In this document: positions 1 to 64,000 of the stretch, in pieces
How the letters are laid out: the number at the start of each line of letters is the position of its first letter
How positions within the stretch are numbered: position 1 is the first letter of the stretch
Origin: Trichlorobacter ammonificans
GTDB taxonomy: Bacteria; Desulfobacterota; Desulfuromonadia; Geobacterales; Pseudopelobacteraceae
Assembly (NCBI RefSeq): GCF_933509905.1
Contig: NZ_OW150024.1
Span: 2,840,001-2,904,000, forward strand
Reading direction: 5' to 3'
DNA: 64,000 nt
The notes under the pieces: model-generated
The model's database searches: none
Told to the model about the DNA's origin: nothing
Seen by the model: only the letters and a program-made list of their open reading frames with translations
Translations under genes and position numbers: made by a program

Positions 1-176
1 AGCGCCTGCCCCGGCTGTTGCGCGGAAAGCGTTACCCGGTCTTCTACCGGCTCCCGACTCCGACCACCAACGGAACGACGCTTTTCCGCTTCCGTACCGT
101 CTGCCGCCGGTATACCGGAAAACTGCCGGACGGGAACCGTCCCGGCTCCCCTGTCTGCAACAGCGGAGAACTCCAT
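1..176 (-). CDS. Possible N-terminal fragment of an unidentified protein (runs off the window)
   Basis: A minus-strand reading frame opens with ATG at 176 and stays open to the window edge, giving 58 residues without a stop. An AGAGGTGA stretch lies about 8 bases upstream, which is a good ribosome binding site. The peptide is hydrophilic, without a signal peptide or membrane segment, and ends in a segment reading DRVTLSAQQ. I do not recognise the family. The two other reading directions here are also partly open, as is usual in GC-rich DNA, so the call rests on the ribosome binding site and start alone. Confidence 0.4.
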   Translation of the reverse strand, partial: MEFSAVADRGAGTVPVRQFSGIPAADGTEAEKRRSVGGRSREPVEDRVTLSAQQPGQA

Positions 177-255
177 TGAAGAATCACCTCTGGGACCAGA
201 CTATCCTGTTCCTGCAAGCAGTGTACACGGCATCCGGGTACAACGGCCTACGACA

Positions 256-1158
256 TTACAGACCGGCCCTGGCCATTTCCTCCACCAGCTTTTTCTGACT
301 ACTGTTCAGCCCTTCCGGTACATGGACGTTGATCTTGACGTACAGGTCCCCTTTGGCGTTGGAACCGGGCGTCTTGATACCGCATCCCTTCAGGCGGAGC
401 TTCGTACCGGGCTGGATACCGGGCGGCACCTTGATCCGCCGGGTTTCCTCCAGGGTCGGCACCTCCAGGCTGACTCCCAGACAGGCCTCACTGAAGCGGA
501 TGGTCCGCTCCACGAACAAATCTCCGCCGTCACGGCTAAACACCGGGTCATGGGCAACCCGTACGATCAAGAACAGATCGCCGCTGGGACCGCCGTTTTC
601 CCCGTCGCTCCCCTTGCCGGCGATTCTGACCCGACTGCCGTTATCGACACCGGCGGGAATCCGGACCTTCAACTCCTCCCGCACGCCGTTGCGCCGGAAA
701 GCCACCAGCTTTTCGCCGCCCAGCGCCGCCTCGCGAAAGCCCACGTCCAGCTCCAGGGTCAGATCGGCACCCCGTTGCGGCCCCCTGCGGAATCCGCCGC
801 CACCGCTACTCCGGCGGAAGGCGCCGCCGAACAGCCGGGAGAAAATATCATCTCCGCCGTCCCCCATCCCCATATCCCGGAAGGTGCCGGAGAAATCAAA
901 CCCCTTGAAGATATCCTCCTGAGAATACTGACGATGGAAGTCAGACGACCCGAACGTATCGTACTGCTTGCGTTTTTCCGGGTCGGAGAGTACGGCGTAG
1001 GCTTCGTTGATCTCCTTGAACTTCTCCTCGGCGGCGCTATCTCCCTGGTTGCGGTCCGGATGGTACTTCACCGCCAGCTTGCGGAACGCCTTCTTGATGT
1101 CGTCGGCGGTTGCCGTCTTTTCGACTCCCAGCGACTTGTAGTAATCCGTCTGCGCCAT
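256..1158 (-). CDS. cbpA: CbpA-type DnaJ co-chaperone
   Basis: This 300-residue cytoplasmic co-chaperone should stimulate DnaK ATP hydrolysis and deliver substrates. The N-terminal J-domain (about residues 3-70) carries the HPD signature in KYHPDRN. A Gly/Phe-rich linker (about 75-130) follows, then the two beta-barrel substrate-binding domains and the C-terminal dimerisation end. The CxxCxGxG zinc-finger repeats of true DnaJ are absent, which makes it a class II (CbpA-like) protein. The ATG at 1158 begins MAQTDYYKSLG, where the J-domain starts; an upstream in-frame ATG would only add 42 unrelated residues. It reads alone, followed downstream by the partial minus-strand frame at the window edge. 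Confidence 0.93.
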   Translation of the reverse strand: MAQTDYYKSLGVEKTATADDIKKAFRKLAVKYHPDRNQGDSAAEEKFKEINEAYAVLSDPEKRKQYDTFGSSDFHRQYSQEDIFKGFDFSGTFRDMGMGDGGDDIFSRLFGGAFRRSSGGGGFRRGPQRGADLTLELDVGFREAALGGEKLVAFRRNGVREELKVRIPAGVDNGSRVRIAGKGSDGENGGPSGDLFLIVRVAHDPVFSRDGGDLFVERTIRFSEACLGVSLEVPTLEETRRIKVPPGIQPGTKLRLKGCGIKTPGSNAKGDLYVKINVHVPEGLNSSQKKLVEEMARAGL

Positions 1159-1285
1159 AATCGATAACCTTGTATGATTCCGTGGAATTACCTCTTTGAA
1201 TCGTAAAGTAGGCAGCTTTCGGCCGGCTGTCAACACCGTTCCCGCCGGAACGATACCCCGTGCCGCACGGATGTTGCACGGCAAC

Positions 1286-1311
1286 GGGCGACCGGCATAT
1301 CCCGGTCGCCC
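1286..1311. terminator. GC-rich hairpin between the lipoprotein gene and cbpA
   Basis: Ten-base perfect arms GGGCGACCGG and CCGGTCGCCC flank a 6-base loop. It lies about 100 bases beyond the stop of the lipoprotein gene and before the cbpA start. No T-run follows on either strand, so it is either a weak or factor-assisted terminator or a structural repeat. Confidence 0.35.
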
Positions 1312-1410
1312 GCCACAGGTAGCATGACACCGGCAGCGGTCGGTTCGTTCAGAGCTGATCCTGCCCGCAAACCGTGCCCTGGAGTTCCCTCGTCCGGGAG
1401 AGCGATCAGC

Positions 1411-1857
1411 CTAGCGGGCGTACCCCACTGCCTGTGCCTCGGCAAGCGTGAGAACGACTTGGTCTTTCGATACCGCCGTCCGCTCCAGCTTACTCCAGTC
1501 AACGGCCTCGGGCAGCGCCATTTCCCGGCTGACAATCCGGCGAACCGCTTCCGGGTCGCGCAGCACCTCAGGGTCCAGTCGTATGGCGGCCACAGCCCCG
1601 TTTTCCAGCGACACCCTGTTCTTCTGACCGGCAGGCAGGTAGATCGCGCCGGTGTCGAAATCGACGATATAGGCGACTACTCCCGGAATGATACAGAAGA
1701 GCAGCCCCAGGCCGTCAAGGATGGCAACCTTGATATCGATTTCTCCGGCCTTCTGTCCCCGCCGCTCCGGATACATCAGCGTGCCGCAGGCGGCAAGCTG
1801 CAGCATGAGCACAACAGTCACGCCGGCAGCAACGGCCTTGATCATTATCTTTTGCAT
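1411..1857 (-). CDS. Small predicted lipoprotein
   Basis: The product is 148 residues. Its N-terminus is a short basic stretch, a hydrophobic core and a lipobox LAAC (Cys at about residue 24), so it should be processed by signal peptidase II and anchored to a membrane. A second hydrophobic segment (about residues 47-66, GLGLLFCIIPGVVAYIVDF) is followed by DTGAIYLP, a pattern seen in small YidQ-like and related lipoproteins. I cannot assign a function. It is transcribed alone between tag and cbpA on the same strand. Confidence 0.75.
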   Translation of the reverse strand: MQKIMIKAVAAGVTVVLMLQLAACGTLMYPERRGQKAGEIDIKVAILDGLGLLFCIIPGVVAYIVDFDTGAIYLPAGQKNRVSLENGAVAAIRLDPEVLRDPEAVRRIVSREMALPEAVDWSKLERTAVSKDQVVLTLAEAQAVGYAR

Positions 1858-1882
1858 GGGACACCTCCTCGGATACGTGATA

Positions 1883-2467
1883 TTACAGGCGCAGCTCCCG
1901 CCAACGGAAGCAGTCCGTGGTGTGATCGTTGACCATCCCCACCGCCTGCATGTGGGCGTAGCAGATGGTGCTGCCCACGAAACGGAATCCCCGTTGCTTG
2001 AGATCCTTGCTCAGGGCGTCGGACACCGGCGTGCTGGCCGGCACCTCCGCCAGGCTCTTCCAGCTGTTCTGCACCGGTCTGCCGTCAACAAAACGCCACA
2101 TATAGGCATTGAACGAGCCGAACTGTTCCTGCACCGCGAGGAAGGCCCGGGCATTGCTCACCGCCGACTCCACCTTCAGCCGGTTGCGCACAATGCCGGG
2201 GTTGGCCAGTAACGTCGCAATCTTTGTCTGATCAAACCGGGCCACCACTTCGGGATCGAAGCCGGCAAAAGCCTCACGGTAGGCGTCCCGTTTGCGCAGG
2301 ATGGTGATCCAGGACAGCCCGGCCTGGGCCCCCTCCAAAGTCAGGAACTCAAAGAGCAGGCGGTCGTCGTGTACCGGCACCCCCCATTCCTCGTCGTGAT
2401 AACGGCAGTAGAGCGGGTCGCTGCCGCTCCAGCCACAGCGGTTCAATGATGCTTCACGCGTTGTCAT
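1883..2467 (-). CDS. tag: DNA-3-methyladenine glycosylase I
   Basis: Tag removes 3-methyladenine from alkylated DNA by cleaving the N-glycosidic bond, starting base-excision repair. The 194-residue product has the typical opening RCGWSGSDPLYCRYHDEEWG, including the conserved Cys of the Tag zinc site, then the conserved block GAQAGLSWITILRKRDAYREAF. The C-terminal GFRFVGSTICYAHMQAVGMVNDH supplies the rest of the His/Cys metal site. Start chosen at 2467 (MTTREAS) because AAAGGTGAG lies immediately upstream; an ATG five codons earlier has no ribosome binding site and overlaps that sequence. Length is normal for the family. Confidence 0.95.
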   Translation of the reverse strand: MTTREASLNRCGWSGSDPLYCRYHDEEWGVPVHDDRLLFEFLTLEGAQAGLSWITILRKRDAYREAFAGFDPEVVARFDQTKIATLLANPGIVRNRLKVESAVSNARAFLAVQEQFGSFNAYMWRFVDGRPVQNSWKSLAEVPASTPVSDALSKDLKQRGFRFVGSTICYAHMQAVGMVNDHTTDCFRWRELRL

Positions 2468-2536
2468 GGTCTCACCTTTCACCCGGATACGTCAACCGGC
2501 AAGCCCTGTGGTGCAGTTCAGCCCCCCTCCGGCGGC

Positions 2537-4201
2537 TCAATCGGTCACCCGGTTCCTGCCTCTCTCCTTTGCCCGATACAACGCCTGATCGGCCCGACGC
2601 ACCGCCTCTTCCTCGCTGCCGTCCTGCCGGCCGGCTTCGGCCACCCCGATACTAATGGTGACCCGCCCCGCCCCGGGGGCAACGGAATCGGCCACGCCGG
2701 CACGAAGCTTTTCGGCAAGCACCAGGGCACCCTGCCGGTCAGTGTCCGGCAGCAGCGCCAGGAACTCCTCGCCGCCGAAACGGGCAACAAAATCGCTCTG
2801 ACGCAACGAGCCGGCCAGCAGAGCCGCCACATGCCTGAGCACCAGATCCCCCACCTCATGACCGAAGGTGTCGTTCACCCGTTTGAAATGATCGATGTCC
2901 ATCAGCAGCAAACCATAAGACGTCCCGGAACGCTGCATGCGCACAAACTCGTCATGGAGCCGTTCGTTCGCTGCCCGGCGATTGTGAAGGCCGGTCAGGG
3001 CGTCGTGCAGGGCGATCCGCTCCAGCTCCCGGTTGGCCGTTACCAGTTCCGCGGTGCGCTCCTGCACCTTCAACTCCAGATACTGATTGCTTTCTTCCAG
3101 TTGCCGCTTCCGCTCCAGCAGGGTCGAGGTCATGCCGCGCAACGAATCCGCCAGTTTCTGGATCTCGCGGATACCGCTGGTGAGGGTAAAGGGGGTTGCT
3201 TCGTCCCCCTGCTCGATCGTGTGGGCAACTTCGGCCAAGTGCTCCACCGGCCGGCTGAAGGCCACCGCCGCGCGGTAGGCCAGAAACATGAACATCACCG
3301 CAATGCCCACTCCAATCACCAGCAGGGTACGCTGCAACGCGGCTACCGGCGCCAGCGCGCTGGCGATCGGTTGCCGCACCAGCACCCGCCATTTCAGCTC
3401 GGTGGACGTTCCGGCGGTCACAGTCACGATGCCGGTCATGTAGCGATGACCGCCGTCCCAGTCGATAACCGCCGGCTTTCCGTCGGTGGGGAGCGCTGCG
3501 GGTATCTTCACCTGTCCCATGTACCGATAGGGGTACAGGATATCTCCCCGTCGGTCGATGATCAACACCTCGACACCATTGAGACCGGCATCCCCCGGCA
3601 GGGCATTTTTGATCACCTCATCCACCCAGGCCCAGTGGGCATGGGTGGCCAGCACCCCCCGCAGTCTGCCGGCAGCGTCACGCACCGGTGCCGCAAAATC
3701 CACGAATCGGAGCGGTTCGCTGGGATTCTCGGCCTTCAGCTTCTTGGCCAGCAAAACCGCTTCGTGTACGTCGCCGACGAAAACGTTCTCCCGGCCACGG
3801 ATGAACCATTCCCGCTGGGCCGCCGACACCCCCTCCAGCAGCCCGTCGGCAGCGGTCAGGATGGTTCCCTCTCCATCAGTCACGCCGATCCAGGCGTAAT
3901 GCCGGTAGGACTGCCGCGCCAAGTCCAGGGTTGTCCTGATATCAGGACTGTCGAGACGTTCACGCGTCAAAAGCGGCGAACGGCTCAACAGCACCACCTC
4001 CCGTTCCCGCTCCCGCAGGTTGGCGGCCAGGGAGCCGGCAATGCTGCGGGTGAGCCGTTGCAGCCGGAAACGGCTGTCCTCCTTCATGTGTAACGACGCA
4101 ACATGGTTAAGGTACAGGGCCACACCGAATCCCACCAGCAGGGCCAGACCGCCGAAGAGCAGGGACAGCCGCAAACGAAAGCTGTTGAATCGTCCGATCA
4201 T
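2537..4201 (-). CDS. Membrane diguanylate cyclase with periplasmic Cache-type sensor
   Basis: The 554-residue protein should make cyclic-di-GMP from two GTP in response to an extracytoplasmic signal. It has an N-terminal membrane segment (about residues 9-30), a Cache-like sensory region of about 250 residues, a second membrane segment (about 290-310), a HAMP-like and coiled-coil linker (ERKRQLEESNQYLELKVQERTAEL), and a C-terminal GGDEF domain. The active-site loop reads GGEEF. RQSD five residues before it is an intact product-inhibition site (RxxD), so feedback control is expected. Start chosen at 4201 (MIGRFNSF) with GAGGGG upstream. It begins 19 bases after the transglutaminase-like gene and is probably co-transcribed with it. 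Confidence 0.92.
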   Translation of the reverse strand: MIGRFNSFRLRLSLLFGGLALLVGFGVALYLNHVASLHMKEDSRFRLQRLTRSIAGSLAANLREREREVVLLSRSPLLTRERLDSPDIRTTLDLARQSYRHYAWIGVTDGEGTILTAADGLLEGVSAAQREWFIRGRENVFVGDVHEAVLLAKKLKAENPSEPLRFVDFAAPVRDAAGRLRGVLATHAHWAWVDEVIKNALPGDAGLNGVEVLIIDRRGDILYPYRYMGQVKIPAALPTDGKPAVIDWDGGHRYMTGIVTVTAGTSTELKWRVLVRQPIASALAPVAALQRTLLVIGVGIAVMFMFLAYRAAVAFSRPVEHLAEVAHTIEQGDEATPFTLTSGIREIQKLADSLRGMTSTLLERKRQLEESNQYLELKVQERTAELVTANRELERIALHDALTGLHNRRAANERLHDEFVRMQRSGTSYGLLLMDIDHFKRVNDTFGHEVGDLVLRHVAALLAGSLRQSDFVARFGGEEFLALLPDTDRQGALVLAEKLRAGVADSVAPGAGRVTISIGVAEAGRQDGSEEEAVRRADQALYRAKERGRNRVTD

Positions 4202-4220
4202 GACCACCCCTCGCACCAGA

Positions 4221-4805
4221 TCAGCATTCCTCCGCCGGACGCAGGTCCGGCAGATTTTCATAGACCTCTTCAACCGTGGCGCACCGGGTCAACACCTGCA
4301 CCACAACCGGCAGCGGCTCCGGCCACACCTCCGGCAGGTCGGCCTCATCCGGCTGCATCACCGGAAAGGCCAGCCGCTCGTACGGCGGGCAGAAGCGGGC
4401 ATCCACCCCCGGCTTGTTGCCCCGCGCATCGATGCGGTACCAGCCGTACTCCTCAAGCCAGACCGCGTTCAGGCCGTGCAGGCAATAGGGCGGGCCGGAA
4501 TCCCCCACCGACAGCCGCTGGTAGCACAGACCGGCAGGTATGGCGTTGGCCCGCAACAGCGCGGCCAGCAGATGGCTCTTGGCGTAGCAGTAGCCGGTGG
4601 CGTGGGCCAGCACGTCGGAGGCGACGCAGGTCACCGGATTCCGGCGGTAATCCCAACTGTGCCTGATCTCGTCCCGCACGAACTCGAAACAGCGCCGGGC
4701 GATTTCGGTTGTGTCCGCCTGATCCCCGGCCAGCTCACGCGCCGTGGCCAGCACCGCCGGATGCTGCCAGTTGATGATCTCGGTGGATTGGAGGTAGAGG
4801 TTCAT
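4221..4805 (-). CDS. Transglutaminase-like cysteine protease-fold protein
   Basis: The product is 194 residues with a transglutaminase-core fold. The region DIRHSWDYR...ATGYCYAKSHLLAALLRANAIPAGLCYQRL carries the catalytic Cys (GYCYAKS), with the His in YCLHGLNAVWL and the Asp in YRIDARGN. The family hydrolyses or transfers amide and peptide bonds; the substrate is unknown here. No signal peptide is visible. Start at 4805 (MNLYLQS) was chosen because it fits family length; the longer upstream extension runs through the palindromic repeat at 4865-4896. It is the upstream partner of the diguanylate cyclase gene. Confidence 0.85.
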   Translation of the reverse strand: MNLYLQSTEIINWQHPAVLATARELAGDQADTTEIARRCFEFVRDEIRHSWDYRRNPVTCVASDVLAHATGYCYAKSHLLAALLRANAIPAGLCYQRLSVGDSGPPYCLHGLNAVWLEEYGWYRIDARGNKPGVDARFCPPYERLAFPVMQPDEADLPEVWPEPLPVVVQVLTRCATVEEVYENLPDLRPAEEC

Positions 4806-4864
4806 GGTTTGAGCCTTGGGGCTGGGTTCATATTGTTGCCCTCGTTCGACTAACTTCGTTATTG

Positions 4865-4896
4865 ACCGGTTCGCGCGCGCACGTGCGTGAACCGGT
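4865..4896. repeat. 32-base GC-rich palindrome, copy 1
   Basis: The arms are ACCGGTTCGCGC and GCGTGAACCGGT, with a single arm mismatch (a G-U pair in RNA). It is followed by TGATCTTCCCAAATGGAA. A near-identical palindrome with a matching flank occurs at 15491-15524. It lies 3' of the DUF4143 ATPase gene at 5032-6210, as the second copy originally did for the ATPase at 16764-17930. No T-run follows, so it does not look like a simple terminator. Confidence 0.8.
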
Positions 4897-5031
4897 GATC
4901 TTCCCAAATGGAATGTTTATCCTGCAAATCCTGGGGTAACCGAACCAACATTATCCAGCCCTACCACCGTATCAGCTTCATCCAATCGTGGAAGAGCCTG
5001 CACCATCCAAAACCCGCCACCAGCCATTCGG

Positions 5032-6210
5032 TTACGCAAGCCCTGCAATAACATCACCGATATGGGGATATCCAACCACCAGCATGCCGTTACTGCGCTG
5101 CTGGCGCTCTGTTGCCCCGCAGATGAGCAACCCCGGCCGGGCAGCCGCATTCAGCTTGCGGTAGTGGTCAATCCCTTTCCAGGCGCTTTGCTGGATAGTC
5201 GCACCCAGCTTGATCTCTATCGGCACAATGCCTGCCGGCGACTCAAACAACAGATCCACCTCATGTCCGGCATTGTCGCGCCAATAGTAGAGGCGCGGCT
5301 CACGCACCATGTTCAGGCGTTGTTTCATCAACTCCGTCACCACAAAGGTTTCAAACAGGGCTCCCACCAAAGGATGATGCGTGATCTGGCCGGGCTGTTC
5401 AATAGCCAGCAGGTGGGCGGCCAGCCCCACATCCCAGAAATAGAGCTTGGGGGATTTGACCAGCCGCTTGTTGAAATTCTCAAAATGAGGCTGCAGCAGG
5501 GTGATGATGAAGCTGGCTTCCAGGACAGAGAGCCACGCACGGGCAGTTCCGTGGTTGATGCCGCAATCGGCGGCCAGTGAGTTGATGTTGAGAATCTGTC
5601 CCGTACGTCCGGCGCACAGGCGTAAAAAACGGGTAAAGAGCGCCAGGTTCTTGACGGCCATGATCTCGCGGACATCCCGCTCAACGTAGGTGGTCAGGTA
5701 GAACGAGAGCGCTTCGACAGGGTCCAGTTGATCATTCAGAATGCGCGGATAAAACCCTTCAAACAGCATCTGCGAAATTTCCGGCTGCGCTGCCTGGGCA
5801 TAGCGCTCCTGAAATGAAAACGGCAGCAGCTTCAGAATGGCCGTACGTCCGGCAAGTGATTGGGTAACCCGCTCCATCAGCAGAAACTGGTGGCTGCCGG
5901 TAATAATATAAGCGCCTTTCCGGGTCGGGTCGGCATCCACCAGCACCTGCAATTCCGAGAGCAGGCCCGGCGCCCGTTGAATCTCGTCAATCACCGCGCC
6001 GCCTGCCGCGTAATCCCGCAGAAAGCCTTGCGGGTCGTTCAGCGCATAGTCGCGCAGGGCAAGCTGCTCAAGGGAAACGTAAGGCTTATCGGGAAAGGTC
6101 ATCCGGCACAGGGTGCTTTTACCTGATTGGCGCGGCCCGACTATCGTCACAATCGGGTATTGACCAGCCAGCCGGAGCAATTCCGGCTGTATGGTTCGAT
6201 GTATGAGCAT
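5032..6210 (-). CDS. AAA+ ATPase with DUF4143 domain (copy 1 of 3)
   Basis: The 392-residue cytoplasmic P-loop ATPase has Walker A in GPRQSGKST (about residues 26-34), Walker B/sensor region AVIDEIQRAP (about 72-81), the ITGSHQFLL sensor-1 segment, and a C-terminal DUF4143 region ending in a PD-(D/E)xK-like block (HEVDLLFESPAGIVPIEIK). That D...E-x-K arrangement resembles a nuclease-like fold. Family members are common in bacteria and archaea, often in accessory regions; their physiological role is unsettled. It is closely related to the product at 16764-17930 (shared FPDKPY.SLE, TGSQ/HQF, YVERDVR, NFNKRLVKSPKLYF) and more distantly to that at 12386-13636. Confidence 0.88.
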   Translation of the reverse strand: MLIHRTIQPELLRLAGQYPIVTIVGPRQSGKSTLCRMTFPDKPYVSLEQLALRDYALNDPQGFLRDYAAGGAVIDEIQRAPGLLSELQVLVDADPTRKGAYIITGSHQFLLMERVTQSLAGRTAILKLLPFSFQERYAQAAQPEISQMLFEGFYPRILNDQLDPVEALSFYLTTYVERDVREIMAVKNLALFTRFLRLCAGRTGQILNINSLAADCGINHGTARAWLSVLEASFIITLLQPHFENFNKRLVKSPKLYFWDVGLAAHLLAIEQPGQITHHPLVGALFETFVVTELMKQRLNMVREPRLYYWRDNAGHEVDLLFESPAGIVPIEIKLGATIQQSAWKGIDHYRKLNAAARPGLLICGATERQQRSNGMLVVGYPHIGDVIAGLA

Positions 6211-6343
6211 GTTCAGTAGGTTATCATGAATTCGTACAAATTTACAGTTGAAATGTAATTTTGTACAAATTCATATATCCAGCTTCCAGAAATGAAGCAT
6301 CTATAAATCGCCTGCGTGGCAGTATCTGTCAATAGTTGCCCCC

Positions 6344-7120
6344 CTAGAACCCGCCAGCGGCAGCCTGCAGGCGGGCCAGTTCCTCCTTGCGGCGTAACAG
6401 AAGCTGCCGCTCCTTCAGCTCCTCCGGCGTTCGCAGGTTGGTCAGGGCTTCGGTTTCAGTGTCAAACACCCAGATATCGTCGGCATTGGTGGTGTCCAGA
6501 CAGACCCAGCGTTCCGTCACCACCGGTTCCTTCTGCTCGGTGTGGCCGAACAACTGGCGGTAAACGGGATCGAGACGCACGTTCTCGCGGAACGGGTCCA
6601 GCCAGAAGATGCCGCCGTAGGGGGCGCGGCCGCCGCGGGCCACCGGCACGTTGAAGAGGGGGCTCCCATGATCCCCCGCGAGGCAGGCGTAAAAATGTGC
6701 GTTGATGCAGTCGGCCAGGTAGCGGGAATTCCCCCGGCAGCACCCTCCTGGAGTCAGTCCCCAGCCCCCTTCGGCAAAGCCGGCATGGGTACAGAACCAG
6801 CCGTCGGCCCAGTGGGCCGCCACCAGCCGACGGCGTTGCAGCAGGTCATCGAACAGCCGCCGGAACTGGTCCGCGTGGCTGTGCTGGTAGCCGCTGCTGC
6901 GCCAGGGGGCCTTGCTCAGGTAGTGCAGGTCATGGTTCCCCCAGAGCATGACCGCATCGCTTGCCGCCAGCAGCTCCACCACCCGCACCTGGGATTCGAA
7001 GCTCTCGCGGAAGGAATCCACGTAGTCCCCCAGGGCCACATGGAGCTGGTCCGGACGGTGGGCCAGAAACCGTTCCACCTTGTCCACATTACCGTGGATA
7101 TCGCCGACAACGATTGCCAT
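6344..7120 (-). CDS. Calcineurin-like metallophosphatase
   Basis: The 258-residue product has the ordered metal-binding motifs of the phosphoprotein phosphatase/metallophosphoesterase family: GDIHG at residues 6-10, GDYVD at about 31, and GNHDLH at about 61. A later His lies in CTHAGF. These build a di-metal site that hydrolyses phosphomonoesters or nucleotides. The substrate cannot be read from sequence. GGAGGAG lies 8 bases before the ATG at 7120. It is the downstream neighbour of a J-domain protein gene 90 bases away on the same strand, so they may be co-transcribed. No signal peptide, so it should act in the cytoplasm. Confidence 0.88.
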   Translation of the reverse strand: MAIVVGDIHGNVDKVERFLAHRPDQLHVALGDYVDSFRESFESQVRVVELLAASDAVMLWGNHDLHYLSKAPWRSSGYQHSHADQFRRLFDDLLQRRRLVAAHWADGWFCTHAGFAEGGWGLTPGGCCRGNSRYLADCINAHFYACLAGDHGSPLFNVPVARGGRAPYGGIFWLDPFRENVRLDPVYRQLFGHTEQKEPVVTERWVCLDTTNADDIWVFDTETEALTNLRTPEELKERQLLLRRKEELARLQAAAGGF

Positions 7121-7210
7121 TTCCGGTCTCCTCCGCGCCTACGGTCAACTGGCAGCGGGAGGTCGGTACCTGGTGCCGCATCCCGCCATCCGCCGGAATG
7201 ATACGACGGG

Positions 7211-7993
7211 TCAGCGTACCAGTCCCGCCGGGTTGAAGGGGGGGATCGGTCCGCCTCCCCGTTCGATGCTGGCGTTGTGCCGCTGCATCGCCGCCAGCAG
7301 CCGGTTGACGTCGGCCGTCAACAGGATGCGTTCCTTCACGAAATATTGCCCCAGGCGGGGTTGGCAATGGTGCTGATGTCTGACCAGGAAGGCGGCCTGT
7401 TTTTCGGTCAGCAGCCCCAGGGCCACGGCCCGCTCGCCGAACATGCCGGGAATTTCCGTGGCTGCGCGGACCGCCTGGATATCCTTGTCGGTCATCCAGC
7501 CCCAGGCCTTGGCGATCTCGCCGTAGGCGGGGCGCTGGTCCCGCTGCCAGCGCATGCCGCGGACCAGGTCCTGCCAGGAGACCTCGCCGGCACAATAGAC
7601 GAACTGGCCGAACTTCAGCTTGTAGGTGGGGAACACGCCGGTGTAGTACCGTTCGTGCTCTTTTCTGGGCAGTTTTTCCGTGACGGGACGCGGCCGGACG
7701 ATGGTGGGACGGGCGGGGCGGGACGGGGATGCCGTTGCAGCCTGCTGCCGGTGCCCGGCTGCAGTTAGGCGCGCGGCTTTTTCCTGAGCCGTGCGCAGGT
7801 GTTCGATCAGAATGTCCCGGGCCGACACAAGCGAGCTGACCGCCTCGCCGCAACACGGCGAGGTGGCGCACGCGGAATCGGGATGAAGCGTGCGCACCCG
7901 CCGCCGGAAGGCCGATTTCACTTCGGCGGGGGTGACCCGCCGTAGATCGGTAGCTTCACCGAACAGTATCCGTACCGCATCAGCTGGCTGCAT
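7211..7993 (-). CDS. J-domain protein with an unassigned C-terminal region
   Basis: The 260-residue product begins with a J-domain-like helical region (about residues 1-70) with an intact HPD (RTLHPDSA), so DnaK interaction is plausible. An insertion after HPD carries Cys residues (CATSPCC). A Pro/Ala/Arg-rich linker (about 75-110) leads to a C-terminal region of about 150 residues: YYTGVFPTYKLKFGQFVYCAGEVSWQDLVRGMRWQ, then two predicted helix pairs including MFGERAVALGLLTEKQAAFLV. The last segment resembles repeats seen in type IV pilus/secretion N-terminal domains, where ALGLLT-like helices recur. Its role is unknown; the adjacent phosphatase is its only clear neighbour. Confidence 0.75.
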   Translation of the reverse strand: MQPADAVRILFGEATDLRRVTPAEVKSAFRRRVRTLHPDSACATSPCCGEAVSSLVSARDILIEHLRTAQEKAARLTAAGHRQQAATASPSRPARPTIVRPRPVTEKLPRKEHERYYTGVFPTYKLKFGQFVYCAGEVSWQDLVRGMRWQRDQRPAYGEIAKAWGWMTDKDIQAVRAATEIPGMFGERAVALGLLTEKQAAFLVRHQHHCQPRLGQYFVKERILLTADVNRLLAAMQRHNASIERGGGPIPPFNPAGLVR

Positions 7994-8157
7994 GATCGTT
8001 TGTCGTCCTCATCGCCATGACTCCCCAGGCCAGCCGGCCTGCAAACGGTGCTGTGTTCCGGAGCTCCGGAGCAGTGTTCCTGACAATAGCCGACATCACC
8101 ACCCGATTCAATCGGGAACTGCCGTGAGCTGGCCGGAACGGTTCGACTGCTCCTGGC

Positions 8158-9054
8158 CTATTTCTTCAAATAGCGGTTTTTGAGGTTGTACCCCACCATC
8201 CATTCCGCCAGACTTCGCTTGGGAAGCTTCCCCAGCAGCTCGGCGGCAATAGCGTCGCCCGTTTCGCCCCTGGCCGCCAGCTCACGGGCCGTGGCGTCGA
8301 ACAGCGTCAGATACTGCTTCATCTCCCGCAGATCTTTGTTGGAGGAGAGGGGGCCGTGTCCCGGAACGATCTGCTCCGGTCCCAGCGCCAGCAGGCTGTC
8401 CAGGGCCGTTGCCCAGCCACCGAAGTCACCGTCCGCCAGGTAGGGATGAAAGTCGGTAAAGAGAATATCCCCGGCAAAGGCCAGCTTCTGGCGCGGTAGC
8501 CAGACCACCACGCTGCCGGCGGTATGGGAGGGGGCAAAACGGATCAGCTCCACGGTTTCATTCCCCAGGTCAAGGGTGAGGCGGTCGCTGAAGGAAAGGG
8601 ATGGCAGCGCGATTTCGGTGCCGGCCATATCCTCAGGTGTCAGCCCGTAGGCCGCAATGTTCTTCAGGATGCCGGGTCCCATTGCTTCCAGCAGGGCACG
8701 GTCAGCGGTGTGGGAGATCACCGTTGCCCCCAGCCTGGCGAACACACAGTTGCCGAAAGCGTGATCCAGGTGGGTATGGGTGTTGACCACGTAGCGGATC
8801 GGCTTGTCGGTCACCGTGCGGATGTCGGCCAGAAAGCGCCGGGCCTCCTTGTCGGAAATCAGCGTATCCACCACCAGTACCCCGTCCCGGCCGATGACGA
8901 TACCGGCGTTGGCGGCAAAGCTGTTGGTTGGGGAGGCGTCCCGCACCCCCACGTAAGCGTAGACGTTATCGGACAGCTTGGTCAGGCCGGCACCGGCCAC
9001 CTGGGCGGTTAAAAGAAGCATGGCTGCCAACAGGGGCATGACTTTCATCAGCAT
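8158..9054 (-). CDS. Exported metallo-beta-lactamase-fold hydrolase
   Basis: The 298-residue product has an N-terminal signal peptide (hydrophobic stretch MLMKVMPLLAAMLLLTAQVAGAG) and an MBL fold. Metal ligands are visible as HTHLDH (about residue 91), a second His in APSHTAGSVV, the bridging Asp in FAGDILF and the terminal His in VPGHGPL. It belongs to the MBL hydrolase group that includes subclass B3-like and glyoxalase-II-like enzymes; the substrate is unknown and antibiotic hydrolysis is not implied. Start at 9054 is supported by AGGAGG six bases upstream. It appears to be a single-gene unit in the periplasm. Confidence 0.88.
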   Translation of the reverse strand: MLMKVMPLLAAMLLLTAQVAGAGLTKLSDNVYAYVGVRDASPTNSFAANAGIVIGRDGVLVVDTLISDKEARRFLADIRTVTDKPIRYVVNTHTHLDHAFGNCVFARLGATVISHTADRALLEAMGPGILKNIAAYGLTPEDMAGTEIALPSLSFSDRLTLDLGNETVELIRFAPSHTAGSVVVWLPRQKLAFAGDILFTDFHPYLADGDFGGWATALDSLLALGPEQIVPGHGPLSSNKDLREMKQYLTLFDATARELAARGETGDAIAAELLGKLPKRSLAEWMVGYNLKNRYLKK

Positions 9055-9261
9055 CTGACTCCTCCTAGTTGTGTATGGTGATAATGCGCTACTCCTGGAT
9101 TCTGCCGCCTCTCGCCAGCAGCCTCCGCATCGTGGCGCAGGCCCCCGCTGTGGGCGGCATTTGCCGCTTCGGTAGTGGTGCCACAGGTGACGGCAATGTC
9201 AAGACCAAAACTGCTCCCGCCGTTACCCGCCAACCTCCCTTCCCTCGATGTCAACTGACCG

Positions 9262-9289
9262 ATTGACAACGGCCGCCAACTATGGATAC
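9262..9289 (+). promoter_or_regulatory. Candidate sigma-70 promoter of the hemerythrin gene
   Basis: TTGACA at 9262-9267 and GATACT at 9284-9289 are separated by 16 bases, about 34 bases before the hemerythrin start codon. Confidence 0.5.
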
Positions 9290-9322
9290 TCGTCCGCATT
9301 ACACCCAGGCAGGGGGGACAGC

Positions 9323-9718
9323 ATGGCGCTCGTGGAGTGGCAAACGGAGTATAGCGTGGGCAGCGAACGGCTCGACCAGCAGCACCAGCGGATCGTCGGC
9401 ATGATCAACCAGTTGGGCGAAGCCATGGACACCGGCGCGGAGAAGACCGCCCTGATGAAAATCCTCTCCGATCTGGCCGGTTACACCAAGACTCACTTTG
9501 CCGAAGAGGAACGGATGCTGGAACAGTGCGCCTATCCCGCTCTTGGCGAGCACCGCGCCCGGCATGCCGACCTCACCCGGCAACTTGCCGACTTCTACCG
9601 CAACTTCTACGTCAAGACCAAGCCCCAGACCAAGGAGGTCATGGACTTTCTGCAGCACTGGCTCTACGACCATATCCTGGAGCAGGACAAGGCCTACGCT
9701 TCACACCTCAACGGCTGA
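9323..9718 (+). CDS. Bacteriohemerythrin
   Basis: This 131-residue four-helix protein should bind O2 reversibly at a non-haem di-iron centre and act in O2 storage, delivery or sensing in the cytoplasm. The iron ligands follow the family pattern: HQRI near residue 24, HFAEEE in helix 2, HRARH in helix 3, and HWLYDHILEQD at the C-terminus. The start at 9323 (MALVEWQTEYSVG) matches the family N-terminus, and AGGGGGG lies just upstream; an upstream in-frame ATG would add 25 unrelated residues. Length is standard for the family. Confidence 0.93.
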   Translation: MALVEWQTEYSVGSERLDQQHQRIVGMINQLGEAMDTGAEKTALMKILSDLAGYTKTHFAEEERMLEQCAYPALGEHRARHADLTRQLADFYRNFYVKTKPQTKEVMDFLQHWLYDHILEQDKAYASHLNG

Positions 9719-9721
9719 CGG

Positions 9722-10093
9722 CTACCAGGTCTGCGTGACGCTCACGGGAGTAACCGCCATGGTGGCGCGCAGCCAGTCGAATTTTGCTTTCAGCAGGTCG
9801 AACTCGGGGCCGGAGGTGATGAACGCCGCGGTCCCCTTGATCAGAAAACCGGCCCCCGGACCGTGGAGCCCCCGCACCTTGCTGCTGCCCAGGGTGATCA
9901 GCACCTCGGGATTGAAGGCGACATTGGCCTCGGTTCGGTGCATGTAACCGGCCGGTATCAGGATGCGGCCGTCATCCGTAATACGGATATAGCTGTTCCA
10001 GGTATTCACCAGGTGTGGCCCCTCCTGGCCGAGGGTCGCAATGGCAACGATGCCGTCCTGTTTCAGAATTTCCAGCAATGGTTCCGGGATCAT
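9722..10093 (-). CDS. FMN-binding split-barrel protein (Desulfovibrio FMN-bp type)
   Basis: The 123-residue product matches along its whole length the small FMN-binding protein known from Desulfovibrio vulgaris (ILKQDGIVAIATLGQEGPHLVNTWNSYIRI, GYMHRTEANVAFNPEVLITLGS, GPGAGFLIKGTAAF). These proteins are dimeric split-barrel flavoproteins with one FMN per subunit and a proposed electron-transfer role; the physiological partner is not established. It converges on the hemerythrin gene, leaving three bases between the two stops, so both may belong to oxygen or redox-stress handling. Confidence 0.9.
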   Translation of the reverse strand: MIPEPLLEILKQDGIVAIATLGQEGPHLVNTWNSYIRITDDGRILIPAGYMHRTEANVAFNPEVLITLGSSKVRGLHGPGAGFLIKGTAAFITSGPEFDLLKAKFDWLRATMAVTPVSVTQTW

Positions 10094-10301
10094 GGGTACT
10101 ACCTCCTGTGGCGGGGCTGGTTGTTGTGCAGCCTGAAGTTTATTCAGGGAGCAGCGTACAGGAAAACGGCCCCCGACAACAGGGGCAGTTTTGACACCAT
10201 CACGGGCGGCAGGGCATAAGTAGGGATTCCCGTCGCCAGCCCTTCGAGCCGGCTCTCACCTGACATTTCCTGTCACACCACCGTGCTATCCTCGGCGCAC
10301 C

Positions 10302-11591
10302 ATGACCAGCGACCTGATGGACAAACTGAAAATCCTGGCCGATGGCGCCAAGTACGACGTTTCCTGCTCCTCCAGCGGCAGCTCCCGGCGCAACGGCAAC
10401 GGTATCGGCAACGCCGCATCCTGCGGCATCTGCCACACCTGGACCAGCGACGGCCGCTGCGTTTCCCTGCTGAAAATCCTGATGACCAACCGCTGTATCT
10501 ACGACTGCGCCTACTGCGTCAACCGCAGCAGCAACGACACGAAGCGGGTGGCCCTGACCCCGGCGGAGGTGGCGGAGCTGACCATCGGCTTCTACCGCCG
10601 CAACTACATCGAGGGGCTGTTTTTAAGCACCGGTGTGGTCCGCTCCCCGGACTACACCATGGAGCTGCTGATTCAGGCAGTGCGCACCCTGCGCAGCGAA
10701 TACCGCTTCAACGGCTACATCCACCTGAAGCTGGTGCCGGGGGCTGACCCGCTTTTGGTGCAGGAGGCCGGTCTCTGGGCCGACCGGATCAGCGTCAACC
10801 TGGAGCTGCCCACCCGGGAAAGCTTGGCCCTGCTGGCCCCGGACAAGAGCCGCGATGCCGTGGTGGGGCCGATGCGTCAGGTCCACAGCCTGATTGCAAT
10901 CAACCGGGACGAGCGCAGGCACTCCCGCACGGCTCCCCGCTTTGCCCCTGCCGGGCAGAGCACCCAGTTGATCGTGGGGGCCACCCCGGACACCGACCGC
11001 CAGATCGTCACCCTCTCCGAACAACTCTACCAGCGGCTGGAGCTGAAGCGGGTCTACTACTCGGCCTTTATTCCGGTCATGCAGGACAGCCGCCTGCCCG
11101 CCCTGCCCAGATCACCGCTGCGACGTGAACATCGCCTCTATCAGGCCGACTGGCTGCTGCGCTACTACGGCTTTGCCGCCCATGAACTGCTGGACGAGGC
11201 CACGCCTAACCTGGACAGCGAGCTTGACCCCAAGACCGGCTGGGCCCTGCGCCACCGGGAGCTGTTTCCGGTGGAGATCAACCGGGCCAGCTACGAGGAA
11301 CTGCTGCGGGTGCCGGGGATCGGCGTCCGCTCCGCCCAGCGGATCATCCGGGCGCGGCGGCAAGGGCATCTGGGAGTGGAGGAATTGCAGCGGCTGGGGG
11401 TGGTGATGAAGCGGGCACGGTATTTCGTCACCGCCAGGGGGCGTTACGCCGGGGATATCCGGCTGGAGAGCGGGCTGTTGCGCGGCAGGCTGATTGAGCC
11501 GTCACAGAAGAAGGTGGTCCGGCAGATGAGCCTGCCCTTTGAGACGCCGGTGGTTGACGAGACCGCCAGCACGGTAACCGGAGAGCTGTGA
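10302..11591 (+). CDS. Radical SAM protein, putative DNA modification/repair family
   Basis: The 429-residue product is a radical SAM enzyme: CIYDCAYC at about residues 66-73 gives the CxxxCxxC ligands of a [4Fe-4S] cluster that cleaves S-adenosylmethionine. A radical SAM barrel follows, then a C-terminal helix-hairpin-helix DNA-binding motif (LLRVPGIGVRSAQRIIRARR, about residues 335-355). The arrangement matches the family of putative DNA modification/repair radical SAM proteins that co-occurs with the next gene. Its last codon TGA (11589-11591) overlaps the next ATG (11591), indicating translational coupling. The reaction is not known. Confidence 0.88.
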   Translation: MTSDLMDKLKILADGAKYDVSCSSSGSSRRNGNGIGNAASCGICHTWTSDGRCVSLLKILMTNRCIYDCAYCVNRSSNDTKRVALTPAEVAELTIGFYRRNYIEGLFLSTGVVRSPDYTMELLIQAVRTLRSEYRFNGYIHLKLVPGADPLLVQEAGLWADRISVNLELPTRESLALLAPDKSRDAVVGPMRQVHSLIAINRDERRHSRTAPRFAPAGQSTQLIVGATPDTDRQIVTLSEQLYQRLELKRVYYSAFIPVMQDSRLPALPRSPLRREHRLYQADWLLRYYGFAAHELLDEATPNLDSELDPKTGWALRHRELFPVEINRASYEELLRVPGIGVRSAQRIIRARRQGHLGVEELQRLGVVMKRARYFVTARGRYAGDIRLESGLLRGRLIEPSQKKVVRQMSLPFETPVVDETASTVTGEL

Positions 11592-12340
11592 TGGGCGCTT
11601 CCTACTGCTACGACGGCACCCTGGGCGGCCTGCTCACCCTGCTGGCCACCCTTCCCGCTGGCGGACCGTTGCCGGAAAACATCAGCACCGCGCCGCCGGT
11701 GCAGCAGGGACTTTTCAGCGACACCATCACCGTGGAGACCGATCCGGAGCTGGCGGAGCAGTACTGGCAACGCTTGCACCGCCGCCTGGGCCCGGCAGGG
11801 CTGGCACCGGTGCGCTCCGCCTTTCTGGCCAATCACCCGCAAAAGGATATGCTGATCTGGCGCTACCTGCGGCTGGGGATGCAGGAAGGTCGCAGAGTAA
11901 GCGGCATGCTGGCCCATCCCCAGGTTTCACCGCTGCTTAAACTGGCCCAGCAGGTCAACCGCGAGGCGCACCGTTACCTGGGTTTTGTCCGCTTTCAGGA
12001 GGTGACCGGCGGTTTCTACTACGCGGCACTGGCCCCGGACCACCGGGTGCTGCTCTTGATCGCCCCCCATTTTGCCGACCGCTTCCGCGACCAGCAGTGG
12101 GTGATCCACGATTGCAGACATGGCGAGGGGATCGTCTTTGACCGCCACCGCCGGCAGTGGCTGCTGTTGCCGATGGAGACCAGCGCCCAACCGGAGCTTA
12201 CCCCGCAGGAAGAGCAGTTCCAGCAGTTGTGGCAGAGCTATTTTGAAACGTTGGCTATTGAAGAGCGGAAGAACCTGAAGCTACAGCAGAGCAAGGTGCC
12301 GCTGAAGACGCGGTCCTGGTTGGTGGAGTTTGGGGGATAA
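11591..12340 (+). CDS. Partner of the radical SAM DNA-repair-like protein (DUF4130 type)
   Basis: The 249-residue product resembles the DUF4130/TIGR03915-type partner proteins that are encoded beside the radical SAM family. Recognisable segments are YDGTLGGLLTLL at the N-terminus, KDMLIWRYLRLGMQEGR in the middle, and FVRFQEVTGGFYYAALAPDHRVLLLIAPHFADRF. The C-terminal third ends with QEEQFQQLWQSYFETLAIEERKN, a typical family tail. The ATG at 11591 overlaps the upstream stop by one base. Some family members are fused to uracil-DNA-glycosylase-like domains; this one is not. A DNA repair or modification role is inferred from neighbourhood, not from recognised catalytic residues. Confidence 0.85.
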   Translation: MGASYCYDGTLGGLLTLLATLPAGGPLPENISTAPPVQQGLFSDTITVETDPELAEQYWQRLHRRLGPAGLAPVRSAFLANHPQKDMLIWRYLRLGMQEGRRVSGMLAHPQVSPLLKLAQQVNREAHRYLGFVRFQEVTGGFYYAALAPDHRVLLLIAPHFADRFRDQQWVIHDCRHGEGIVFDRHRRQWLLLPMETSAQPELTPQEEQFQQLWQSYFETLAIEERKNLKLQQSKVPLKTRSWLVEFGG

Positions 12341-12385
12341 TCCGAGCCCGCACTCCGTATTTTCATGGCCAACAGCGCCTTAGTG

Positions 12386-13636
12386 TCATACTGCAGACTC
12401 CCACAAGCTTCTGATCGGCACGGCAAACAGCCTATCACCAAAGGCTGCGGTTGACTCTCCATCATAGAGCACCACACCGGCGGCAAAACGTTCTCCAACC
12501 GCCTCCTTCAGCTTGCGCAGCCCCTTGAAATCAGCCGGTGTAACGGTTGCCGAAGCTTTTACCTCTATGCCTGCCAGACGCTGACCATCTCCTTCAAGTA
12601 CCATATCAACCTCAACACCGTCCTTGTCCCGGAAGTGATAGAACGTTATCGGTTCTTCATGCCAGCTTGCCTGACGGCGCAGCTCCTGAAAGATAAAGCT
12701 TTCAAGAAGCTGCCCCAAAAGCGTCCGGTTGTTGACCAGCGTTTCAGCATTCAAGCCCAGTAGCGCACAGGCAACGCCGGTATCTCCCAGGTGCAGCTTG
12801 GGGGTTTTGATCAGGCGACTCAAACGGTTGCTGTGCCAGGGGGGCAGTTCTTCCAGCAGAAAGAGACGGGAAAGCAGGGTAACGTACTCGCGGATGGTTG
12901 GGCGGCTCAGTTGAAACGGTGCGCTTAGATCAGCCACATTCAGCAGTCTGGCAGTCTGTCCGGCAGCCAGAGCAAGCAGGCGGGGCAGCGCATCCATGGA
13001 GCTGATGCGGGCCAGATGTCGGGCATCCCGCTGTATCAGGGTTTCAATATAATCGCGATACCAGGTAGTCCTGCGTCTGGAGGAGGAACGTGTTAAAGCG
13101 GCAGGATAGCCACCTACCGCAATCCGTTCTGCCAGCTCTTTGCCCAATCGTTGATGGGGTGCCATCTTGAAACCACCATCAAACAAAGTATCCAGAAAGC
13201 CGGACAGATTTCCAGCCAGCTCTGTCTGTGCCAGCGGATGCAGGCGTAAAATCTCCATCCGTCCGGCAAGAGAATCGGCCAGATTCGGCAACAGCAGCAC
13301 GTTAGCAGAGCCGGTAAGGATGAAGCGTCCCGGTGTGCGGTCACGGTCTACCGCCGCCTTGATGGAGGTAAACAGTCCAGGAACCCGTTGCACCTCATCA
13401 AGCACCACCCTGCTGCCAAGATCGCCGGTAAATCCGACCGGGTCTGCTGTTGCAGCGGCGCGCAGCACGTCATCATCAAAGGTGATATAGGAGTATCCGG
13501 CAGCGTCACCCACTGCACGTGCCAGTGTACTCTTTCCGCATTGGCGGGGGCCATGCACCAGAACAACCGGGCTATCTGCCAATGCTTCAAGCAGACGGGG
13601 CCGGATATGGCGAGGATAGAGAGAGGAGTTTGTCAT
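12386..13636 (-). CDS. AAA+ ATPase with DUF4143 domain (copy 2 of 3)
   Basis: This 416-residue P-loop ATPase has Walker A in HGPRQCGKST (about residues 29-38), Walker B in VVLDEVQRVPGLF and sensor-1 in ILTGSANVLL. It ends in the DUF4143 region with a nuclease-like block (DGVEVDMVLEGDGQRLAGIEVKAS). It diverges more from the other two copies in the window than they do from each other; for example, it has SANVLLLP where they have HQF/QQF. The palindrome found 3' of the other copies is not present beside it. It is convergent with the radical SAM pair and borders the 13.6-14.0 kb repeat region on its 5' side. Confidence 0.88.
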   Translation of the reverse strand: MTNSSLYPRHIRPRLLEALADSPVVLVHGPRQCGKSTLARAVGDAAGYSYITFDDDVLRAAATADPVGFTGDLGSRVVLDEVQRVPGLFTSIKAAVDRDRTPGRFILTGSANVLLLPNLADSLAGRMEILRLHPLAQTELAGNLSGFLDTLFDGGFKMAPHQRLGKELAERIAVGGYPAALTRSSSRRRTTWYRDYIETLIQRDARHLARISSMDALPRLLALAAGQTARLLNVADLSAPFQLSRPTIREYVTLLSRLFLLEELPPWHSNRLSRLIKTPKLHLGDTGVACALLGLNAETLVNNRTLLGQLLESFIFQELRRQASWHEEPITFYHFRDKDGVEVDMVLEGDGQRLAGIEVKASATVTPADFKGLRKLKEAVGERFAAGVVLYDGESTAAFGDRLFAVPIRSLWESAV

Positions 13637-13797
13637 GCGGATGAATGTAAATTATTTGTCGGCTGATTGAAAGAAATATGTGCGGACAAATGAAAGCAAA
13701 TGCTATGTCAGGCGCTATGAACCAGGCATCTGCGGTATCATCGGTAAAGAACAAAATAAATCCGTCCTCGCAGCATCGAATTCCGGAGAATTATGAT

Positions 13798-13843
13798 GGT
13801 GTCAGGTCTCCACCTGCAATGTCATGGGTGGAGACCTGACACC
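13798..13843. repeat. REP-like perfect hairpin
   Basis: Seventeen-base perfect arms (GGTGTCAGGTCTCCACC and its complement) enclose a 12-base loop. Hairpins carrying GGTGTCAGGTCT-type arms are a common dispersed repeat class linked to REP-associated tyrosine transposases; no such transposase gene is in the window. It lies in the gene-free stretch 13637-14004, 5' of the DUF4143 ATPase and 3' of the restriction endonuclease gene. Confidence 0.75.
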
Positions 13844-13901
13844 TATATCTTCCCCTGGTTTGATAAGGGAAGAGAGCTAGTACAGCGTAACAGCTAAAAC
13901 C

Positions 13902-13980
13902 ACCCCCCCTTAATCCCCCCTTGACAGGGGGGAAGCCTTTAAGCCTCCCCTGTCAAGGGGAGGTTTGGAGGGGTTGGGTG
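13902..13980. repeat. C/G-tract inverted repeat cluster
   Basis: This stretch contains two nested palindromes: CCCCCC-TTGACA-GGGGGG at 13915-13932 and CCTCCCCT-GTCA-AGGGGAGG at 13944-13963. Weaker outer complementarity joins CACCCCCCC and GGGGTTGGGTG. It resembles widely dispersed intergenic repeats of the same style; a related hairpin occurs at 41986-42006. The rest of 13637-14004 shows no gene. Confidence 0.6.
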
Positions 13981-14004
13981 CGAAATAATAGATGGTACGT
14001 GGTA

Positions 14005-14562
14005 CTAGTCGGCCTTGCCTTTATTGGTTCTCTTTTTGGGTAATGCATTGCCAGTGCCATCGTGTTCAATTGCAATTACTACGATTGGAAACGTCATAGC
14101 TTCTTTAAACTCTTGTTCAATGTAGCGTATGGCGTCGCGGTAACTTGGGGTGCGATCAGGGAGAAATAATTGAAAACGATCAGATGGGACAACTATAGCT
14201 CCCACATCAATATGACCTTCTTGCAGACTGTTTCGCAAATGGACTATATCACGGATAAGGAGATCGCTACGGGCAGACACTTGAATTTCAACACCGATTC
14301 TTGCCATAAAAGTTGAATTGTAACGTATCCGCTTTACCCAATCCACCCCGCCAGAGGCGGTTTTCACCCAGTCATCTCCGTTGCTAAAGCGGGAATCAAG
14401 CTCTTCACGAATGAATGCCGCACCATTGGCATCACGAGTTTCTTCAATTTCGATTGTTGTTTCAAAAATGATTTGCTGAAGCTCCAGAAATAGATCGGCG
14501 AGGCCGAGACGGCAAACTTTCTCTCGTGCTCCTCCGTAAAATTTCATCGCAGTAATCTTCAT
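14005..14562 (-). CDS. BglII/BstYI-like type II restriction endonuclease
   Basis: The 185-residue product resembles the BglII/BstYI endonuclease group. A candidate active site is Asp74 in GGVDWVK, followed by Glu92-x-Gln94 in IGVEIQVSARSDL; the E-x-Q variant is characteristic of BglII rather than the usual E-x-K. RSDLLIRDIVHLRNSL and VGAIVVPSD fit the core fold after it. It would cut unmodified DNA, probably at a GATC-containing site by family analogy, not shown here. Start at 14562 (MKITAMKF) has GGAGGG upstream. Its 5' end overlaps the 3' end of the methyltransferase gene by 101 bases. The sequence is AT-rich compared with its surroundings, suggesting transfer. Confidence 0.8.
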   Translation of the reverse strand: MKITAMKFYGGAREKVCRLGLADLFLELQQIIFETTIEIEETRDANGAAFIREELDSRFSNGDDWVKTASGGVDWVKRIRYNSTFMARIGVEIQVSARSDLLIRDIVHLRNSLQEGHIDVGAIVVPSDRFQLFLPDRTPSYRDAIRYIEQEFKEAMTFPIVVIAIEHDGTGNALPKKRTNKGKAD

Positions 14563-15370
14563 TAAAAAGATCCCTCCAGTTGTATTGTGGTTCATGACGG
14601 ACAGAAACAGGAAAAGATTCGGTCAGTCTGGTTTTAATATGAGCGCAATCAAAAAGCTCAGTTCCAATCCAGTTGCGATGGTGAATTTCTGCGGCCTGAT
14701 AAGTGGATCCACCACCGCCAAAAGGATCGAAGACAATGTCACCGGGGTTTGTTGAAATGAGTATCGCTCGTTCAGGTATTACAAGCTTCAACTCATTTAC
14801 TCCCGGTCTGACTTTAAATTTCTTGTGTCGGTTTGGTGAAGTGTCGTCCCAGAAGTCTGATAGGTTTAATCCTTCTGGATTGAGTTTATTCCTGTGTCCT
14901 CCATAGTCCTTAATTTCACCACCGCAGTGTCGGCAAGTGGAAACTGGAAGGCGTACTTTATTAAATGTTTTTGGTTCTCCACGGGTAAAATACAGCATGG
15001 CATAATGAGCTGGATAAAGTTTTTTGCCCCTGGGAAAAGTGCTTTTCATCGATACTGCAATCCAATGTCTGAAATTAAGGTACTCGCGCATGTATTCACC
15101 AAAGCGCAGAGCAAGTTCGGGAGTTGAATATAAGAAAAAAGAACCACCGGTTTTCAGTATCCTGGCGCATTCAAATATCCATTTTTTGCACCAACTGAAA
15201 TATTCTTCTCGGTTTATTTTGTCGTTGAATCCGTTTTTGTAGTCCTTGCCAATATTGAAAGGTGGGTCAGCAAATACAGTATCTACGGACTCTGGACGCA
15301 AATTTTCCAGAATGTGCAGACAATTAGCCTGAAAAAGCACGCCGTGAGCAGTTGTCAAGTAGGGGGTCAT
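14462..15370 (-). CDS. Beta-class DNA methyltransferase of the restriction-modification pair
   Basis: The 302-residue product is an amino-methyltransferase in the permuted beta order: catalytic DPPF (VFADPPFNIGKDY, about residues 38-50) comes first, a target-recognition region with a CRHCGGEIKDYGGH zinc-like segment follows, and the SAM-binding FDPFGGGGSTYQAA lies near residue 225. It should protect host DNA from the overlapping endonuclease by methylating adenine N6 or cytosine N4; DPPF does not settle which. Start at 15370 (MTPYLTTAHG) was preferred; an upstream start 13 codons earlier has no ribosome binding site. The gene is AT-rich, like its partner. Confidence 0.88.
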   Translation of the reverse strand: MTPYLTTAHGVLFQANCLHILENLRPESVDTVFADPPFNIGKDYKNGFNDKINREEYFSWCKKWIFECARILKTGGSFFLYSTPELALRFGEYMREYLNFRHWIAVSMKSTFPRGKKLYPAHYAMLYFTRGEPKTFNKVRLPVSTCRHCGGEIKDYGGHRNKLNPEGLNLSDFWDDTSPNRHKKFKVRPGVNELKLVIPERAILISTNPGDIVFDPFGGGGSTYQAAEIHHRNWIGTELFDCAHIKTRLTESFPVSVRHEPQYNWRDLFNEDYCDEILRRSTRESLPSRPRRSISGASANHF

Positions 15371-15490
15371 ATATGTTCCGTTTAGCGTAGAGTTATTTGA
15401 ACATATCATATTTCAGGGTGATCGGCAGGTTTTTTCGCCCCTCAAGGGCGCTCAATTCTCCTTTTATTATTCGGTGTATAACTCATAATT

Positions 15491-15524
15491 CACCGGTTCA
15501 CGCGCGTGCGCGCGTGAACCGGTG
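15491..15524. repeat. 34-base near-perfect palindrome, copy 2
   Basis: The arms CACCGGTTCACGCGCG and CGCGCGTGAACCGGTG are fully complementary around a central TG. It is followed by ATCCTCCCAAAGGG, close to the flank of copy 1 at 4865-4896. The IS481-like element begins 14 bases beyond it. Removing the IS would place this palindrome 20 bases from the stop codon of the ATPase gene at 16764-17930. Confidence 0.85.
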
Positions 15525-15538
15525 ATCCTCCCAAAGGG

Positions 15539-16753
15539 TGTACAGAGATAGTATTCACCTGACAGTGCCCTTGAATGGGTCGTGATTTACGCTGCCAGTT
15601 TGTAGTCCTCAGTATCTGAATCGTCGTTCTTTGGCAAGCCGTCTATGAAAACCGTGTATGGCGTCCTGCCAAGCATGTTTCTGCCTTGGTGTGGGCGGTC
15701 GTAGTTGTAAGTCTTGAGATAGGTGTCCAGATCGGTCTGCATCTCGTCCAACGACTCGTACCACTTGGTGCGGCCCATTACCCGGAAGTGTTCGTCAAGC
15801 AAGGTTCTGTGCAGCCGTTCGACAAAGCCATTGCTCTGCGGACGTCTGACCTTGGTGGTGCGGTGCTCGATCTCTTCAAGCTGTAGGAACAGCTCGTAGG
15901 GATGATTGTCCGGCCTGCCGCAGAACTCCCTGCCATTATCCGAGAGGATGGTGCTGATCCGGGCGTCATGTTCTTCAAAGAACGGCAGTACGTCTTCATT
16001 AAGCACATGCACGGCAGTGACCGGCAGCTTATTGGTGTAGAGCTTGCCCCAGGCGTAGCGTGAGTAGCAATCAATGACCGATTGCAGGTAGACTTTGCCG
16101 ACGCCTTTCAGAGTGCCGACAAAGAAGGTGTCCACTGCTACGAGATCGCCGGTGTGGCTGGTTTCGATGTGGCGCTCCCTGAACTCCGGGCTGAAACGTT
16201 CCAAGGCCCTGATCTGCTCATCTGACAGTTCGAAGGCTTGTTCCCGGACGCTCTTTTCAAGTCGCAGCATCCGTTCCTGTTTGGTCAGCAGGTTGTGCCT
16301 GCTCCAGACTCCGCGAACGCCTCCTGAGCTAACCTGGGTACCTTTAAGAGCTAACTCGTTGGCAACCCGTAGCGGGCCATGACCGGGATGAGCCAGGCAG
16401 TGTTCAAGAATCGCCTGCTCTACAGATTCATCGACTCGGTTAGGATGCGGGCCTCTGGCTCCGGGCATCCGATCAACCAGACCGGCTGAACCGTAGGTCT
16501 GATAGTTTCGACGGATTTCATAGAACTGCTGCCGCGAATAACCCATGAGCTTGCAGGCTTTGCTGACATTCGAAAGATCGGCGGCCAACTCTAGCAAACT
16601 GAGCTTTCTTCGTGATACTTTCTCGGCGGTGGTCATACTGTTCTCCTTGATGGAAAGATTTAGTCTGAGCAACTTCATCTTTTACCATTCAAGGGCAGTA
16701 TGGCCACCAACTGAAAATGGCCAACTGTCAGGTGAATACCATCACACTACACA
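15539..16753 (-). mobile_element. Complete IS481-like insertion sequence with 5-bp target duplication
   Basis: The 1215-bp element carries one transposase gene. The ends are imperfect inverted repeats beginning TGT: TGTACAGAGATAG at the left and the complement reading TGTGTAGTGTGATG at the right. Both then continue with GTATTCACCTGACAG (15539-15565 and 16725-16753). A direct AAGGG flanks it on both sides (15534-15538 and 16754-16758), the expected target duplication. A TGCCCTTGAATGG motif follows each end, immediately at the left and after about 30 extra bases at the right. It is inserted between a palindromic repeat and the 3' end of a DUF4143 ATPase gene. Confidence 0.9.
15587..16636 (-). 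CDS. IS481-family transposase
   Basis: The 349-residue product has an N-terminal helix-turn-helix region (about residues 8-60, KLSLLELAADLSNVSKAC and MGYSRQQFYEIRRNY) and a C-terminal rve/DDE integrase core. Catalytic acids are visible in AVDTFFVG (D), ILSDNGREF (D) and NGFVERLHRTLLDE (E). The start at 16636 (MTTAEKVS) is supported by AAGGAGA upstream; an upstream in-frame ATG lies inside the element but lacks a site. The frame is full length and uninterrupted, so the element could be active. Confidence 0.93.
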   Translation of the reverse strand: MTTAEKVSRRKLSLLELAADLSNVSKACKLMGYSRQQFYEIRRNYQTYGSAGLVDRMPGARGPHPNRVDESVEQAILEHCLAHPGHGPLRVANELALKGTQVSSGGVRGVWSRHNLLTKQERMLRLEKSVREQAFELSDEQIRALERFSPEFRERHIETSHTGDLVAVDTFFVGTLKGVGKVYLQSVIDCYSRYAWGKLYTNKLPVTAVHVLNEDVLPFFEEHDARISTILSDNGREFCGRPDNHPYELFLQLEEIEHRTTKVRRPQSNGFVERLHRTLLDEHFRVMGRTKWYESLDEMQTDLDTYLKTYNYDRPHQGRNMLGRTPYTVFIDGLPKNDDSDTEDYKLAA

Positions 16754-16763
16754 AAGGGAACAT

Positions 16764-17930
16764 TTATTCCGTGCCAATAGTTCCGGCCTGCCCCCAGGGA
16801 AGTATCCGGGTTGTACCGGAGTCAAATCGCTGATCCCCGCCGTAGATCAGCCATGAGATCTGCTCCGTGTTGCCGGAAAGATGCACCCATTTCCTGAGGT
16901 TGTCCGTAAAATCAGCCGCAACGGTTGTGCCGGATTTGATCTCCACCGGCATCAGGCGCTCCCCCTCTTCCAGGAGCAGGTCAACCTCCAGCCCCCTGCT
17001 GTCGCGCCAGAAATACAGATTGGACGGCCTGCCGTCGTTCCAACGCTGCTTGAGAAACTCCGCTACCATCAAGGTTTCGAACAGATTGCCCCGTTGAGCA
17101 TGAAACGCCATATCCTCCGGCTTGTGTATGCCCAGCAGCCAGGCTGCCAGCCCCGCATCGCAAAAATAGAGTTTGGGCGATTTGACCAGACGCTTGTTGA
17201 AGTTGCGGTGGTGAGGACGCAGCAGATGGATGATGTAGCTGGCCTCCAGCACCGCAATCCAGGCTGCCGCGGTGTTGTGGGTGATGCCGCAATCGGCGGC
17301 CAGTGAGGAGAGGTTCAGTAACTGGCCGGTACGGGCGGCGCACATCCGCAGGAAACGCTGGAAGGTGGAGAGGTCACGCACATTGATCAGTTGCCGCACA
17401 TCACGCTCAACATAGGTGGCGACATACCCGGCAAACCAGTCGCCGGGCAGCAGGTCACGGTCATGCAGGGCCGGATAGCCCCCTGTGAACAGCAGTTCAT
17501 CAAGGGTGGCGGGCAGCAGGGAAGCATCGGCAAGTTCGTTGATACCGAGGGGAAGCAACTGCACCATGCCCACCCGTCCGGCCAGTGACTGGCTGATACC
17601 GGCGAGCAGACCAAACTGCTGTGATCCGGTCAGAACGAACATACCGGGACGCAGATTGGCGTCAACATGGGTTTGCAGGTAGGAAAACAGGTGAGGGGCG
17701 CGCTGCACCTCATCAAGTATGGCGCCATCGGGATATCCGGCAAGCAGCCGACGCGGGTCGGACTCGGCAATGACGCGGACATCCGGGTCTTCCAGTGAGA
17801 GATACGGTTTATCGGGAAAGGTTGCCCTGGCAAGGGTGGTCTTGCCGGACTGCCGCGGGCCGGTTATGGCTATAACCGGAAATCCATGGGCAAGGCGCTG
17901 CACTGTTTGTTCTGATTTTCTCTTTATCAT
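16764..17930 (-). CDS. AAA+ ATPase with DUF4143 domain (copy 3 of 3)
   Basis: The 388-residue P-loop ATPase has Walker A in GPRQSGKTT, Walker B in AILDEVQRAPHLF, sensor-1 in VLTGSQQFGLL, YVERDVRQL before the DUF4143 helices, and a final nuclease-like D...E-x-K block (LEVDLLLEEGERLMPVEIKSG). It is very similar to copy 1 at 5032-6210 throughout. The IS481-like element ends 10 bases beyond its stop codon, so the insertion spared the coding sequence but separated it from the palindrome at 15491-15524. The role of the family is unsettled. Confidence 0.88.
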   Translation of the reverse strand: MIKRKSEQTVQRLAHGFPVIAITGPRQSGKTTLARATFPDKPYLSLEDPDVRVIAESDPRRLLAGYPDGAILDEVQRAPHLFSYLQTHVDANLRPGMFVLTGSQQFGLLAGISQSLAGRVGMVQLLPLGINELADASLLPATLDELLFTGGYPALHDRDLLPGDWFAGYVATYVERDVRQLINVRDLSTFQRFLRMCAARTGQLLNLSSLAADCGITHNTAAAWIAVLEASYIIHLLRPHHRNFNKRLVKSPKLYFCDAGLAAWLLGIHKPEDMAFHAQRGNLFETLMVAEFLKQRWNDGRPSNLYFWRDSRGLEVDLLLEEGERLMPVEIKSGTTVAADFTDNLRKWVHLSGNTEQISWLIYGGDQRFDSGTTRILPWGQAGTIGTE

Positions 17931-17996
17931 GTCGGCAGGTTATGGCCATTTGCACAAATTGTCAATTCAATTTATAATTTGTGCAAATTCGCAGAA

Positions 17997-18404
17997 TCAC
18001 AACGATCCGGTCAACATCAACGAAGCAGTACCATGCACCACCAGCTTGCCGTGCTGATTGGTTACCTCCACCCGTACACTGGCGGTGCGGCGGCCGATAT
18101 GCAGCAGTTCTGAACGGGCGGTAAGACGATCTCCCACGCCGGCTGGGCGGACATAGACAACGTTCAGGCTGGTGGTGGTGCAGGGGGTGGCGGAGGGGAG
18201 CAACGGGCGGGGAAAGAATGCGGCAGTATCCACCAGGGTGGCCAGCAGGCCGCCGTGGGCGCCGCCGAAGTAGTTGCGGTGGCGGTCATCCACCGTCACC
18301 TCCATCACGGCATGGCGGTCGCCGATCTCGACAAGCCTGATCCCCAGGGTCTGCAACAGGGGGATGGCGCTGGCGGTTTCCAGGGTGGCAGGTTCAATGC
18401 TCAT
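17997..18404 (-). CDS. PaaI-type hotdog-fold thioesterase
   Basis: The 135-residue product is a hotdog-fold acyl-CoA thioesterase. The family motif lies in YFGGAHGGLLATLVDTAAF (about residues 45-63), where HGG and the Asp line the active site, and SLNVVYVRPAGVGDRLTA follows. The acyl-CoA substrate cannot be inferred. Its start overlaps the 3' end of the selenoprotein gene by 11 bases, so the two are translationally coupled. Whether the pair is functionally linked beyond co-transcription is unknown. Confidence 0.85.
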   Translation of the reverse strand: MSIEPATLETASAIPLLQTLGIRLVEIGDRHAVMEVTVDDRHRNYFGGAHGGLLATLVDTAAFFPRPLLPSATPCTTTSLNVVYVRPAGVGDRLTARSELLHIGRRTASVRVEVTNQHGKLVVHGTASLMLTGSL

Positions 18405-18939
18405 GGCTGCTCCGTATCATGTGCAGGATGGTCTCCACCGGCGGACGGTCGGCTGGTCCGGTGCCCACATGGTGCAGGCGGACGATGCCCTCCGGGTCGA
18501 TCAGCACATCGCCGCCCCGCTGGTGGATGTCGTTGGTGGGGCGGTGCAGTTTCTGTCCCTTCAGCAGTTCCCTGAAATAGACCCGCCAGTTTTCCGGCCC
18601 CCACAAATCCCAGAACGAGGCATGCAGCATATCGTAGGCATGGTACACTTCCCGGCCTGCATCAATCAGCAACGGCCAGTTGAGGCCGGTCTCCGCAACG
18701 TAGGAACGGGCAAAGAAATCATGCTCAAAGGTGACGATCACCACCTTGACCCTCAGGCTGTCCAGTTCTGATTCATGATCACGCAACTGCGTGATGTGCG
18801 CCCGGCAGGGCAGTCAGCCCAGGTGCCGGTGGAACATCAGCAGCAGCCAGCTTCCCCGGTACTCTTCCAGGCAATGTGCATGCCCCGTCGTGTCGTTCAA
18901 GGAAAAGGGAACGGCCGGCTGTCCGCTCAAATTTTTCAT
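18394..18939 (-). CDS. Peroxiredoxin-like selenoprotein (in-frame UGA as selenocysteine)
   Basis: Read through a TGA at 18814-18816, this frame gives one continuous 181-residue AhpC/TSA-like thioredoxin-fold protein. ATG at 18939 has GGAGGG five bases upstream. The N-terminal part reads GQPAVPFSLNDTTG (residues 6-19), then LEEYRGSWLLLMFHRHLG, then Sec42-Leu-Pro-Cys45, then RAHITQLRDHE; downstream VVIVTFEHDFFARSYV and GGDVLIDPEGIVRLHHVG complete the fold. Homologous sequence on both sides of the stop, and the stop at the catalytic position of the CxxC motif, argue for selenocysteine rather than a nonsense mutation. A hairpin lies 25 bases downstream. It is likely a thiol/selenol peroxidase or reductase. 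A conventional gene caller would start it at a TTG after the UGA and lose the active site. Confidence 0.88.
18778..18795 (-). promoter_or_regulatory. Candidate bacterial SECIS hairpin
   Basis: In the mRNA, perfect 7-base arms AUCACGC and GCGUGAU enclose an AGUU loop. The loop begins 26 nucleotides after the UGA and has G as its second base. That placement and loop agree with the known bacterial SECIS pattern: a short stem-loop just 3' of the UGA, with G in the first loop positions. A smaller GCCC/GGGC hairpin lies closer to the UGA. No energy calculation was possible. Confidence 0.7.
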
Positions 18940-19002
18940 GGCACCCTCCGTGTAATCGCTTCAGCGCCTCGTCCCGTCGGACGCCGCTGGCCGCCACAAC
19001 CG

Positions 19003-19719
19003 TCACGACAGTGGGCTGTGCTCGTCGCAGTAGACGGCAAAGTGCCGTTCGTACTCCCGCAGGGCGGTACGGGCGGCAATGGGCACCCCCTTGGCGAAGC
19101 AGTCCAGGATGACGATGGCATTCACGGCGGCATCCTTGTCGCTGGCCGCGCGCAACCGCTCGGCAAAGCTCTTGTTGACTATCCTGATCCGGTCGTAAAT
19201 CTGTTGCAGCCCTTCCAGGGACCAGTCGGGGGCCTGTCCTTTCCTTGCCCTGAAATACTGGGCCATCAGGTACATGGAGACCGTCCGGAACTCGGTCTCT
19301 TTCATGGAGGCAAAGGGGAGGTGAAAACGGACCATCGGTCTCAACGGGTTCATCACCGGACAGCCGGCACTCACCATGATGATGCCCATCAGCGGCCCCA
19401 GACCGCTTTGCAGCGAGGCATCCTTGAAGTAGCCGCGCTGGCTGTCGCTCACCTCGATCCGGACCTTCTCGGAAGAGAGGCGGTCCTTGAAAAGCTCGAC
19501 GATCCGCGTCAGGTGGACGGCAACGGGACAGTAGGGATGCGTTGCGGGATTCAGGGGACAGACGCGACACTGCCGGAAGCTGATGTCGGTCCAGAAGGGG
19601 GGAGAAACGTCCCCTTCCGGAATCAGGGCCAGGGTATCCCCGTCCAGCCGAAGCAGCACCTCCCGTACCTCACCATTTTCAAAGCGGAAACAATAGGTGA
19701 TTGCAAGCATCGCGGACAT
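19003..19719 (-). CDS. Unassigned protein with a Cys cluster
   Basis: The 238-residue soluble product has a Cys-rich motif C-x2-C-x9-C near residues 51-64 (CRVCPLNPATHPYCP), suggesting a metal or Fe-S site. Later conserved-looking segments are QSGLGPLMGIIMVSAGCPVMNPLRPMVRFHLPF and FRTVSMYLMAQYFRARKG, then a mostly helical C-terminus. It resembles proteins carried by Geobacter-like genomes under a DUF6901-type label, but I am not sure of that name and know no function. Start at 19719 has AAGGAG upstream. It follows putA by 12 bases and precedes the selenoprotein gene by 63, so it probably belongs to the arginine/proline operon. Confidence 0.7.
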   Translation of the reverse strand: MSAMLAITYCFRFENGEVREVLLRLDGDTLALIPEGDVSPPFWTDISFRQCRVCPLNPATHPYCPVAVHLTRIVELFKDRLSSEKVRIEVSDSQRGYFKDASLQSGLGPLMGIIMVSAGCPVMNPLRPMVRFHLPFASMKETEFRTVSMYLMAQYFRARKGQAPDWSLEGLQQIYDRIRIVNKSFAERLRAASDKDAAVNAIVILDCFAKGVPIAARTALREYERHFAVYCDEHSPLS

Positions 19720-19731
19720 GCCGTCTCCTTG

Positions 19732-22674
19732 TTATGAAACCGCCGGGGCAAACCCCCGGCGCATGGTGTTTTCCGTCACCACCCGCTGGTCCATGAAGTG
19801 CGCTAGGTACTCAGGCCCGCCCGCCTTGGTGCCCAGACCGGACAGACCGGCGCCGCCAAAGGGCTGGCGGCCCACCATGGCGCCGGTTATGGCGCGGTTC
19901 AGGTACAGGTTGCCGACCCGGAATTCCCGCCCGGCGCGGGCGATATGCTCCGGGGAGCGGCTGAAAAGTCCGCCGGTGAGGGCAAAGGGAACGGCATTGG
20001 CCCAGGCCAGGGCCTGATCGAAATCCGCCGCCCGCAGCACCGCCAGCACCGGCCCGAAAATCTCCTCCCGGGCCAGCCGGTGTTCCGGCCTGATGCCGCC
20101 GAAAATGGCCAGGGGCACCCAGTACCCTTCCCCCTCCGGGACCGGGCTTTCATAGAGTAGGCGGCCCTCTTCACGGCCAACGGCAAGGTACTCCAGAATC
20201 TTGCGTTGCGCCGCCTCGTCGGCCACCGCCCCCATGGCATGGGCCGGTGATTCCGCCGGACCCAGTCGCCAGGTGCGGGCCGTCTCCACCAGGCGCTCCA
20301 CAAAGCGGTCATGGATGGCCTCCAGAACGATCACCCGGGAACAGGCCGAGCATTTCTGCCCCTGGAAGCCGAAGGCCGAGGCCAGCACCTGCGGCACCGC
20401 TTCGTCCAGGTCGGCGTCATCGTCGATGATGACGGCGTTCTTGCCCCCCAGCTCCGCGATCACCCGCTTGAACTGCCGCTGGCCGGGATGGAGCGGGGCG
20501 GCCCGCCGGACGATGCGCTGCCCCACTTCCAGGGAACCGGTAAAGGCGATCAGGGCCACTGCGGGATGGTCCACCAGCAGGTCGCCGATCTCGCTGCCCC
20601 GCCCCGGCACGAAATTGAGCACGCCGTCGGGAATGCCGGCAGCCGTGAACAGCTCCACCAGCCGCCGCCCGATGACTCCGGTCAGCCCGGAGGGCTTGAA
20701 CAGCACCGTATTGCCGGTGACCAGGGCCGCGGACACCATGCCGCAGGCAATGGCCAGGGGGAAGTTCCAGGGAGCGATCACCACGGCAACGCCGCGCCCC
20801 TCCCGATACAGACGGTTCTCCTCCCCCGGCACGACTCCCACTGCACAGGGCACGGCCAGACGGCACATTTCGGCAGCGTAATACTCCAGAAAGTCGATGG
20901 CCTCGGCCACATCGGCATGGGCCTGGTCCCACTGCTTGCCGATCTCCAGCACCTGCAGGGCCGCCTGCTCATAGATCTGCTCCCGCACCAGCGCGGCCAC
21001 CCGCCGCAGGCAGCCGGCCCGCTCCGCCGCCGGCGCGGCCCGCCAGGCGGGGAAGGCGGCAGCGGCGGCGGCAACGGCCTGTTCAACCTCGGCGCTTCCG
21101 GCCTGGCAGACCTGACCCAGAATCTCCGAGGGACGGTTGGGATTGCGGCTGGCAAGACGGTCCGTTGTCGCCACGTCCCGGCCGTTGATGAAAAGCGGCA
21201 CAATCTGCCCTGAGCGGCTGCGGGCCGTGGCGATGGCCGCGGGAAAGGCCTCCCTCACCTCGCTGCGGGTGAAATCAACGGCCGGTTCGTTGCGAAATTC
21301 CTCGGCAAAGGCCTCCATAACCGACGCCGGCTGCCCCGCATGCTCCGCCGGATCGTGCAGCAGCCGCGCCACGTCTGCCTGATCCTTGAAGGTCAGCCGC
21401 AGGAACGATTCATTGGCCGTGTTCTCCAGCAGGCGCCGCACCAGATAGCCCATCCCCGGCACCAGCTCGCCGTAGGGGCAGTACAGGCGCACCCGCCCGG
21501 CCTCGGCACGGATGCCGCGCCGCACCGGCTCGGCCATGCCGTAGAGCATCTGGAACTCGTAGCGGGATTCCGGCACCCGAAGGCTCCTGGCCGTCTCCAG
21601 CACGGCGGCGATGCTGCGGATGTTGTGGGAAGCGCAGGCCAGGTGACAGATGGGGTGGTGCTTCAGGATGACGGCGGCCATCCGCTCAAAGGCGGCGTCG
21701 CTGTCGGCCTTCACCGTGCGCACCGGCACCGGCCAGCCCAGCTGCTGCGCCCTGACCGTCTCGTAATCCCAGTAGGCCCCCTTGACCAGGCGGACGGCAA
21801 TGGGGGTGCGCTGTTCCTCCGCCCAGGCCAGCAGTCCGGCCAGATCGTCTTCGCTGTCCCGCAGGTAGGCTTGCAGGGCGATGCCGATATGCGGGTAGTC
21901 GCGGAATTCTGCTCTCAGGCGGCGATAGACCTCCAGGGTGATCCCCTTGAAGCGGTGCGACTCCATGTCGATGCAGAGAAAGGCCCCGGCCCGGACGACC
22001 TGCTGCGCCAGGATGCGCAGCGGCGCCAGGATGCCGCTGACCGAGCCCTCGAAATCCATGGGGTTGGCCAGGGGAAAGAAGGCGGTGGGCTTCACCGCCA
22101 GGTGAACCGGCGGCGCCTCTTCCAGGCCGGGCAGCGTTGTCCAGCGGCTTTGTTCAGCGCTCAGCAGCTCCAGCAGTTGCAGATAGGTGGTCAGGTACTG
22201 CTCCGCCTCGGCATGGGAGAGGGTCGCCTCCCCCAGCACGTCCAGGGCAACGGCAAACCCTGCCCGGTTCAGTGCTGCCAGCCGGTCCGACAGCTCGTCC
22301 GGACGTTCGGCCAGGATGAACTGCCGGGCCATCTCGCGGATATTGGCGGAGATGGCCCGGGCCAGCAGCGCTCCCCCCACGGAGCCCAGCATGCCGGCCA
22401 TACGCGCGCCGCGTGCCAGCACCGGCGGCAACTCCTGCCCGTCACCGAAATACTGGCGGATATGGTCCGTAATCTGTGCATGGCTCGTCAGTACCGGAAA
22501 GACATCCACAAAGCGCAGCAGGCTGGTCTTGAAGCCGGTGTTGCCCAGGCACCATTCCATCACCCTGCCGGTCCAGGTGGCGCTGTTGAAGAGCGCCGGT
22601 TTTTCATCGGCAATAGCGGCAAACAGCGCGCTGCCCCGTTCGATGATCCGTCTGTTCAGGTCGTTTTCAGCCAT
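19732..22674 (-). CDS. putA: Bifunctional proline dehydrogenase / glutamate-semialdehyde dehydrogenase
   Basis: This 980-residue enzyme should oxidise proline to pyrroline-5-carboxylate on FAD, then oxidise glutamate semialdehyde to glutamate with NAD+. The N-terminal helical region and proline dehydrogenase barrel span about residues 1-470, with RLVKGAYWDYE, EFQMLYGMAEPVRRG and YCPYGELVPGMGYLVRRLLE. The aldehyde dehydrogenase half spans about 490-980, with the general base Glu741 in AELGGKN and nucleophile Cys775 in GQKCSA. The N-terminal ribbon-helix-helix repressor domain of enterobacterial PutA is absent, so it should not autoregulate. It lies 18 bases after arginase in the same operon. 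Confidence 0.95.
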   Translation of the reverse strand: MAENDLNRRIIERGSALFAAIADEKPALFNSATWTGRVMEWCLGNTGFKTSLLRFVDVFPVLTSHAQITDHIRQYFGDGQELPPVLARGARMAGMLGSVGGALLARAISANIREMARQFILAERPDELSDRLAALNRAGFAVALDVLGEATLSHAEAEQYLTTYLQLLELLSAEQSRWTTLPGLEEAPPVHLAVKPTAFFPLANPMDFEGSVSGILAPLRILAQQVVRAGAFLCIDMESHRFKGITLEVYRRLRAEFRDYPHIGIALQAYLRDSEDDLAGLLAWAEEQRTPIAVRLVKGAYWDYETVRAQQLGWPVPVRTVKADSDAAFERMAAVILKHHPICHLACASHNIRSIAAVLETARSLRVPESRYEFQMLYGMAEPVRRGIRAEAGRVRLYCPYGELVPGMGYLVRRLLENTANESFLRLTFKDQADVARLLHDPAEHAGQPASVMEAFAEEFRNEPAVDFTRSEVREAFPAAIATARSRSGQIVPLFINGRDVATTDRLASRNPNRPSEILGQVCQAGSAEVEQAVAAAAAAFPAWRAAPAAERAGCLRRVAALVREQIYEQAALQVLEIGKQWDQAHADVAEAIDFLEYYAAEMCRLAVPCAVGVVPGEENRLYREGRGVAVVIAPWNFPLAIACGMVSAALVTGNTVLFKPSGLTGVIGRRLVELFTAAGIPDGVLNFVPGRGSEIGDLLVDHPAVALIAFTGSLEVGQRIVRRAAPLHPGQRQFKRVIAELGGKNAVIIDDDADLDEAVPQVLASAFGFQGQKCSACSRVIVLEAIHDRFVERLVETARTWRLGPAESPAHAMGAVADEAAQRKILEYLAVGREEGRLLYESPVPEGEGYWVPLAIFGGIRPEHRLAREEIFGPVLAVLRAADFDQALAWANAVPFALTGGLFSRSPEHIARAGREFRVGNLYLNRAITGAMVGRQPFGGAGLSGLGTKAGGPEYLAHFMDQRVVTENTMRRGFAPAVS

Positions 22675-22692
22675 GGTTTCCTCACCGCGCCG

Positions 22693-23583
22693 TCACAGAA
22701 TCCGCTTGCCGAACAACGAGGCCGCCAGCTCCGCCGCCAGTTGAGCGGTGCGGTTGTGCCGGTCCAGAATCGGGTTGATCTCCACGATATCCATGCTGCG
22801 GCAGCAGCCGCAATCGGCAATGATCTCCATGGCCAGCTGGGCCTCGCGGCAGGTCAGCCCCCCCGGCGACGGGGTGCCGACGCCGGGGCCGTCCTGGGGA
22901 TCGATGCAGTCCATGTCCAGGCTCACATGGAGGCTGTCGTGGTGTTCCAGCCGGTCCAGGGCCTCGCGCAGCACCGCGCCGATCCCCCGTTCGTCGATGT
23001 CGCGCATGGTGTAGATCGTCACGCCGCTGGCACGCAGCCGTTCCCGCTCCCCGGAATCAAGGTCACGGATGCCGATCAGCACCACATCCTCCGGCTTCAG
23101 CAGGGGGCCGGGGCGGCCGATGGCGGTCAGCTCCGGGTAGCCTTCCCCCAGCAGCGCTGCCAGGGCCATGCCGTGGATATTACCGCTCAGGGTAGTTTCC
23201 GGCGTGTTGAAATCGGCATGGGCATCGATCCAGAGCACCCCGCGCGGCGCTTCGTGGGTTACCCCACCGATGGAACCGATGGCCAGGCTGTGATCACCCC
23301 CCAGGAATAGCGGCGTCTCGTTGGCGGCAACCGCCCGTCGGGCCGCCCCGTACGTCAGGCGGCAGGCTTCCGCCACGGAAGGAAGATAGTGTTGCTCCGC
23401 CTCGGCCGCCACGGTTTCCCGCACCGCCACCTCCAGGTTGCCGCTGTCGCAGACCCGGTGTCCCAACCCTTCCAGCTTGGCGGCAAGTCCGGCGTAGCGC
23501 AGGGCCGCCGGACCCATGTCCACTCCCCGCTTGCTCTGCCCCAGGTCCACCGGCATGCCGATGATGCGGATATCCCTGCCCAT
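22693..23583 (-). CDS. rocF: Arginase
   Basis: The 296-residue product hydrolyses L-arginine to L-ornithine and urea at a binuclear Mn2+ site. All signature motifs are present: GGDHSLAIG (about residue 94), DAHADFNTP (about 120-128), and SLDMDCIDPQDGPGVGTPSPGG (about 220-241), supplying the Asp and His metal ligands and substrate-binding residues. Length is typical of the arginase family and longer than agmatinases lacking SGNIHGM, which is present here. It starts 13 bases after the ornithine cyclodeaminase-like gene and precedes putA by 18 bases. Confidence 0.95.
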   Translation of the reverse strand: MGRDIRIIGMPVDLGQSKRGVDMGPAALRYAGLAAKLEGLGHRVCDSGNLEVAVRETVAAEAEQHYLPSVAEACRLTYGAARRAVAANETPLFLGGDHSLAIGSIGGVTHEAPRGVLWIDAHADFNTPETTLSGNIHGMALAALLGEGYPELTAIGRPGPLLKPEDVVLIGIRDLDSGERERLRASGVTIYTMRDIDERGIGAVLREALDRLEHHDSLHVSLDMDCIDPQDGPGVGTPSPGGLTCREAQLAMEIIADCGCCRSMDIVEINPILDRHNRTAQLAAELAASLFGKRIL

Positions 23584-23596
23584 CGCTCCCCCCCGG

Positions 23597-24685
23597 TCAG
23601 CACAGATTATGGCGCAGGTTCACCACGAAATCCTGCACATTGGTCAGAATCGGCGCCGCCTGCAGCGAACCCCGGTTGGCCAGCTTGTCCACGCTGAACT
23701 CGCTCATGTCCACCACGTAAAAAAAGACCGGCCGCACCGTTCCGGCGGCATCAACCTGATACCCCGGCAGCATGTTGCCGAAGGCGATGCTGTGCAGTTG
23801 CGTAGCCAGGGCGACCACGGTGGTGGCCCGTCGGGCATGGACCCGCATGGCGTCCTGAGCCGCGCAGGCATCGGCGATCACGCCGGGCAACGGCCCGTCG
23901 TCGCGGATCGAGCCGGCCAGCACCCAGGGCACCTGCTGCCGCTCGCAGGCAGCCATGATGCCGTCGCTGATTCCCAGCTCCCGGATGGCGACGGCCAGGG
24001 AACCGCAGCGCCGCACCCGGTTGATGGTGTCCAGATGGTTGCAATGCCCCCCCGGCCGCAGCTCCCGCGTATAGATATCCTGACCCAGGCCGGTGCGAAA
24101 AAGGGCCGCCTCCAGATCGTGGGTGGCCAGGGCGTTGCCGGCCAGCAGGGCGTGGCAATAGCCCGCCTCTACCAGCGCCGCCATGGCGTCGCGGCTGTCG
24201 CGGTCAAAGGCCACCGCCGGCCCCAGCACCCAGACGATATGCCCCTGCTGCCGATCATGGCGCAGCAGGTCGTACAGCAGATCATAGGATCGTGAATAGG
24301 GGGTCTCGCGGCTGTTGCGGGTGCGGAAGGCAAACTCGTCGGCAGGAGCGCCGGCCGGCACGGCAAATCCGTCGGCATGGACATACACCCCCTCTTCGCC
24401 GCGGCCGGTCCTGGCAAGCACCACCGGATCGCCCCGCCGCACCGCGCGGGGTTCCACCACCCGCAGCTCATCGCCCCGCAGCAGGTAGACGCCGTCCATG
24501 CGCCCCTCCCTGGCCAGCAGCCAGCGGCCATCCCCCAGGTGCAGATACTCGGGAAGATTTGATGTTGCGTGGAATCGTTCGGGCAGGACACCGTCGGCAG
24601 GGGCCGGCGCGGTTTGCGCCTGCGGGGCATCGGCCAGGGGCGACCGGGTGAAGTCAGGGGGCGTGTAGGGGGGGAACAGCTCCAT
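23597..24685 (-). CDS. Ornithine cyclodeaminase-like protein (TIGR00300/LOR-SDH domain type)
   Basis: The 362-residue product belongs to the LOR/SDH-domain family, not the classic mu-crystallin-like ornithine cyclodeaminases. Archaeal and cyanobacterial relatives of this domain convert ornithine to proline and ammonia with NAD+. A Pro-rich N-terminus is followed by the region LPERFHATSNLPEYLHLGDGRW, a central Rossmann-like part (GHIVWVLGPAVAFDRDSRDAM; AGNALATHDLEAAL), and the conserved CNHLDTINRVRRCGSLAVAIRELGISDGIMAACE. Its position just before arginase and PutA supplies the missing ornithine-to-proline step. ATG 24685 overlaps the upstream TGA by one base. Confidence 0.85.
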   Translation of the reverse strand: MELFPPYTPPDFTRSPLADAPQAQTAPAPADGVLPERFHATSNLPEYLHLGDGRWLLAREGRMDGVYLLRGDELRVVEPRAVRRGDPVVLARTGRGEEGVYVHADGFAVPAGAPADEFAFRTRNSRETPYSRSYDLLYDLLRHDRQQGHIVWVLGPAVAFDRDSRDAMAALVEAGYCHALLAGNALATHDLEAALFRTGLGQDIYTRELRPGGHCNHLDTINRVRRCGSLAVAIRELGISDGIMAACERQQVPWVLAGSIRDDGPLPGVIADACAAQDAMRVHARRATTVVALATQLHSIAFGNMLPGYQVDAAGTVRPVFFYVVDMSEFSVDKLANRGSLQAAPILTNVQDFVVNLRHNLC

Positions 24686-24993
24686 CAGATTTCCTCCGGA
24701 AAGCCGGCATGCATCTGGTGCCGGTCACGGCATTCTTCGGTTCCGTGCTGACGGCATGGCAGCTTGCGGTAGTATAGCCCGCTTTCCCGGCGATGCAACA
24801 GCTCAGCCCGCAGCCGGCGTCCAACAGCCGCCGGACCGGCACGGCGACGGCCATGGCGGCGCGGGTGATCAACTTCACGGCCAGGGAGCGTCCAGCGTGG
24901 CGCGTTGCCCGGCCTCCAGGTTTGAGCACCGCTGCCCATCGGCATCGAACCGTTCTCGATTTCCTCCGCCGTCGATTGCTCCGCGCAGTTCAT
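24685..24993 (-). CDS. Small Cys/His-rich protein coupled to both neighbours
   Basis: This 102-residue frame begins with ATG at 24993, overlapping the methyltransferase stop as ATGA. It ends with TGA at 24685-24687, overlapping the next start as TGATG. This double coupling is the main support for expression. The N-terminus is acidic (MNCAEQSTAEEIENGS), the middle is Arg-rich, and the C-terminus has a metal-site-like C-x2-H-x4-C-x3-H-x2-H (CRQHGTEECRDRHQMH) ending HAGFPEEI. I do not recognise a family. The Arg-rich middle could reflect GC bias, and an overlapping frame is also open, so this needs protein-level confirmation. Confidence 0.55.
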   Translation of the reverse strand: MNCAEQSTAEEIENGSMPMGSGAQTWRPGNAPRWTLPGREVDHPRRHGRRRAGPAAVGRRLRAELLHRRESGLYYRKLPCRQHGTEECRDRHQMHAGFPEEI

Positions 24994-25769
24994 TTTCTGC
25001 ACGCCTGCCCCTCCTTCCTGCCGGTGAACACGCCGATCGGCACCGTGTAGCGCACCCCGTCGTCGCCATGGCGGGCATTGATTCCCAGGGCGTCGATACC
25101 GATGTCGGCCGTAACCATCTCTCGCAACAGCTCCCGACCGCCGGGTGCCGGAAAGGAGGCGGCAAGCTGCGCCTCCAGCCCCAGCTCCACCCCGTAGTCG
25201 GCCTGCCGGCAGTCGGTCAGACCGCTGTTCAGAAACAGAGCGGCGAATTCCGCCGTGGTCAGGGCATGGGTGTGGGACGGGTCCCGGATCAGTTCCAGGC
25301 GATCATAGGCGGCAACCTTCGCCGGGTCCATGGCAACGTCCGCCACCAGCACCCGGCCGCCGGGACGACAGACCCGGACCATCTCCGCCAGCACCCGGCC
25401 GGGCTCATGAAAATGGTGAAAACTGTAGCGGGTGATCACCAGTGAAAAGCTGTTGTCCGGCCAGGGGAGCGGCAGCGCATCCCCCACCACCCAGTCCAGG
25501 TTATCCAGCCCCTGCTCCTGTTGCCGCTTGCGGGCCTGTTCGATCATGGCCGGGGTGATGTCGATGCCGGTGACCCGGCCGGCACGGGGCGCAACGACAC
25601 AGGCCACCAGTCCCGGCCCGCAGGCCACATCCAGCACGGTGTCGCTCCGGTCCGGCTGTGCCATCTGCAGCAGCAGGTCCAGGGCATCCAGGTGCCCCGG
25701 CAGCTTGGCAAAGGGAATGGCCTGACGGGTGAATTGATCAACAATCTGCTCCTGATGGCTGCGGCTCAT
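24990..25769 (-). CDS. Class I SAM-dependent methyltransferase
   Basis: The 259-residue product has the Rossmann methyltransferase motifs in order: LDVACGPGLVA (motif I, SAM binding, about residue 46), GIDITPAMIEQAR (motif II), VVGDALPLPWPDNSF and FHHFHEPGRVLAEMVRVCRPGGRVLVAD. It resembles UbiE-like and other small-molecule methyltransferases; the substrate is not apparent. Its stop overlaps the next small gene as ATGA. It is the first gene of the minus-strand arginine/proline run and is divergent from an AraC-type regulator gene 66 bases away, which may control the operon. Confidence 0.88.
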   Translation of the reverse strand: MSRSHQEQIVDQFTRQAIPFAKLPGHLDALDLLLQMAQPDRSDTVLDVACGPGLVACVVAPRAGRVTGIDITPAMIEQARKRQQEQGLDNLDWVVGDALPLPWPDNSFSLVITRYSFHHFHEPGRVLAEMVRVCRPGGRVLVADVAMDPAKVAAYDRLELIRDPSHTHALTTAEFAALFLNSGLTDCRQADYGVELGLEAQLAASFPAPGGRELLREMVTADIGIDALGINARHGDDGVRYTVPIGVFTGRKEGQACRK

Positions 25770-25835
25770 GGTTGCCTCCTTCGTACTAAGGTAAGGAAAC
25801 TATACCTTGCCGCCACATGGCAATCTTTCTATAGT

Positions 25836-26747
25836 ATGCCAATGACTATCGCAAAACTGACACGACTGGCGCCGGTGGAGTTGGGGTTCCGACTGGAGGC
25901 CGAGCTGCCGGTCATCCCCCTGGCCCTGGAGGTGAGCCCGCAGCAGCTGCAGGCCCGGCAGGTGGGCTGCGCCGCGGCGCATGCCCACCCGCGGGGACAG
26001 CTCATCTACGCCAGCAGCGGCGTGATGCGGGTTATCTGCGGCCGGGACATCTGGGTGGTCCCCCCATCCCAGGCGGTCTGGGTGCCGCCTGACCAGGAGC
26101 ACGAGGTCTATTTTCCGGGGGATGTGGCCCTGCGTAACCTGTTCATCGACCCCACCGCCACGGCGGGGCTGCCGCTGCGTTGTGCCGTGCTGAAGGTGTC
26201 GCCGCTCTTGCGGGAGCTGATTCTCAGGGCGGTATGGATCGGCGAGGCGTACCGGCCGGGGGACGAGGGATGGCGGCTGATGCAGGTGCTGCTGGACGAA
26301 CTGCGCCGGGCCGAGGAAACGCCGCTGCATCTGCCCATGGCACGGGATGAGCGGGTGATGCGGGTGATCGAGGCGCTGCTGGAACGCCCGGAAGACACCC
26401 GCAGCCTCGATGACTGGGGCCTGCTGGCCGGTGCCAGCGGCCGCACCCTGGCACGGCTTTTTGCAACGGAAACCGGGCTGACCTTCGGGGCCTGGCGCAA
26501 GCGGCTGTTACTGCAAGAAGCGGTCAAGCGGCTGGACCGGGGACAGCAGGTGACCCGCGTCGCCTTTGACCTGGGCTACCAGAGCCTGAGCGCCTTTATC
26601 GAAATGTTCCGCAGGGAGTTGGGGGCATCGCCGCGGCAGTATGCGCGGCAACGGGGAGGGACGTCTCACGCAATCCGGGCCGGCCAGGACGGCATGCGCT
26701 ACGCTGCTGAACACCTGCGGACCGTTGCTGGAGCGAATGCATGCTGA
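25836..26747 (+). CDS. AraC-family transcriptional regulator with N-terminal cupin
   Basis: The 303-residue product has an N-terminal cupin-type sensor (about residues 35-110; HAHPRGQLIYASSGVMRV and VPPSQAVWVPPDQEHEV) and two C-terminal helix-turn-helix motifs (about 210-290; DDWGLLAGASGRTLARLF and VTRVAFDLGYQSLSAFIEMFR). It should sense a small ligand and activate or repress nearby genes. Start 25836 (MPMTIAK) was chosen; the next ATG two codons later is equally possible, as neither has a clear ribosome binding site. It is divergent from the methyltransferase/arginine operon, its most likely target. Confidence 0.88.
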   Translation: MPMTIAKLTRLAPVELGFRLEAELPVIPLALEVSPQQLQARQVGCAAAHAHPRGQLIYASSGVMRVICGRDIWVVPPSQAVWVPPDQEHEVYFPGDVALRNLFIDPTATAGLPLRCAVLKVSPLLRELILRAVWIGEAYRPGDEGWRLMQVLLDELRRAEETPLHLPMARDERVMRVIEALLERPEDTRSLDDWGLLAGASGRTLARLFATETGLTFGAWRKRLLLQEAVKRLDRGQQVTRVAFDLGYQSLSAFIEMFRRELGASPRQYARQRGGTSHAIRAGQDGMRYAAEHLRTVAGANAC

Positions 26748-26749
26748 GG

Positions 26750-27214
26750 CTATCTGCGGGCCTTGCCCGAAATGCTGTCGATGGAGATCCTGAAGGTTCT
26801 GGTCCTGTCGCCCATGGCAGCGATGTAACGACTCCCCTCGTCGAGAAACTGCGGCGAGTATTTTGCCACCAGCCCCTCCAAGGCGCGTTGTTTCTCTTCG
26901 GCAAAGACCTCGTCCGCCCTGCCGGTAACAATGACGCTCTCGTACCGGGTGGCAAACTGGGACGGCAGCAGTTCGGTGGCCCCCACCACACAGAACGAGA
27001 CCCTGCTGTTGGCGGCCATATTCCGCACCTTGTGCCCCTCAAGTGCGCAGTGGATATACACGGCATTCTCCAGCACGCAGTAACTGAGCGGCAGGCCGTA
27101 GGGCCGGCCCTCGGCATCGGCGGTGGAGAGCACGCCGTACTCTCCCCGCTCCAGCAGTTCCCTCGCTTCAGCTTCCGTCATGCCCCGATCCGTGCGGCGC
27201 AGTTCCAAGCCCAT
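26750..27214 (-). CDS. Pyridoxamine-phosphate-oxidase-like FMN protein (NimA type)
   Basis: The 154-residue split-barrel flavoprotein resembles the NimA/nitroimidazole-resistance-like group: DRGMTEAEARELLERGEYGVLSTADAEGRPYGLPLSYCV at the N-terminus, then YIHCALEGHKVRNMAANSRVSFCVVG. These proteins bind FMN or related cofactors; the native role is usually unknown and resistance is not implied. Start at 27214 (MGLELRR) has GGAGGAGGG upstream; a GTG two codons earlier is less likely. It is convergent with the AraC gene, with two bases between the stops. Confidence 0.85.
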   Translation of the reverse strand: MGLELRRTDRGMTEAEARELLERGEYGVLSTADAEGRPYGLPLSYCVLENAVYIHCALEGHKVRNMAANSRVSFCVVGATELLPSQFATRYESVIVTGRADEVFAEEKQRALEGLVAKYSPQFLDEGSRYIAAMGDRTRTFRISIDSISGKARR

Positions 27215-27240
27215 TGCCACCCTCCTCCGTGTTCCTGCTA

Positions 27241-27364
27241 TACCGGTTCCAGTTCAAGGATGCTATCAAGGCGGCGAGGAATCCGGCGACGCCGGCGTAC
27301 ACGCAGTACGCCAAAGGAGCCGGAGACGAGCCAACGAAGATAGGGCCTTGAAATGGAATTGGTA
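27241..27364. repeat. MITE-like palindromic element
   Basis: Nineteen-base ends TACCGGTTCCAGTTCAAGG (27241-27259) and the complement of 27346-27364 (TACCAATTCCATTTCAAGG) match at 16 of 19 positions. The interior is GC-rich and itself partly palindromic around GCGTACACGCAGTACGC. It fills the gap between the NimA-like gene and the next gene stop. No coding capacity is evident. Its centre resembles that of the element at 56950-57072. Confidence 0.55.
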
Positions 27365-28027
27365 TTACGCCCCGACGCCGGCTTCGTCGCCGGCCAGCCG
27401 GGTTCCCAGCTCATATGCCCGTTGGCAGTCCACGGGGAACGCCTCACTGCGCCGCTTCGCCTTGTGCGTCGGATCGAAGCTCTCGATCACGACCTTCGAG
27501 TAGTCGTCGACCTGGCAGGTGTCGAAGGCGTAGAGCGACTCCGCCGAACCGAGAAGCAACTGCGCGTAGCGCTCGTTGGACTTGAAAAGGTAGTCGTAGC
27601 CGAACTCTTTGCTGCGCTCTTCCGGGACGTTCATGGCGTAGATAAAGGCAGCCCTGATTTTCCGGGGAAACAGGGTACCGTAGGGGATAGTGTAGGTCAG
27701 GTACGGGAACAGCAGCCGCTCCATGAAACTGCGGGTTTCGCCGGTGACTGAACCGAAATAGATCGGCGAGCCGATCACCAGGGCATCGGCTGCGGCTATT
27801 TTGTCCAGCACCGGGGTGAGCCCATCCTCAAGGACGCACCTGCCGTAGCTCGCGCCACCCCTGAGCTTGCAGGCAAAACAGCTTTTACACCCCTTGAAAC
27901 TGAGATCGTACAGATGGAACAGCTGGGTTGACGCCCCCCGGGTCGCGGCCCCTTCAAGGGCCTTTTCCACCAGCGTTGCCGTGTTCCACTGTTTCCGGGG
28001 ACTGCCGTTGATGCCGATAACGTTCAT
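27365..28027 (-). CDS. Flavodoxin-like NAD(P)H-dependent FMN reductase / iron-sulfur flavoprotein-like
   Basis: The 220-residue product has the FMN-binding GINGSPRKQWNTATLV at its start, a Cys cluster C-x2-C-x2-C-x10-C (CKSCFACKLRGGASYGRC, about residues 48-65), and the flavodoxin-fold segment ADALVIGSPIYFGSVTGETRSFMERL. The cluster resembles that of iron-sulfur flavoproteins, which transfer electrons to O2, peroxide or quinones, but the spacing differs from the usual one. GGAGGAG precedes the ATG at 28027. It is divergent from the ArsR-type gene, its probable regulator. Confidence 0.85.
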   Translation of the reverse strand: MNVIGINGSPRKQWNTATLVEKALEGAATRGASTQLFHLYDLSFKGCKSCFACKLRGGASYGRCVLEDGLTPVLDKIAAADALVIGSPIYFGSVTGETRSFMERLLFPYLTYTIPYGTLFPRKIRAAFIYAMNVPEERSKEFGYDYLFKSNERYAQLLLGSAESLYAFDTCQVDDYSKVVIESFDPTHKAKRRSEAFPVDCQRAYELGTRLAGDEAGVGA

Positions 28028-28119
28028 CTGTCTCCTCCGCTGACCAGGGGCGTGCCTGGCGTCTGTCCGTGCGGTCCGCCGATTACGCCAGAGTTCCCTT
28101 GTTCGGGATATGCGATCAA

Positions 28120-28135
28120 TTGGACAATCTGTCAA
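28120..28135. promoter_or_regulatory. Candidate operator between the flavoprotein and ArsR genes
   Basis: TTGGACA and TGTCAAG lie as inverted halves around ATC, within the 129-base divergent intergenic region and about 20 bases before the ArsR-type start. The site is a plausible repressor target but has only imperfect symmetry. Confidence 0.35.
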
Positions 28136-28156
28136 GCCGTATGCTACAAAAATAAT

Positions 28157-28546
28157 ATGAAACCGCTGTATCATCCATCAATTAACGACATTACGGTCGA
28201 AGGACTGCTTCACGCCCTCTCCGATCCGGTGCGGGTTCAGATTTACGTGGAGATCGCCCGCTCCGAATGCCCGAGAACCTGCTCGAACTTCCTTCAGCTG
28301 GATAACCGGACCCTGCCGAAATCGACCCTGTCCCAGCATTTCAGAATTCTGCGGGAGGCCGGCCTGATCCGCAGCGAGCGCAAGGGGGTTGAAATGCACA
28401 ACACAACCCGCTGCCAGGAGCTGAAGGAGCGCTTCGGCACCATGCTCAGTGCCATCATCGACGCCTACCGGCAGCAGTTCGAGCGGGAACGGACCGCCCG
28501 CCCCCCCGCTCTGATTCCTCGTCCCCTCCGGACGGCTCACCTGTAA
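28157..28546 (+). CDS. ArsR-family winged-helix repressor
   Basis: The 129-residue product is a winged-helix regulator: LLHALSDPVRVQIYVEIARSE forms the first helices, LPKSTLSQHFRILREAGLIRSERKG is the recognition helix and start of the wing. Cys residues occur in RSECPRTCSN (about residues 36-42), which could sense metal or redox changes, but the canonical ELCVCDL metal site is absent. It is divergent from the flavodoxin-like gene and likely controls it. Start ATG 28157 has no strong ribosome binding site. The C-terminal 25 residues are Pro/Arg-rich and of unknown relevance. Confidence 0.85.
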   Translation: MKPLYHPSINDITVEGLLHALSDPVRVQIYVEIARSECPRTCSNFLQLDNRTLPKSTLSQHFRILREAGLIRSERKGVEMHNTTRCQELKERFGTMLSAIIDAYRQQFERERTARPPALIPRPLRTAHL

Positions 28547-28665
28547 ACACGGGCCACTTCCGCCGCGCTTCCCGCTGTGTACCGGATTCAGGCAGACATG
28601 CTTCAGGATGCTGTGGTGCGCAGCGCGGACAACAAGCCACGCAGAGGCGGATGCGAGGGAGCCGG

Positions 28666-29586
28666 TCAGCGCAACAGCCAGATGGTAACCGGCAGGGTGA
28701 CGAAGGCGAGACAGGTCTGCACGGTAATGATGGTGGCCATGCTGTCGTGGTCGCCCCCCATCTGGCGGGAGAGGATATAGGCCGACGGCGCGGTGGGAAC
28801 ACTGAAGAGCAGAAGCGCCGCTCCGGCCGCCATGCCGGACAACCCCAACGTCCCGGCCAGGTGCCAGGCGATCAGCGGCTTGCAGAGAAACTGCACCGCG
28901 CTGCTCACCGCCACCGGCTGCCAGTGCAGCCCCAGGTTGCCGGTCCGGTAGGCGGCACCCACCGCCATCAGCCCCACCGGGAAGGCCGCCTTCCCCACCA
29001 GCGCCAGCAGGCCATCGACAGACACCGGCAGTTTCAGTCCCAGCAGGTTCACCCCCACGCCGATCACGCAGCCGAGGATGAGCGGGTTTCGCGTCAGATC
29101 AACGGCCAGTTGCCGCAGGCTGACGCCGGTGCCGTTGCTGACGGCCAGCGAAAACACCGACACGCACAGCACATTGACCAGGACGATCATGCAACCGGCC
29201 CCCAGGGCCGCCAGCAGCAGGCCGTCCCTGCCGTAGAGGTTCTCCGCCAGGGCCAGGGCCACAAAGGTGTTGAAGCGGACCGCCCCCTGGAAGAGCGAGG
29301 TGAAGGCGGGGCCGCCCATGTGCCGGTTGGCCAGCCACCAGAGCGTCACCAGCACGGCACTGGCCACAACCGCCCCGCCCACGGTCAGCACCAGTTCCCG
29401 CCAGGGGAGATCGTTGATCTGCTTGCCCGCCAGGTTGTGGATCAGCATCGCCGGCATCAGCAGGAAGTAGGTGAGTTTTTCGGCAGCGGGCCAGAAGGGA
29501 TCGGGCAGGAACTGGCTGCGCCGGATGGCGAAACCGATCAGGATCAGGGCCAGTACGGGGAACAGGGCGTCATGTATGCTTGTCAT
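28666..29586 (-). CDS. AEC-family (auxin efflux carrier-like) membrane transporter
   Basis: The 306-residue integral membrane protein has about ten hydrophobic helices in two five-helix halves. It opens with SIHDALFPVLALILIGFAIRR, typical of AEC transporters that export organic acids or amino acids. Start at 29586 has AAGGAGAG upstream. The substrate is unknown. It is preceded by a LysR-type gene on the same strand, whose stop is 72 bases upstream; the AT-rich gap before it is a likely promoter. Confidence 0.85.
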   Translation of the reverse strand: MTSIHDALFPVLALILIGFAIRRSQFLPDPFWPAAEKLTYFLLMPAMLIHNLAGKQINDLPWRELVLTVGGAVVASAVLVTLWWLANRHMGGPAFTSLFQGAVRFNTFVALALAENLYGRDGLLLAALGAGCMIVLVNVLCVSVFSLAVSNGTGVSLRQLAVDLTRNPLILGCVIGVGVNLLGLKLPVSVDGLLALVGKAAFPVGLMAVGAAYRTGNLGLHWQPVAVSSAVQFLCKPLIAWHLAGTLGLSGMAAGAALLLFSVPTAPSAYILSRQMGGDHDSMATIITVQTCLAFVTLPVTIWLLR

Positions 29587-29658
29587 CGCGCTCTCCTTAT
29601 GATGCTGAGGATAGCACGGCCAATACATAAAAAATAATTGATAATATTTACACTAAAC

Positions 29659-30552
29659 TCAATATTTAATTAAGCATTTACACTCCCGGCGCAGCTCTTC
29701 CAGGACCGGCTCCGTCAAGGCATGGCGGGGATGGCGCTGCTTTTGGTACATCCCCATCCGCCGGATCAACTGCGGCGCGCCGAAGCCGATCAGGCCGAAA
29801 TCCTTCCGGGCCTGCACCAGACGCTTCCTGTTCAGCGGCACCACGGCAATGCCCAGCCCCTGCTTCACCAGACTGAGGGTCGCCTCCAGGGAATCCACCT
29901 CCATCACGTCGCGGGGCTGGATTCCCTGGGCGATCAGGCGGCTGTTCACCATGGCCCCGGCCCAGGCGGTCTTGTCGAAGCGCACAAAGGGAAACCTGCC
30001 GAACAGCTCGTCCGTCGTACTGGTTTCGCTCCCCCTGGGCGCGGCCACAAAGAACGGCTCCTCATCATAGACCGACCATTCGCAGCGGGGCGGCACGGCA
30101 TAGGGCGGTTCGGTGGTCAGGGCCGCATCCAGCTCGCCATCCTCCACCTTGCGGAACAGCTCGGCGGACAGGCCGGACACGAGCCGCACCTGCAGATGCT
30201 CGTAGCGCTTCCGCAGCCGCCCCAGCACCGGCGGAAGGGGACCGGTCAGCACCGTGGGCACCACCCCCAGGGTCAGCACCCCGCCGATCCGGCCATTGGC
30301 GGGAACCAGTTCCTCCCTGATGCCGTCGTAGATGGCCAGAATCTCCTCGGCCCGCTCCACCACCAGCCTGCCGCTGGCGTTCAGCCGGGGGCTGCGGCCG
30401 GACCGCTCGAACAGCGGCACACCCAGCTCTTCTTCCAGATTCTTGATCTGCAGGCTGACGGCGGACTGGGTCAGCCCCAGATGCTCGGCAGCCTTGGCAA
30501 AACTGCCTTGAGCGGCAATGGCGACAAGGATGTGCAGGTTACGCAGGGACAT
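29659..30552 (-). CDS. LysR-family transcriptional regulator
   Basis: The 297-residue product has the N-terminal LysR helix-turn-helix (MSLRNLHILVAIAAQGSFAKAAEHLGLTQSAVSLQIKNLEEELG) and the C-terminal periplasmic-binding-like effector domain (from about residue 90; GGVLTLGVVPTVLTGPLP onwards). It lies upstream of, and on the same strand as, the AEC transporter gene, so it may regulate that gene and be expressed with it. No operator is obvious in the short region upstream of 30552. Confidence 0.9.
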   Translation of the reverse strand: MSLRNLHILVAIAAQGSFAKAAEHLGLTQSAVSLQIKNLEEELGVPLFERSGRSPRLNASGRLVVERAEEILAIYDGIREELVPANGRIGGVLTLGVVPTVLTGPLPPVLGRLRKRYEHLQVRLVSGLSAELFRKVEDGELDAALTTEPPYAVPPRCEWSVYDEEPFFVAAPRGSETSTTDELFGRFPFVRFDKTAWAGAMVNSRLIAQGIQPRDVMEVDSLEATLSLVKQGLGIAVVPLNRKRLVQARKDFGLIGFGAPQLIRRMGMYQKQRHPRHALTEPVLEELRRECKCLIKY

Positions 30553-30650
30553 GGTCGGGCTCGTGTTGGTTGGTTGGGGTGGGGAGCAACGGGGCCGGTG
30601 TATTTACCTAGTTATGCCGCGTCCTCTCCGGGTTCATTGGGGGAATTATG

Positions 30651-30717
30651 CTAAGGATACGCCAGCAACGCCTTTGCCGCTTCCTCAGCCTGCCGCAGGG
30701 TATGCCCCGGCACCGCA
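30651..30717 (-). pseudogene. 3' remnant of a flavodoxin-like gene (second copy of 32933-33502)
   Basis: The segment 30661-30717 matches 32937-32993, the last codons of the flavodoxin-like gene, with four mismatches in 57 bases. It encodes AVPGHTLRQAEEAAKALLA before a shifted stop, while the intact gene ends AVPEHALRQAEETAKALLA. Nothing upstream of it on this strand continues the similarity: it runs straight into a 7-base-arm hairpin (GTCGCTG/CAGCGAC at 30721-30735) and the mscS-like stop at 30739. The rest of 30553-30738 shows no gene. Confidence 0.7.
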
Positions 30718-30738
30718 GACGTCGCTGACAGCGACGCC

Positions 30739-31584
30739 TCAACTGTTCCCCAGCAGGCGGACCTCGCTTCGGGGAACCGGGATGGTGATGCCGCGGTTGC
30801 GGAAGGTCTCCAGCAGCACTGTGTTCAACTCGCTGATGGCCGCCCCATAATCGGACACATTCACCCAGGGTCGTACGCCGATGGCGACCGAAGATTCGGC
30901 CAGTGCCGCCACCTGGACAAACGGTGCCGGCTCGCTGCGCACGCGTGGATTGGCTTTCAGTACCTCATCCACTGCTGCAAGCGCCTGACAGAGATCAGTA
31001 TCGTAGGCAACACGCACCGTTAGATTGACCTGCCGGATCGTACCGTAGTTGTGCAGTATTTCACCGGCAATTTTCCGGTTGGGTATCACCACCAGCGACC
31101 GGTCGGGATGGCTCAGGGTGGTGCTGAACAACGTGATGGTTTCCACTTCGCCTTCTTCGCCGGCAATGGAAATATATTCTCCCACCCGGTACGGCCGGGT
31201 GAAAATGATCGTCAGTCCCGCAGCCAGGTTGGACAGGACGCCCTGCATGGCCAGCGCAATGCCTGCGCCCGCCACTCCCAGACCGGCGATCAGCGGCAGC
31301 AGATCGACGCCCAGGTTTTGCAGGGCCATGATCAGAAAGAGGATCAGCACCAGCATGCGGACAATGCGCACCAGCAGCTGCCGAATGGTGATGTCCAGCG
31401 CGAGCCGGATGAAAACGGTGTCCAGCATATGTCCGGCCCAGCGCCCGACATAGTGGCCTGCTGCCAGCACCAGCACAGCTACCAGCAATCGCGGACCAAA
31501 CTGGACGGCAAGCTCAACCACCTTGCCCTGCGCCTGACTGAGCGCATCAAACTGTCCCTGCATGGAAAAATCGCTTGTCGCCAT
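30739..31584 (-). CDS. mscS: Small-conductance mechanosensitive channel
   Basis: The 281-residue inner-membrane protein follows MscS architecture: three predicted membrane helices (about residues 25-135), the pore helix in LIAGLGVAGAGIALAMQGVLSNLAAGLTII with its Gly/Ala packing pattern, the beta domain (RPYRVGEYISIAGEEGEVETITLFSTTL and IPNRKI), and an alpha/beta C-terminal domain. It should open on membrane tension to release solutes in hypo-osmotic shock. Start at 31584 (MATSDFSMQG) has GGAGGAGG upstream. It is the last gene of a same-strand run beginning with the TetR gene at 34153. Confidence 0.92.
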   Translation of the reverse strand: MATSDFSMQGQFDALSQAQGKVVELAVQFGPRLLVAVLVLAAGHYVGRWAGHMLDTVFIRLALDITIRQLLVRIVRMLVLILFLIMALQNLGVDLLPLIAGLGVAGAGIALAMQGVLSNLAAGLTIIFTRPYRVGEYISIAGEEGEVETITLFSTTLSHPDRSLVVIPNRKIAGEILHNYGTIRQVNLTVRVAYDTDLCQALAAVDEVLKANPRVRSEPAPFVQVAALAESSVAIGVRPWVNVSDYGAAISELNTVLLETFRNRGITIPVPRSEVRLLGNS

Positions 31585-31669
31585 CTGCCTGTCCTCCTCC
31601 CATGTAGTATGACACATTAGAGCCGCAGTGCGGCCGCACAGGGAGCACCCCGCGCCCTCTGTACCGCAG

Positions 31670-32050
31670 CTACTCCGGCACCTTGTCCACCGAGAAAAAC
31701 GCCCACAGGAAGAGACCGGCAAAGGCCAGATCAAGCGCCGCAAAACCGGCGGTGATGGCAGGCACCCGGCCCTGCAGGTACAGCACGAACACCGCAACCA
31801 CAAAGAGCATCTTCTCCACGGCAGCAGGAATCATCAACAAACGATAGCGCACGACATCCCGGGAGATGACCAGAAAGACCAGTTGCCAGGCAAGCGCGGT
31901 GCCGATAAATCCGTAGAAGTGTTCGGGATGGGTGATGGCCGGTGGAAAATCCTGTCCTATTTTCTCTTCAAGAAAGTACTGCGGCAGCAGGACGATAATG
32001 CCATAGATACCGGCCCACAGAAACAGGCGGCTGGCAAACGCACGGGTCAT
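31670..32050 (-). CDS. Small membrane protein of unknown function
   Basis: The 126-residue product has about four hydrophobic segments (FLWAGIYGIIVLLPQYFL; GFIGTALAWQLVFLVI; AVEKMLFVVAVFVLYLQG; AALDLAFAGLFLWAFFSV). No catalytic motif is seen. Start at 32050 has GAGGAG nine bases upstream. It follows the NTF2-like gene by 39 bases and precedes mscS by 85. I recognise no named family. Confidence 0.7.
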   Translation of the reverse strand: MTRAFASRLFLWAGIYGIIVLLPQYFLEEKIGQDFPPAITHPEHFYGFIGTALAWQLVFLVISRDVVRYRLLMIPAAVEKMLFVVAVFVLYLQGRVPAITAGFAALDLAFAGLFLWAFFSVDKVPE

Positions 32051-32089
32051 GGCAACAACTCCTCTCATGGTACTGATTGGTTGCGATCT

Positions 32090-32449
32090 TTACACCCCAT
32101 AATGGGCAAAACCCCTGACAACCTTGCCGTCCGGACCGAAATGAAATACCTCGGCAGCAAGACGGCCCTGTGCCCCGTGATAGCAGAGGGTAATACTGTT
32201 GACGCCGGCAAGCACGCTGATCAGCTCGAAGCGGAGGTCCGGCAACAGTTGCAGCGCCCTGGCCCAGTACGCCCCCACCGCCTCTCTGCCCCGCAGGATG
32301 CCGGAAGGTTCACCGGCGATCCGGGCGATCACCGGTGAACTCATCTCGAAGTCGGCGGCGTAATGGGCAAGGATCCGCTCCAGGTCATGGCTGTTCCATG
32401 CCTCGATCCATTCATTGGCAAAAATATGGGCAAACGCCTGGTCGATCAT
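32090..32449 (-). CDS. SnoaL/NTF2-like small protein
   Basis: The 119-residue product has the cone-shaped NTF2/SnoaL fold pattern: FANEWIEAWNSHDLERILAHYAADFEMSSPVI at the N-terminus, RGREAVGAYWARALQLLPDLRFELISVL, and a final Phe/His-rich strand. Such proteins are isomerases, hydrolases or ligand binders; no function can be assigned. ATG at 32449 has GGGGAGGAG upstream. It lies 28 bases after the cupin gene. Confidence 0.8.
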   Translation of the reverse strand: MIDQAFAHIFANEWIEAWNSHDLERILAHYAADFEMSSPVIARIAGEPSGILRGREAVGAYWARALQLLPDLRFELISVLAGVNSITLCYHGAQGRLAAEVFHFGPDGKVVRGFAHYGV

Positions 32450-32477
32450 CACAGCTCCTCCCCGCCATGCCTGCCGG

Positions 32478-32903
32478 CTACTTTTGCATCCAGCTAGCCC
32501 TGGTGGCGCGCCTGACACCATCCTCCAGGGTGGCCTGGCTCAGGCTGCCGGCTTCGGCCTGAATACAGATGAAGTACAGGTCTTCATCCCCGGCCTTCCA
32601 GCCCCGCTCTCCTTCCGGGGCGACCCGGATCAGGCTTCCCTCCCGAACGGGAAATTCGTCGCCATCAACGTAAAACATGCCGCTGCCGCGCAGCACGATG
32701 TACAGCTCCTCGTTCTTCTGGTGGCTGTGAATGAACGGCATCGCCTTGCCCGCCGGCAGGCGGTTGAGGGAGACTTCGCAGCCGGTGAGGCCCAGCTCCC
32801 TGCCGATGAAGTATTTGCCGTGAAACCCCATGAACTCCTTTTCAAGCAGTGTTTCAAGGGGGCCGACCTGCTCTGTGCTGTAGTTCTTCCGCTGATCTGC
32901 CAT
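32478..32903 (-). CDS. Cupin-domain protein
   Basis: The 141-residue product is a single cupin. The metal-binding histidines lie in FIHSHQKNEELYIVLRGSGMFYVDG (about residues 58-82), with a second conserved block SLIRVAPEGERGWKAGDEDLYFICIQ. It could be an enzyme or small-molecule binder; the substrate is unknown. It belongs to the same-strand gene cluster with flavin enzymes and follows the flavodoxin-like gene by 29 bases. Confidence 0.85.
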   Translation of the reverse strand: MADQRKNYSTEQVGPLETLLEKEFMGFHGKYFIGRELGLTGCEVSLNRLPAGKAMPFIHSHQKNEELYIVLRGSGMFYVDGDEFPVREGSLIRVAPEGERGWKAGDEDLYFICIQAEAGSLSQATLEDGVRRATRASWMQK

Positions 32904-32932
32904 GACTCGGTTCCTCCGTAGTGGCCGTACTG

Positions 32933-33502
32933 TTATGCCAGCAACGCCTTTGCCGTTTCCTCAGCCTGCCGCAGGGCATGTTCCGGCACCGCATCGACCG
33001 TGCCGGGACCGATGCCGCAAACGCGGATCAGGCTGATCTCGTGAAAGCCCATCCATTTCAAAAACTGCTCGTAGCGGGGGAAAATATCGGCAAACAGCGC
33101 TTCATCCGGATGCCCCTGCACCAGCACCACGACCAGCTTCTTGGGCGAAAGGCGGCTTGGCTGCGGATTCGTCATGTAGTCCGGCACCAGAAAGGAATAG
33201 GTGCGGTCGATGAACCCTTTCAACTGCGCGGTGACATCGCCGTAATAGACCGGCGAGGCCAGCACCACCGCATCGGCGGCCTGCACCGCCTCCAGCACCT
33301 CGCGCAGGTCGTCGTTCAGCACGCACTCGTCGCTGCCCTTCTTGCAGGCGTAGCAGGCCTGGCAACCACGATAGGTGAGGCGGTTCAGCTCAAAGGCGGT
33401 TGTCTCGGCGCCAAGACTCTCGGCGCTCTTCAGCAGGTGCCCGGCAATGGTGGCGCTGTTTCCGTTTGTTCTGGGGCTTCCCAGCAGGCTGACGATCTTC
33501 AT
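32933..33502 (-). CDS. Flavodoxin-like NAD(P)H-dependent FMN reductase
   Basis: The 189-residue product has the FMN phosphate-binding start LLGSPRTNGNSATIAGHLL, a Cys pair (GCQACYACKKGSDEC, about residues 47-60) and ADAVVLASPVYYGDVTAQLKGFIDRT. It should reduce flavin or quinone substrates with NAD(P)H. Its start directly abuts the stop of the flavin reductase gene, so the two are co-translated. A decayed copy of its 3' end lies at 30651-30717, indicating past duplication in the region. Confidence 0.88.
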   Translation of the reverse strand: MKIVSLLGSPRTNGNSATIAGHLLKSAESLGAETTAFELNRLTYRGCQACYACKKGSDECVLNDDLREVLEAVQAADAVVLASPVYYGDVTAQLKGFIDRTYSFLVPDYMTNPQPSRLSPKKLVVVLVQGHPDEALFADIFPRYEQFLKWMGFHEISLIRVCGIGPGTVDAVPEHALRQAEETAKALLA

Positions 33503-34084
33503 TTACGACTCCTTCGCGGTAATGGTCTTGCCGATCTCCCAGGCGGTGCCCAGATACGCCCCCAGGCCGAAATAGCGGCGATGGCAGGAGTCCCAGACAA
33601 AGGGCTGCACCTTGGTGATGTCCGGGTAGCCCTTGTCGCCGATCACCGACTCATCGGCCTTGATATCCACGATCTCCCCCACGAACTGGGTGTGCAGGCC
33701 GATCTCCAGGGTGTGCAGCAGGCGGCACTCGATCACCAGCGGCGCCTCGCTCACGTAGGGGGCGTCCACCAGCTCGCTTTTCACCGGGGTCCAGTTGCAG
33801 GCGGCAAACTTGTCGATATCGCGGCCGGACACGATCCCGGCAAAATCGGCCGCGGCCACCTGGGCCTGCGAAGGAATGCTGACGGTAAAGGCCTTGCGGG
33901 CCTCAATGGCGGCATAGCTGTGGGTGGCCTTGCGCAGCGACACGGTGACGCAGGGCGGGGTTGAGCAGCAGATGCCTCCCCAAGCAATGGTCATGATGTT
34001 GGGCTTGTTGTCGGCGTCATAGGTTCCCACCAGCCAGACCGGCGTCGGCATGGCCATGGTCTTTGCTCCCACTGATTGTTTCAT
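33503..34084 (-). CDS. Flavin reductase / split-barrel FMN protein
   Basis: The 193-residue flavin-reductase-like domain protein (MKQSVGAKTMAMPTPVWLVGTYDADNKPNIMTIAWGGICCSTPP at the start, SLRKATHSYAAIEARKAFTVSIPS next) binds FMN and probably uses NAD(P)H. Start at 34084 has AAAGGAGGG upstream. A TetR operator-like sequence lies 36-50 bases upstream (34120-34134), the same sequence as before the TetR gene. Its stop touches the start of the next flavodoxin-like gene. Confidence 0.88.
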   Translation of the reverse strand: MKQSVGAKTMAMPTPVWLVGTYDADNKPNIMTIAWGGICCSTPPCVTVSLRKATHSYAAIEARKAFTVSIPSQAQVAAADFAGIVSGRDIDKFAACNWTPVKSELVDAPYVSEAPLVIECRLLHTLEIGLHTQFVGEIVDIKADESVIGDKGYPDITKVQPFVWDSCHRRYFGLGAYLGTAWEIGKTITAKES

Positions 34085-34119
34085 CTTCTGTCCCTCCTTT
34101 GGGTGATGCCGGCAGTCAT

Positions 34120-34134
34120 TAGACCGGTCGTCTA
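34120..34134. promoter_or_regulatory. TetR operator-like site before the flavin reductase gene
   Basis: TAGACCGGTCGTCTA differs by one deleted base from the complement of the site at 34746-34761 (TAGACCGGTCGGTCTA). It lies between the TetR stop (34153) and the flavin reductase start (34084), the right place for repression. Confidence 0.7.
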
Positions 34135-34152
34135 GTTTTACGGCAAATTTTT

Positions 34153-34734
34153 TTACCGGAGTGTTGCGCTGAAGAGCACCTGGATGAAATCCTGCAGCGG
34201 CTGCGCCGATTTCATCACCTTGGCCCGCAGGATCGCCCCTTCCCAACCGGAAAGGATGAAGGAGGCCAGCGCGTCAACATCAACGTCAGCAGCCAGCTCG
34301 TCGCACGCCCGCGCCTCCCGCAGACAACCGGCAAGCATCTGTTTCCAGTCGGCAAACACCTCGTCCAGCCGGGCGCGGAAACGTTCATTCTGGTCGGCCA
34401 TCTCCTGGCCCAGGTTGCCGATCAGACAGCCCTTGCTGCACTGTTCCTGGCTGAGACGCTCAAGCGAACCATCCAGGAGCCTGCGGATGCGGCCCAGGGG
34501 GGAGAGTGCCCTATCCTGCAACAGCGCCAGAATGCGCTGGCCATAATAGTCGGCGGACAGCTCGATCACCGCCAGGCCGAACTCCTCCTTGCTTTTGAAA
34601 TAGTGATAGAACGATCCCTTGGGCACACCGGCCTCCTTCAGCACCAGGTCGATGCCGGTGGCGGTGTAGCCCTGGCGGGAGATCAGCTCGGTGCCGATCC
34701 TGATAATCTCGCTGCGGGTGTCTTTCTTTTCCAT
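34153..34734 (-). CDS. TetR/AcrR-family repressor of the flavin enzyme cluster
   Basis: The 193-residue product has the N-terminal TetR helix-turn-helix (RSEIIRIGTELISRQGYTATGIDLVLKEAGVPKGSFYHYFKSKEEF, about residues 6-51) and a helical C-terminal ligand domain with Cys residues (QCSKGCLIGNLGQE; LREARACDEL). It should repress its own gene and the downstream flavin enzymes through the two matching operators. The C-terminal domain resembles regulators that respond to electrophiles or quinones, but no ligand can be named. Confidence 0.9.
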   Translation of the reverse strand: MEKKDTRSEIIRIGTELISRQGYTATGIDLVLKEAGVPKGSFYHYFKSKEEFGLAVIELSADYYGQRILALLQDRALSPLGRIRRLLDGSLERLSQEQCSKGCLIGNLGQEMADQNERFRARLDEVFADWKQMLAGCLREARACDELAADVDVDALASFILSGWEGAILRAKVMKSAQPLQDFIQVLFSATLR

Positions 34735-34745
34735 GGCGCAGAAAC

Positions 34746-34761
34746 TAGACCGACCGGTCTA
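34746..34761. promoter_or_regulatory. TetR operator-like site before the TetR and symporter genes
   Basis: TAGACCGACCGGTCTA is a near-palindrome, 11 bases before the TetR start and in the gap shared with the divergent AGCS symporter gene. A matching site lies at 34120-34134. Confidence 0.75.
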
Positions 34762-34888
34762 ATCAGTCAAGTTTTTTTCACGGCCCGCAATTTATCTGTT
34801 GACTGCCGATCCCAAAACAAAGCACTACCGTTAAGATTTTTTGACCAGACCGATCATCGCGGCATCAAGACGGGATACGGAGGTACGG

Positions 34889-36211
34889 ATGCAGACACTC
34901 GAACAGCTTGTTGCAACCCTGTCCGGCTGGGTCTGGGGCCCGCCCATGCTCTTCCTGCTGGTGGGCACCGGCCTCTACCTGACCGTCATCCTGCGGGGGA
35001 TGCAGTTCCGGGCGCTTCCCCACGCCCTTCGCCTGATCTGGCACAAGGAACATGCCGGTGACGGCGACATCAGCCACTTTGCCGCACTGATGACCGCCCT
35101 GGCGGCAACCGTGGGCATCGGCAACATCGTCGGCGTGGCCACCGCCATCTCCCTGGGCGGCCCCGGCGCGGTCTTCTGGATGTGGATGACCGGACTGGTG
35201 GGAATGGCCACCAAGTACGCCGAGGCGGTGCTGGCGGTGAAGTACCGTGAAAAAGGGCCCCACGGCATGCGCGGCGGCCCGATGTACTACCTGGCCAGGG
35301 GGGCCAATCTGCCGGTGCTGGGCTGGCTGTTCGCCCTGTTTACCGCCCTGGCCACCTTCGGCATCGGCAACATGACCCAGGCCAATGCCGTGGCCTCCAT
35401 CTTCAAGGCAACCTTCAACGTCGAACCCTGGGTCACCGGAGTGGTGCTGATGCTGTTCAGCGGACTGGCGATTCTGGGCGGCATCAAATCGATTGCCAAA
35501 ACCACCTCCGTCATGGTGCCGTTCATGATCTTCGGCTATGTTACCGGCGGACTTGTGGTACTGGCGATGAATGCCGCCGAGATCCCCCACGCCTTTTCCC
35601 TGATCTTAACCCACGCCTTCTCGCCGATTGCCGCCACCGGCGGTTTCGCCGGCGCCGCCGTGGCAGCGGCGATGCGCTTCGGTGTCGCCCGCGGCGTCTT
35701 CTCCAACGAATCCGGCATGGGGTCGGCCCCCATCGCGGCGGCAGCGGCCCGCACCGGCGACCCGGTCAAGCAGGCCCTGGTCAGCATGACCCAGACCTTT
35801 ATCGACACCCTGGTGGTCTGCACCATGACCGCCCTGGTGATCCTGACCCACACAGCCTGGACGGAGGGGGTTCCCGCCGGGCAGCTGACCAGCGTCAGCT
35901 TCGGCGCCAGCCTGGGACCTGCCGGCGTGCTGCTGGTGGCGCTGGCAACGGCCCTGTTTGCCGCCTCAACCCTGATCGGCTGGAACTACTACGGCGAGAA
36001 GGCGATTGAGTACCTTGTCGGACCAAAGGCGATCAAGCCCTACCGGGTGGTCTTTGTCTGCGTGGTGCTGGTGGGGGCGATGATGAAGCTGGAGTTTGTC
36101 TGGAACTTCTCGGACCTGATGAACGGCATGATGATCATCCCCAATGCCATCGGCCTGCTGCTGCTTTCAAGGGTGGTGCGGGAGGAGACGAAGCGCTACT
36201 TCAAGTGGTGA
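34889..36211 (+). CDS. AGCS-family sodium:alanine/glycine symporter
   Basis: The 440-residue inner-membrane protein has about ten membrane helices with the AGCS motifs: LLVGTGLYLTVILRGMQFRALP at the start, ALAATVGIGNIVGVATAI, GGPGAVFWMWMTGLVGMATKYAE, RGGPMYYLARG and SNESGMGSAPIAAAAART. It should import alanine, glycine or a related amino acid with Na+ (or H+). Start at 34889 has GGAGG five bases upstream; the upstream frame extension has no ribosome binding site. It is divergent from the TetR gene, which may also influence it. Confidence 0.93.
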   Translation: MQTLEQLVATLSGWVWGPPMLFLLVGTGLYLTVILRGMQFRALPHALRLIWHKEHAGDGDISHFAALMTALAATVGIGNIVGVATAISLGGPGAVFWMWMTGLVGMATKYAEAVLAVKYREKGPHGMRGGPMYYLARGANLPVLGWLFALFTALATFGIGNMTQANAVASIFKATFNVEPWVTGVVLMLFSGLAILGGIKSIAKTTSVMVPFMIFGYVTGGLVVLAMNAAEIPHAFSLILTHAFSPIAATGGFAGAAVAAAMRFGVARGVFSNESGMGSAPIAAAAARTGDPVKQALVSMTQTFIDTLVVCTMTALVILTHTAWTEGVPAGQLTSVSFGASLGPAGVLLVALATALFAASTLIGWNYYGEKAIEYLVGPKAIKPYRVVFVCVVLVGAMMKLEFVWNFSDLMNGMMIIPNAIGLLLLSRVVREETKRYFKW

Positions 36212-36242
36212 TTCCGTAGCGCTCCATGCACATTTCCGGGAA

Positions 36243-36509
36243 TTACGGGGGCAGGCTCGCTTTTTCCTCCATACGCCGGATCGCTCCGTCCAGAATTACA
36301 TTGTTGACCCCCATTCCCATATAGCCGGTCTGGGCGTAGGTGTCGTACTGCTCCACCTGGCCGGCCAGGTCGGCGATCTCCCCACGGTACCGGTCGAACA
36401 GCTCGGGCCGCTCGACGATCCTGAAAAGTCGCGCCGCCAGAACGTCGGGCAGGTCGTTTTCCGCCTGGGCCTGTTCAGTTACCCGGCGCAACTGCTCGAA
36501 AACATCCAT
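36243..36509 (-). CDS. Small unassigned protein, tandem paralog B
   Basis: The 88-residue soluble product aligns with the 83-residue product of the next upstream gene (36523-36774): both have an N-terminal helix with a VTEQ motif, LP.. followed by a LA..(L/V)F.(I/V)V segment, then Q(V/L).(Q/E)YD.YA..G. Here the C-terminal part reads MGMGVNNVILDGAIRRMEE. I recognise no family. Start at 36509 has GGAGGAG upstream. It lies 13 bases after its paralog. Confidence 0.6.
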   Translation of the reverse strand: MDVFEQLRRVTEQAQAENDLPDVLAARLFRIVERPELFDRYRGEIADLAGQVEQYDTYAQTGYMGMGVNNVILDGAIRRMEEKASLPP

Positions 36510-36522
36510 AGTCTCCTCCCGG

Positions 36523-36774
36523 TTACTGGTCGTGCAGCCAGCGCAACGTCCGCTTGATATCCTCATGGTCGTAGGCCCATTTGCAGCAGCCGGCCTCGGC
36601 GTAGACGTCGTACTCCCGCAACTGGGCGGTCAAGAGTTCGATCAGGTACTCTTTCCCCTGATACCGCTCCCGGTTCGCCACCACCTCGAACACCGGGTCG
36701 GCCAGCCATTTGGGCAGCTCCCCCTCCTCATACTGTTCCGTCACCGCCTGCTTCAGTTCATCGTACCTATCCAT
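36523..36774 (-). CDS. Small unassigned protein, tandem paralog A
   Basis: The 83-residue acidic product (MDRYDELKQAVTEQYEEGEL at the start) is followed closely by the paralogous 88-residue gene. A shared YD.YAE/Q.G segment near residue 57 suggests a common fold; here Cys-Cys (AGCCKWAYDHEDIKR) follows it. No known domain is recognised. It starts 52 bases after the cysteine desulfurase stop on the same strand, so the three may form one operon. Confidence 0.6.
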   Translation of the reverse strand: MDRYDELKQAVTEQYEEGELPKWLADPVFEVVANRERYQGKEYLIELLTAQLREYDVYAEAGCCKWAYDHEDIKRTLRWLHDQ

Positions 36775-36826
36775 CGGTGGTTTCCTTTCTACCGGATCGG
36801 CCCCGCAGCCGTATGCCGGCAACGTT

Positions 36827-37963
36827 TCAGCTTCTGCGCAGGTACTGCAATGTCGCCACCACCTTGTCCCAGTCCGGCTCCGGCGTCATATGACACCAGG
36901 ACAGGCGGATGGAGGTCTCGATCCGCTGTTCCTCAAGCCCCATGGCAGCCAGCACATGGCTGGGGGTACGGGTATGGGAGGTGCAGGCCGAGGTGCTGGA
37001 GACGGCAATCAACCGTTTCAGGGCCGTAATGGCCCGGTCGGACGGGATACCCGGCAAGGAGAGATTGACCGTATGGGGCAGTACCTGCTGCTGGTCGCCG
37101 TTCAGCACCGGCCCAAGCGGCGCCAGGGCCGCCAGCAGCCGCTGCCGGAAAGCGCGACAGCACTCGGCCCGTTCTTGGTGATTGCGCAGGGCCAGCTTGG
37201 CCGCCTCCCCCAGCCCGGCGATCAGGGGGACCGGCAGGGTACCGGGACGCAAGCCCTGTTCCTGGCCGCCGCCGAACATCAACGGGTGCAGCGGAGGGAA
37301 CGCGTCACCGCGCTTGCGGGCGATCAACACGCCGATCCCCTTGGGACCATACATCTTGTGGCCGCTGACGCTGATCAGGTCAAGGCGCGGGTTCCGCAGC
37401 GGCTCGAGCTCCTTGCCGAACCCCTGGGCTGCATCCGCATGCCAGAACGCCTGATGATCCTTCAGTATGGCGGACAGCTCCGCAATCGGCTGGCTGACGC
37501 CGGTCTCGTTGTTCACCTGCATGGTGGAAACCAGCAACGTATCGGGCCGCAGGGCGTCGGCCAGCCGCCGGGGCTCCAGCCGCCCTGATTCATCCACCGG
37601 CAACAGTTCCACCGCAAACCCCAGCCGCTCCATCTCGGCCAGCGGTTCCAGCACCGCCTTGTGTTCAATGGCCGTTGCAATAATGTGGCACCGCCCCGTG
37701 GCCAGGCCGTGCCGCACCAGCCCCAGCAGGGCCAGGTTGTTGGCCTCGGTGGCGCCGCTGGTGAAGATGATCTCGTCCCGTCGCGCCGCCACCAGCTCGG
37801 CGATCTGGCCGCGGGCATGCTCCACCGCCATGCGGGCAAACTCGCCGAAGTCATGGATCGGGCTGGCGGCATTGCCGTAATCCCGCTCCATAAAGCGGGT
37901 CACCAGCGCCAGCACCGCCGGTTCCAGCGGCGTGGTGGCGTTGCAGTCGAGATAGACGGCCAT
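36827..37963 (-). CDS. Cysteine desulfurase (NifS/IscS family)
   Basis: The 378-residue PLP enzyme should take sulfur from L-cysteine as an enzyme persulfide. MAVYLDCNATTPLEPAV opens the family fold; the PLP-binding Lys is in SVSGHKMYGPKG (about residue 190), the His stack in IIATAIEHKAVLEP, and the loop Cys in VSSTSACTSHTRTPSHVL (about residue 325). The loop differs from the IscS consensus (SSGSAC). Some DNA-phosphorothioation desulfurases share this general look, but no dnd genes are in the window. It is divergent from a LysR gene across an AT-rich palindrome. Confidence 0.9.
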   Translation of the reverse strand: MAVYLDCNATTPLEPAVLALVTRFMERDYGNAASPIHDFGEFARMAVEHARGQIAELVAARRDEIIFTSGATEANNLALLGLVRHGLATGRCHIIATAIEHKAVLEPLAEMERLGFAVELLPVDESGRLEPRRLADALRPDTLLVSTMQVNNETGVSQPIAELSAILKDHQAFWHADAAQGFGKELEPLRNPRLDLISVSGHKMYGPKGIGVLIARKRGDAFPPLHPLMFGGGQEQGLRPGTLPVPLIAGLGEAAKLALRNHQERAECCRAFRQRLLAALAPLGPVLNGDQQQVLPHTVNLSLPGIPSDRAITALKRLIAVSSTSACTSHTRTPSHVLAAMGLEEQRIETSIRLSWCHMTPEPDWDKVVATLQYLRRS

Positions 37964-38012
37964 GCCTGCTCCTTCCGGAAAAGTCTGGCGGGAGTATAGG
38001 CATCGCCTCAAA

Positions 38013-38058
38013 ATAAATAAAATATATTGTTTTTATCGCATCAATATATTTTATTTAT
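38013..38058. promoter_or_regulatory. Perfect 17-base AT-rich inverted repeat between divergent genes
   Basis: ATAAATAAAATATATTG (38013-38029) and its exact complement (38042-38058) are separated by 12 bases, in a strongly AT-rich patch of a GC-rich region. It lies between the cysteine desulfurase start (37963) and the LysR start (38082), where a LysR-type regulator would be expected to bind. Confidence 0.7.
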
Positions 38059-38081
38059 ATCAAGGCAGAGGGAGGGGAACG

Positions 38082-38996
38082 ATGGATCTACGGCAGTTGC
38101 GATTTTTTCTGGAGGTGGCGCGGGCAGAGAACTTCACCAGGGCGGCGGAGAAGTTGCACCTTGCCCAGCCGGCTCTCAGCATTGCCATCCGCAAGCTGGA
38201 GGAGGAGCTGGAGGTGGCGCTCTTCAACCGGCGGGACCGGAAGATTACGCTGACCGCCGAGGGGGAGGCGCTGGCGCGCCATGCGCGGATCATCGAGCAG
38301 CAGGTGAGCGAGGCGCGGCAGGAGCTGGATGAGCTGCGGGGGCTGCTGCGGGGTGAAGTACGATTGGGTCTGTCGCCGATGCTGAGCAGCTTTTTCTTCC
38401 CGCAGATCGTGGCGTTGTTCAAGCGACGCTACCCGGCGCTGCAACTCTCGATCAACGGTGACAGCGCCCGGAACATCCAGCGCAAGATCGCTTCCGGCGC
38501 CCTGGACATGGGAGTCATTGCCGGCACGGTGCCGGAGGGACTGGATTCCCACCTGCTGGTGCGGGACGAGGTGGTGGCCTGCGTTCACCGCAGCCACCCG
38601 TTGGCCGCTCGAAAGAAGGCCCCGCTGCGCGAACTGCTGGCAGAGCCGCTGATTCATTTTACCGAGGGGTACCACCTGCGGGAGCTGATCGAGGAGCGGG
38701 CGGCGCGGGACGGGATCACCCCCGCAGTCGTGGCGGAATCAAACCTGTTTTCCCTGGCCCGCAGCCTGGTCAGGGAAGAGCTGGGCCTTGCTTTTTTCCC
38801 CAGAATGGTCGTGGCCCACGACACCGGAATGGCGGCCATCTCCTGCGATCAGCCCCTGTTCCTGGACCTGGCCATCGCCTGGAAGAAGAATGCCGCTCTC
38901 TCCCGGGCCAACCGGGAATTTGTCGACTTCGTCATTCAGGAGGTGGACGACTACTACCTGCTGGCCCAGGCCGCCGGCACCTTTCCGCTCCCCTGA
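38082..38996 (+). CDS. LysR-family transcriptional regulator
   Basis: The 304-residue product has the LysR helix-turn-helix (MDLRQLRFFLEVARAENFTRAAEKLHLAQPALSIAIRKLEEELE) and the effector-binding domain starting around GEVRLGLSPMLSSFFFPQIV. The ATG at 38082 has GGGAGGGGA upstream. It is divergent from the cysteine desulfurase gene; the perfect AT-rich inverted repeat between them is a likely binding site. Sulfur- or cysteine-linked control is plausible but not shown. Confidence 0.9.
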   Translation: MDLRQLRFFLEVARAENFTRAAEKLHLAQPALSIAIRKLEEELEVALFNRRDRKITLTAEGEALARHARIIEQQVSEARQELDELRGLLRGEVRLGLSPMLSSFFFPQIVALFKRRYPALQLSINGDSARNIQRKIASGALDMGVIAGTVPEGLDSHLLVRDEVVACVHRSHPLAARKKAPLRELLAEPLIHFTEGYHLRELIEERAARDGITPAVVAESNLFSLARSLVREELGLAFFPRMVVAHDTGMAAISCDQPLFLDLAIAWKKNAALSRANREFVDFVIQEVDDYYLLAQAAGTFPLP

Positions 38997-39020
38997 TCTC
39001 GCTCGGCGAACGCTCCTCCG

Positions 39021-39602
39021 TTAACGCTGGTCCTCGTCAATCCACTTGCGCAGGATCGGCAGTTCGAAGGTGGCCAGCCGGTCGATCAGCTCCGCCGGCT
39101 GCCGGCAGGTCAGCACGACGCCGCGGTGCTCGGGGCGGACGAACCGCTCCGCGGTGGCATGATCCAGAAAGGAAAGCAGACCGTCGTAAAAGCCGTCCAC
39201 GTTCAGCAGTCCGCAGGGTTTGCGGTGGAAGCCCAACTGGGTCCAGGTGGCCACCTCGCAGAGCTCTTCGAGGGTGCCGAAGCCCCCCGGCAGGGCGATG
39301 AAAGCGTCCGACAGTTCGGCCATCAACGATTTCCGCTCATGCATCGACGCCACCACCCGCAGTTCGGTCAGCCCGGTATGCCCCACCTCCTTGTCCATCA
39401 ACGCCCGGGGGATGATGCCGATCACCCGCCCCCCGGCCGCAAGGGCCGCGTCGGCCACCACCCCCATCAGCCCGATATTGCCGCCGCCGTACACCAGGGT
39501 GATGCCGCGCCGGGCCAGTTCGGCTCCCAGCTCCTCTGCCGCCTGGCGATAGCTTTCCCGTGCTCCGGTATTGGAACCGCAGTACACGCAGATACTCTTC
39601 AT
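39021..39602 (-). CDS. LOG-family (TIGR00730) nucleoside-monophosphate phosphoribohydrolase
   Basis: The 193-residue Rossmann-like product has the family signature [16 protein letters not shown] (about residues 105-120) and the N-terminal [16 protein letters not shown]-type enzymes release the free base from cytokinin or AMP-like nucleotides; related bacterial proteins act on nucleotide 5'-monophosphates in salvage. Which substrate applies is unknown. ATG at 39602 has an AAGGAGG-type site upstream. Confidence 0.9.
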
Positions 39603-39767
39603 GGCTTACCTCCTTGATTCTGGTTGCCCCGTCAGCTCCGAAGCAGCACAGCAGTAATGCACAAAATACTAGCAGACCTGGCTGTACAGCGACAAGCGCC
39701 GGGGACGTTTCACCGTCCTGCAGTTTCTCGTCCCGCTGCCGATATCATACAGAGGAGGTCAACAGCC

Positions 39768-40496
39768 ATGGAGTTGTCCCGCATCGCACAGCAGCACATC
39801 CCTGCCTTGGTCCGCTCCGAACGCAGCCTGGTTGCCGCCCTGCCCGACGCTGCGACGCCGGTTGCGGCAGAACGGTACGAACGGCAAATGAAAGAACTGG
39901 CTGATGCCCGGGCATTCATGAAGCAGGTACCGGACAAGAAAAGCGCTGATCGCCAGGACAGGGCCGAGAAGGTCCGGATGCTCAAGGAGCGGCTGCGGAT
40001 GCTGAAGCAGATGATTCCGTTCATGAGCCCCGCGGCGGCAAAGTCACTGAAGGCGGAGTTGCGGCAGCTTGCCGCGCAGTTGGCAGCGCTGGCCGCAGAC
40101 GGCAGCGGAGGCGGCACCGGCGCCTTTTCCACGGGGGCAGCGGGCGGTTCAGGCAGCACGCACACTGCTGTCCCGGAAACAGCACCTGCCGGAGAGGCGC
40201 CGGCTGCCGAAGATGCCCCCGGTGCGGAAGGGAGCGCTGCGCACGGAGCCGGCACGCAGGGGAAGGAGGCTGCCGACAGCGGCCACGCCGAACCGGCCGG
40301 GGCACCTGCCGGAAATCGCCAGACGCAGGAGGAGCTGGAAGAGTTGAAGCGATTGTATCGCTCGGTACGGGCCATGGTACAGCGCAAGCTGCAGCAGGCC
40401 GGTGACAGAAGCGAGCCGCTGCCCAACGGCCCGGCTCCGCTCACGGCCTACGCCCCTCTACCGGAAATCGCTGCCAGCATTAGGCTCAGGGCCTGA
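39768..40496 (+). CDS. Coiled-coil protein with Ala/Pro/Gly-rich linker
   Basis: The 242-residue soluble product has an N-terminal helical region rich in Lys, Arg and Glu (RYERQMKELADARAFM; DRAEKVRMLKERLRMLKQM), a low-complexity Gly/Ala/Pro/Glu-rich stretch (about residues 110-190), and a C-terminal helix (EELEELKRLYRSVRAMVQRKLQ). It resembles no named family I know; a structural or scaffold role is possible. Start at 39768 (MELSRIAQQH) has GAGGAGGT upstream; the earlier in-frame ATGs lack such a site. Confidence 0.65.
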   Translation: MELSRIAQQHIPALVRSERSLVAALPDAATPVAAERYERQMKELADARAFMKQVPDKKSADRQDRAEKVRMLKERLRMLKQMIPFMSPAAAKSLKAELRQLAAQLAALAADGSGGGTGAFSTGAAGGSGSTHTAVPETAPAGEAPAAEDAPGAEGSAAHGAGTQGKEAADSGHAEPAGAPAGNRQTQEELEELKRLYRSVRAMVQRKLQQAGDRSEPLPNGPAPLTAYAPLPEIAASIRLRA

Positions 40497-40535
40497 AACA
40501 GAGCTGCACTCCCCCACTGTCCGCTGCCGCCCCTT

Positions 40536-40973
40536 TCAACGGCGGACTACCAGAGCAGCCCCCAGGCAGAGCAGGGCGATCCCCACTCCCCGCAGCGGCG
40601 TCAGCGGTACCTGGCGCAAGCCGAACATCCCCAGATGGTCGAGCAGGGTGCCGGTGCTCAACTGCCCGGCGATGATGATCGCCATCACCGCCGCGGTTCC
40701 CATGCGCGGCACCGCAATGATGGTCATGGTGACGAAGAAAGCCCCCAAAAATCCGCCCGTCAGCTCCCACCAGGACGCATCAACGACGCCGCGCAGGCTG
40801 CCCCGACCGGTCGTCAGTACCACCGCCAGCAGACAGAGGGTGCCCACGGCAAAGGAGATCAGCGAGCTCTCAAAACTCCCCACTTTCTGGGCCAGGCGGG
40901 CATTGATGGAGGGCTGCAATGCTATCGCCACCCCGCCGCAGGCCATCAACAGTACCAGCATCAGGTTATTCAT
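40536..40973 (-). CDS. DMT-superfamily membrane protein (DUF606/YdcZ type)
   Basis: The 145-residue product has about five hydrophobic helices: MLVLLMACGGVAIALQPSIN, SLISFAVGTLCLLAVVLT, LTGGFLGAFFVTMTIIAVPRMG, AAVMAIIIAGQLSTGTLLDH and RGVGIALLCLGAALVV. Proteins of this group are small EmrE-like/DMT permeases; no substrate can be named. It is convergent with the coiled-coil gene. Confidence 0.85.
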   Translation of the reverse strand: MNNLMLVLLMACGGVAIALQPSINARLAQKVGSFESSLISFAVGTLCLLAVVLTTGRGSLRGVVDASWWELTGGFLGAFFVTMTIIAVPRMGTAAVMAIIIAGQLSTGTLLDHLGMFGLRQVPLTPLRGVGIALLCLGAALVVRR

Positions 40974-41092
40974 GATTTCTCCTTCGGCGCCGGGCCGGCT
41001 CTTGCCGTGCGCATGCCGGTGCCTGTATATATCGCAGGGCAGAGAAAATGAAAAGCATACCCGACCGAACCTGCAGAGAAAGGAGTGGCATC

Positions 41093-41917
41093 ATGCTGAA
41101 CTTCACCGTTGACAGCCGGACCTGTACCCGCTGCGGCGCCTGCGCCGCCGACTGCCCCCCCCGGATCATCTCCCTGGAGAACGGCCTGCCGGCCATTGCT
41201 CCGGAAAAAGAGGCCGCCTGTTACAAATGTCAGCACTGCCTGGCAATCTGCCCCACGGCCGCCATCTCCATCCTGGGGGTGGCCCCGGAACAGTGCACCG
41301 GGCTGACCGGCACGCTCCCCGCCCCCGAGGCGATGGCAACCCTGATCAAGGGGCGCCGCTCGGTGCGGCGCTACCGGGATGAAAACCTTGCCCCGGAGCT
41401 GCTGCAGCAGTTGCTGGAGGTGGCCTGGCACGCCCCCACCGGGGTCAACTCACGGCAGGTACGTTTCACGGTGGTGGATGACCGGCGGAAAATGGCCGAG
41501 TTCCGGACAAACCTGCTGGAGGAGCTGGGGAAGCTGGTGCGGCGGAACGCCCTGCCGGCCGGTTTTGAGCGCTATGCCGATTTCGTGCGGGTCTGGGAGG
41601 AGCAGGGGCAGGATATCCTCTTCCGGGGCGCGCCCCATTTTCTGGTGGCCTCGGCCCCCCAGGCGGTGGTGACCCCGGCCCAGGACTGCCTGATCGCCCT
41701 GTCCTACTTTGAACTGTACGCCCGGGTCAACGGCGTCGGCACGGTCTGGGACGGCCTGGCCACCCTGGCCATCACCCAACTGGTACCGGCGGCCCGCCAG
41801 TGGCTGGGGATTCCGGACGACCATGCCGTCGGCTACTGCATGGCCTTCGGCCCGCCGGCGGTCAGCTACCAGCGCACCGTGCAGCATCCGGCGGCACTGA
41901 TTCACCGCGTAAGCTAG
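41093..41917 (+). CDS. Ferredoxin-fused nitroreductase
   Basis: The 274-residue product begins with a 2[4Fe-4S] ferredoxin region (CTRCGACAADCPP at about residues 10-22 and CYKCQHCLAICPTAAI at about 43-58), then a flavin nitroreductase domain (RRSVRRYRDENLAPELLQQLLEVAWHAPTGVNSRQVRF). It should pass electrons from the ferredoxin clusters to FMN and reduce nitro, quinone or enone substrates, in the cytoplasm. ATG at 41093 has AAAGGAG upstream. It is convergent with squalene-hopene cyclase; a strong hairpin separates them. Confidence 0.9.
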   Translation: MLNFTVDSRTCTRCGACAADCPPRIISLENGLPAIAPEKEAACYKCQHCLAICPTAAISILGVAPEQCTGLTGTLPAPEAMATLIKGRRSVRRYRDENLAPELLQQLLEVAWHAPTGVNSRQVRFTVVDDRRKMAEFRTNLLEELGKLVRRNALPAGFERYADFVRVWEEQGQDILFRGAPHFLVASAPQAVVTPAQDCLIALSYFELYARVNGVGTVWDGLATLAITQLVPAARQWLGIPDDHAVGYCMAFGPPAVSYQRTVQHPAALIHRVS

Positions 41918-41985
41918 GCATCCTGCACCATCGAATTCCTCCTTGCCATCCCTCCCCCTCCTGAAGAGGAAGACACAACACGACG

Positions 41986-42006
41986 CCTCCCCCCAGCGGG
42001 GGGAGG
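41986..42006. terminator. Hairpin between convergent genes (also repeat-like)
   Basis: CCTCCCCCC and GGGGGGAGG form a perfect 9-base stem with a 3-base loop, between the nitroreductase stop (41917) and the shc stop (42051). The following GGTTGGAAGGGGGGAGCC resembles the dispersed C/G-tract repeats at 13902-13980. No T-run is present. Confidence 0.5.
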
Positions 42007-42050
42007 TTGGAAGGGGGGAGCCATGACGGCGAACACTACACTCTTGCTAG

Positions 42051-44222
42051 CTACGAGGCGTGCGCCTGCACAGCCAGGGGGAAGGCGGGCCGTCTCCCCG
42101 ACGCCCTGCCCTGTTTTTTCACCAGCGTCTGCACGGTGTCGGCGCCGCTTGTGTAGCGGCGGTACACAGCCAGCGCCCAGACCGGAAAGAACAGGCGGTA
42201 GCCGTGGTAGCGCAGGTAGAAGACGCGGGGAAAACCGGTGCCGGTGAACTGCGGTTCCTCCCAGCCGTTGTCATAGCGTTCCGTCAGGTAGCCGACCCCG
42301 GCAGCGACCGCGGCGTGACCGGCTTCACCCGCCGCCATCAGCGCCAGCAACGCCCAGGCGGTCTGGGAGGCCGTACTGGCGCCGCTGCCGGCCAGGGAGG
42401 GATCGTCATAGCTTGCGCAGGTCTCCCCCCAGCCGCCGTCACTGTTCTGGCATGATATGAGCCACTGCACCGCTTTCCGTACGTAGGGGCTGCTCATATC
42501 CTCACCGGCCTGGTGCAGCCCGGACAGCACCGACCAGGTGCCGTAAATGTAGTTGACCCCCCAGCGCCCGAACCAGCCGCCGAACGGCTCCTGCTCCTTT
42601 TTGATGAAGGCGATCGCCCTGGCAACGGGCGGATAGTCCGGGCCGTGCCCGAGCATGCCGAGCAGTTCGATGCACCTGCCGGTGAGGTCGGCCGTGCTGG
42701 GGTCCAGCAGGGCGCCATGGTCCGCAAAGGGGATGTCGTTCAGGTAGTAACGGTTGTTATCGATGTCAAAAGCGCCCCAGCCCCCGTCGGAGCTCTGCAT
42801 ACCCAGCACCCAGTTTACCGCCCGCTCGATCTGCTCCCGGTATTCCGGCCGCTCCAGTGCTCCGGCGCGGAACAGGCTCATCAGCACCTTGGCCGTGTCG
42901 TCCACGTCCGGATAGCGTGCGTTTTCGTACTGAAAGGCCCAGCCGCCGGGAACCAATTCCGGACTGCGGTCGGACCAGTCTCCCGGCACGGTGACCTGTT
43001 TCGCCAAGAGCCATGCCATGGCCTGCTCTATCTGCCGGCCGTCGTAACCCGCCTCGCACAGAGCGGTCAGGCTCATGCAGGTGTCCCACACCGGTGAATT
43101 GCAGGGTTGGCAGAAGCTGTGCGATATGCTTCGCGCCGAATCGCTCCAGGCTGCCGGATAGAGATCCGGGGCGGCCGACGAGGAGCTGGACGAACTGTAG
43201 CCGCCGTTCCCTTCCGCCGGGATGCCGAATGTCTGCGTTCCGGGGTGGGTCATCAGGTTGTCGATGGCCTCCAGTCCGCGCCGGTAATCGGGGTCGTCGT
43301 CGCCATATCCCAGGGTTTTCAGGGCCATGACCGCATTGGCCATGGCCGGGTAAATGGCGCCGATACCGCCGTCTCCCTGCATCCGCGCCCTGGTCCAGCG
43401 CTCCGCCTCGGCCAGGGCGTGCCGGTTGATGCGGCGGGGTATCAGATGCATGGTGCGCTTCAGCACCCGGTCCAGCAGAATGAAGGCGTTTTTCCGCCAG
43501 TTCCGCGGTTTGAAACGGTCCAGGTGCACCAGCATGTCCGGCGGTGTCCGGAACAGCTCCGCTATCCCTTCGTCATGCCGCAGCCGGCAGACCGGTTTGG
43601 TGGCGTACAGCATCAGCAGCGGCACAATAACCGTGCGGGACCAGTAGGCCACCTTCTGCAAGTGAAAGAAGAACCAGCCCGGCAGCAGCATGATCTCGAT
43701 CGGCATGGCCGGGGGGGTGTGCCACGGCACCTGGCCGAAGAGGGCCAGGGTGATGCGGGTAAAGACGTTGCTCGTCTCCGCCCCGCCCAGCGCCAGAATG
43801 ATCCGACGGGCCCTGACCATGTGCGGGGCATTTTTGTCATGCCCCAGCAGCTTCAGAGCGAAGTACGCCTTGACGCTGGCGCTGATGTTGGCGTTGCCGT
43901 CAACGGCGTACAACGGCCAACTGCCGTCCGGCATCTGGCGGTCCAGAATATAGGCCGTCAGCCGCTCCGCCACCTCCGGGGCGATCTCCCGGCCAATGAA
44001 CCGCTGCAACATCACATATTCCGCCGGAATGGTCACATCCGCCTCAAGATCAAACACCCAGTGCCCGTCTTCCTGCTGCTGCGCGGCGAGAAAAGCGGCC
44101 GCATCCGTTGCCACCCCGCCCAATCCACCCGTCTCCCCACACTCGGCCTGCCTGCTCCGCGGGGAAGGTTTCTTGCCGCCGTCTATCACGCTGAATATCG
44201 TCTTATTTGTCTTTTCCACCAT
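42051..44222 (-). CDS. shc: Squalene-hopene cyclase
   Basis: The 723-residue membrane-associated enzyme cyclises squalene to hopene and hopanol, building hopanoid lipids. The catalytic D-x-D-D is in YPDVDDTAKVL (residues 439-442). Several QW-type repeats follow, including QSSDGGWGAFD, PFGGWFGRWGVNYIYGTW and QNSDGGWGETCASYDD. Length is normal for the family. An Asn/Ser-rich stretch (SSSSSSAAPDLYP, about residues 348-360) precedes the active-site part. ATG at 44222 has AGAGGTGA upstream. The operator-like TTAACACCGTTAA at 44249 shows probable control by the TetR gene just upstream. Confidence 0.96.
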   Translation of the reverse strand: MVEKTNKTIFSVIDGGKKPSPRSRQAECGETGGLGGVATDAAAFLAAQQQEDGHWVFDLEADVTIPAEYVMLQRFIGREIAPEVAERLTAYILDRQMPDGSWPLYAVDGNANISASVKAYFALKLLGHDKNAPHMVRARRIILALGGAETSNVFTRITLALFGQVPWHTPPAMPIEIMLLPGWFFFHLQKVAYWSRTVIVPLLMLYATKPVCRLRHDEGIAELFRTPPDMLVHLDRFKPRNWRKNAFILLDRVLKRTMHLIPRRINRHALAEAERWTRARMQGDGGIGAIYPAMANAVMALKTLGYGDDDPDYRRGLEAIDNLMTHPGTQTFGIPAEGNGGYSSSSSSSAAPDLYPAAWSDSARSISHSFCQPCNSPVWDTCMSLTALCEAGYDGRQIEQAMAWLLAKQVTVPGDWSDRSPELVPGGWAFQYENARYPDVDDTAKVLMSLFRAGALERPEYREQIERAVNWVLGMQSSDGGWGAFDIDNNRYYLNDIPFADHGALLDPSTADLTGRCIELLGMLGHGPDYPPVARAIAFIKKEQEPFGGWFGRWGVNYIYGTWSVLSGLHQAGEDMSSPYVRKAVQWLISCQNSDGGWGETCASYDDPSLAGSGASTASQTAWALLALMAAGEAGHAAVAAGVGYLTERYDNGWEEPQFTGTGFPRVFYLRYHGYRLFFPVWALAVYRRYTSGADTVQTLVKKQGRASGRRPAFPLAVQAHAS

Positions 44223-44248
44223 TCACCTCTTAACATCAGTAACATTGA

Positions 44249-44267
44249 TTAACACCGTTAACCATAA
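44249..44267. promoter_or_regulatory. Operator-like site before shc
   Basis: TTAACACCGTTAACCATAA lies 27-45 bases before the shc start. It matches the site at 44896-44914 in 18 of 19 positions. Confidence 0.7.
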
Positions 44268-44279
44268 ATACAAAAAAAT

Positions 44280-44891
44280 TTACGCTCTATAGCCGTTCAG
44301 CAGACCGTCAAGCAGCATTTCCGCCATGACATCGGGATCGGGCATGGGAAAGTCCTTGGTAAAAATCAGGCTGGAGACCAGACCGTGCATGGCGCTCCAG
44401 AGCACGATCGCAAGCGTATCGCGGTCGAGCGGCCGAAAATAGCCGCTCTGCATGCAGGCATCGATAGTTTCGCACATATTCCGCCAGCAGCGGTTCGACA
44501 TGGTATCCCGCGCGAAATAGTCCTCCGGCCGGCCGTACAGATAGGGATTTGAAAAGAAGACCACCTTGTACTGCTCGGGATTGGCGAGGTTGTAGCGGAT
44601 GTAACTCAGGTACGTGGCCTTCAGAATCTGCTCCGGCGGCAGGGGCAGCGTGCGCAGCTCCTGCATTTCCTGCAACAATGCGGCGTACAGGTTCTCGCAG
44701 ATATGCAGCAGCAGGTCGTCCTTGTCGCGAAAGTAGAGATAGATGGTGGTCGGCGAGTAGCCGATCCGGGCGGCCAGCTTGCGCATGGAAAACTTGGCGT
44801 ACCCTTCCTCGGCGAAGAGCGCCACGGCGGCCTTCAGGATTTCTGCCCTGAATTCCTCCTTATGTTTCTGTTGCCGCTCTTTGAAGCCCAT
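44280..44891 (-). CDS. TetR-family regulator, likely of hopanoid synthesis
   Basis: The 203-residue product has the TetR helix-turn-helix (FRAEILKAAVALFAEEGYAKFSMRKLAARIGYSPTTIYLYFRDKDDLLLHI, about residues 14-63), followed by a helical ligand-binding domain. It lies directly upstream of shc on the same strand. Identical operator-like sequences before itself (44896-44914) and before shc (44249-44267) support autoregulation plus control of the cyclase. The ligand is unknown. Start at 44891 (MGFKERQQ) has no strong ribosome binding site. Confidence 0.88.
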   Translation of the reverse strand: MGFKERQQKHKEEFRAEILKAAVALFAEEGYAKFSMRKLAARIGYSPTTIYLYFRDKDDLLLHICENLYAALLQEMQELRTLPLPPEQILKATYLSYIRYNLANPEQYKVVFFSNPYLYGRPEDYFARDTMSNRCWRNMCETIDACMQSGYFRPLDRDTLAIVLWSAMHGLVSSLIFTKDFPMPDPDVMAEMLLDGLLNGYRA

Positions 44892-44895
44892 TATC

Positions 44896-44914
44896 TTAAC
44901 ACTGTTAACCATAA
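44896..44914. promoter_or_regulatory. Operator-like site before the TetR gene
   Basis: TTAACACTGTTAACCATAA contains the palindrome TTAACA-C-TGTTAA and begins 5 bases upstream of the TetR start codon. It is shared, with one change, by the site before shc. Confidence 0.7.
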
Positions 44915-45059
44915 TTAACACATTGCTAGCACAATCATAGCCCCACCGCAAGGCCTTTGCCGGATTTCCCATGAAATACAACACCTTGAATGGCGTACCA
45001 CCAGTGCGCCCAAGATGATCCTCAGGCAACGCACGCCAGCCACGGGACAGCCGCAGGAC

Positions 45060-47711
45060 CTACTCCACCTGCACAATGCCCCGATCGCCATCCACCGTCA
45101 GCATGCCGCCGTCGTTGATCCGCTTCAGGGCGCCGGCCACGTTGACCACGGCCGGGATGCCGTACTCCCGCGCCACGATGGCGCCGTGTGAGATGAAGCC
45201 GCCGGTTTCCGCCACCAGCGCCGATGCCTTGAGAAAGAGCGGTGTCCAGGCCGGGTCGGTGGAAGGGGCCACCAGCACGTCGCCATGCTGCAGGCGTTCT
45301 CCCTCCTCCGGATGACGGACCAGCCGGGCCGCTCCCCGGGCCCGGCCGGCGGCAACCCCCAGGCCGCTCAGGTGATCCCCCCGCTCCGACGGCTGCTGGT
45401 CGACGTAGTGGGGGGTCTCCCCCCGGATCAGGTCCGGTGCATCCAGGGCCAGCCACTCCTCGTGCTGCTCCCGCCGGTCAACCACCCGCAGCGGCAGCCC
45501 CGCGCCGTCCCATGCTCCGGTCAGCAGCTCCAGCAGTTCCGTCCAGTAGCAGAAGAAGACGTCGTCCCGCTGTTCCAGCAGACCCCGCTGCCGCAGCCGC
45601 TCCCCCAGCTCCAGCGCGATCCGTCGATAGGTGTCCGCGAGCCGCACCAGCACCGACTTGGCCATTTCCCGGTTGGCGGCATCCGTGCCGCCCATCCGCA
45701 CCAGACGCCGTACCAGCCCGTGCAGCAGACGGGGCACCCCGGCACGCACCTCGTCCCAAGCCCGCCGGCTGGTCTCCCGCTGTCGCCGCCGCACCGCCTC
45801 CGGGTCGGCGTTATCCAGCATGCCCCGGATGGTGGTCAACAGATAGCGCGGGTCCTCATGCCAGCGGGGGTTGCTGAAATCCAGCTCATAGACGCAGCGG
45901 TGGCCGTATTCATCCAGGAACGTGCCGAACTCCCGCCGGAAGGGGGAGCGGATCGGGATGGCACGCCACTGCTCCGGCCGGAACGGTTCCGCACTGAAAA
46001 AGGCACGGGCGTCGGGATCGTCTCCCACCATCCGGGCCAGCTCCAGCAGCCGCAGCCCATGGTCGGCGCTGGTGATTCCCTCCTGGCCTGCCAGCAGGGC
46101 CGTGGTCAGCGCCTGGCCGCGCCCCGGCAGAAAGCGCTCCAGCAGCGGCTGGAGCACGGCAAAGACCGCACCGCTGGTCCCCAACATCACCATGATCGGG
46201 TCAATCCGCTGTGCCAGCCGCTCCCCCTCCCGGATCAGCGCCAACAGTCCCCGGTCGTCCAGCAGCGTCAGGTCACGGCGGCGCAGGTCGTCCACGCAGG
46301 AGGTGAATGTATGGAAGGTGGTGGCGGCATGGCGACGGATGCGTCCCAGCACCTGCAGCAGTCGCAGGTTGGCCATCAGGCGTTTCAGCTTCAAACGTGC
46401 CGGTTCTCCGGCAGGAAGCTTGATTTCCGGCTGGTGGCCGCCGATGAAGCGGTTGTAGTCGGCGGGCGTGATGCCGTAGGCGTCGTAGCACTCCCACTGC
46501 AGCACCGCCAGGTTGAAGTAGGGACGGCCGTTGAACAGCCGGCAGCGGGGGACCGTGAGGTCGATCCGGTACCCGGCGGCGGCATACTGGCAGGTGAAGA
46601 CCTGTTCGATCATCAGCCGGCTCACGCTCCAGTTGAAGGGGGTCTGCACCATCGGCACCGCATCGCGGAAATTGGCGTTGGACCAGAGCTCCGGCTGCTC
46701 CCGCAGCGCCGGGTAGGTTGCGGAGGGCAGCGCCGTTACCGGCCGTGCCTGCACCAGGTGGAAGCGGCTGCCGTCATGGACCCACTCGACATCCTGGTGC
46801 CGCTCTCCCTGGCCGAGGGCCAGGAACACCTGCCGGGTAAGCCGCCCCAGGACCAGCAGTTCGTCGTCGTTGAGGACAACGGTTCCGGCGCGTTCCGTCC
46901 GCTGCCGCAAGGCCGTCCCGCCGCCGGCCACGGTCCGGCTCCCGAACAGCTTGCTGCCGATCCGGCGCTCCAGTACGTGCAGCTCCCCGTTCCGCGTGCC
47001 GGAAGCCAGCTGGTACTGGTCCGGCTCCACGACCCCTCCCACCACCGACTCCCCCAGGCCGAAATTGGCCGCGATCACCAGACGATCCCCCCGGCCGCTC
47101 ACCGGATCGCAACTGAAGGCAACACCGGCGCTCACCGCCGGCACCAGCTCCATCAGCACCACCGCCGGCGCCACAGCGTAGTCGCTGATCCCCATCCTGC
47201 GACGGTAGACCACGGCCCGCTCGCTCCAGAGAGAACGGTAGCAGTTGATCACCGCCGCCAGCACGCAGGACAGCCCCTGGATATTCAGGAACGAGTCGTG
47301 AATGCCGGCAAAGGATGCCCGTTCACCGTCTTCGGCGACAGCCGAGGAGCGCACCGCCAGGGGAAGGCCTGCCAGCCCGGCAGCGGTCAGGCCGTCATCC
47401 ACCGCCGCCGCGACCTCCGGCGGCATGGTCCCTTCCCCGATCCGGCGACACAGGCCGGCCAGGCGATTGCGCCCTTCAGGGGAGATCAGGTCGGCGGCGG
47501 TCAGGCGGTCGGCGATCTCCCTGACCGTATCCTGCAGCTTGTTGGCTTCAATGAAGGCCTCGTAGGCTGCCGCCGCCAGCACCACGCCACGGGGTACCGG
47601 AAAACCGTAGCGGTCCAGGCGCGCCAGGTTCCATCCCTTGCCCCCCACCACCGCGGGACCGGCCGAAAAAGCCCGCTCCCACCCCAGCACCAGCGACGGT
47701 TCACGATTCAT
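45060..47711 (-). CDS. PEP synthase / rifampicin-phosphotransferase-like phosphotransferase
   Basis: The 883-residue product has the N-terminal pyruvate-phosphate dikinase ATP-grasp domain (VVGGKGWNLARLDRYGFPVPRGVV; LAVRSSAVAEDGERASFAGIHDSFLN; LVPAVSAGVAFSCDPVSG) and a C-terminal swivelling phosphohistidine domain (ETGGFISHGAIVAREYGIPAVV, His in SHG). A central region of about 400 residues separates them, which matches the rifampicin-phosphotransferase-like group more than metabolic PEP synthase. It should pass a phosphate from ATP through the His to an unidentified acceptor. Antibiotic modification cannot be concluded. It is preceded and overlapped by a TetR gene. Confidence 0.85.
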   Translation of the reverse strand: MNREPSLVLGWERAFSAGPAVVGGKGWNLARLDRYGFPVPRGVVLAAAAYEAFIEANKLQDTVREIADRLTAADLISPEGRNRLAGLCRRIGEGTMPPEVAAAVDDGLTAAGLAGLPLAVRSSAVAEDGERASFAGIHDSFLNIQGLSCVLAAVINCYRSLWSERAVVYRRRMGISDYAVAPAVVLMELVPAVSAGVAFSCDPVSGRGDRLVIAANFGLGESVVGGVVEPDQYQLASGTRNGELHVLERRIGSKLFGSRTVAGGGTALRQRTERAGTVVLNDDELLVLGRLTRQVFLALGQGERHQDVEWVHDGSRFHLVQARPVTALPSATYPALREQPELWSNANFRDAVPMVQTPFNWSVSRLMIEQVFTCQYAAAGYRIDLTVPRCRLFNGRPYFNLAVLQWECYDAYGITPADYNRFIGGHQPEIKLPAGEPARLKLKRLMANLRLLQVLGRIRRHAATTFHTFTSCVDDLRRRDLTLLDDRGLLALIREGERLAQRIDPIMVMLGTSGAVFAVLQPLLERFLPGRGQALTTALLAGQEGITSADHGLRLLELARMVGDDPDARAFFSAEPFRPEQWRAIPIRSPFRREFGTFLDEYGHRCVYELDFSNPRWHEDPRYLLTTIRGMLDNADPEAVRRRQRETSRRAWDEVRAGVPRLLHGLVRRLVRMGGTDAANREMAKSVLVRLADTYRRIALELGERLRQRGLLEQRDDVFFCYWTELLELLTGAWDGAGLPLRVVDRREQHEEWLALDAPDLIRGETPHYVDQQPSERGDHLSGLGVAAGRARGAARLVRHPEEGERLQHGDVLVAPSTDPAWTPLFLKASALVAETGGFISHGAIVAREYGIPAVVNVAGALKRINDGGMLTVDGDRGIVQVE

Positions 47712-48330
47712 GGCGCGCCCCCCCTGGCTGCAGCTGTGCGCCGCTCAGGAACATATCCACCATCTGCAGCAGACCGGCCTTATAGTCGTAGTCGTCCAAC
47801 GCCAGCCAGCTCAGCATCACCATCAGGTAGGCCGACTCCAGGTACCCGGAGAGGGTGGCGACTGGAAGGTCGCCGCGCAATTCGCCGTCATCAACCCCCC
47901 GCTGGATGATCAGCTGCAGGTTCTGCTCGAACCCGCTGCGCAGCTCCGGGTTGCGCAGGGATTCCAGCAGTTGCGGCATCCGGTAGGCGAGATAATGACG
48001 GTACAATTCCCGCTGTTCCCCCTGCCACTGCGCTACTCCGACGAACAGCCCCATGAGCCGCTCACGGGTGTCGGCAGCCTCCGCAACCAGCCGTGCCACC
48101 TCCGGCGCCGCCCGGCGCGCACAGGTGCGCATATAGGCACCGACGATCGCCTCTTTCACCGGAAAGTAGTTGTAGAGGGTCCCCTTGGCCACGTCGGCCG
48201 CTGCGGCGATCTGTTCCATGGTGACCTCCTCGTAGCCCTGCCGCGCAACCAGCTCCATGGCCCGTTCCACGATCCGCTGCCGCGTCTCGTCCTTTTTTCG
48301 CTCCCGCCTGCCCGGTTCCTGTTTTGCCAT
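47701..48330 (-). CDS. TetR-family repressor coupled to the phosphotransferase gene
   Basis: The 209-residue product has the N-terminal TetR helix-turn-helix (RIVERAMELVARQGYEEVTMEQIAAAADVAKGTLYNYFPVKEAI, about residues 20-63) and a long helical C-terminal domain. Its 3' end overlaps the phosphotransferase-like gene by 11 bases, so the two are co-translated and it probably controls that operon. A more upstream in-frame start (48465) would add 45 residues with no ribosome binding site; the ATG at 48330 is preferred. Confidence 0.88.
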   Translation of the reverse strand: MAKQEPGRRERKKDETRQRIVERAMELVARQGYEEVTMEQIAAAADVAKGTLYNYFPVKEAIVGAYMRTCARRAAPEVARLVAEAADTRERLMGLFVGVAQWQGEQRELYRHYLAYRMPQLLESLRNPELRSGFEQNLQLIIQRGVDDGELRGDLPVATLSGYLESAYLMVMLSWLALDDYDYKAGLLQMVDMFLSGAQLQPGGARHES

Positions 48331-48474
48331 CTCACATACCTGCACGATGTTTAATTTTGAACGTCGTATAAAAATATCCTCGGTCATGGTACTGCTGTCA
48401 ACAGATTTTTGCAGATGGGTAGCCGATACGGGCGCAGGGGGCGAGCGGCCGACGTGAAACAGCAAAAGGAGCGG

Positions 48475-50331
48475 TCAGGAGGATGGTGATGGCAGGATAA
48501 CGGCAAAACGGGCGCCGGCACCGGGAACGCTTTGAACGTCGATGGTACCGCCGTGGTTGCGGACAATGGCCCAGGAGACCGCCAGTCCCAGGCCGGTGCC
48601 GTTCTGTTTGGTGGTGAAGAAGGGAGTAAACAACCGCTCCCGCTGCTCCGGCGCAATACCGGGGCCGCTGTCGGCCACAGTGATGCTGCTGGTGCTGCCG
48701 GGATCGACATCGGCGCCGACGGAGAGGGTTCCCTCCCCCTCCATCGCCTCCAGGGCGTTCAGGATCAGGTTGGTGAACACCTGGCGCAACTGCTCCCGGT
48801 CCCCTTCCAGCAGGCAGGGGGTCCGGCGGTAATCCCGCTCCACGTCGACGCCCGCCAGCGGCAGCTGGTGGCCGATCCGGTCCAGGATTTCGTCCAGGAG
48901 CGGCGCGGCCTCAAAGCGGCTCACCTGGCGCCGGTCCTGGCGGGCCAGGGTCAAGAGCCCCCCCACGATCCGGTTGATCCGGCCACTCTGGTCCAGAATC
49001 TCCGTTACCTCCTCCTGCAGGTCCGACCCTTCCGGCAGGGACATCTGCAGCAGCTCGGCGTTACCGCGGATAATGGCCAGGGGGTTGTTAATCTCGTGGG
49101 CCACCCCGGCGGAGAGCATCCCCAGCTCGGCCAGCCGCTCGGAACGGGCCAGCTCCTTTTCGGTCTCCCGCAGGCGCCGGTTCTTTTCCTCCAGCTCGCG
49201 GGTGCGCTGGCGCACCTTTTCCTCCAGGGTGCGGTTGAGCGCGCCGATCTCCCGCTGCCGTTCCGCCAGTTGCCGTCCCAGCCCGGTGGTCAGCCAGACC
49301 GCCAGCAGGGTCAGCCCCAGCAGCAGGGCGGCAAAGGTCAGGTTCAGGGTCCAGCGCAACTGAACGTAGGGACGCTCCGGCACCCCCACGTAGAGGGCGC
49401 CGACCACGTTCCCCTGCGGGTCCCGCAGCGGCTCGTAGGCGGCAAAGGTGCGCTCCTTGAGCACATAGGCCGGCGCGATCCAGCGCTCCCCCCGCTGCAG
49501 CACGGTGGCGGCCACCTCGGCGGAAAGACGGGTGCCGGTGGCCCGCCGGCCCTGTTCATCCTCAACGGTGGTGGCGATACGCACATCATCCAGGAAGATG
49601 GTGGCGGACTGGCGCAGCCCCTCCTCCCGCTGCTGGGGGGCGATGAGCCGGGTGATCCGGTCCGCCAGCCGCTCGTTGTTGTTCAGCAGCAGGCCGGCGA
49701 ACAGGGCGCCGCTCACCGCACCGTCCTCACCCAGCACCGGCGCGGCGGCGGTCAAAAACAGGCCCCGCTGTTCCGCGGTACGGGTGGTGCTCGGGGCATG
49801 GGGCGACGGCTGCAGCGTCACCAGCATCTGCCGGGGCAGGTCCGGGTTCTCCTGGCCGGCCTGCAGGGGCGAAAGCAGCACCAGCCCCTGCCCCGGCCGG
49901 CCGGCCAGGGCATCGGCCACCGGTTTCAAGTGGCGCAGGGTATCCCCGGCCCGCTCCGGATGGGCGCTGCGATAGCGCACCTGGCCGTAGCGGTCCACCA
50001 CGCTCAGGAAGCTGTAGCCGCGGCTGCCCGAGAGCAGGTCCAGCAGCCGGGCCAGCTCGGGGGTGCGGCCGTCGGCAAGGCTGCGGGCTAGGCCGGGACT
50101 GCGGCCGATCAACTGCACTCCCTCGGCCAGCCGGTTCAGCTCCCCCTGCAGCAGTTCGGCGGCGGTTCCCAGATCGTTGCGGGCTTCCTCCTGGGCCTGG
50201 CCGGCGATCCGCGCCGCGATCAGGCGGTCCCCCAAGAGCCATCCCACCAGAAGCGCCGTCAGCAGCGGCAGCAGTGTTGTCAGCAGCAGCCGCCGGCGCA
50301 GACGCGGGTCCGTACCCTGTCCGTTCGTCAT
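48475..50331 (-). CDS. Membrane histidine kinase, partner of the sigma-54 regulator
   Basis: The 618-residue sensor kinase has an N-terminal membrane helix, a periplasmic sensor region of about 280 residues (Cache-like), and a second helix (about 320-345, LTFAALLLGLTLLAVWLTTGLG). A coiled coil (NRTLEEKVRQRTRELEEKNRRL) follows, then the kinase: phosphoacceptor His in AGVAHEINNPLAII, then NLILNALEAMEG (N box), DSGPGIAPEQRERLFTPFFTTK and GTGLGLAVSWAIVRNHGG. Its start overlaps the response regulator stop by four bases. It should phosphorylate that regulator in response to an external signal. Confidence 0.92.
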   Translation of the reverse strand: MTNGQGTDPRLRRRLLLTTLLPLLTALLVGWLLGDRLIAARIAGQAQEEARNDLGTAAELLQGELNRLAEGVQLIGRSPGLARSLADGRTPELARLLDLLSGSRGYSFLSVVDRYGQVRYRSAHPERAGDTLRHLKPVADALAGRPGQGLVLLSPLQAGQENPDLPRQMLVTLQPSPHAPSTTRTAEQRGLFLTAAAPVLGEDGAVSGALFAGLLLNNNERLADRITRLIAPQQREEGLRQSATIFLDDVRIATTVEDEQGRRATGTRLSAEVAATVLQRGERWIAPAYVLKERTFAAYEPLRDPQGNVVGALYVGVPERPYVQLRWTLNLTFAALLLGLTLLAVWLTTGLGRQLAERQREIGALNRTLEEKVRQRTRELEEKNRRLRETEKELARSERLAELGMLSAGVAHEINNPLAIIRGNAELLQMSLPEGSDLQEEVTEILDQSGRINRIVGGLLTLARQDRRQVSRFEAAPLLDEILDRIGHQLPLAGVDVERDYRRTPCLLEGDREQLRQVFTNLILNALEAMEGEGTLSVGADVDPGSTSSITVADSGPGIAPEQRERLFTPFFTTKQNGTGLGLAVSWAIVRNHGGTIDVQSVPGAGARFAVILPSPSS

Positions 50332-51674
50332 TGTACGCCGTACTCCGCCAGCTTGCGGTCCAGGGTCTTGCGGGAGATCCCCAGAATTTCCGCGGTTTTG
50401 CTCTTGTGCCCGCCGTTGTGGCGGTAGACTCCCAGGATATGCCGCCGCTCCAGCTCATCCAGCGACAGCGCCGGCACCGCTTCATCGGCGGCCGGTGCCG
50501 GCGCCGGCCGACTGCAGACCGGCAGCAGATCGGCGGTGAGCAGGCTGCCCCGGGCCAGGATCACGGCCCGCTCGATCACGTTTTCCAGCTCCCGCACGTT
50601 GCCGGGCCAGTGGTAGCTGCCCAGCGAGCGCAGGGCCTCGGGCTCGATGCCGTGTACCTCCTTCTTCATGCGGGCCGCAAAGCGGCGCAGGAAGTGATGG
50701 GCCAGCGGTGCCACATCCTCGGGCCGCTCCCGGAGCGGCGGAATGGTGAGGGAGATCACGTTCAGCCGGTAGTAGAGGTCCTCCCGGAAGCGCCCCTCGG
50801 CCACCTCCTGCTGCAGGTCGCGGTTGGTGGCGGCCACGAAGCGGACATCCACGGTTCTGGCCCGGGTGGCGCCGATGGGGATGAACTCCTTCTCCTGGAT
50901 CACCCGTAACAGCTTGGCCTGCACCGCGGCACTCACGTCGCCGATCTCGTCCAGAAACAGGGTGCCGCCGTCCGCCTCCTCCAGCAGTCCCTTCTGGTTC
51001 AGCACCGCGCCGGTGAAGGCTCCCCGCATATGGCCGAACAACTGGCTTTCCAGCAGACTGTCGGCAAGCGCGGCGCAGTTGAGCGAGACGAACGGCTTGG
51101 ACCGGCGCAGGCTGTTGCCGTGCACGGTACGGGCGATCAGCTCCTTGCCGGTACCCGACTCCCCCAGGATCAGGATATTGGCGTCGCTGGCCGCCACCTG
51201 CAGGGTCAGGTCGTACACCTGCCGGAAGCGGGGGGAGGCAAAGACCGGCGGGGTGTCGTCCCCCCGCTGCAGTTCATCCCGCAGCCGGCGGTTTTCCTCC
51301 GTCAACTGACGGTGTTCCAGCGCCCTGGCCAGCACCCCCAGGATTTTCTCCTTGGGGAACGGTTTCATCACGTAATCGTAGGCCCCCAGCTTGATGGCAT
51401 GCACCGCGTCGTCCACGGTGCCGTGGGCGGTCATCACCACCACCGGCAGCTCCGGCGCCAGCCGCCTGACCCGTTTGAGCACCTCGATACCGTCGAGGTC
51501 CGGCATCCGCACATCCTGCAGCAACAGCGCCGGTACGCCGGGAGCCGCCTCCAGCCGGGCCAGGAGCGACCGGCCGCCGGTGAAACTCTCCACCGCATAT
51601 CCGTGGGTTTTCAGCAGTTTTGACAGATAGCGCAGGATTCCCTGCTCGTCGTCGCAGATGTAGATGCATGCCAT
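50328..51674 (-). CDS. NtrC-type sigma-54-dependent response regulator
   Basis: The 448-residue product has a receiver domain (about 1-120; phosphoacceptor Asp in LLQDVRMPDLDG, Thr/Lys later in VVMTAHG and VMKPFP), an AAA+ domain (about 140-370; Walker A GESGTGKE, GAFTGA loop in MRGAFTGAVL, Walker B in GGTLFLDEIG), and a C-terminal Fis helix-turn-helix (KSKTAEILGISRKTLDRKL). It should activate sigma-54 promoters when phosphorylated by the overlapping kinase. It is divergent from the Hyb hydrogenase operon, which has a sigma-54 promoter; three half-sites lie between them. Confidence 0.93.
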   Translation of the reverse strand: MACIYICDDEQGILRYLSKLLKTHGYAVESFTGGRSLLARLEAAPGVPALLLQDVRMPDLDGIEVLKRVRRLAPELPVVVMTAHGTVDDAVHAIKLGAYDYVMKPFPKEKILGVLARALEHRQLTEENRRLRDELQRGDDTPPVFASPRFRQVYDLTLQVAASDANILILGESGTGKELIARTVHGNSLRRSKPFVSLNCAALADSLLESQLFGHMRGAFTGAVLNQKGLLEEADGGTLFLDEIGDVSAAVQAKLLRVIQEKEFIPIGATRARTVDVRFVAATNRDLQQEVAEGRFREDLYYRLNVISLTIPPLRERPEDVAPLAHHFLRRFAARMKKEVHGIEPEALRSLGSYHWPGNVRELENVIERAVILARGSLLTADLLPVCSRPAPAPAADEAVPALSLDELERRHILGVYRHNGGHKSKTAEILGISRKTLDRKLAEYGVQ

Positions 51675-51698
51675 GGCGCACTCTCCGGAATAGTGTAC

Positions 51699-51745
51699 GG
51701 ACAAAACGATACAGCACCGGACAATTTGATACAATCATTTTGTCC
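51699..51745. promoter_or_regulatory. Candidate upstream activator sites for the hyb promoter
   Basis: GGACAAAACGATAC (51699-51712), GGACAATTTGATAC (51719-51732) and the inverted CAATCATTTTGTCC (51732-51745, complement GGACAAAATGATTG) share a GGACAAAAYGAT core. Sites 1 and 2 are 20 bases apart, about two helical turns. They lie about 90-136 bases before the inferred hyb transcription start and just upstream of the response-regulator gene. Confidence 0.65.
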
Positions 51746-51807
51746 CGGCCATCCCGACAGCACCCCACACACGCCACTAACCACCTTAATTAATTAACTT
51801 CATCCGA

Positions 51808-51824
51808 TTGGTACGCCCGTTGCT
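51808..51824 (+). promoter_or_regulatory. Sigma-54 (-24/-12) promoter of the hyb operon
   Basis: TTGGTACGCCCGTTGCT matches the consensus TGGCACG-N4-TTGC(T/A) except for one base, with the conserved GG (51810-51811) and GC (51822-51823) at the correct spacing. Transcription would start near 51835, about 49 bases before the hybO start codon. Confidence 0.85.
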
Positions 51825-51883
51825 CTCAAAGCCCCCTTGAATCTATGGCGTATACAAAATCATCGGCAAGAGAGGGCTAGGCT

Positions 51884-53008
51884 ATGGCATACGAGCAGTT
51901 GTTCGGCGGCGGGGTTTCCCGACGCGATTTCATCAAGACCTGCGTCGCCGCCACGGCGATGATGGGGCTTCCCTTCGGCATGGCGAGCCGGGTGGCGGAG
52001 GCGGCCCAGGCACCGGACCGGCCGCCGGTGATCTGGCTGCATTTCCAGGAATGCACCGGTTGTTCCGAATCCCTGCTGCGAGCCAACCATCCGACCCCGG
52101 CCTCCCTGCTGCTGGAAATGATCTCGCTCGATTACCATGAAACCCTGATGGCCGGTTCCGGCCACCAGGCGGAAAAATCGCTGCACGACTCCATCAAGGC
52201 CAACCAGGGCAAGTACATCCTGATCGTGGAGGGGGCGATCCCCACCAAGGAAAACGGCATCTACTGCAAGGTGGGGGGCAAGACCGCGCTGGAGTCGCTG
52301 CGCCACGCCGCCGCCGGGGCAGCCGCCGTCATCTCCGTGGGCACCTGCGCCTCCTACGGCGGCATCCAGGCCGCCCCTCCCAACCCCACCGGTGCCGTGG
52401 GGGTGCGGGAGATCGTCAAGGACAAGCCGATCATCAACATCCCCGGCTGCCCCCCCTCCCCCTACAACCTGCTTTCCACCGTACTGTACTACCTGACCTT
52501 CAAGAAGTTGCCGGAACTGGATCAACTGGGCCGTCCCAAGTTCGCTTACGGCCGCCGCATTCACGAGCATTGCGAGCGCCGCCCCCATTTCGACGCCGGC
52601 CGCTTCGCCAAGGCCTACGGCCATGCCACCCATGCCGAGGGGTACTGCCTCTACAAGCTGGGGTGCAAGGGACCGGCCACCTATGCCAACTGTTCGGTGC
52701 AGCGGTTCAACGATGTCGGGGTCTGGCCGGTGTCGGTGGGGCACCCCTGCATCGGCTGCACCGAGCCGGACCTGCTCTTCCGCACCGCCATTGCCGACAA
52801 GGTCCAGATTCACGAGCCGACCCCCTTTGACAGTTATGCGCCGGTTGATCTGAAGGAAAAGGGCAAGGGGGCCAGCCCGGTCACTACCGGCGTGCTGGGC
52901 CTGGCCGCCGGCGCCGCCCTGGGGGCGGGCGCCATGCTGGCCCGCACGCTGCCCGATGCCGACCGGAACGACAGGCCGCAGGAGGAGCACCATGAGCCCA
53001 AAGAGTAG
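51884..53008 (+). CDS. hybO: [NiFe] hydrogenase small subunit
   Basis: The 374-residue small subunit carries the Fe-S relay that takes electrons from H2 to the membrane. A twin-arginine signal (SRRDFIK, Arg13-Arg14, then a hydrophobic h-region) marks Tat export as a complex with the large subunit. The proximal-cluster CTGC is at residues 57-60 (FQECTGCSESLL). Further Cys lie in VGTCASYGG, IPGCPPSP, GYCLYKLGCKGP and HPCIGCTEP. A C-terminal hydrophobic anchor (TTGVLGLAAGAALGAGAML) follows. ATG at 51884 has AGAGGG upstream. It is the first gene of the hyb operon, under a sigma-54 promoter. Confidence 0.93.
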   Translation: MAYEQLFGGGVSRRDFIKTCVAATAMMGLPFGMASRVAEAAQAPDRPPVIWLHFQECTGCSESLLRANHPTPASLLLEMISLDYHETLMAGSGHQAEKSLHDSIKANQGKYILIVEGAIPTKENGIYCKVGGKTALESLRHAAAGAAAVISVGTCASYGGIQAAPPNPTGAVGVREIVKDKPIINIPGCPPSPYNLLSTVLYYLTFKKLPELDQLGRPKFAYGRRIHEHCERRPHFDAGRFAKAYGHATHAEGYCLYKLGCKGPATYANCSVQRFNDVGVWPVSVGHPCIGCTEPDLLFRTAIADKVQIHEPTPFDSYAPVDLKEKGKGASPVTTGVLGLAAGAALGAGAMLARTLPDADRNDRPQEEHHEPKE

Positions 53009-53939
53009 ACGGGATTTTCTCAAACTGGCCGGGCTGGCAAGCGCCGGACTGGTGGCGGCACCCGCCCTGGCCGTGACGGGGAGTACGGGACCGGCGATCA
53101 ACGATGAAGAGCTGGGGATGCTCTACGACGCCACCAAATGCGTCGGCTGCAAGGCCTGCATGGCCGCCTGCAAGCGGGTGAACGGCGACTACGGGGCCCT
53201 GTCCTACGAGCAGGCCGCCTTTGACCCGGACAAGCTCTGGGATGCTCCCCAGGACCTGTCCGGCTCCACCCGCACCCTGATCAAGCTGTTCAAGGAGTCG
53301 CCCAGGGAGTGGTCCTATGTGAAGTACTCCTGCATGCACTGCCAGAAACCTTCCTGCGTCTCGGTCTGCCCGGTGTCGGCCATGGTCAAGGACAAGATCA
53401 CCGGCATCGTGGACTACAAGAAGGACGCCTGTATCGGCTGCCGCTACTGTCAGGTGGCCTGCGCCTTCAACATCCCCAAGTTCCAGTGGGACAAGGCCAT
53501 TCCCCAGATCGTCAAGTGCGACCTCTGCAAGAACACCTATCTCAAATCCAACGGCACGTCGGCCTGCGCCGACGCCTGCCCCACCGGCGCCATCCTCTTC
53601 GGCAAGCGCCGGGAACTGCTGGCCGAGGCCAAGAAGCGGCTGGCCGAGCATCCCCGGCAGTACGTGAACCACATTTACGGCGAGTACGAACTGGGGGGGA
53701 CCAACCATCTCTACCTGGCAGCCCTGCCGGCCACGAAGCTGGGACTGCCGGAGTTGCAGCAGGAGGCGCCGGCCGAGTTTTCCGAAAAGATCCAGCACAC
53801 CATCTATAAGGGTTTCATCGCGCCGGTGGCGCTCTACGGCACCCTCTGCTTCATCGCGGTGCGCAACATGAAGAAACAGAACAGCCACGGCAGCGACGGG
53901 CAGACACCGCCCCGGCACAGGGAGGACGACCGGCAATGA
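52992..53939 (+). CDS. hybA: HybA-type periplasmic ferredoxin subunit
   Basis: The 315-residue product has a Tat signal (SRRDFLKLAG), then four [4Fe-4S] clusters coordinated by CVGCKACMAAC, CMHCQKPSCVSVC, CIGCRYCQVAC and CDLC...CADAC, and a C-terminal membrane helix (FIAPVALYGTLCFIAV). HybA carries electrons from the small subunit to HybB in the membrane. ATG at 52992 has GGAGGAG upstream; it overlaps hybO by 17 bases. It precedes hybB with a four-base overlap, so it is translationally coupled. Confidence 0.92.
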   Translation: MSPKSRRDFLKLAGLASAGLVAAPALAVTGSTGPAINDEELGMLYDATKCVGCKACMAACKRVNGDYGALSYEQAAFDPDKLWDAPQDLSGSTRTLIKLFKESPREWSYVKYSCMHCQKPSCVSVCPVSAMVKDKITGIVDYKKDACIGCRYCQVACAFNIPKFQWDKAIPQIVKCDLCKNTYLKSNGTSACADACPTGAILFGKRRELLAEAKKRLAEHPRQYVNHIYGEYELGGTNHLYLAALPATKLGLPELQQEAPAEFSEKIQHTIYKGFIAPVALYGTLCFIAVRNMKKQNSHGSDGQTPPRHREDDRQ

Positions 53940-55240
53940 GTCATGACGAGTATCAGATCCACCGCGCCAGAATCCTGACCCCCTCCTTCTGGGTGTTGCT
54001 GACCCTGACCCTGATCGGCTTCAGCCTGATTGCCGTGCGCTTCATCTGGGGGATCGGCGCGGTCTCCAACATGAGCGACGGCTATCCCTGGGGCATCTGG
54101 ATCACCTACGACGTGGCCACCGGCACCGCCATCGCCTGTGGCGGCTACGCCGTGGCGATCCTGGTCTATATCCGCAACAAGATGCACTACCACCCGCTGA
54201 TCCGCTCGGCGGTGCTCACCTCGCTGTTCGGCTACGGCCTGGCCGGGTTCTCGGTCATGGTGGACGTGGGGCGCCCCTGGAACGCCTACAACTTCTTCAT
54301 CCCCTCGCAATGGCAGGCCAACTCCGCCATGTTCGAGGTGGCGCTCTGCGTCATGGCCTACACCACCGTGCTGGCCATCGAGTTTCTGCCCGCGGTACTG
54401 AACCGCCTGCAGCAGACCAACTGGAGCCGGGCGCGGGAATTCCTGGAGCGGCACCACGGCCGCTTCGGCCTGGATACGCCGGTAGTGCTGGAAAAGCTGG
54501 AGCGGCTGCGCCAACTGGCCATCCGCATCCAGCCCGGACTGGACAAGGTGCTGATCTTCATCATCGTCCTGGGGATTACCCTACCCACCATGCACCAGTC
54601 CTCCCTGGGGTCGCTCTTGCTGATCGCCTCCACCAAGCTGCACCCCCTCTGGCACACCGGCTTCCTGCCGCTTCTGTTCCTGATCAACTGCCTGTTCATC
54701 GGCTACTCCATTGCCATCCTGGAGTCGGTGATCTCCTCCTACGGCTTCAAGCGCCCCTTTGAGATCGACCAGCTTTCCGGCCTGGCCGCCATCACCCCCT
54801 ACCTGACGGTGATCTGGCTCTGCGTGGTGGTGGGAGACCTGATCTGGCGGGGCCAACTGGGCAACGCCCTGAGCCTGGACTTCTACTCCGCCTTCTTCCT
54901 GCTGGAGTTCGGCCTGGTGGCCACCGGCTCGCTGCTGCTCTTTTCGAAAAAGCGCCGCCAATCCCCCCGCTGGCTGTTCATCACCGCCGTACTGATCGTG
55001 CTGGGGGGAGCACTGTACCGCTTCAACGTCTACCTGATCGGCTTCAATCCGGGCCAGGGGTGGCGCTACTTCCCCTCCCTGGCGGAACTGCTGATCACCG
55101 TGGGGATCGTGGCCTTCGAAATCCTGGGCTACCAGGTGCTGGTGAAACTGTTCCCGGTGCTACCGCGCCTGCATGGCCACGAAGCCCCGGAAGCTGCAAA
55201 ACGTCGCGAACTTCCGCAGCCTGCGCCGCAACAGGCATAA
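53936..55240 (+). CDS. hybB: HybB-type (NrfD family) integral membrane subunit
   Basis: The 434-residue protein has about ten hydrophobic helices, including FWVLLTLTLIGFSLIAVRFIWG and PYLTVIWLCVVVGDLIW. It has no haem-ligand His pattern, in keeping with the NrfD/HybB family that conducts electrons to quinone with proton exchange. It should link HybA to the menaquinone pool. It overlaps hybA by four bases. A C-terminal, Pro/Ala-rich tail (APEAAKRRELPQPAPQQA) is unusual but not disruptive. Confidence 0.92.
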   Translation: MSHDEYQIHRARILTPSFWVLLTLTLIGFSLIAVRFIWGIGAVSNMSDGYPWGIWITYDVATGTAIACGGYAVAILVYIRNKMHYHPLIRSAVLTSLFGYGLAGFSVMVDVGRPWNAYNFFIPSQWQANSAMFEVALCVMAYTTVLAIEFLPAVLNRLQQTNWSRAREFLERHHGRFGLDTPVVLEKLERLRQLAIRIQPGLDKVLIFIIVLGITLPTMHQSSLGSLLLIASTKLHPLWHTGFLPLLFLINCLFIGYSIAILESVISSYGFKRPFEIDQLSGLAAITPYLTVIWLCVVVGDLIWRGQLGNALSLDFYSAFFLLEFGLVATGSLLLFSKKRRQSPRWLFITAVLIVLGGALYRFNVYLIGFNPGQGWRYFPSLAELLITVGIVAFEILGYQVLVKLFPVLPRLHGHEAPEAAKRRELPQPAPQQA

Positions 55241-55270
55241 CTTACACACAACCGCAAGGAGAACAGATAC

Positions 55271-56950
55271 ATGGCACGTATAACCATTGACCCGATTACC
55301 CGCATCGAAGGACACCTGCGGATCGACGTGGAGGTAGGCGACGGCCGGGTGAGCAAAGCCTGGTCCTCGGCCCAGATGTGGCGGGGGATCGAAACCATCC
55401 TCAAGGACCGCCCCCCCCAGGACGCCTGGATCTACGCCCAGCGTTTCTGCGGCGTCTGCACCACCGTGCACGCCATCTCCTCCATCCGCGCCGTGGAACA
55501 TGCCCTCAAGGTGGAGGTACCGCTCAACGCCCAGTACATCCGCAACATCATCATGGCCCAGCATTCGGTGCAGGACCATATCGTCCACTTCTACCACCTC
55601 TCGGCCCTGGACTGGGTGGACATCGTCTCGGCCCTGAAGGCCGACCCCAAGAAGGCGGCCGCCATTGCCCAGTCGGTCTCCGACTGGCCCGGCAACAGCG
55701 AAAAGGAGTTCAGCAGCGTCCAGAAACGGCTCAAGGCCTTTGTGGACTCCGGCAAACTGGGCATCTTCGCCTCCGGCTACTGGGGGCACCCGGCCATGAT
55801 CCTGCCGCCGGAGATCAACCTGATCGCCACGGCCCACTACCTGAAAGCCCTGGACTACCAGCAGAAGGCGGCCCAGGCCGTGGCCATCCTGGGGGGCAAA
55901 AACCCCCACATCCAGAACCTTTGCGTCGGCGGCGTGGCCACGGCCCTCAACATGGAGAACCTGGCCACCATCAACATGGAACGGATCGCCTACCTGAAGG
56001 CCCTGATGACCGAAACCCGCGACTTCGTCAAAAAGGTCTACTACCCGGACCTGCTGGTGATCGGCAAGGCGTACAAGGAGTGGTTCAAACACGGCCGGGG
56101 GGTGGTCAACTACTTGGCGGTGCCGGAGTTTGCCGAAGATACCAAAAACAGCAGCTTCGCCCTGCCCGGCGGTCTGATCATGGGGGGCGACGTGAGCAAG
56201 GCCCGGGTGGTCTCCGACCACCAGGACCAGCAGTTGATCGGCAGCATCAAGGAATCGGTGGCCTGCGCCTGGTACGAAGGAAAAGCCTCGCTCCATCCCT
56301 GGGAGGGGGAGACCAAACCGGATTACACTGACTTCCAGGAAAACGGCAAATACTCCTGGTGCAAGGCGCCCCGCATCGACGGCAAGCCGGTACAGACCGG
56401 GCCGCTGGCGCAAATCCTAGCCGGGTACGCCGCCGGCAACCAGCGGGTGCGTCAACTGGTGGACGCCACCTGTTCGGCGGCCGGCGTCGGCATCGGCGAC
56501 CTGCACTCCACCATGGGCCGCCTGGCGGCACGGGGCATCCGCGCCCATCTGCTGTCCGATCTTTCCCTTGAGTACTTGGACAAGCTGGTGGACAACATCG
56601 GCAAGGGGGACAAGGCCTACGCCAACCACACCGAGATCCCCTCCGGCGAGCACCGCGGCGTCGGCTTCCACGAAGCACCCCGGGGCACCCTGTCCCACTG
56701 GATCGTGATCAAGGACAAGAAGATCAAGAACTATCAGGCCGTGGTCCCCTCCACCTGGAACGCCTCTCCCCGGGACGGGCAGGGGAACGCCGGTCCCTAC
56801 GAGGCCTCCCTGGCCGGCAACCCGGTGGCCAAGCCGGACCAGCCGCTGGAGGTGCTGCGCACCGTCCACTCCTTCGACCCCTGCATCGCCTGCGCGGTGC
56901 ATACCATTGATCCGGAAGGCAAGGAAATCACCAAGGTCAAGGTAATGTAG
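55271..56950 (+). CDS. hybC: [NiFe] hydrogenase large subunit
   Basis: The 559-residue catalytic subunit holds the NiFe(CN)2CO site. N-terminal Cys60 and Cys63 lie in RFCGVCTTVHA; C-terminal Cys538, Cys541 and His544 lie in DPCIACAVH. The residues after His544 (TIDPEGKEITKVKVM, 15 residues) form the tail removed by the HybD peptidase once nickel is inserted. All four ligands are Cys; none is UGA. AAGGAGAACAG precedes the ATG. It belongs to the Hyb-like group 1 hydrogenases typical of respiratory H2 uptake; reversibility is not shown. Confidence 0.95.
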   Translation: MARITIDPITRIEGHLRIDVEVGDGRVSKAWSSAQMWRGIETILKDRPPQDAWIYAQRFCGVCTTVHAISSIRAVEHALKVEVPLNAQYIRNIIMAQHSVQDHIVHFYHLSALDWVDIVSALKADPKKAAAIAQSVSDWPGNSEKEFSSVQKRLKAFVDSGKLGIFASGYWGHPAMILPPEINLIATAHYLKALDYQQKAAQAVAILGGKNPHIQNLCVGGVATALNMENLATINMERIAYLKALMTETRDFVKKVYYPDLLVIGKAYKEWFKHGRGVVNYLAVPEFAEDTKNSSFALPGGLIMGGDVSKARVVSDHQDQQLIGSIKESVACAWYEGKASLHPWEGETKPDYTDFQENGKYSWCKAPRIDGKPVQTGPLAQILAGYAAGNQRVRQLVDATCSAAGVGIGDLHSTMGRLAARGIRAHLLSDLSLEYLDKLVDNIGKGDKAYANHTEIPSGEHRGVGFHEAPRGTLSHWIVIKDKKIKNYQAVVPSTWNASPRDGQGNAGPYEASLAGNPVAKPDQPLEVLRTVHSFDPCIACAVHTIDPEGKEITKVKVM

Positions 56951-57072
56951 CAATCGTCCCCTTTTCCGCAATCCCGGCGTCAGGCTGCACGGCGTCTTGT
57001 GCGGCGTACTGTACCGTACGCCTCCGCGCCGCCGTTTGCCTTCCTTGGCCTTGCGAAAAATTGAACGATTGC
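56950..57072. repeat. MITE-like palindrome between hybC and hybD
   Basis: Imperfect ends GCAATCGT...CGCAA (56950 on) and the complement of 57049-57072 share GCAATCGT and CGCAA with mostly similar spacing. The middle carries GGCGTACTGTACCGTACGCC, itself palindromic. It lies inside the hyb operon, between the hybC stop and the hybD start, and resembles the 27241-27364 element. Confidence 0.55.
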
Positions 57073-57093
57073 GAACGTTGTAAGAGGTGAAAC

Positions 57094-57582
57094 ATGAGAG
57101 TACTGATTTTTGGCGCCGGCAACCTGCTGCTGTCCGACGAGGGGTTTGGCGTGCATGTCATCCGCTACCTTGGCGAAAACTACCGCTTTGGCGACGATGT
57201 GGAACTGTACGACGGCGGCACCCTGGGGTTCATGGCTTCCCACAAGCTGGAGGAGGCGCAAGTGGTCTACCTGATCGACGTGGTCACCACCCCCGGCGAA
57301 CCGGGCACGGTCTACCGCTTCGAGAAGGACGATTTCATCGGCCGCACCATTCCGGTGAAGATGTCTCCCCATCAACTGGGCATCCAGGAGATGCTGCTGC
57401 TCTCGGACATCCGCGGCCGCTGCCCGGACCAGGTCAGCCTGTTGGGTATTGTTCCCAAAAGCTATGAGGCGGGGGTGGAGTTGTCGCCGGAACTGGCGAT
57501 CCGGCTGCCGGAGCTGGCGGAACTGCTGCGGAAGGAGCTGACTGAGGCCGGGGTAAGGATGGAGCCGAAGGCTGAGAAATAG
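57094..57582 (+). CDS. hybD: Hydrogenase maturation endopeptidase
   Basis: The 162-residue protease cleaves the C-terminal tail of the HybC precursor after nickel insertion. The nickel-recognition residues match the family: Glu in LLSDEGFG (about residue 16), Asp in VYLIDVVT (about 62), and His in KMSPHQLG (about 92). Start at 57094 has AGAGGTG upstream. It closes the hyb operon; other maturation genes (hypA-F) are not in the window. Confidence 0.92.
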   Translation: MRVLIFGAGNLLLSDEGFGVHVIRYLGENYRFGDDVELYDGGTLGFMASHKLEEAQVVYLIDVVTTPGEPGTVYRFEKDDFIGRTIPVKMSPHQLGIQEMLLLSDIRGRCPDQVSLLGIVPKSYEAGVELSPELAIRLPELAELLRKELTEAGVRMEPKAEK

Positions 57583-57589
57583 AGATTGT

Positions 57590-57637
57590 TTTGCAAGGAG
57601 CCATGACGAAACTACCGCCGTCATGGCTCCTTGCAAA
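57590..57637. terminator. Long perfect hairpin downstream of hybD
   Basis: Nineteen-base perfect arms (TTTGCAAGGAGCCATGACG and its complement) enclose a 10-base loop just after the hybD stop. It is longer than most intrinsic terminators and has no T-run beyond AAATTA. It may end the hyb transcript or be a mobile repeat. Confidence 0.6.
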
Positions 57638-57683
57638 TTACATTACCACTGCCAAGCTGTTTAAGCTTGCTGCTACAATGACT

Positions 57684-58061
57684 TCACGCCGCCAGCCGGA
57701 ACGTCGCATCGATCTCATCCCACGGCACATAGAAATGCCCGCTGGCGTCTTTCTCCACCAACCCCAGCCGCTCCATGGTTTTCACGTCGTCAAAGACGTT
57801 GCGGTACTGGCGGTGCAGATGCTTGGCCAGCGCATTGATGCTGGTGTGCCCCAAGCGGCGCAGCTCCTGTAATAGCTCGAACCGCTTGGGAGTCAGGTGC
57901 TTGAGTAGTGACGGCAGATTATCAAAATAAAGCCGTTCCACCGGCTTGTCCGGTACCCAGCCGCCATCAAGGCGGTCAGCCAGCCCTTTCAGTTCATCAA
58001 AAAACTCGCTGTCGCTCTTGACACCTATTTTGAGATCGCGCTTTTCGTTCATGGTAGTCAC
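57684..58061 (-). CDS. tumA: TumA-type HTH antitoxin (HVO_A0114-like)
   Basis: The 125-residue product has a winged-helix-like C-terminal half (LTPKRFELLQELRRLGHTSINALAKHLHRQYRNVFDDVKTMERLGLVEKD) and a preceding acidic/charged N-terminus. It sits directly behind the TumE-type toxin gene, overlapping it as ATGA, the arrangement known for TumE/TumA toxin-antitoxin pairs. It should bind the toxin and repress the shared promoter. Its position between the hyb operon and the export ATPase genes suggests a mobile insertion. Confidence 0.82.
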   Translation of the reverse strand: MTTMNEKRDLKIGVKSDSEFFDELKGLADRLDGGWVPDKPVERLYFDNLPSLLKHLTPKRFELLQELRRLGHTSINALAKHLHRQYRNVFDDVKTMERLGLVEKDASGHFYVPWDEIDATFRLAA

Positions 58062-58336
58062 ATCCTTTCGATATCCGCTTCAAAATCCTCGATCAATTTA
58101 CGGAGTGTGGTAAATGCATAGGATTCTTCGGACTCACCCAGATGCCGATGATCACCCTTACCGCGTTCATTATCGTAACGGAGCAGACATTTCCCTTCCG
58201 TGGTCCCGTAATACAAACGATACTTGAATGGATGCCCACTGCCGGGAAGCGGGTCGGACAACCGCCAGATAACCACCTCGATTATCCGATTCCGTCGTTC
58301 CTTCTTGTACTTGACGACTACCTGAGCTGTCCCCAT
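58058..58336 (-). CDS. tumE: TumE-type toxin (DUF6516)
   Basis: The 92-residue product resembles TumE-family proteins: HPFKYRLYYGTTEGKCLLRYDNERGKGDHRHLGESEESYAF, where RYDNERGKGDHRH is the conserved core, followed by the helix TTLRKLIEDFEADIERM. TumE proteins are toxins of the TumE/TumA pair, thought to act on RNA; the exact target here is unknown. Its stop and the TumA start overlap by four bases. The pair precedes the missing-permease position of the export operon. Confidence 0.82.
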   Translation of the reverse strand: MGTAQVVVKYKKERRNRIIEVVIWRLSDPLPGSGHPFKYRLYYGTTEGKCLLRYDNERGKGDHRHLGESEESYAFTTLRKLIEDFEADIERM

Positions 58337-58404
58337 AGCACCCTCTTAAAACATATGTCTTTTTATAACATAGTCTCGACCATCTGCAATTCAAATCTTC
58401 AGCA

Positions 58405-59949
58405 TCATACCTTCTGCACATGGGTATCACGCTTGTCCCGCTCCTCAATCAGTTCGATGAACACCTGCTCAAGATCGGGCAGGCGGTCTGTGCCGCCTGC
58501 CCGTTGCTGTTTCAGCTCCAGCGGCGTGCCCACGGCGATCAGTTCGCCGCGGTAGATCAGGGCCAGGCGGTCGCAGTATTCGGCCTCGTCCATGTAGTGG
58601 GTGGTGACGAAGATGGTGACCCCGGAGGCGGCCAGGGTGTGGATCAGTTGCCAGAAGCGGCGGCGGTTCAGGGGATCAACCCCGGAGGTGGGTTCGTCCA
58701 GGAAGATGATCGGCGGTTCGTGGAGAATGGCGCAGCCCAGGGCCAGCCGCTGCCGCCAGCCGCCGGACAGCTCGCCGGCCCGGGCATGACGCCGGTCGGC
58801 CAGGCCGGCCATCTCGATCACCCAGTCGCTGCGCTCCTTCAGCCGGGCCGCGGGCAGGCGGTAGACCCCGCCGTAGAAGGCGATGTTCTCCTCCACGGTC
58901 AGGTCTTCGTACAGGGAGAACTTCTGGCTCATGTAGCCGATGTTTTCCTTGATCCGTTCCGCATGGCGGTTGACGTCGAAGCCGGCCACGCTGCCGTTGC
59001 CGCTGCTCGGTTCCAGGATGCCGCAGAGCATCCGGATGGTGGTGGACTTGCCGGCGCCGTTGGGCCCCAGGAAGCCGAAGATTTCCCCCCCGGGGACGTT
59101 GAGGCTGACCTCGTTGACGGCGATGAAGTCGCCGAAACGGCGGGAGAGCCGGTCAAGGGTGACCGCCGGCTCCGCCGAGGCGAGGTCCGGGGCGGGACGG
59201 CGCTGCACCGCCGTGTCGGCCCCTTCCCCCATGACCGTGATGAAGATGTCCTCCAGGGTGGGGTCAACAATGGCCGGATCGGCCAGTTGTTTCAGGTTGG
59301 CGGGGGTGTCGCAGGCCAGAAGCCTGCCGTGGTGCAGAAGCCCCACCCGGTGGCAGCGCTGGGCTTCGTCCAGGTAGGCGGTGGCCACCACGATGGTGAC
59401 CCCCTCGGCCAGCAGCCCCTGCAAAATCTGCCAGAACTCCCGGCGGGAGACCGGGTCCACCCCGTTGGTCGGCTCGTCCAGGAACAGCACCTTCGGGGTG
59501 TGGATCAGGGCACAGCAGAGCCCCAGTTTCTGCTTCATGCCGCCGGACAGGGCGCCGGCACGGCGTTTGCGAAACGGCTCCATGCCGCTCATGGCCAGCA
59601 GCCGGTCGGCCCTGGCTGTCCATTCGGCCTTGGGCACGCCGAAAATGTCGGCGTGGAAACGGATGTTCTCCATCACGGTCAGATCGGGATAGAGGCCGAA
59701 GCGCTGGCTCATGTAGCCGATGTCGTCGCGCACCGGCTCCAGCTTCCGGCAGGAGCAGCCCAGCACCAGGGCCTCGCCGGAGGTCGGCGCCATCACCCCG
59801 GCCAGCATCCGCAGGGTGGTGGTCTTGCCGGCGCCATCGGAACCCACCAGGCCGAACAACTCTCCCGGGGGGATGACGAGGGTGAGCCGGTCTACGGCGG
59901 TCAGGTCGCCGAAGCGTCTGGTCAGGTCGGTTGTGGTGATGACATCCAT
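58405..59949 (-). CDS. Tandem-NBD ABC transporter ATPase (YbhF-like)
   Basis: The 514-residue protein contains two complete nucleotide-binding domains: the first with Walker A GSDGAGKTT (about residues 36-44) and signature LSGGMKQKL, the second with GPNGAGKST and LSGGWRQRL, and Walker B motifs LFLDEPTNGVDP and IFLDEPTSGVDP. This is the layout of YbhF-type export ATPases. It follows a membrane-fusion protein gene by 37 bases. The expected permease genes (YbhS/YbhR-like) are not downstream; the TumE/TumA pair stands there. Confidence 0.9.
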   Translation of the reverse strand: MDVITTTDLTRRFGDLTAVDRLTLVIPPGELFGLVGSDGAGKTTTLRMLAGVMAPTSGEALVLGCSCRKLEPVRDDIGYMSQRFGLYPDLTVMENIRFHADIFGVPKAEWTARADRLLAMSGMEPFRKRRAGALSGGMKQKLGLCCALIHTPKVLFLDEPTNGVDPVSRREFWQILQGLLAEGVTIVVATAYLDEAQRCHRVGLLHHGRLLACDTPANLKQLADPAIVDPTLEDIFITVMGEGADTAVQRRPAPDLASAEPAVTLDRLSRRFGDFIAVNEVSLNVPGGEIFGFLGPNGAGKSTTIRMLCGILEPSSGNGSVAGFDVNRHAERIKENIGYMSQKFSLYEDLTVEENIAFYGGVYRLPAARLKERSDWVIEMAGLADRRHARAGELSGGWRQRLALGCAILHEPPIIFLDEPTSGVDPLNRRRFWQLIHTLAASGVTIFVTTHYMDEAEYCDRLALIYRGELIAVGTPLELKQQRAGGTDRLPDLEQVFIELIEERDKRDTHVQKV

Positions 59950-59986
59950 GGAGGGCCTTCAATGAACCAATGCCGGTGGCGCTGCA

Positions 59987-60970
59987 TTATGGCGTTATTT
60001 GTATGAGTGCATCCACCGGCATCCCCGGCTTCAACTCAAGGCTGAGGTTGGGGACCGTGATCTTGATCCGGTAGACCAGCTTGACCCGTTCCGTTTCGGT
60101 CTGCACATTTTTCGGGGTGAACTCGGCCTGCTGGGCGATGAAACTGACCGTGCCGCTGTAGCTTTTGCCGGGCCAGGTGTCGCTGGTGACCGTTGCCCTC
60201 TGCCCCAGCTTGATCCGCCCCAGTTCGGTTTCCGGGATATAGGCCCGTATCCAGACCTCGTCCAGCTTCCCCACGGTCAGCACCGGACTGCCGGCAGCCA
60301 GCATCTCCCCCGGCTCGGCATGCTTGGTCAGCACTTGGCCGCTGACCGGCGTGGCCAGCACCGCATCGGCCAGACGGCTGTCGGCCAGAGCCCGGCTGGC
60401 GGCAGCGCTCTCCAGGGTGGCGCGGGCCTGCTGCACCGCATCGGGCCGGGGACCGGCCTTCAGCAACCGCAGCCGCTCCTCCGCCTCCCGCACGGCGGCG
60501 GCGCTGGCATCCCGGGCGGCCCGGGCGGTGTCGAGGTCTCGCTGCGCTACCACCTCCTGCCTGATCAGTTTCTCCATCCGCACGGCATCCTCGGCGGCAC
60601 GCACCGCCTCGGCCCGCAGGCGGGCCAGGGCAGCCTCGGCCTGACCGATCTCCTCCCGCCGGCTGCCGGCTTCAAGGTCCTGCAGCGCCGCCCGGGCGGC
60701 ACGCTCCTGGGCGCTGCGGGCCCGCTGCTCCTCCCGCAGTTCTGTCTCCTCCAGCCGAGCCACTTCCTGACCGGCCCGCACGGTCTGTCCCTCGTCAACC
60801 AGCCGCTGTAACAGCCTGCCCGGCACCTTGAAGGAGAGGGCCACGGTGGTGGTCTCCACGGTGCCGGTCACCTTCAACACTCCCTTTCCCTTGTCGCGGT
60901 TGCAACCAACCGCCAACAGCGTGAACCAGACGAGCAGGACCGATGCAACGGCCCGCGGATATAGGGACAT
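59987..60970 (-). CDS. HlyD-family membrane-fusion lipoprotein (YbhG-like)
   Basis: The 327-residue product has a lipobox (LLAVGC, about residues 18-23), a lipoyl-like half-motif (VTGTVETTTVALSFKVPGRLLQRLVDEGQTVRAGQEVARLE), a long coiled-coil hairpin (about 85-190), and the second half-motif plus beta-barrel (DAVLATPVSGQVLTKHAEPGEML). It spans the periplasm and connects inner-membrane export ATPases with the outer membrane. ATG at 60970 has AAGGAGGAG upstream. It is the first gene of the export unit, before the tandem ATPase. Confidence 0.9.
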   Translation of the reverse strand: MSLYPRAVASVLLVWFTLLAVGCNRDKGKGVLKVTGTVETTTVALSFKVPGRLLQRLVDEGQTVRAGQEVARLEETELREEQRARSAQERAARAALQDLEAGSRREEIGQAEAALARLRAEAVRAAEDAVRMEKLIRQEVVAQRDLDTARAARDASAAAVREAEERLRLLKAGPRPDAVQQARATLESAAASRALADSRLADAVLATPVSGQVLTKHAEPGEMLAAGSPVLTVGKLDEVWIRAYIPETELGRIKLGQRATVTSDTWPGKSYSGTVSFIAQQAEFTPKNVQTETERVKLVYRIKITVPNLSLELKPGMPVDALIQITP

Positions 60971-61117
60971 GACACTCCTCCTTCCGCTGGCAGTGTACCA
61001 CAGTTGCCGCAACTTCATACCTCTTCCGAACCCTGCCGAGCTCTTCCCCTTGCCGAATCCTCAGAATCGGTTATGATGTGGCCCCATTGTCAGCATCTCC
61101 CGGTACGGAGGAACCCC

Positions 61118-61624
61118 ATGAAAATCAGATCCGTTGTTCTGACAACCGCAGCCCTCGTGACCCTGGTGACCACCCAGGCCGTTGCCGGCAGCTTCGACCT
61201 CGGCGTCCGCTACGGGCGCAGTATCGAGGAAAACGGCACCACCGTGGAGGTGGCGGCCCGCTACTTTCCGATCCCCCTTGTCAGCCTGGGAGCCACCCTG
61301 GGCTACACCGGCCTGCGCTACAACAAGGGGTGGTACCACAAGGACGCCGACACCATGCCGCTGGGGGGCTACCTCAACGGACATCTCTCGATGATTCCGT
61401 TCGTGAAGCCCTATGCCGGTATCGGCGGCGTCTACTACGGTGTGAACAACGTCACCTCATCCAACCCGTTCGACCGCAAGGAAGAGCATTCCGGCACCAT
61501 GACCGTGCAGGGGGGGGTGGATATTTCGCTGCCGCTGCCACTGCTCAGCCTGAACGTGGAGGCGCGGCGGCTGATCAATGACCGGCAGACGCTGGTGCTG
61601 GGCGGAGTCTGGCTCAGGTTCTGA
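61118..61624 (+). CDS. Small predicted outer-membrane beta-barrel protein
   Basis: The 168-residue product has a signal peptide (MKIRSVVLTTAALVTLVTTQAVAG), then alternating amphipathic strands (GSFDLGVRYGRSI, TVEVAARYFPI, VSLGATLGYTGLRY, FVKPYAGIGGVYYGVNN) ending in a C-terminal aromatic (WLRF), typical of an outer-membrane strand terminus. It resembles OmpW- or OmpA-barrel-like proteins of unknown ligand. ATG at 61118 has GGAGG upstream. A strong bidirectional terminator follows at 61772-61802. Confidence 0.75.
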   Translation: MKIRSVVLTTAALVTLVTTQAVAGSFDLGVRYGRSIEENGTTVEVAARYFPIPLVSLGATLGYTGLRYNKGWYHKDADTMPLGGYLNGHLSMIPFVKPYAGIGGVYYGVNNVTSSNPFDRKEEHSGTMTVQGGVDISLPLPLLSLNVEARRLINDRQTLVLGGVWLRF

Positions 61625-61771
61625 TGGAAAAACAACTGCGGAGACCGCCTGCTTCGTTGCGCGGTGCTCGCTCCCTCGCCTACCTGGTACGGTATGTCTC
61701 GGTCGCTGCGCTCCGTGCGCCTGGTAGCCGGCCTTCCGCGTGACGTTTTTCAGAACCTCTGTTCCTGAAAC

Positions 61772-61802
61772 AAAAAAGCCGGGGCATGCCCCGGCTTTTT
61801 TT
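61772..61802. terminator. Bidirectional intrinsic terminator
   Basis: AAAAAAGCCGGGGC and GCCCCGGCTTTTTTT form a perfect GC-rich stem with A/T runs on both sides, between the outer-membrane protein gene and the convergent bipA. It should stop transcripts from both. The preceding 61625-61771 shows no gene. Confidence 0.92.
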
Positions 61803-61819
61803 CATGTCAACTTCAGGAA

Positions 61820-63622
61820 TTATTTACTTTTTTTCTTGCGCTGGTGCGGGTCCAGCTCCTTCTTGCGCAACCGGACAGAGGTGGGGGTCACTTCCACCAG
61901 TTCGTCGTCGTCGATAAACTCCAGGGCCTGTTCCAGGGTCATGATCCGGGGCGGGGTCAGCTTGATGGCATCGTCGGAGCCGGAGGCCCGCACGTTGGTC
62001 AGCTTCTTCCCCTTGCAGGCGTTCACTTCCAGGTCGTTGTCGCGGTTGTGCTCGCCGATGATCATGCCGCCGTACACCTCGGTGCCGGGGCCGACGAACA
62101 GGATACCCCGGGGCTGCAGGGCGTCCAGGGAGTAGGCCGTGGTCTCGCCGTGCTCCATGGCGATCAGCACCCCGTTCTTGCGGCCGGGGATGTCGCCCCG
62201 GTAGGGGGCGTACTCGTGGAAGGTGTGGGTCATCACCGCAGTACCCCGGGTGTCGGTCAGCACCTCGCCCCGCAGGCCGATCAGACCGCGGGCGGGCACC
62301 ACGAATTCAAGGCGCACCATTTCGCCCATGGGGTGCATGGCCACCATTTCGCCCTTGCGGGGGCCCATCTTTTCGATGATGGCGCCCTGGAATTCCGAGG
62401 CCACATCCACCACCAGGTACTCCATCGGCTCCTGCTTGACCCCGTCCTTTTCCCGGACGATCACTTCCGGCTTGGAGACCGCCAGTTCAAACCCTTCCCG
62501 GCGCATGTTCTCGATCAGGATGGAGAGGTGCAACTCCCCCCGGCCGGAGATCTTGAAGGTGTCCGGCGAATCGGTATCTTCAACCCGCAGCGAGACGTTG
62601 GTGCGCAGCTCCTTGGTCAGCCGCTCCCGGATGTTGCGAGAGGTGACCCACTTGCCTTCACGGCCGGCAAAGGGCGAGGTGTTGACGATGAAGTTCATGG
62701 CAAGGGTCGGTTCGTCGATGGAAACGTAGGGGACCGCCACCGGGTTTTCGGCCGAAGCCAGGGTCTCACCGATACTGATCTCGTCGAAACCGGCCACGGT
62801 CACGATGTCGCCGGTGCCGGCCTCCTGAATCTCCACCTGCTTCAGCCCTTCGTAGCCCAACAGCTTGGTGATTCGGCCCCGGCTGACGGAGCCGTCCTGC
62901 TTGATCATGGCCACGGTTTCACCCGACTTGACCTGACCGTTGAAAATCCGGCCGGTGGCGATCCGGCCGATGTAGTCGTTGTAGTCGATGTTGGCGATCA
63001 GCATCTGGAAGGGGGCCCTGGCGTCGCCCTTGGGGGGGCGGACGTTGGACTCCACCACGGCAAAGAGCGGCTCCATGCTGTTGGATTCGGCATTGATATC
63101 CAGCTTGGCGTAGCCCATCTTGGCACTGGTGTAGACCACCGGAAAGTCCAGCTGGTCGTCGTTGGCCTCCAGTTCGCAGAACAGGTCGAACACCATGTTC
63201 AGCACCTCGTCCGGCCGGGAGCCGGGGCGGTCGATCTTGTTGATCACCACGATCGGCTTCAGCCCCAGGTCCAGGGACTTCTTCAGCACGAAGCGGGTCT
63301 GGGGCATGGGGCCGTCCAGGGCATCCACCAGCAAAAGCACCGAATCCACCATCTTGAGCACCCGCTCCACCTCGCCGCCGAAATCGGCGTGGCCGGGGGT
63401 ATCCACGATGTTGATCTTGTACTGGCCATGGTGGATGGAGAGGTTCTTGGCCAGGATGGTGATGCCCCGCTCCTTCTCAATGTCGTTTGAGTCCATCACC
63501 CGCTCGGTGATGGCTTCGTTTTCGCGGAACACCCCGGAATGCTTCAGCATGGCATCCACCAGGGTGGTCTTGCCATGGTCGACGTGGGCGATGATGGCGA
63601 TATTGCGGATTCTCTCTTGCAT
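61820..63622 (-). CDS. bipA: Translational GTPase BipA/TypA
   Basis: The 600-residue GTPase binds ribosomes and is needed for growth under stress or cold in several bacteria. The G-domain has [10 protein letters not shown] (G1, about residues 12-21), [17 protein letters not shown] (G3) and NKIDRPGSR (G4). The beta-barrel and C-terminal domains follow with [18 protein letters not shown] and [25 protein letters not shown], characteristic of BipA. ATG at 63622 was preferred over a TTG one codon earlier. A GGAGAG-type site lies upstream. Confidence 0.96.
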
Positions 63623-63637
63623 CAAATGTGCTCTCCG

Positions 63638-64000
<363 letters not shown>

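What the first reader, a model, noticed from the sequence alone, without database searches (positions are those of the whole stretch)
18394..18939. Peroxiredoxin-like selenoprotein hidden by an in-frame UGA
The reading frame is homologous to an AhpC/TSA-like fold on both sides of TGA 18814-18816. The stop occupies the first residue of the U-x-x-C active site (Sec42-Leu-Pro-Cys45). A good ribosome binding site precedes the upstream ATG, and a 7-bp hairpin with an AGUU loop lies 25 nt 3' of the UGA. Conventional annotation would truncate the protein and drop the catalytic residue. Sec-containing Prx-like families are known in this group of bacteria; this co-transcription with a thioesterase and an arginine operon is, to my knowledge, not described.
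Basis: partly seen in the sequence, partly recalled or inferred. Interest (0 to 1): 0.85.

Follow-up and report, generated by a model that had tools for sequence, protein, structure and literature searches.

The report
Selenoprotein read through a stop codon
A small redox-enzyme gene in a Geobacter-like bacterium almost certainly reads an internal stop codon as the rare amino acid selenocysteine; the prediction is well supported, but it adds a member to an already named protein family rather than something new.

Summary
On the minus strand, 18394-18939 is one 181-codon frame interrupted by TGA at codon 42 (18814-18816), in the motif HLG-U-LPC. The genome (one 3.06 Mb contig) has selA, selB, selD and tRNA-Sec. 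The protein scores 187 bits against NCBIfam "SelL-related redox protein" (cut-off 120). All 15 over-cut-off genomes (own included) among 97 relatives carry one in-frame TGA there. A close acidobacterial homolog has Cys in the same motif, sits inside the Sec clade, lacks the hairpin, and comes from a genome (completeness not told) with no selA match. The hairpin (7 bp, AGUU loop, 25 nt after the UGA) meets the published bacterial SECIS constraints and shows compensatory changes and strong synonymous-site conservation. Proposed function: a Prx-fold UxxC oxidoreductase, substrate unknown; it lacks the PxxxTxxC/U motif of true peroxiredoxins. The upstream arginine/proline genes were found in none of 25 other loci searched (8 with short upstream flanks); the thioesterase neighbour recurs only in the closest relative. 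There is no protein-level evidence. Verdict: real and well supported, a new member of a known kind.

The parts
18394..18939 (-). SelL-related Prx-like selenoprotein gene: 181 codons plus stop TGA 18394-18396, ATG start
   Evidence: NF040769 187.2 bits, cut-off 120
18814..18816 (-). in-frame TGA, codon 42, read as selenocysteine (inferred)
   Evidence: Cys codon at this place in L090/L093
18805..18807 (-). Cys45, presumed resolving residue of U-x-x-C
   Evidence: invariant in A3; Sec in three UxxU relatives
18778..18795 (-). SECIS-like hairpin: 7-bp stem, AGUU loop (18785-18788), 25 nt after the UGA
18944..18949 (-). GGAGGG, Shine-Dalgarno-like, 4 nt before the ATG
   Evidence: read directly
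17997..18404 (-). hotdog thioesterase (TIGR00369) overlapping the selenoprotein gene by 11 nt; translational coupling inferred; also follows the gene in L070
19003..19719 (-). DUF6901 protein, upstream neighbour 63 nt away; not found beside homologs

Best explanation
The gene encodes a thioredoxin/peroxiredoxin-fold selenoprotein of the SelL-related family. SelB, carrying Sec-tRNA(Sec), recognises the AGUU-loop hairpin just downstream of the UGA, and the ribosome inserts selenocysteine at position 42 instead of stopping. Sec42 lies at the start of the first long helix (43-54), with Cys45 one turn on; the selenolate is expected to attack a peroxide or a disulfide, Cys45 to resolve it as a selenenylsulfide, and a cellular reductant (thioredoxin or similar) to recycle it. 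Shown here from sequence: the frame, its conservation, the Cys replacement, the sel machinery, covariation of the hairpin, the predicted fold. Inferred: actual Sec insertion, catalysis, substrate, reductant, cellular location.
For: Machinery: SelA 499 bits, tRNA-Sec 73.4 bits against gathering 47, SelB 368 bits, SelD 348 bits, itself with an in-frame TGA in GUAAK. Family: NF040769 187.2 bits, AhpC-TSA 69 bits. Conservation: TGA in 15 of 15 over-cut-off genomes of 97 relatives and in 8 of 9 over-cut-off genomes of a 395-genome phylum sample, own genome in both; the ninth, L059, has Cys. Cys swap: L090/L093, one locus, has GCLPC, lies in a 100/97-supported group with two Sec forms, and its genome gave no SelA match, while 29 of 31 other Sec-bearing genomes did. 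Hairpin: Leu52 is TTG in 25 of 25 (z 16), Thr50 ACG in 18 of 18 (z 10); 96.0% of 224 cells paired against 79.4% in shuffles, 30 double-change cells against 7.1, covariation 0.439 against 0.135, 0 of 500 shuffles as high on these three. The bSECIS constraints in PMC13188914 (passages) are met: 4-nt loop, G second, 25-nt spacing, -9.0 kcal/mol. Fold: pLDDT 84.2, pTM 0.79; best PDB match Bcp4, 3hjp_A, Z 20.6, rmsd 2.3, 157 aligned.
Against: No protein or selenium evidence. Two of 31 other Sec-bearing genomes gave no SelA match (G024, 88% complete; G045, 96% complete). The outermost hairpin pair is unpaired in 8 of 32 rows; for the number of pairs with double changes 3 of 500 shuffles reach the observed 5; related sequences inflate such tests. 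Minimum-energy folds of L092, L094 and L097 prefer other structures. The 45-nt stretch is not exceptional by energy. No Rfam family matched the window at gathering score. The model is weak around 110-140. Only one close Cys homolog was found, and the completeness of its genome is not told.
Confidence: 0.95

Rival explanations
1. The TGA is a true stop or a recent nonsense mutation or sequencing error; at most a shorter protein starts at the TTG at 18786.
For: By table 11 the only ORF of 60 aa or more in this frame is 130 aa from a TTG.
Against: The TGA stands at the same aligned position in 25 distinct loci; selection on both sides; the residues before the TGA (FHRHLG) are invariant in A3.
Confidence: 0.01
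2. The UGA is read, in part or wholly, as another residue (Trp or Cys) rather than Sec.
For: Not excluded by sequence; misreading under selenium shortage is conceivable (general knowledge, not tested).
Against: Complete Sec machinery; hairpin under selection; the close Cys homolog lacks the hairpin and its genome gave no SelA match.
Confidence: 0.03
3. It is a selenoprotein of this kind whose partner is a FAD-containing disulfide oxidoreductase (NF004991), as part of a repair island with MsrA, MsrB, a VTT-domain membrane protein and ArsS in part of its range.
For: An NF004991-type gene and a VTT gene lie upstream in 5 of 20 named Sec loci, and an NF004991 gene lies directly upstream of the acidobacterial Cys homolog.
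Against: The five loci form one clade (100/97), so there are two independent cases, not six. Of 17 further loci with about 1.5 kb flanks only L093, the same Cys locus, showed it. Phyletic profile: over cut-off in 9 of 15 genomes with the selenoprotein and 48 of 82 without (Fisher p = 1). The window genome has no match at the 1e-150 limit used.
Confidence: 0.2

Closest known systems
NCBIfam NF040769, SelL-related redox protein
   Same: 187.2 bits over residues 8-174, cut-off 120; the acidobacterial UxxU and Cys forms also pass
   Different: Nothing decisive; the window protein is a UxxC form
Selenoprotein L (SelL) of aquatic animals and marine bacteria
   Same: Prx-like selenoprotein (PMC2398784, PMC2397514; passages)
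   Different: SelL has two Sec two residues apart and a diselenide (PMC3316567, PMC2397514; passages); here Sec and Cys. No SelL sequence was compared; UxxU relatives were seen in Acidobacteriota
Prx-like thiol:disulfide oxidoreductase (PF00578, UxxC/UxxU)
   Same: Domain and motif (PMC13188914, PMC9312934; passages); reported in Geobacter species (PMC1794560; passages)
   Different: Whether the reference protein WP_010940744.1 is an ortholog was not tested
Peroxiredoxins of Bcp and AhpE type; ResA
   Same: Fold: Bcp4 Z 20.6; profile search 2ywn 3.9e-9, ResA 4.5e-9
   Different: No PxxxT/SxxC; a UxxC pair, as ResA has two cysteines (C74, C77 in entry titles)
AhpC-TSA_2 proteins (PF13911) and the Sec relatives L060, L061, L063-L065, L067
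   Same: 41.2 bits to PF13911; Sec before a helix, QxGG motif towards the C-terminus
   Different: UxxA in four, UxxS in L061, UxxC in L067; separate clade on long branches

Membership tests
Bacterial selenoprotein | In-frame TGA with conserved coding on both sides | tested here: met
Bacterial selenoprotein | selA, selB, selC, selD in the genome | tested here: met
Bacterial selenoprotein | Homolog with Cys at the Sec position | tested here: met
   L090/L093 GCLPC; distant GCPxC or GCSVC forms in 5 loci
Bacterial selenoprotein | bSECIS hairpin within published constraints | tested here: met
   constraints; values; covariation
Bacterial selenoprotein | Selenium in the protein | not testable with these tools
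   needs 75Se labelling or mass spectrometry
SelL-related redox protein (NF040769) | Score over the curated cut-off of 120 bits | tested here: met
   187.2 bits
SelL proper | Two Sec residues in the redox motif | tested here: not met
   the second residue is Cys45
Peroxiredoxin (strict) | PxxxT/SxxC or U active site | tested here: not met
   His39 at -3, Met35 at -7; PxxxTxxU motif from PMC13188914 passage, the S and C variants recalled
Peroxiredoxin (strict) | Prx fold | tested here: met
   predicted model
Peroxiredoxin (strict) | Peroxidase activity | not testable with these tools
   needs an assay

The most novel reading that the evidence does not exclude
One hairpin type with an invariant GUU in the loop serves the UxxC forms and the bacterial double-Sec (UxxU, SelL-like) forms alike, so that a single SECIS, 25 nt from the first and 16 nt from the second UGA, inserts two selenocysteines in the acidobacterial relatives; and in part of its range the family works with a dedicated FAD disulfide reductase in an oxidative-repair island.
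Probability: 0.2. Interest if true: 0.5.

Novelty: new member of a known kind. Interest (0 to 1): 0.32.

Why it matters
It is a clean case of a catalytic residue hidden from standard gene calling: the listed table-11 ORF in this frame begins after the active site. The forms found here (Sec-Cys, Sec-Sec and Cys versions of one family, the Cys form placed inside the Sec clade in a genome with no SelA match) would let the cost and gain of selenium in one enzyme be tested directly. It does not add a new kind of system.

Tried and rejected
Pseudogene or sequencing error: rejected by conservation. Link to the arginine/proline genes: not found in any of 25 other loci; 17 of them have at least 2.4 kb upstream, L072, L081, L082, L087, L053, L054, L056 and L057 have under 1.5 kb. 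Synteny with L070 stops at window 18966 and resumes at about 24758. FAD reductase as a general partner: no phyletic association. My first neighbourhood list missed the thioesterase in L070 because the ORF picker preferred longer antisense frames; blastn and tblastn corrected it. Its downstream side could not be judged for L076 (170 bases held). Rfam: no match in the window at gathering score. Plasmids: no DNA match; 8 Thermus records at 29-30% protein identity. Papers: the four terms together in 0 papers; 'NF040769' in 0; 'SelL-related' in none of the 5 listed; further searches were read as listings only, apart from the papers named here. The PNAS paper on SelL (PMC1955791) is not held; what is said of SelL rests on passages of other papers and the UxxU spelling of its motif is recalled.

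Rows left out: A4 (32 rows) leaves out L099 and L100 (divergent; their hairpin was not analysed), L060, L061, L063-L065, L067 (other clade), and L022-L036, L052, L055, L058 as second copies of loci already in. SelA was sought in 31 Sec-bearing genomes besides the own one; the genomes behind L076, L084 and the other-clade loci were not given. L037-L051 (below cut-off, some with a TGA) were not examined. The scan used peptide patterns from the motif itself, so its 20 Sec loci are chosen for that protein motif, though not for synonymous codons.

Full report
What is there. The minus strand of the window holds one 181-codon frame from ATG 18939 to the stop TGA 18394-18396, interrupted by TGA at codon 42. 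The translation reads MKNLSGQPAVPFSL...FHRHLG-U-LPCRAHITQLRD. A GGAGGG lies four bases before the ATG. The next gene, a hotdog thioesterase (TIGR00369), starts 11 nt inside the end of this one. Upstream come DUF6901, a PutA-like proline/P5C dehydrogenase, an arginase and an ornithine cyclodeaminase.

The genome can make selenocysteine. The window lies in a genome of one 3,058,983-base contig with SelA (499 bits), tRNA-Sec (73.4 bits, gathering 47), SelB (368 bits, cut-off 242) and SelD (348 bits, cut-off 125). SelD itself carries an in-frame TGA in a GUAAK motif.

The family. The read-through protein matches NCBIfam NF040769 "SelL-related redox protein" with 187.2 bits (cut-off 120) and Pfam AhpC-TSA with 69 bits. 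Among 97 related genomes, own included, 15 have an over-cut-off match and all 15 have exactly one in-frame TGA. In a 395-genome sample of the phylum 9 genomes, own included, are over the cut-off: 8 with a TGA and one (L059) with Cys. A scan of genome contigs with motif-derived patterns gave 21 loci: 20 with TGA at codon 42 and one, L090 (an Acidobacteria MAG), with Cys in the same motif HLGCLPC. In 396 genomes of that phylum 10 had a match at E 1e-30 or better: six with one TGA, three with two TGA in UxxU, and the Cys form. The three UxxU forms also pass NF040769 (183, 154 and 178 bits), as does the Cys form (157 bits).

Sec against Cys. In a maximum-likelihood tree of 46 rows the Cys form L093 (the same locus as L090) lies in a 100/97-supported group with two Sec forms, within the larger Sec group; this points to replacement of Sec by Cys. 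Its genome gave no SelA match, whereas 29 of 31 other Sec-bearing genomes did; the misses were G024 (88% complete) and G045 (96% complete). The completeness of the Cys genome is not told, so absence of selA there is not proven. The five distant Cys homologs and six Sec relatives of another kind form separate clades on long branches, of which the tree program warns; four of the five distant Cys genomes have SelA.

The hairpin. Alignments A2 (25 distinct loci) and A4 (32, with seven acidobacterial ones) run without gaps from the TGA. For the 7-bp stem, A4 gives 96.0% paired cells against 79.4% in shuffles, 30 double-change cells against 7.1 and a covariation score of 0.439 against 0.135, with 0 of 500 shuffles as high; five of seven pairs have a double change, which 3 of 500 shuffles reach; slid structures score at most 0.136. 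A2 alone gives 96.6% against 88.4% and 10 double-change cells against 1.9. Relatedness inflates such shuffles, as the tool warns. Independently, codon 52 is TTG in 25 of 25 loci (z 16), codon 50 ACG in 18 of 18 Thr (z 10) and codon 53 CGT in 20 of 25 (z 10); these are the three strongest synonymous constraints in the gene. Against L070 the codons 47-55 show no change, although dS is 1.01 before and 0.69 after. The loop is AGUU in 31 of 32 rows and GGUU in L057. The element meets the published bSECIS constraints (PMC13188914, passages): 4-nt loop with G second, 7-bp stem, 25-nt spacing, -9.0 kcal/mol. The Cys homolog L090 does not form it. Against: the outer pair is unpaired in 8 of 32, the energy of the 45-nt stretch is unremarkable (z -1.44), and L092, L094 and L097 fold otherwise on their own.

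Structure and chemistry. AlphaFold on A3 gives pLDDT 84.2, pTM 0.79, weak at 110-140. Residue 42 directly precedes helix 43-54. The best PDB matches by VIA-align are peroxiredoxins of Bcp and AhpE type among others (3hjp_A Z 20.6, rmsd 2.3, 157 aligned); Foldseek also ranks ResA-type oxidoreductases high. The strict peroxiredoxin motif is absent: His39 at -3, Met35 at -7. I expect a two-residue (Sec42/Cys45) cycle with a selenenylsulfide intermediate; whether the substrate is a peroxide or a disulfide is open, and signal peptides were not tested. These steps are inference.

Neighbourhood. tblastn of the window's neighbours against 25 other loci (20 named Sec, L090, and four unnamed) found the thioesterase beside the gene only in L070 (89% identity), apart from one remote 25% hit in L076, and DUF6901, PutA, arginase and ornithine cyclodeaminase in none; 8 of the 25 have under 1.5 kb upstream. 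L070 shares DNA with the window up to 18966 and again from about 24758 onwards; between, L070 has the rest of a second methyltransferase and a 4Fe-4S protein, the window the arginine/proline genes and a methyltransferase remnant at 24807-24958. Which state is older was not determined. In five other named loci, one clade, the selenoprotein follows an NF004991-type FAD oxidoreductase and a VTT-domain protein, with MsrA/MsrB upstream in three and ArsS downstream in four (family models were run on L073 and L090 only, the others are tblastn matches to them). The Cys homolog L090 also follows an NF004991 gene. Of 17 further loci with about 1.5 kb flanks or less only L093, the same Cys locus, shows it. 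A phyletic test gave no association: over cut-off in 9 of 15 genomes with and 48 of 82 without the selenoprotein, and no match at the 1e-150 limit in the window genome.

What is known. Reviews list a Sec-containing "Prx-like thiol:disulfide oxidoreductase" (PF00578, UxxC/UxxU) (PMC13188914, PMC9312934; passages), and it is reported for Geobacter species (PMC1794560; passages). SelL is described as a Prx-like, diselenide-bearing protein of fish, invertebrates and marine bacteria (PMC2398784, PMC2397514; passages). NF040769 does not occur in PMC13188914 nor in any held paper. The finding is a new member of a known kind.

Noticed in passing
L096 and L097 (first UGA starts at 1902, minus strand), L098 (1606, plus strand): Acidobacterial relatives with two in-frame TGA in UxxU, a double-Sec motif, followed by one hairpin with GCAGUUGC core (GCAGUUGU in L098); L097 does not fold into it by minimum energy.
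   Followed up: partly
L060, L061, L063, L064, L065: Another Prx-like Sec clade with FLRHFGU motif (UxxA; UxxS in L061) and a QQGG motif; an inverted repeat GCAGC-AGGNN-GCTGC follows the UGA in all five, read by eye.
   Followed up: no
window 18967-24958: Ornithine cyclodeaminase, arginase, PutA-like and DUF6901 genes lie where L070 has a second methyltransferase and a 4Fe-4S protein; a methyltransferase remnant remains at 24807-24958.
   Followed up: partly
L018 (own genome C1 2341869-2342792): selD has an in-frame TGA in the GUAAK motif, so SelD is probably a selenoprotein too.
   Followed up: partly
L073, L078, L080, L083, L088, L090: Recurrent neighbours: MsrA, MsrB, MerA-like FAD oxidoreductase, VTT membrane protein, ArsS radical SAM protein (not all in all loci).
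   Followed up: partly
window 15587-17930: An integrase-core (transposase-like) gene and an AAA_14/DUF4143 ATPase lie just downstream of the thioesterase, suggesting a rearranged region.
   Followed up: partly
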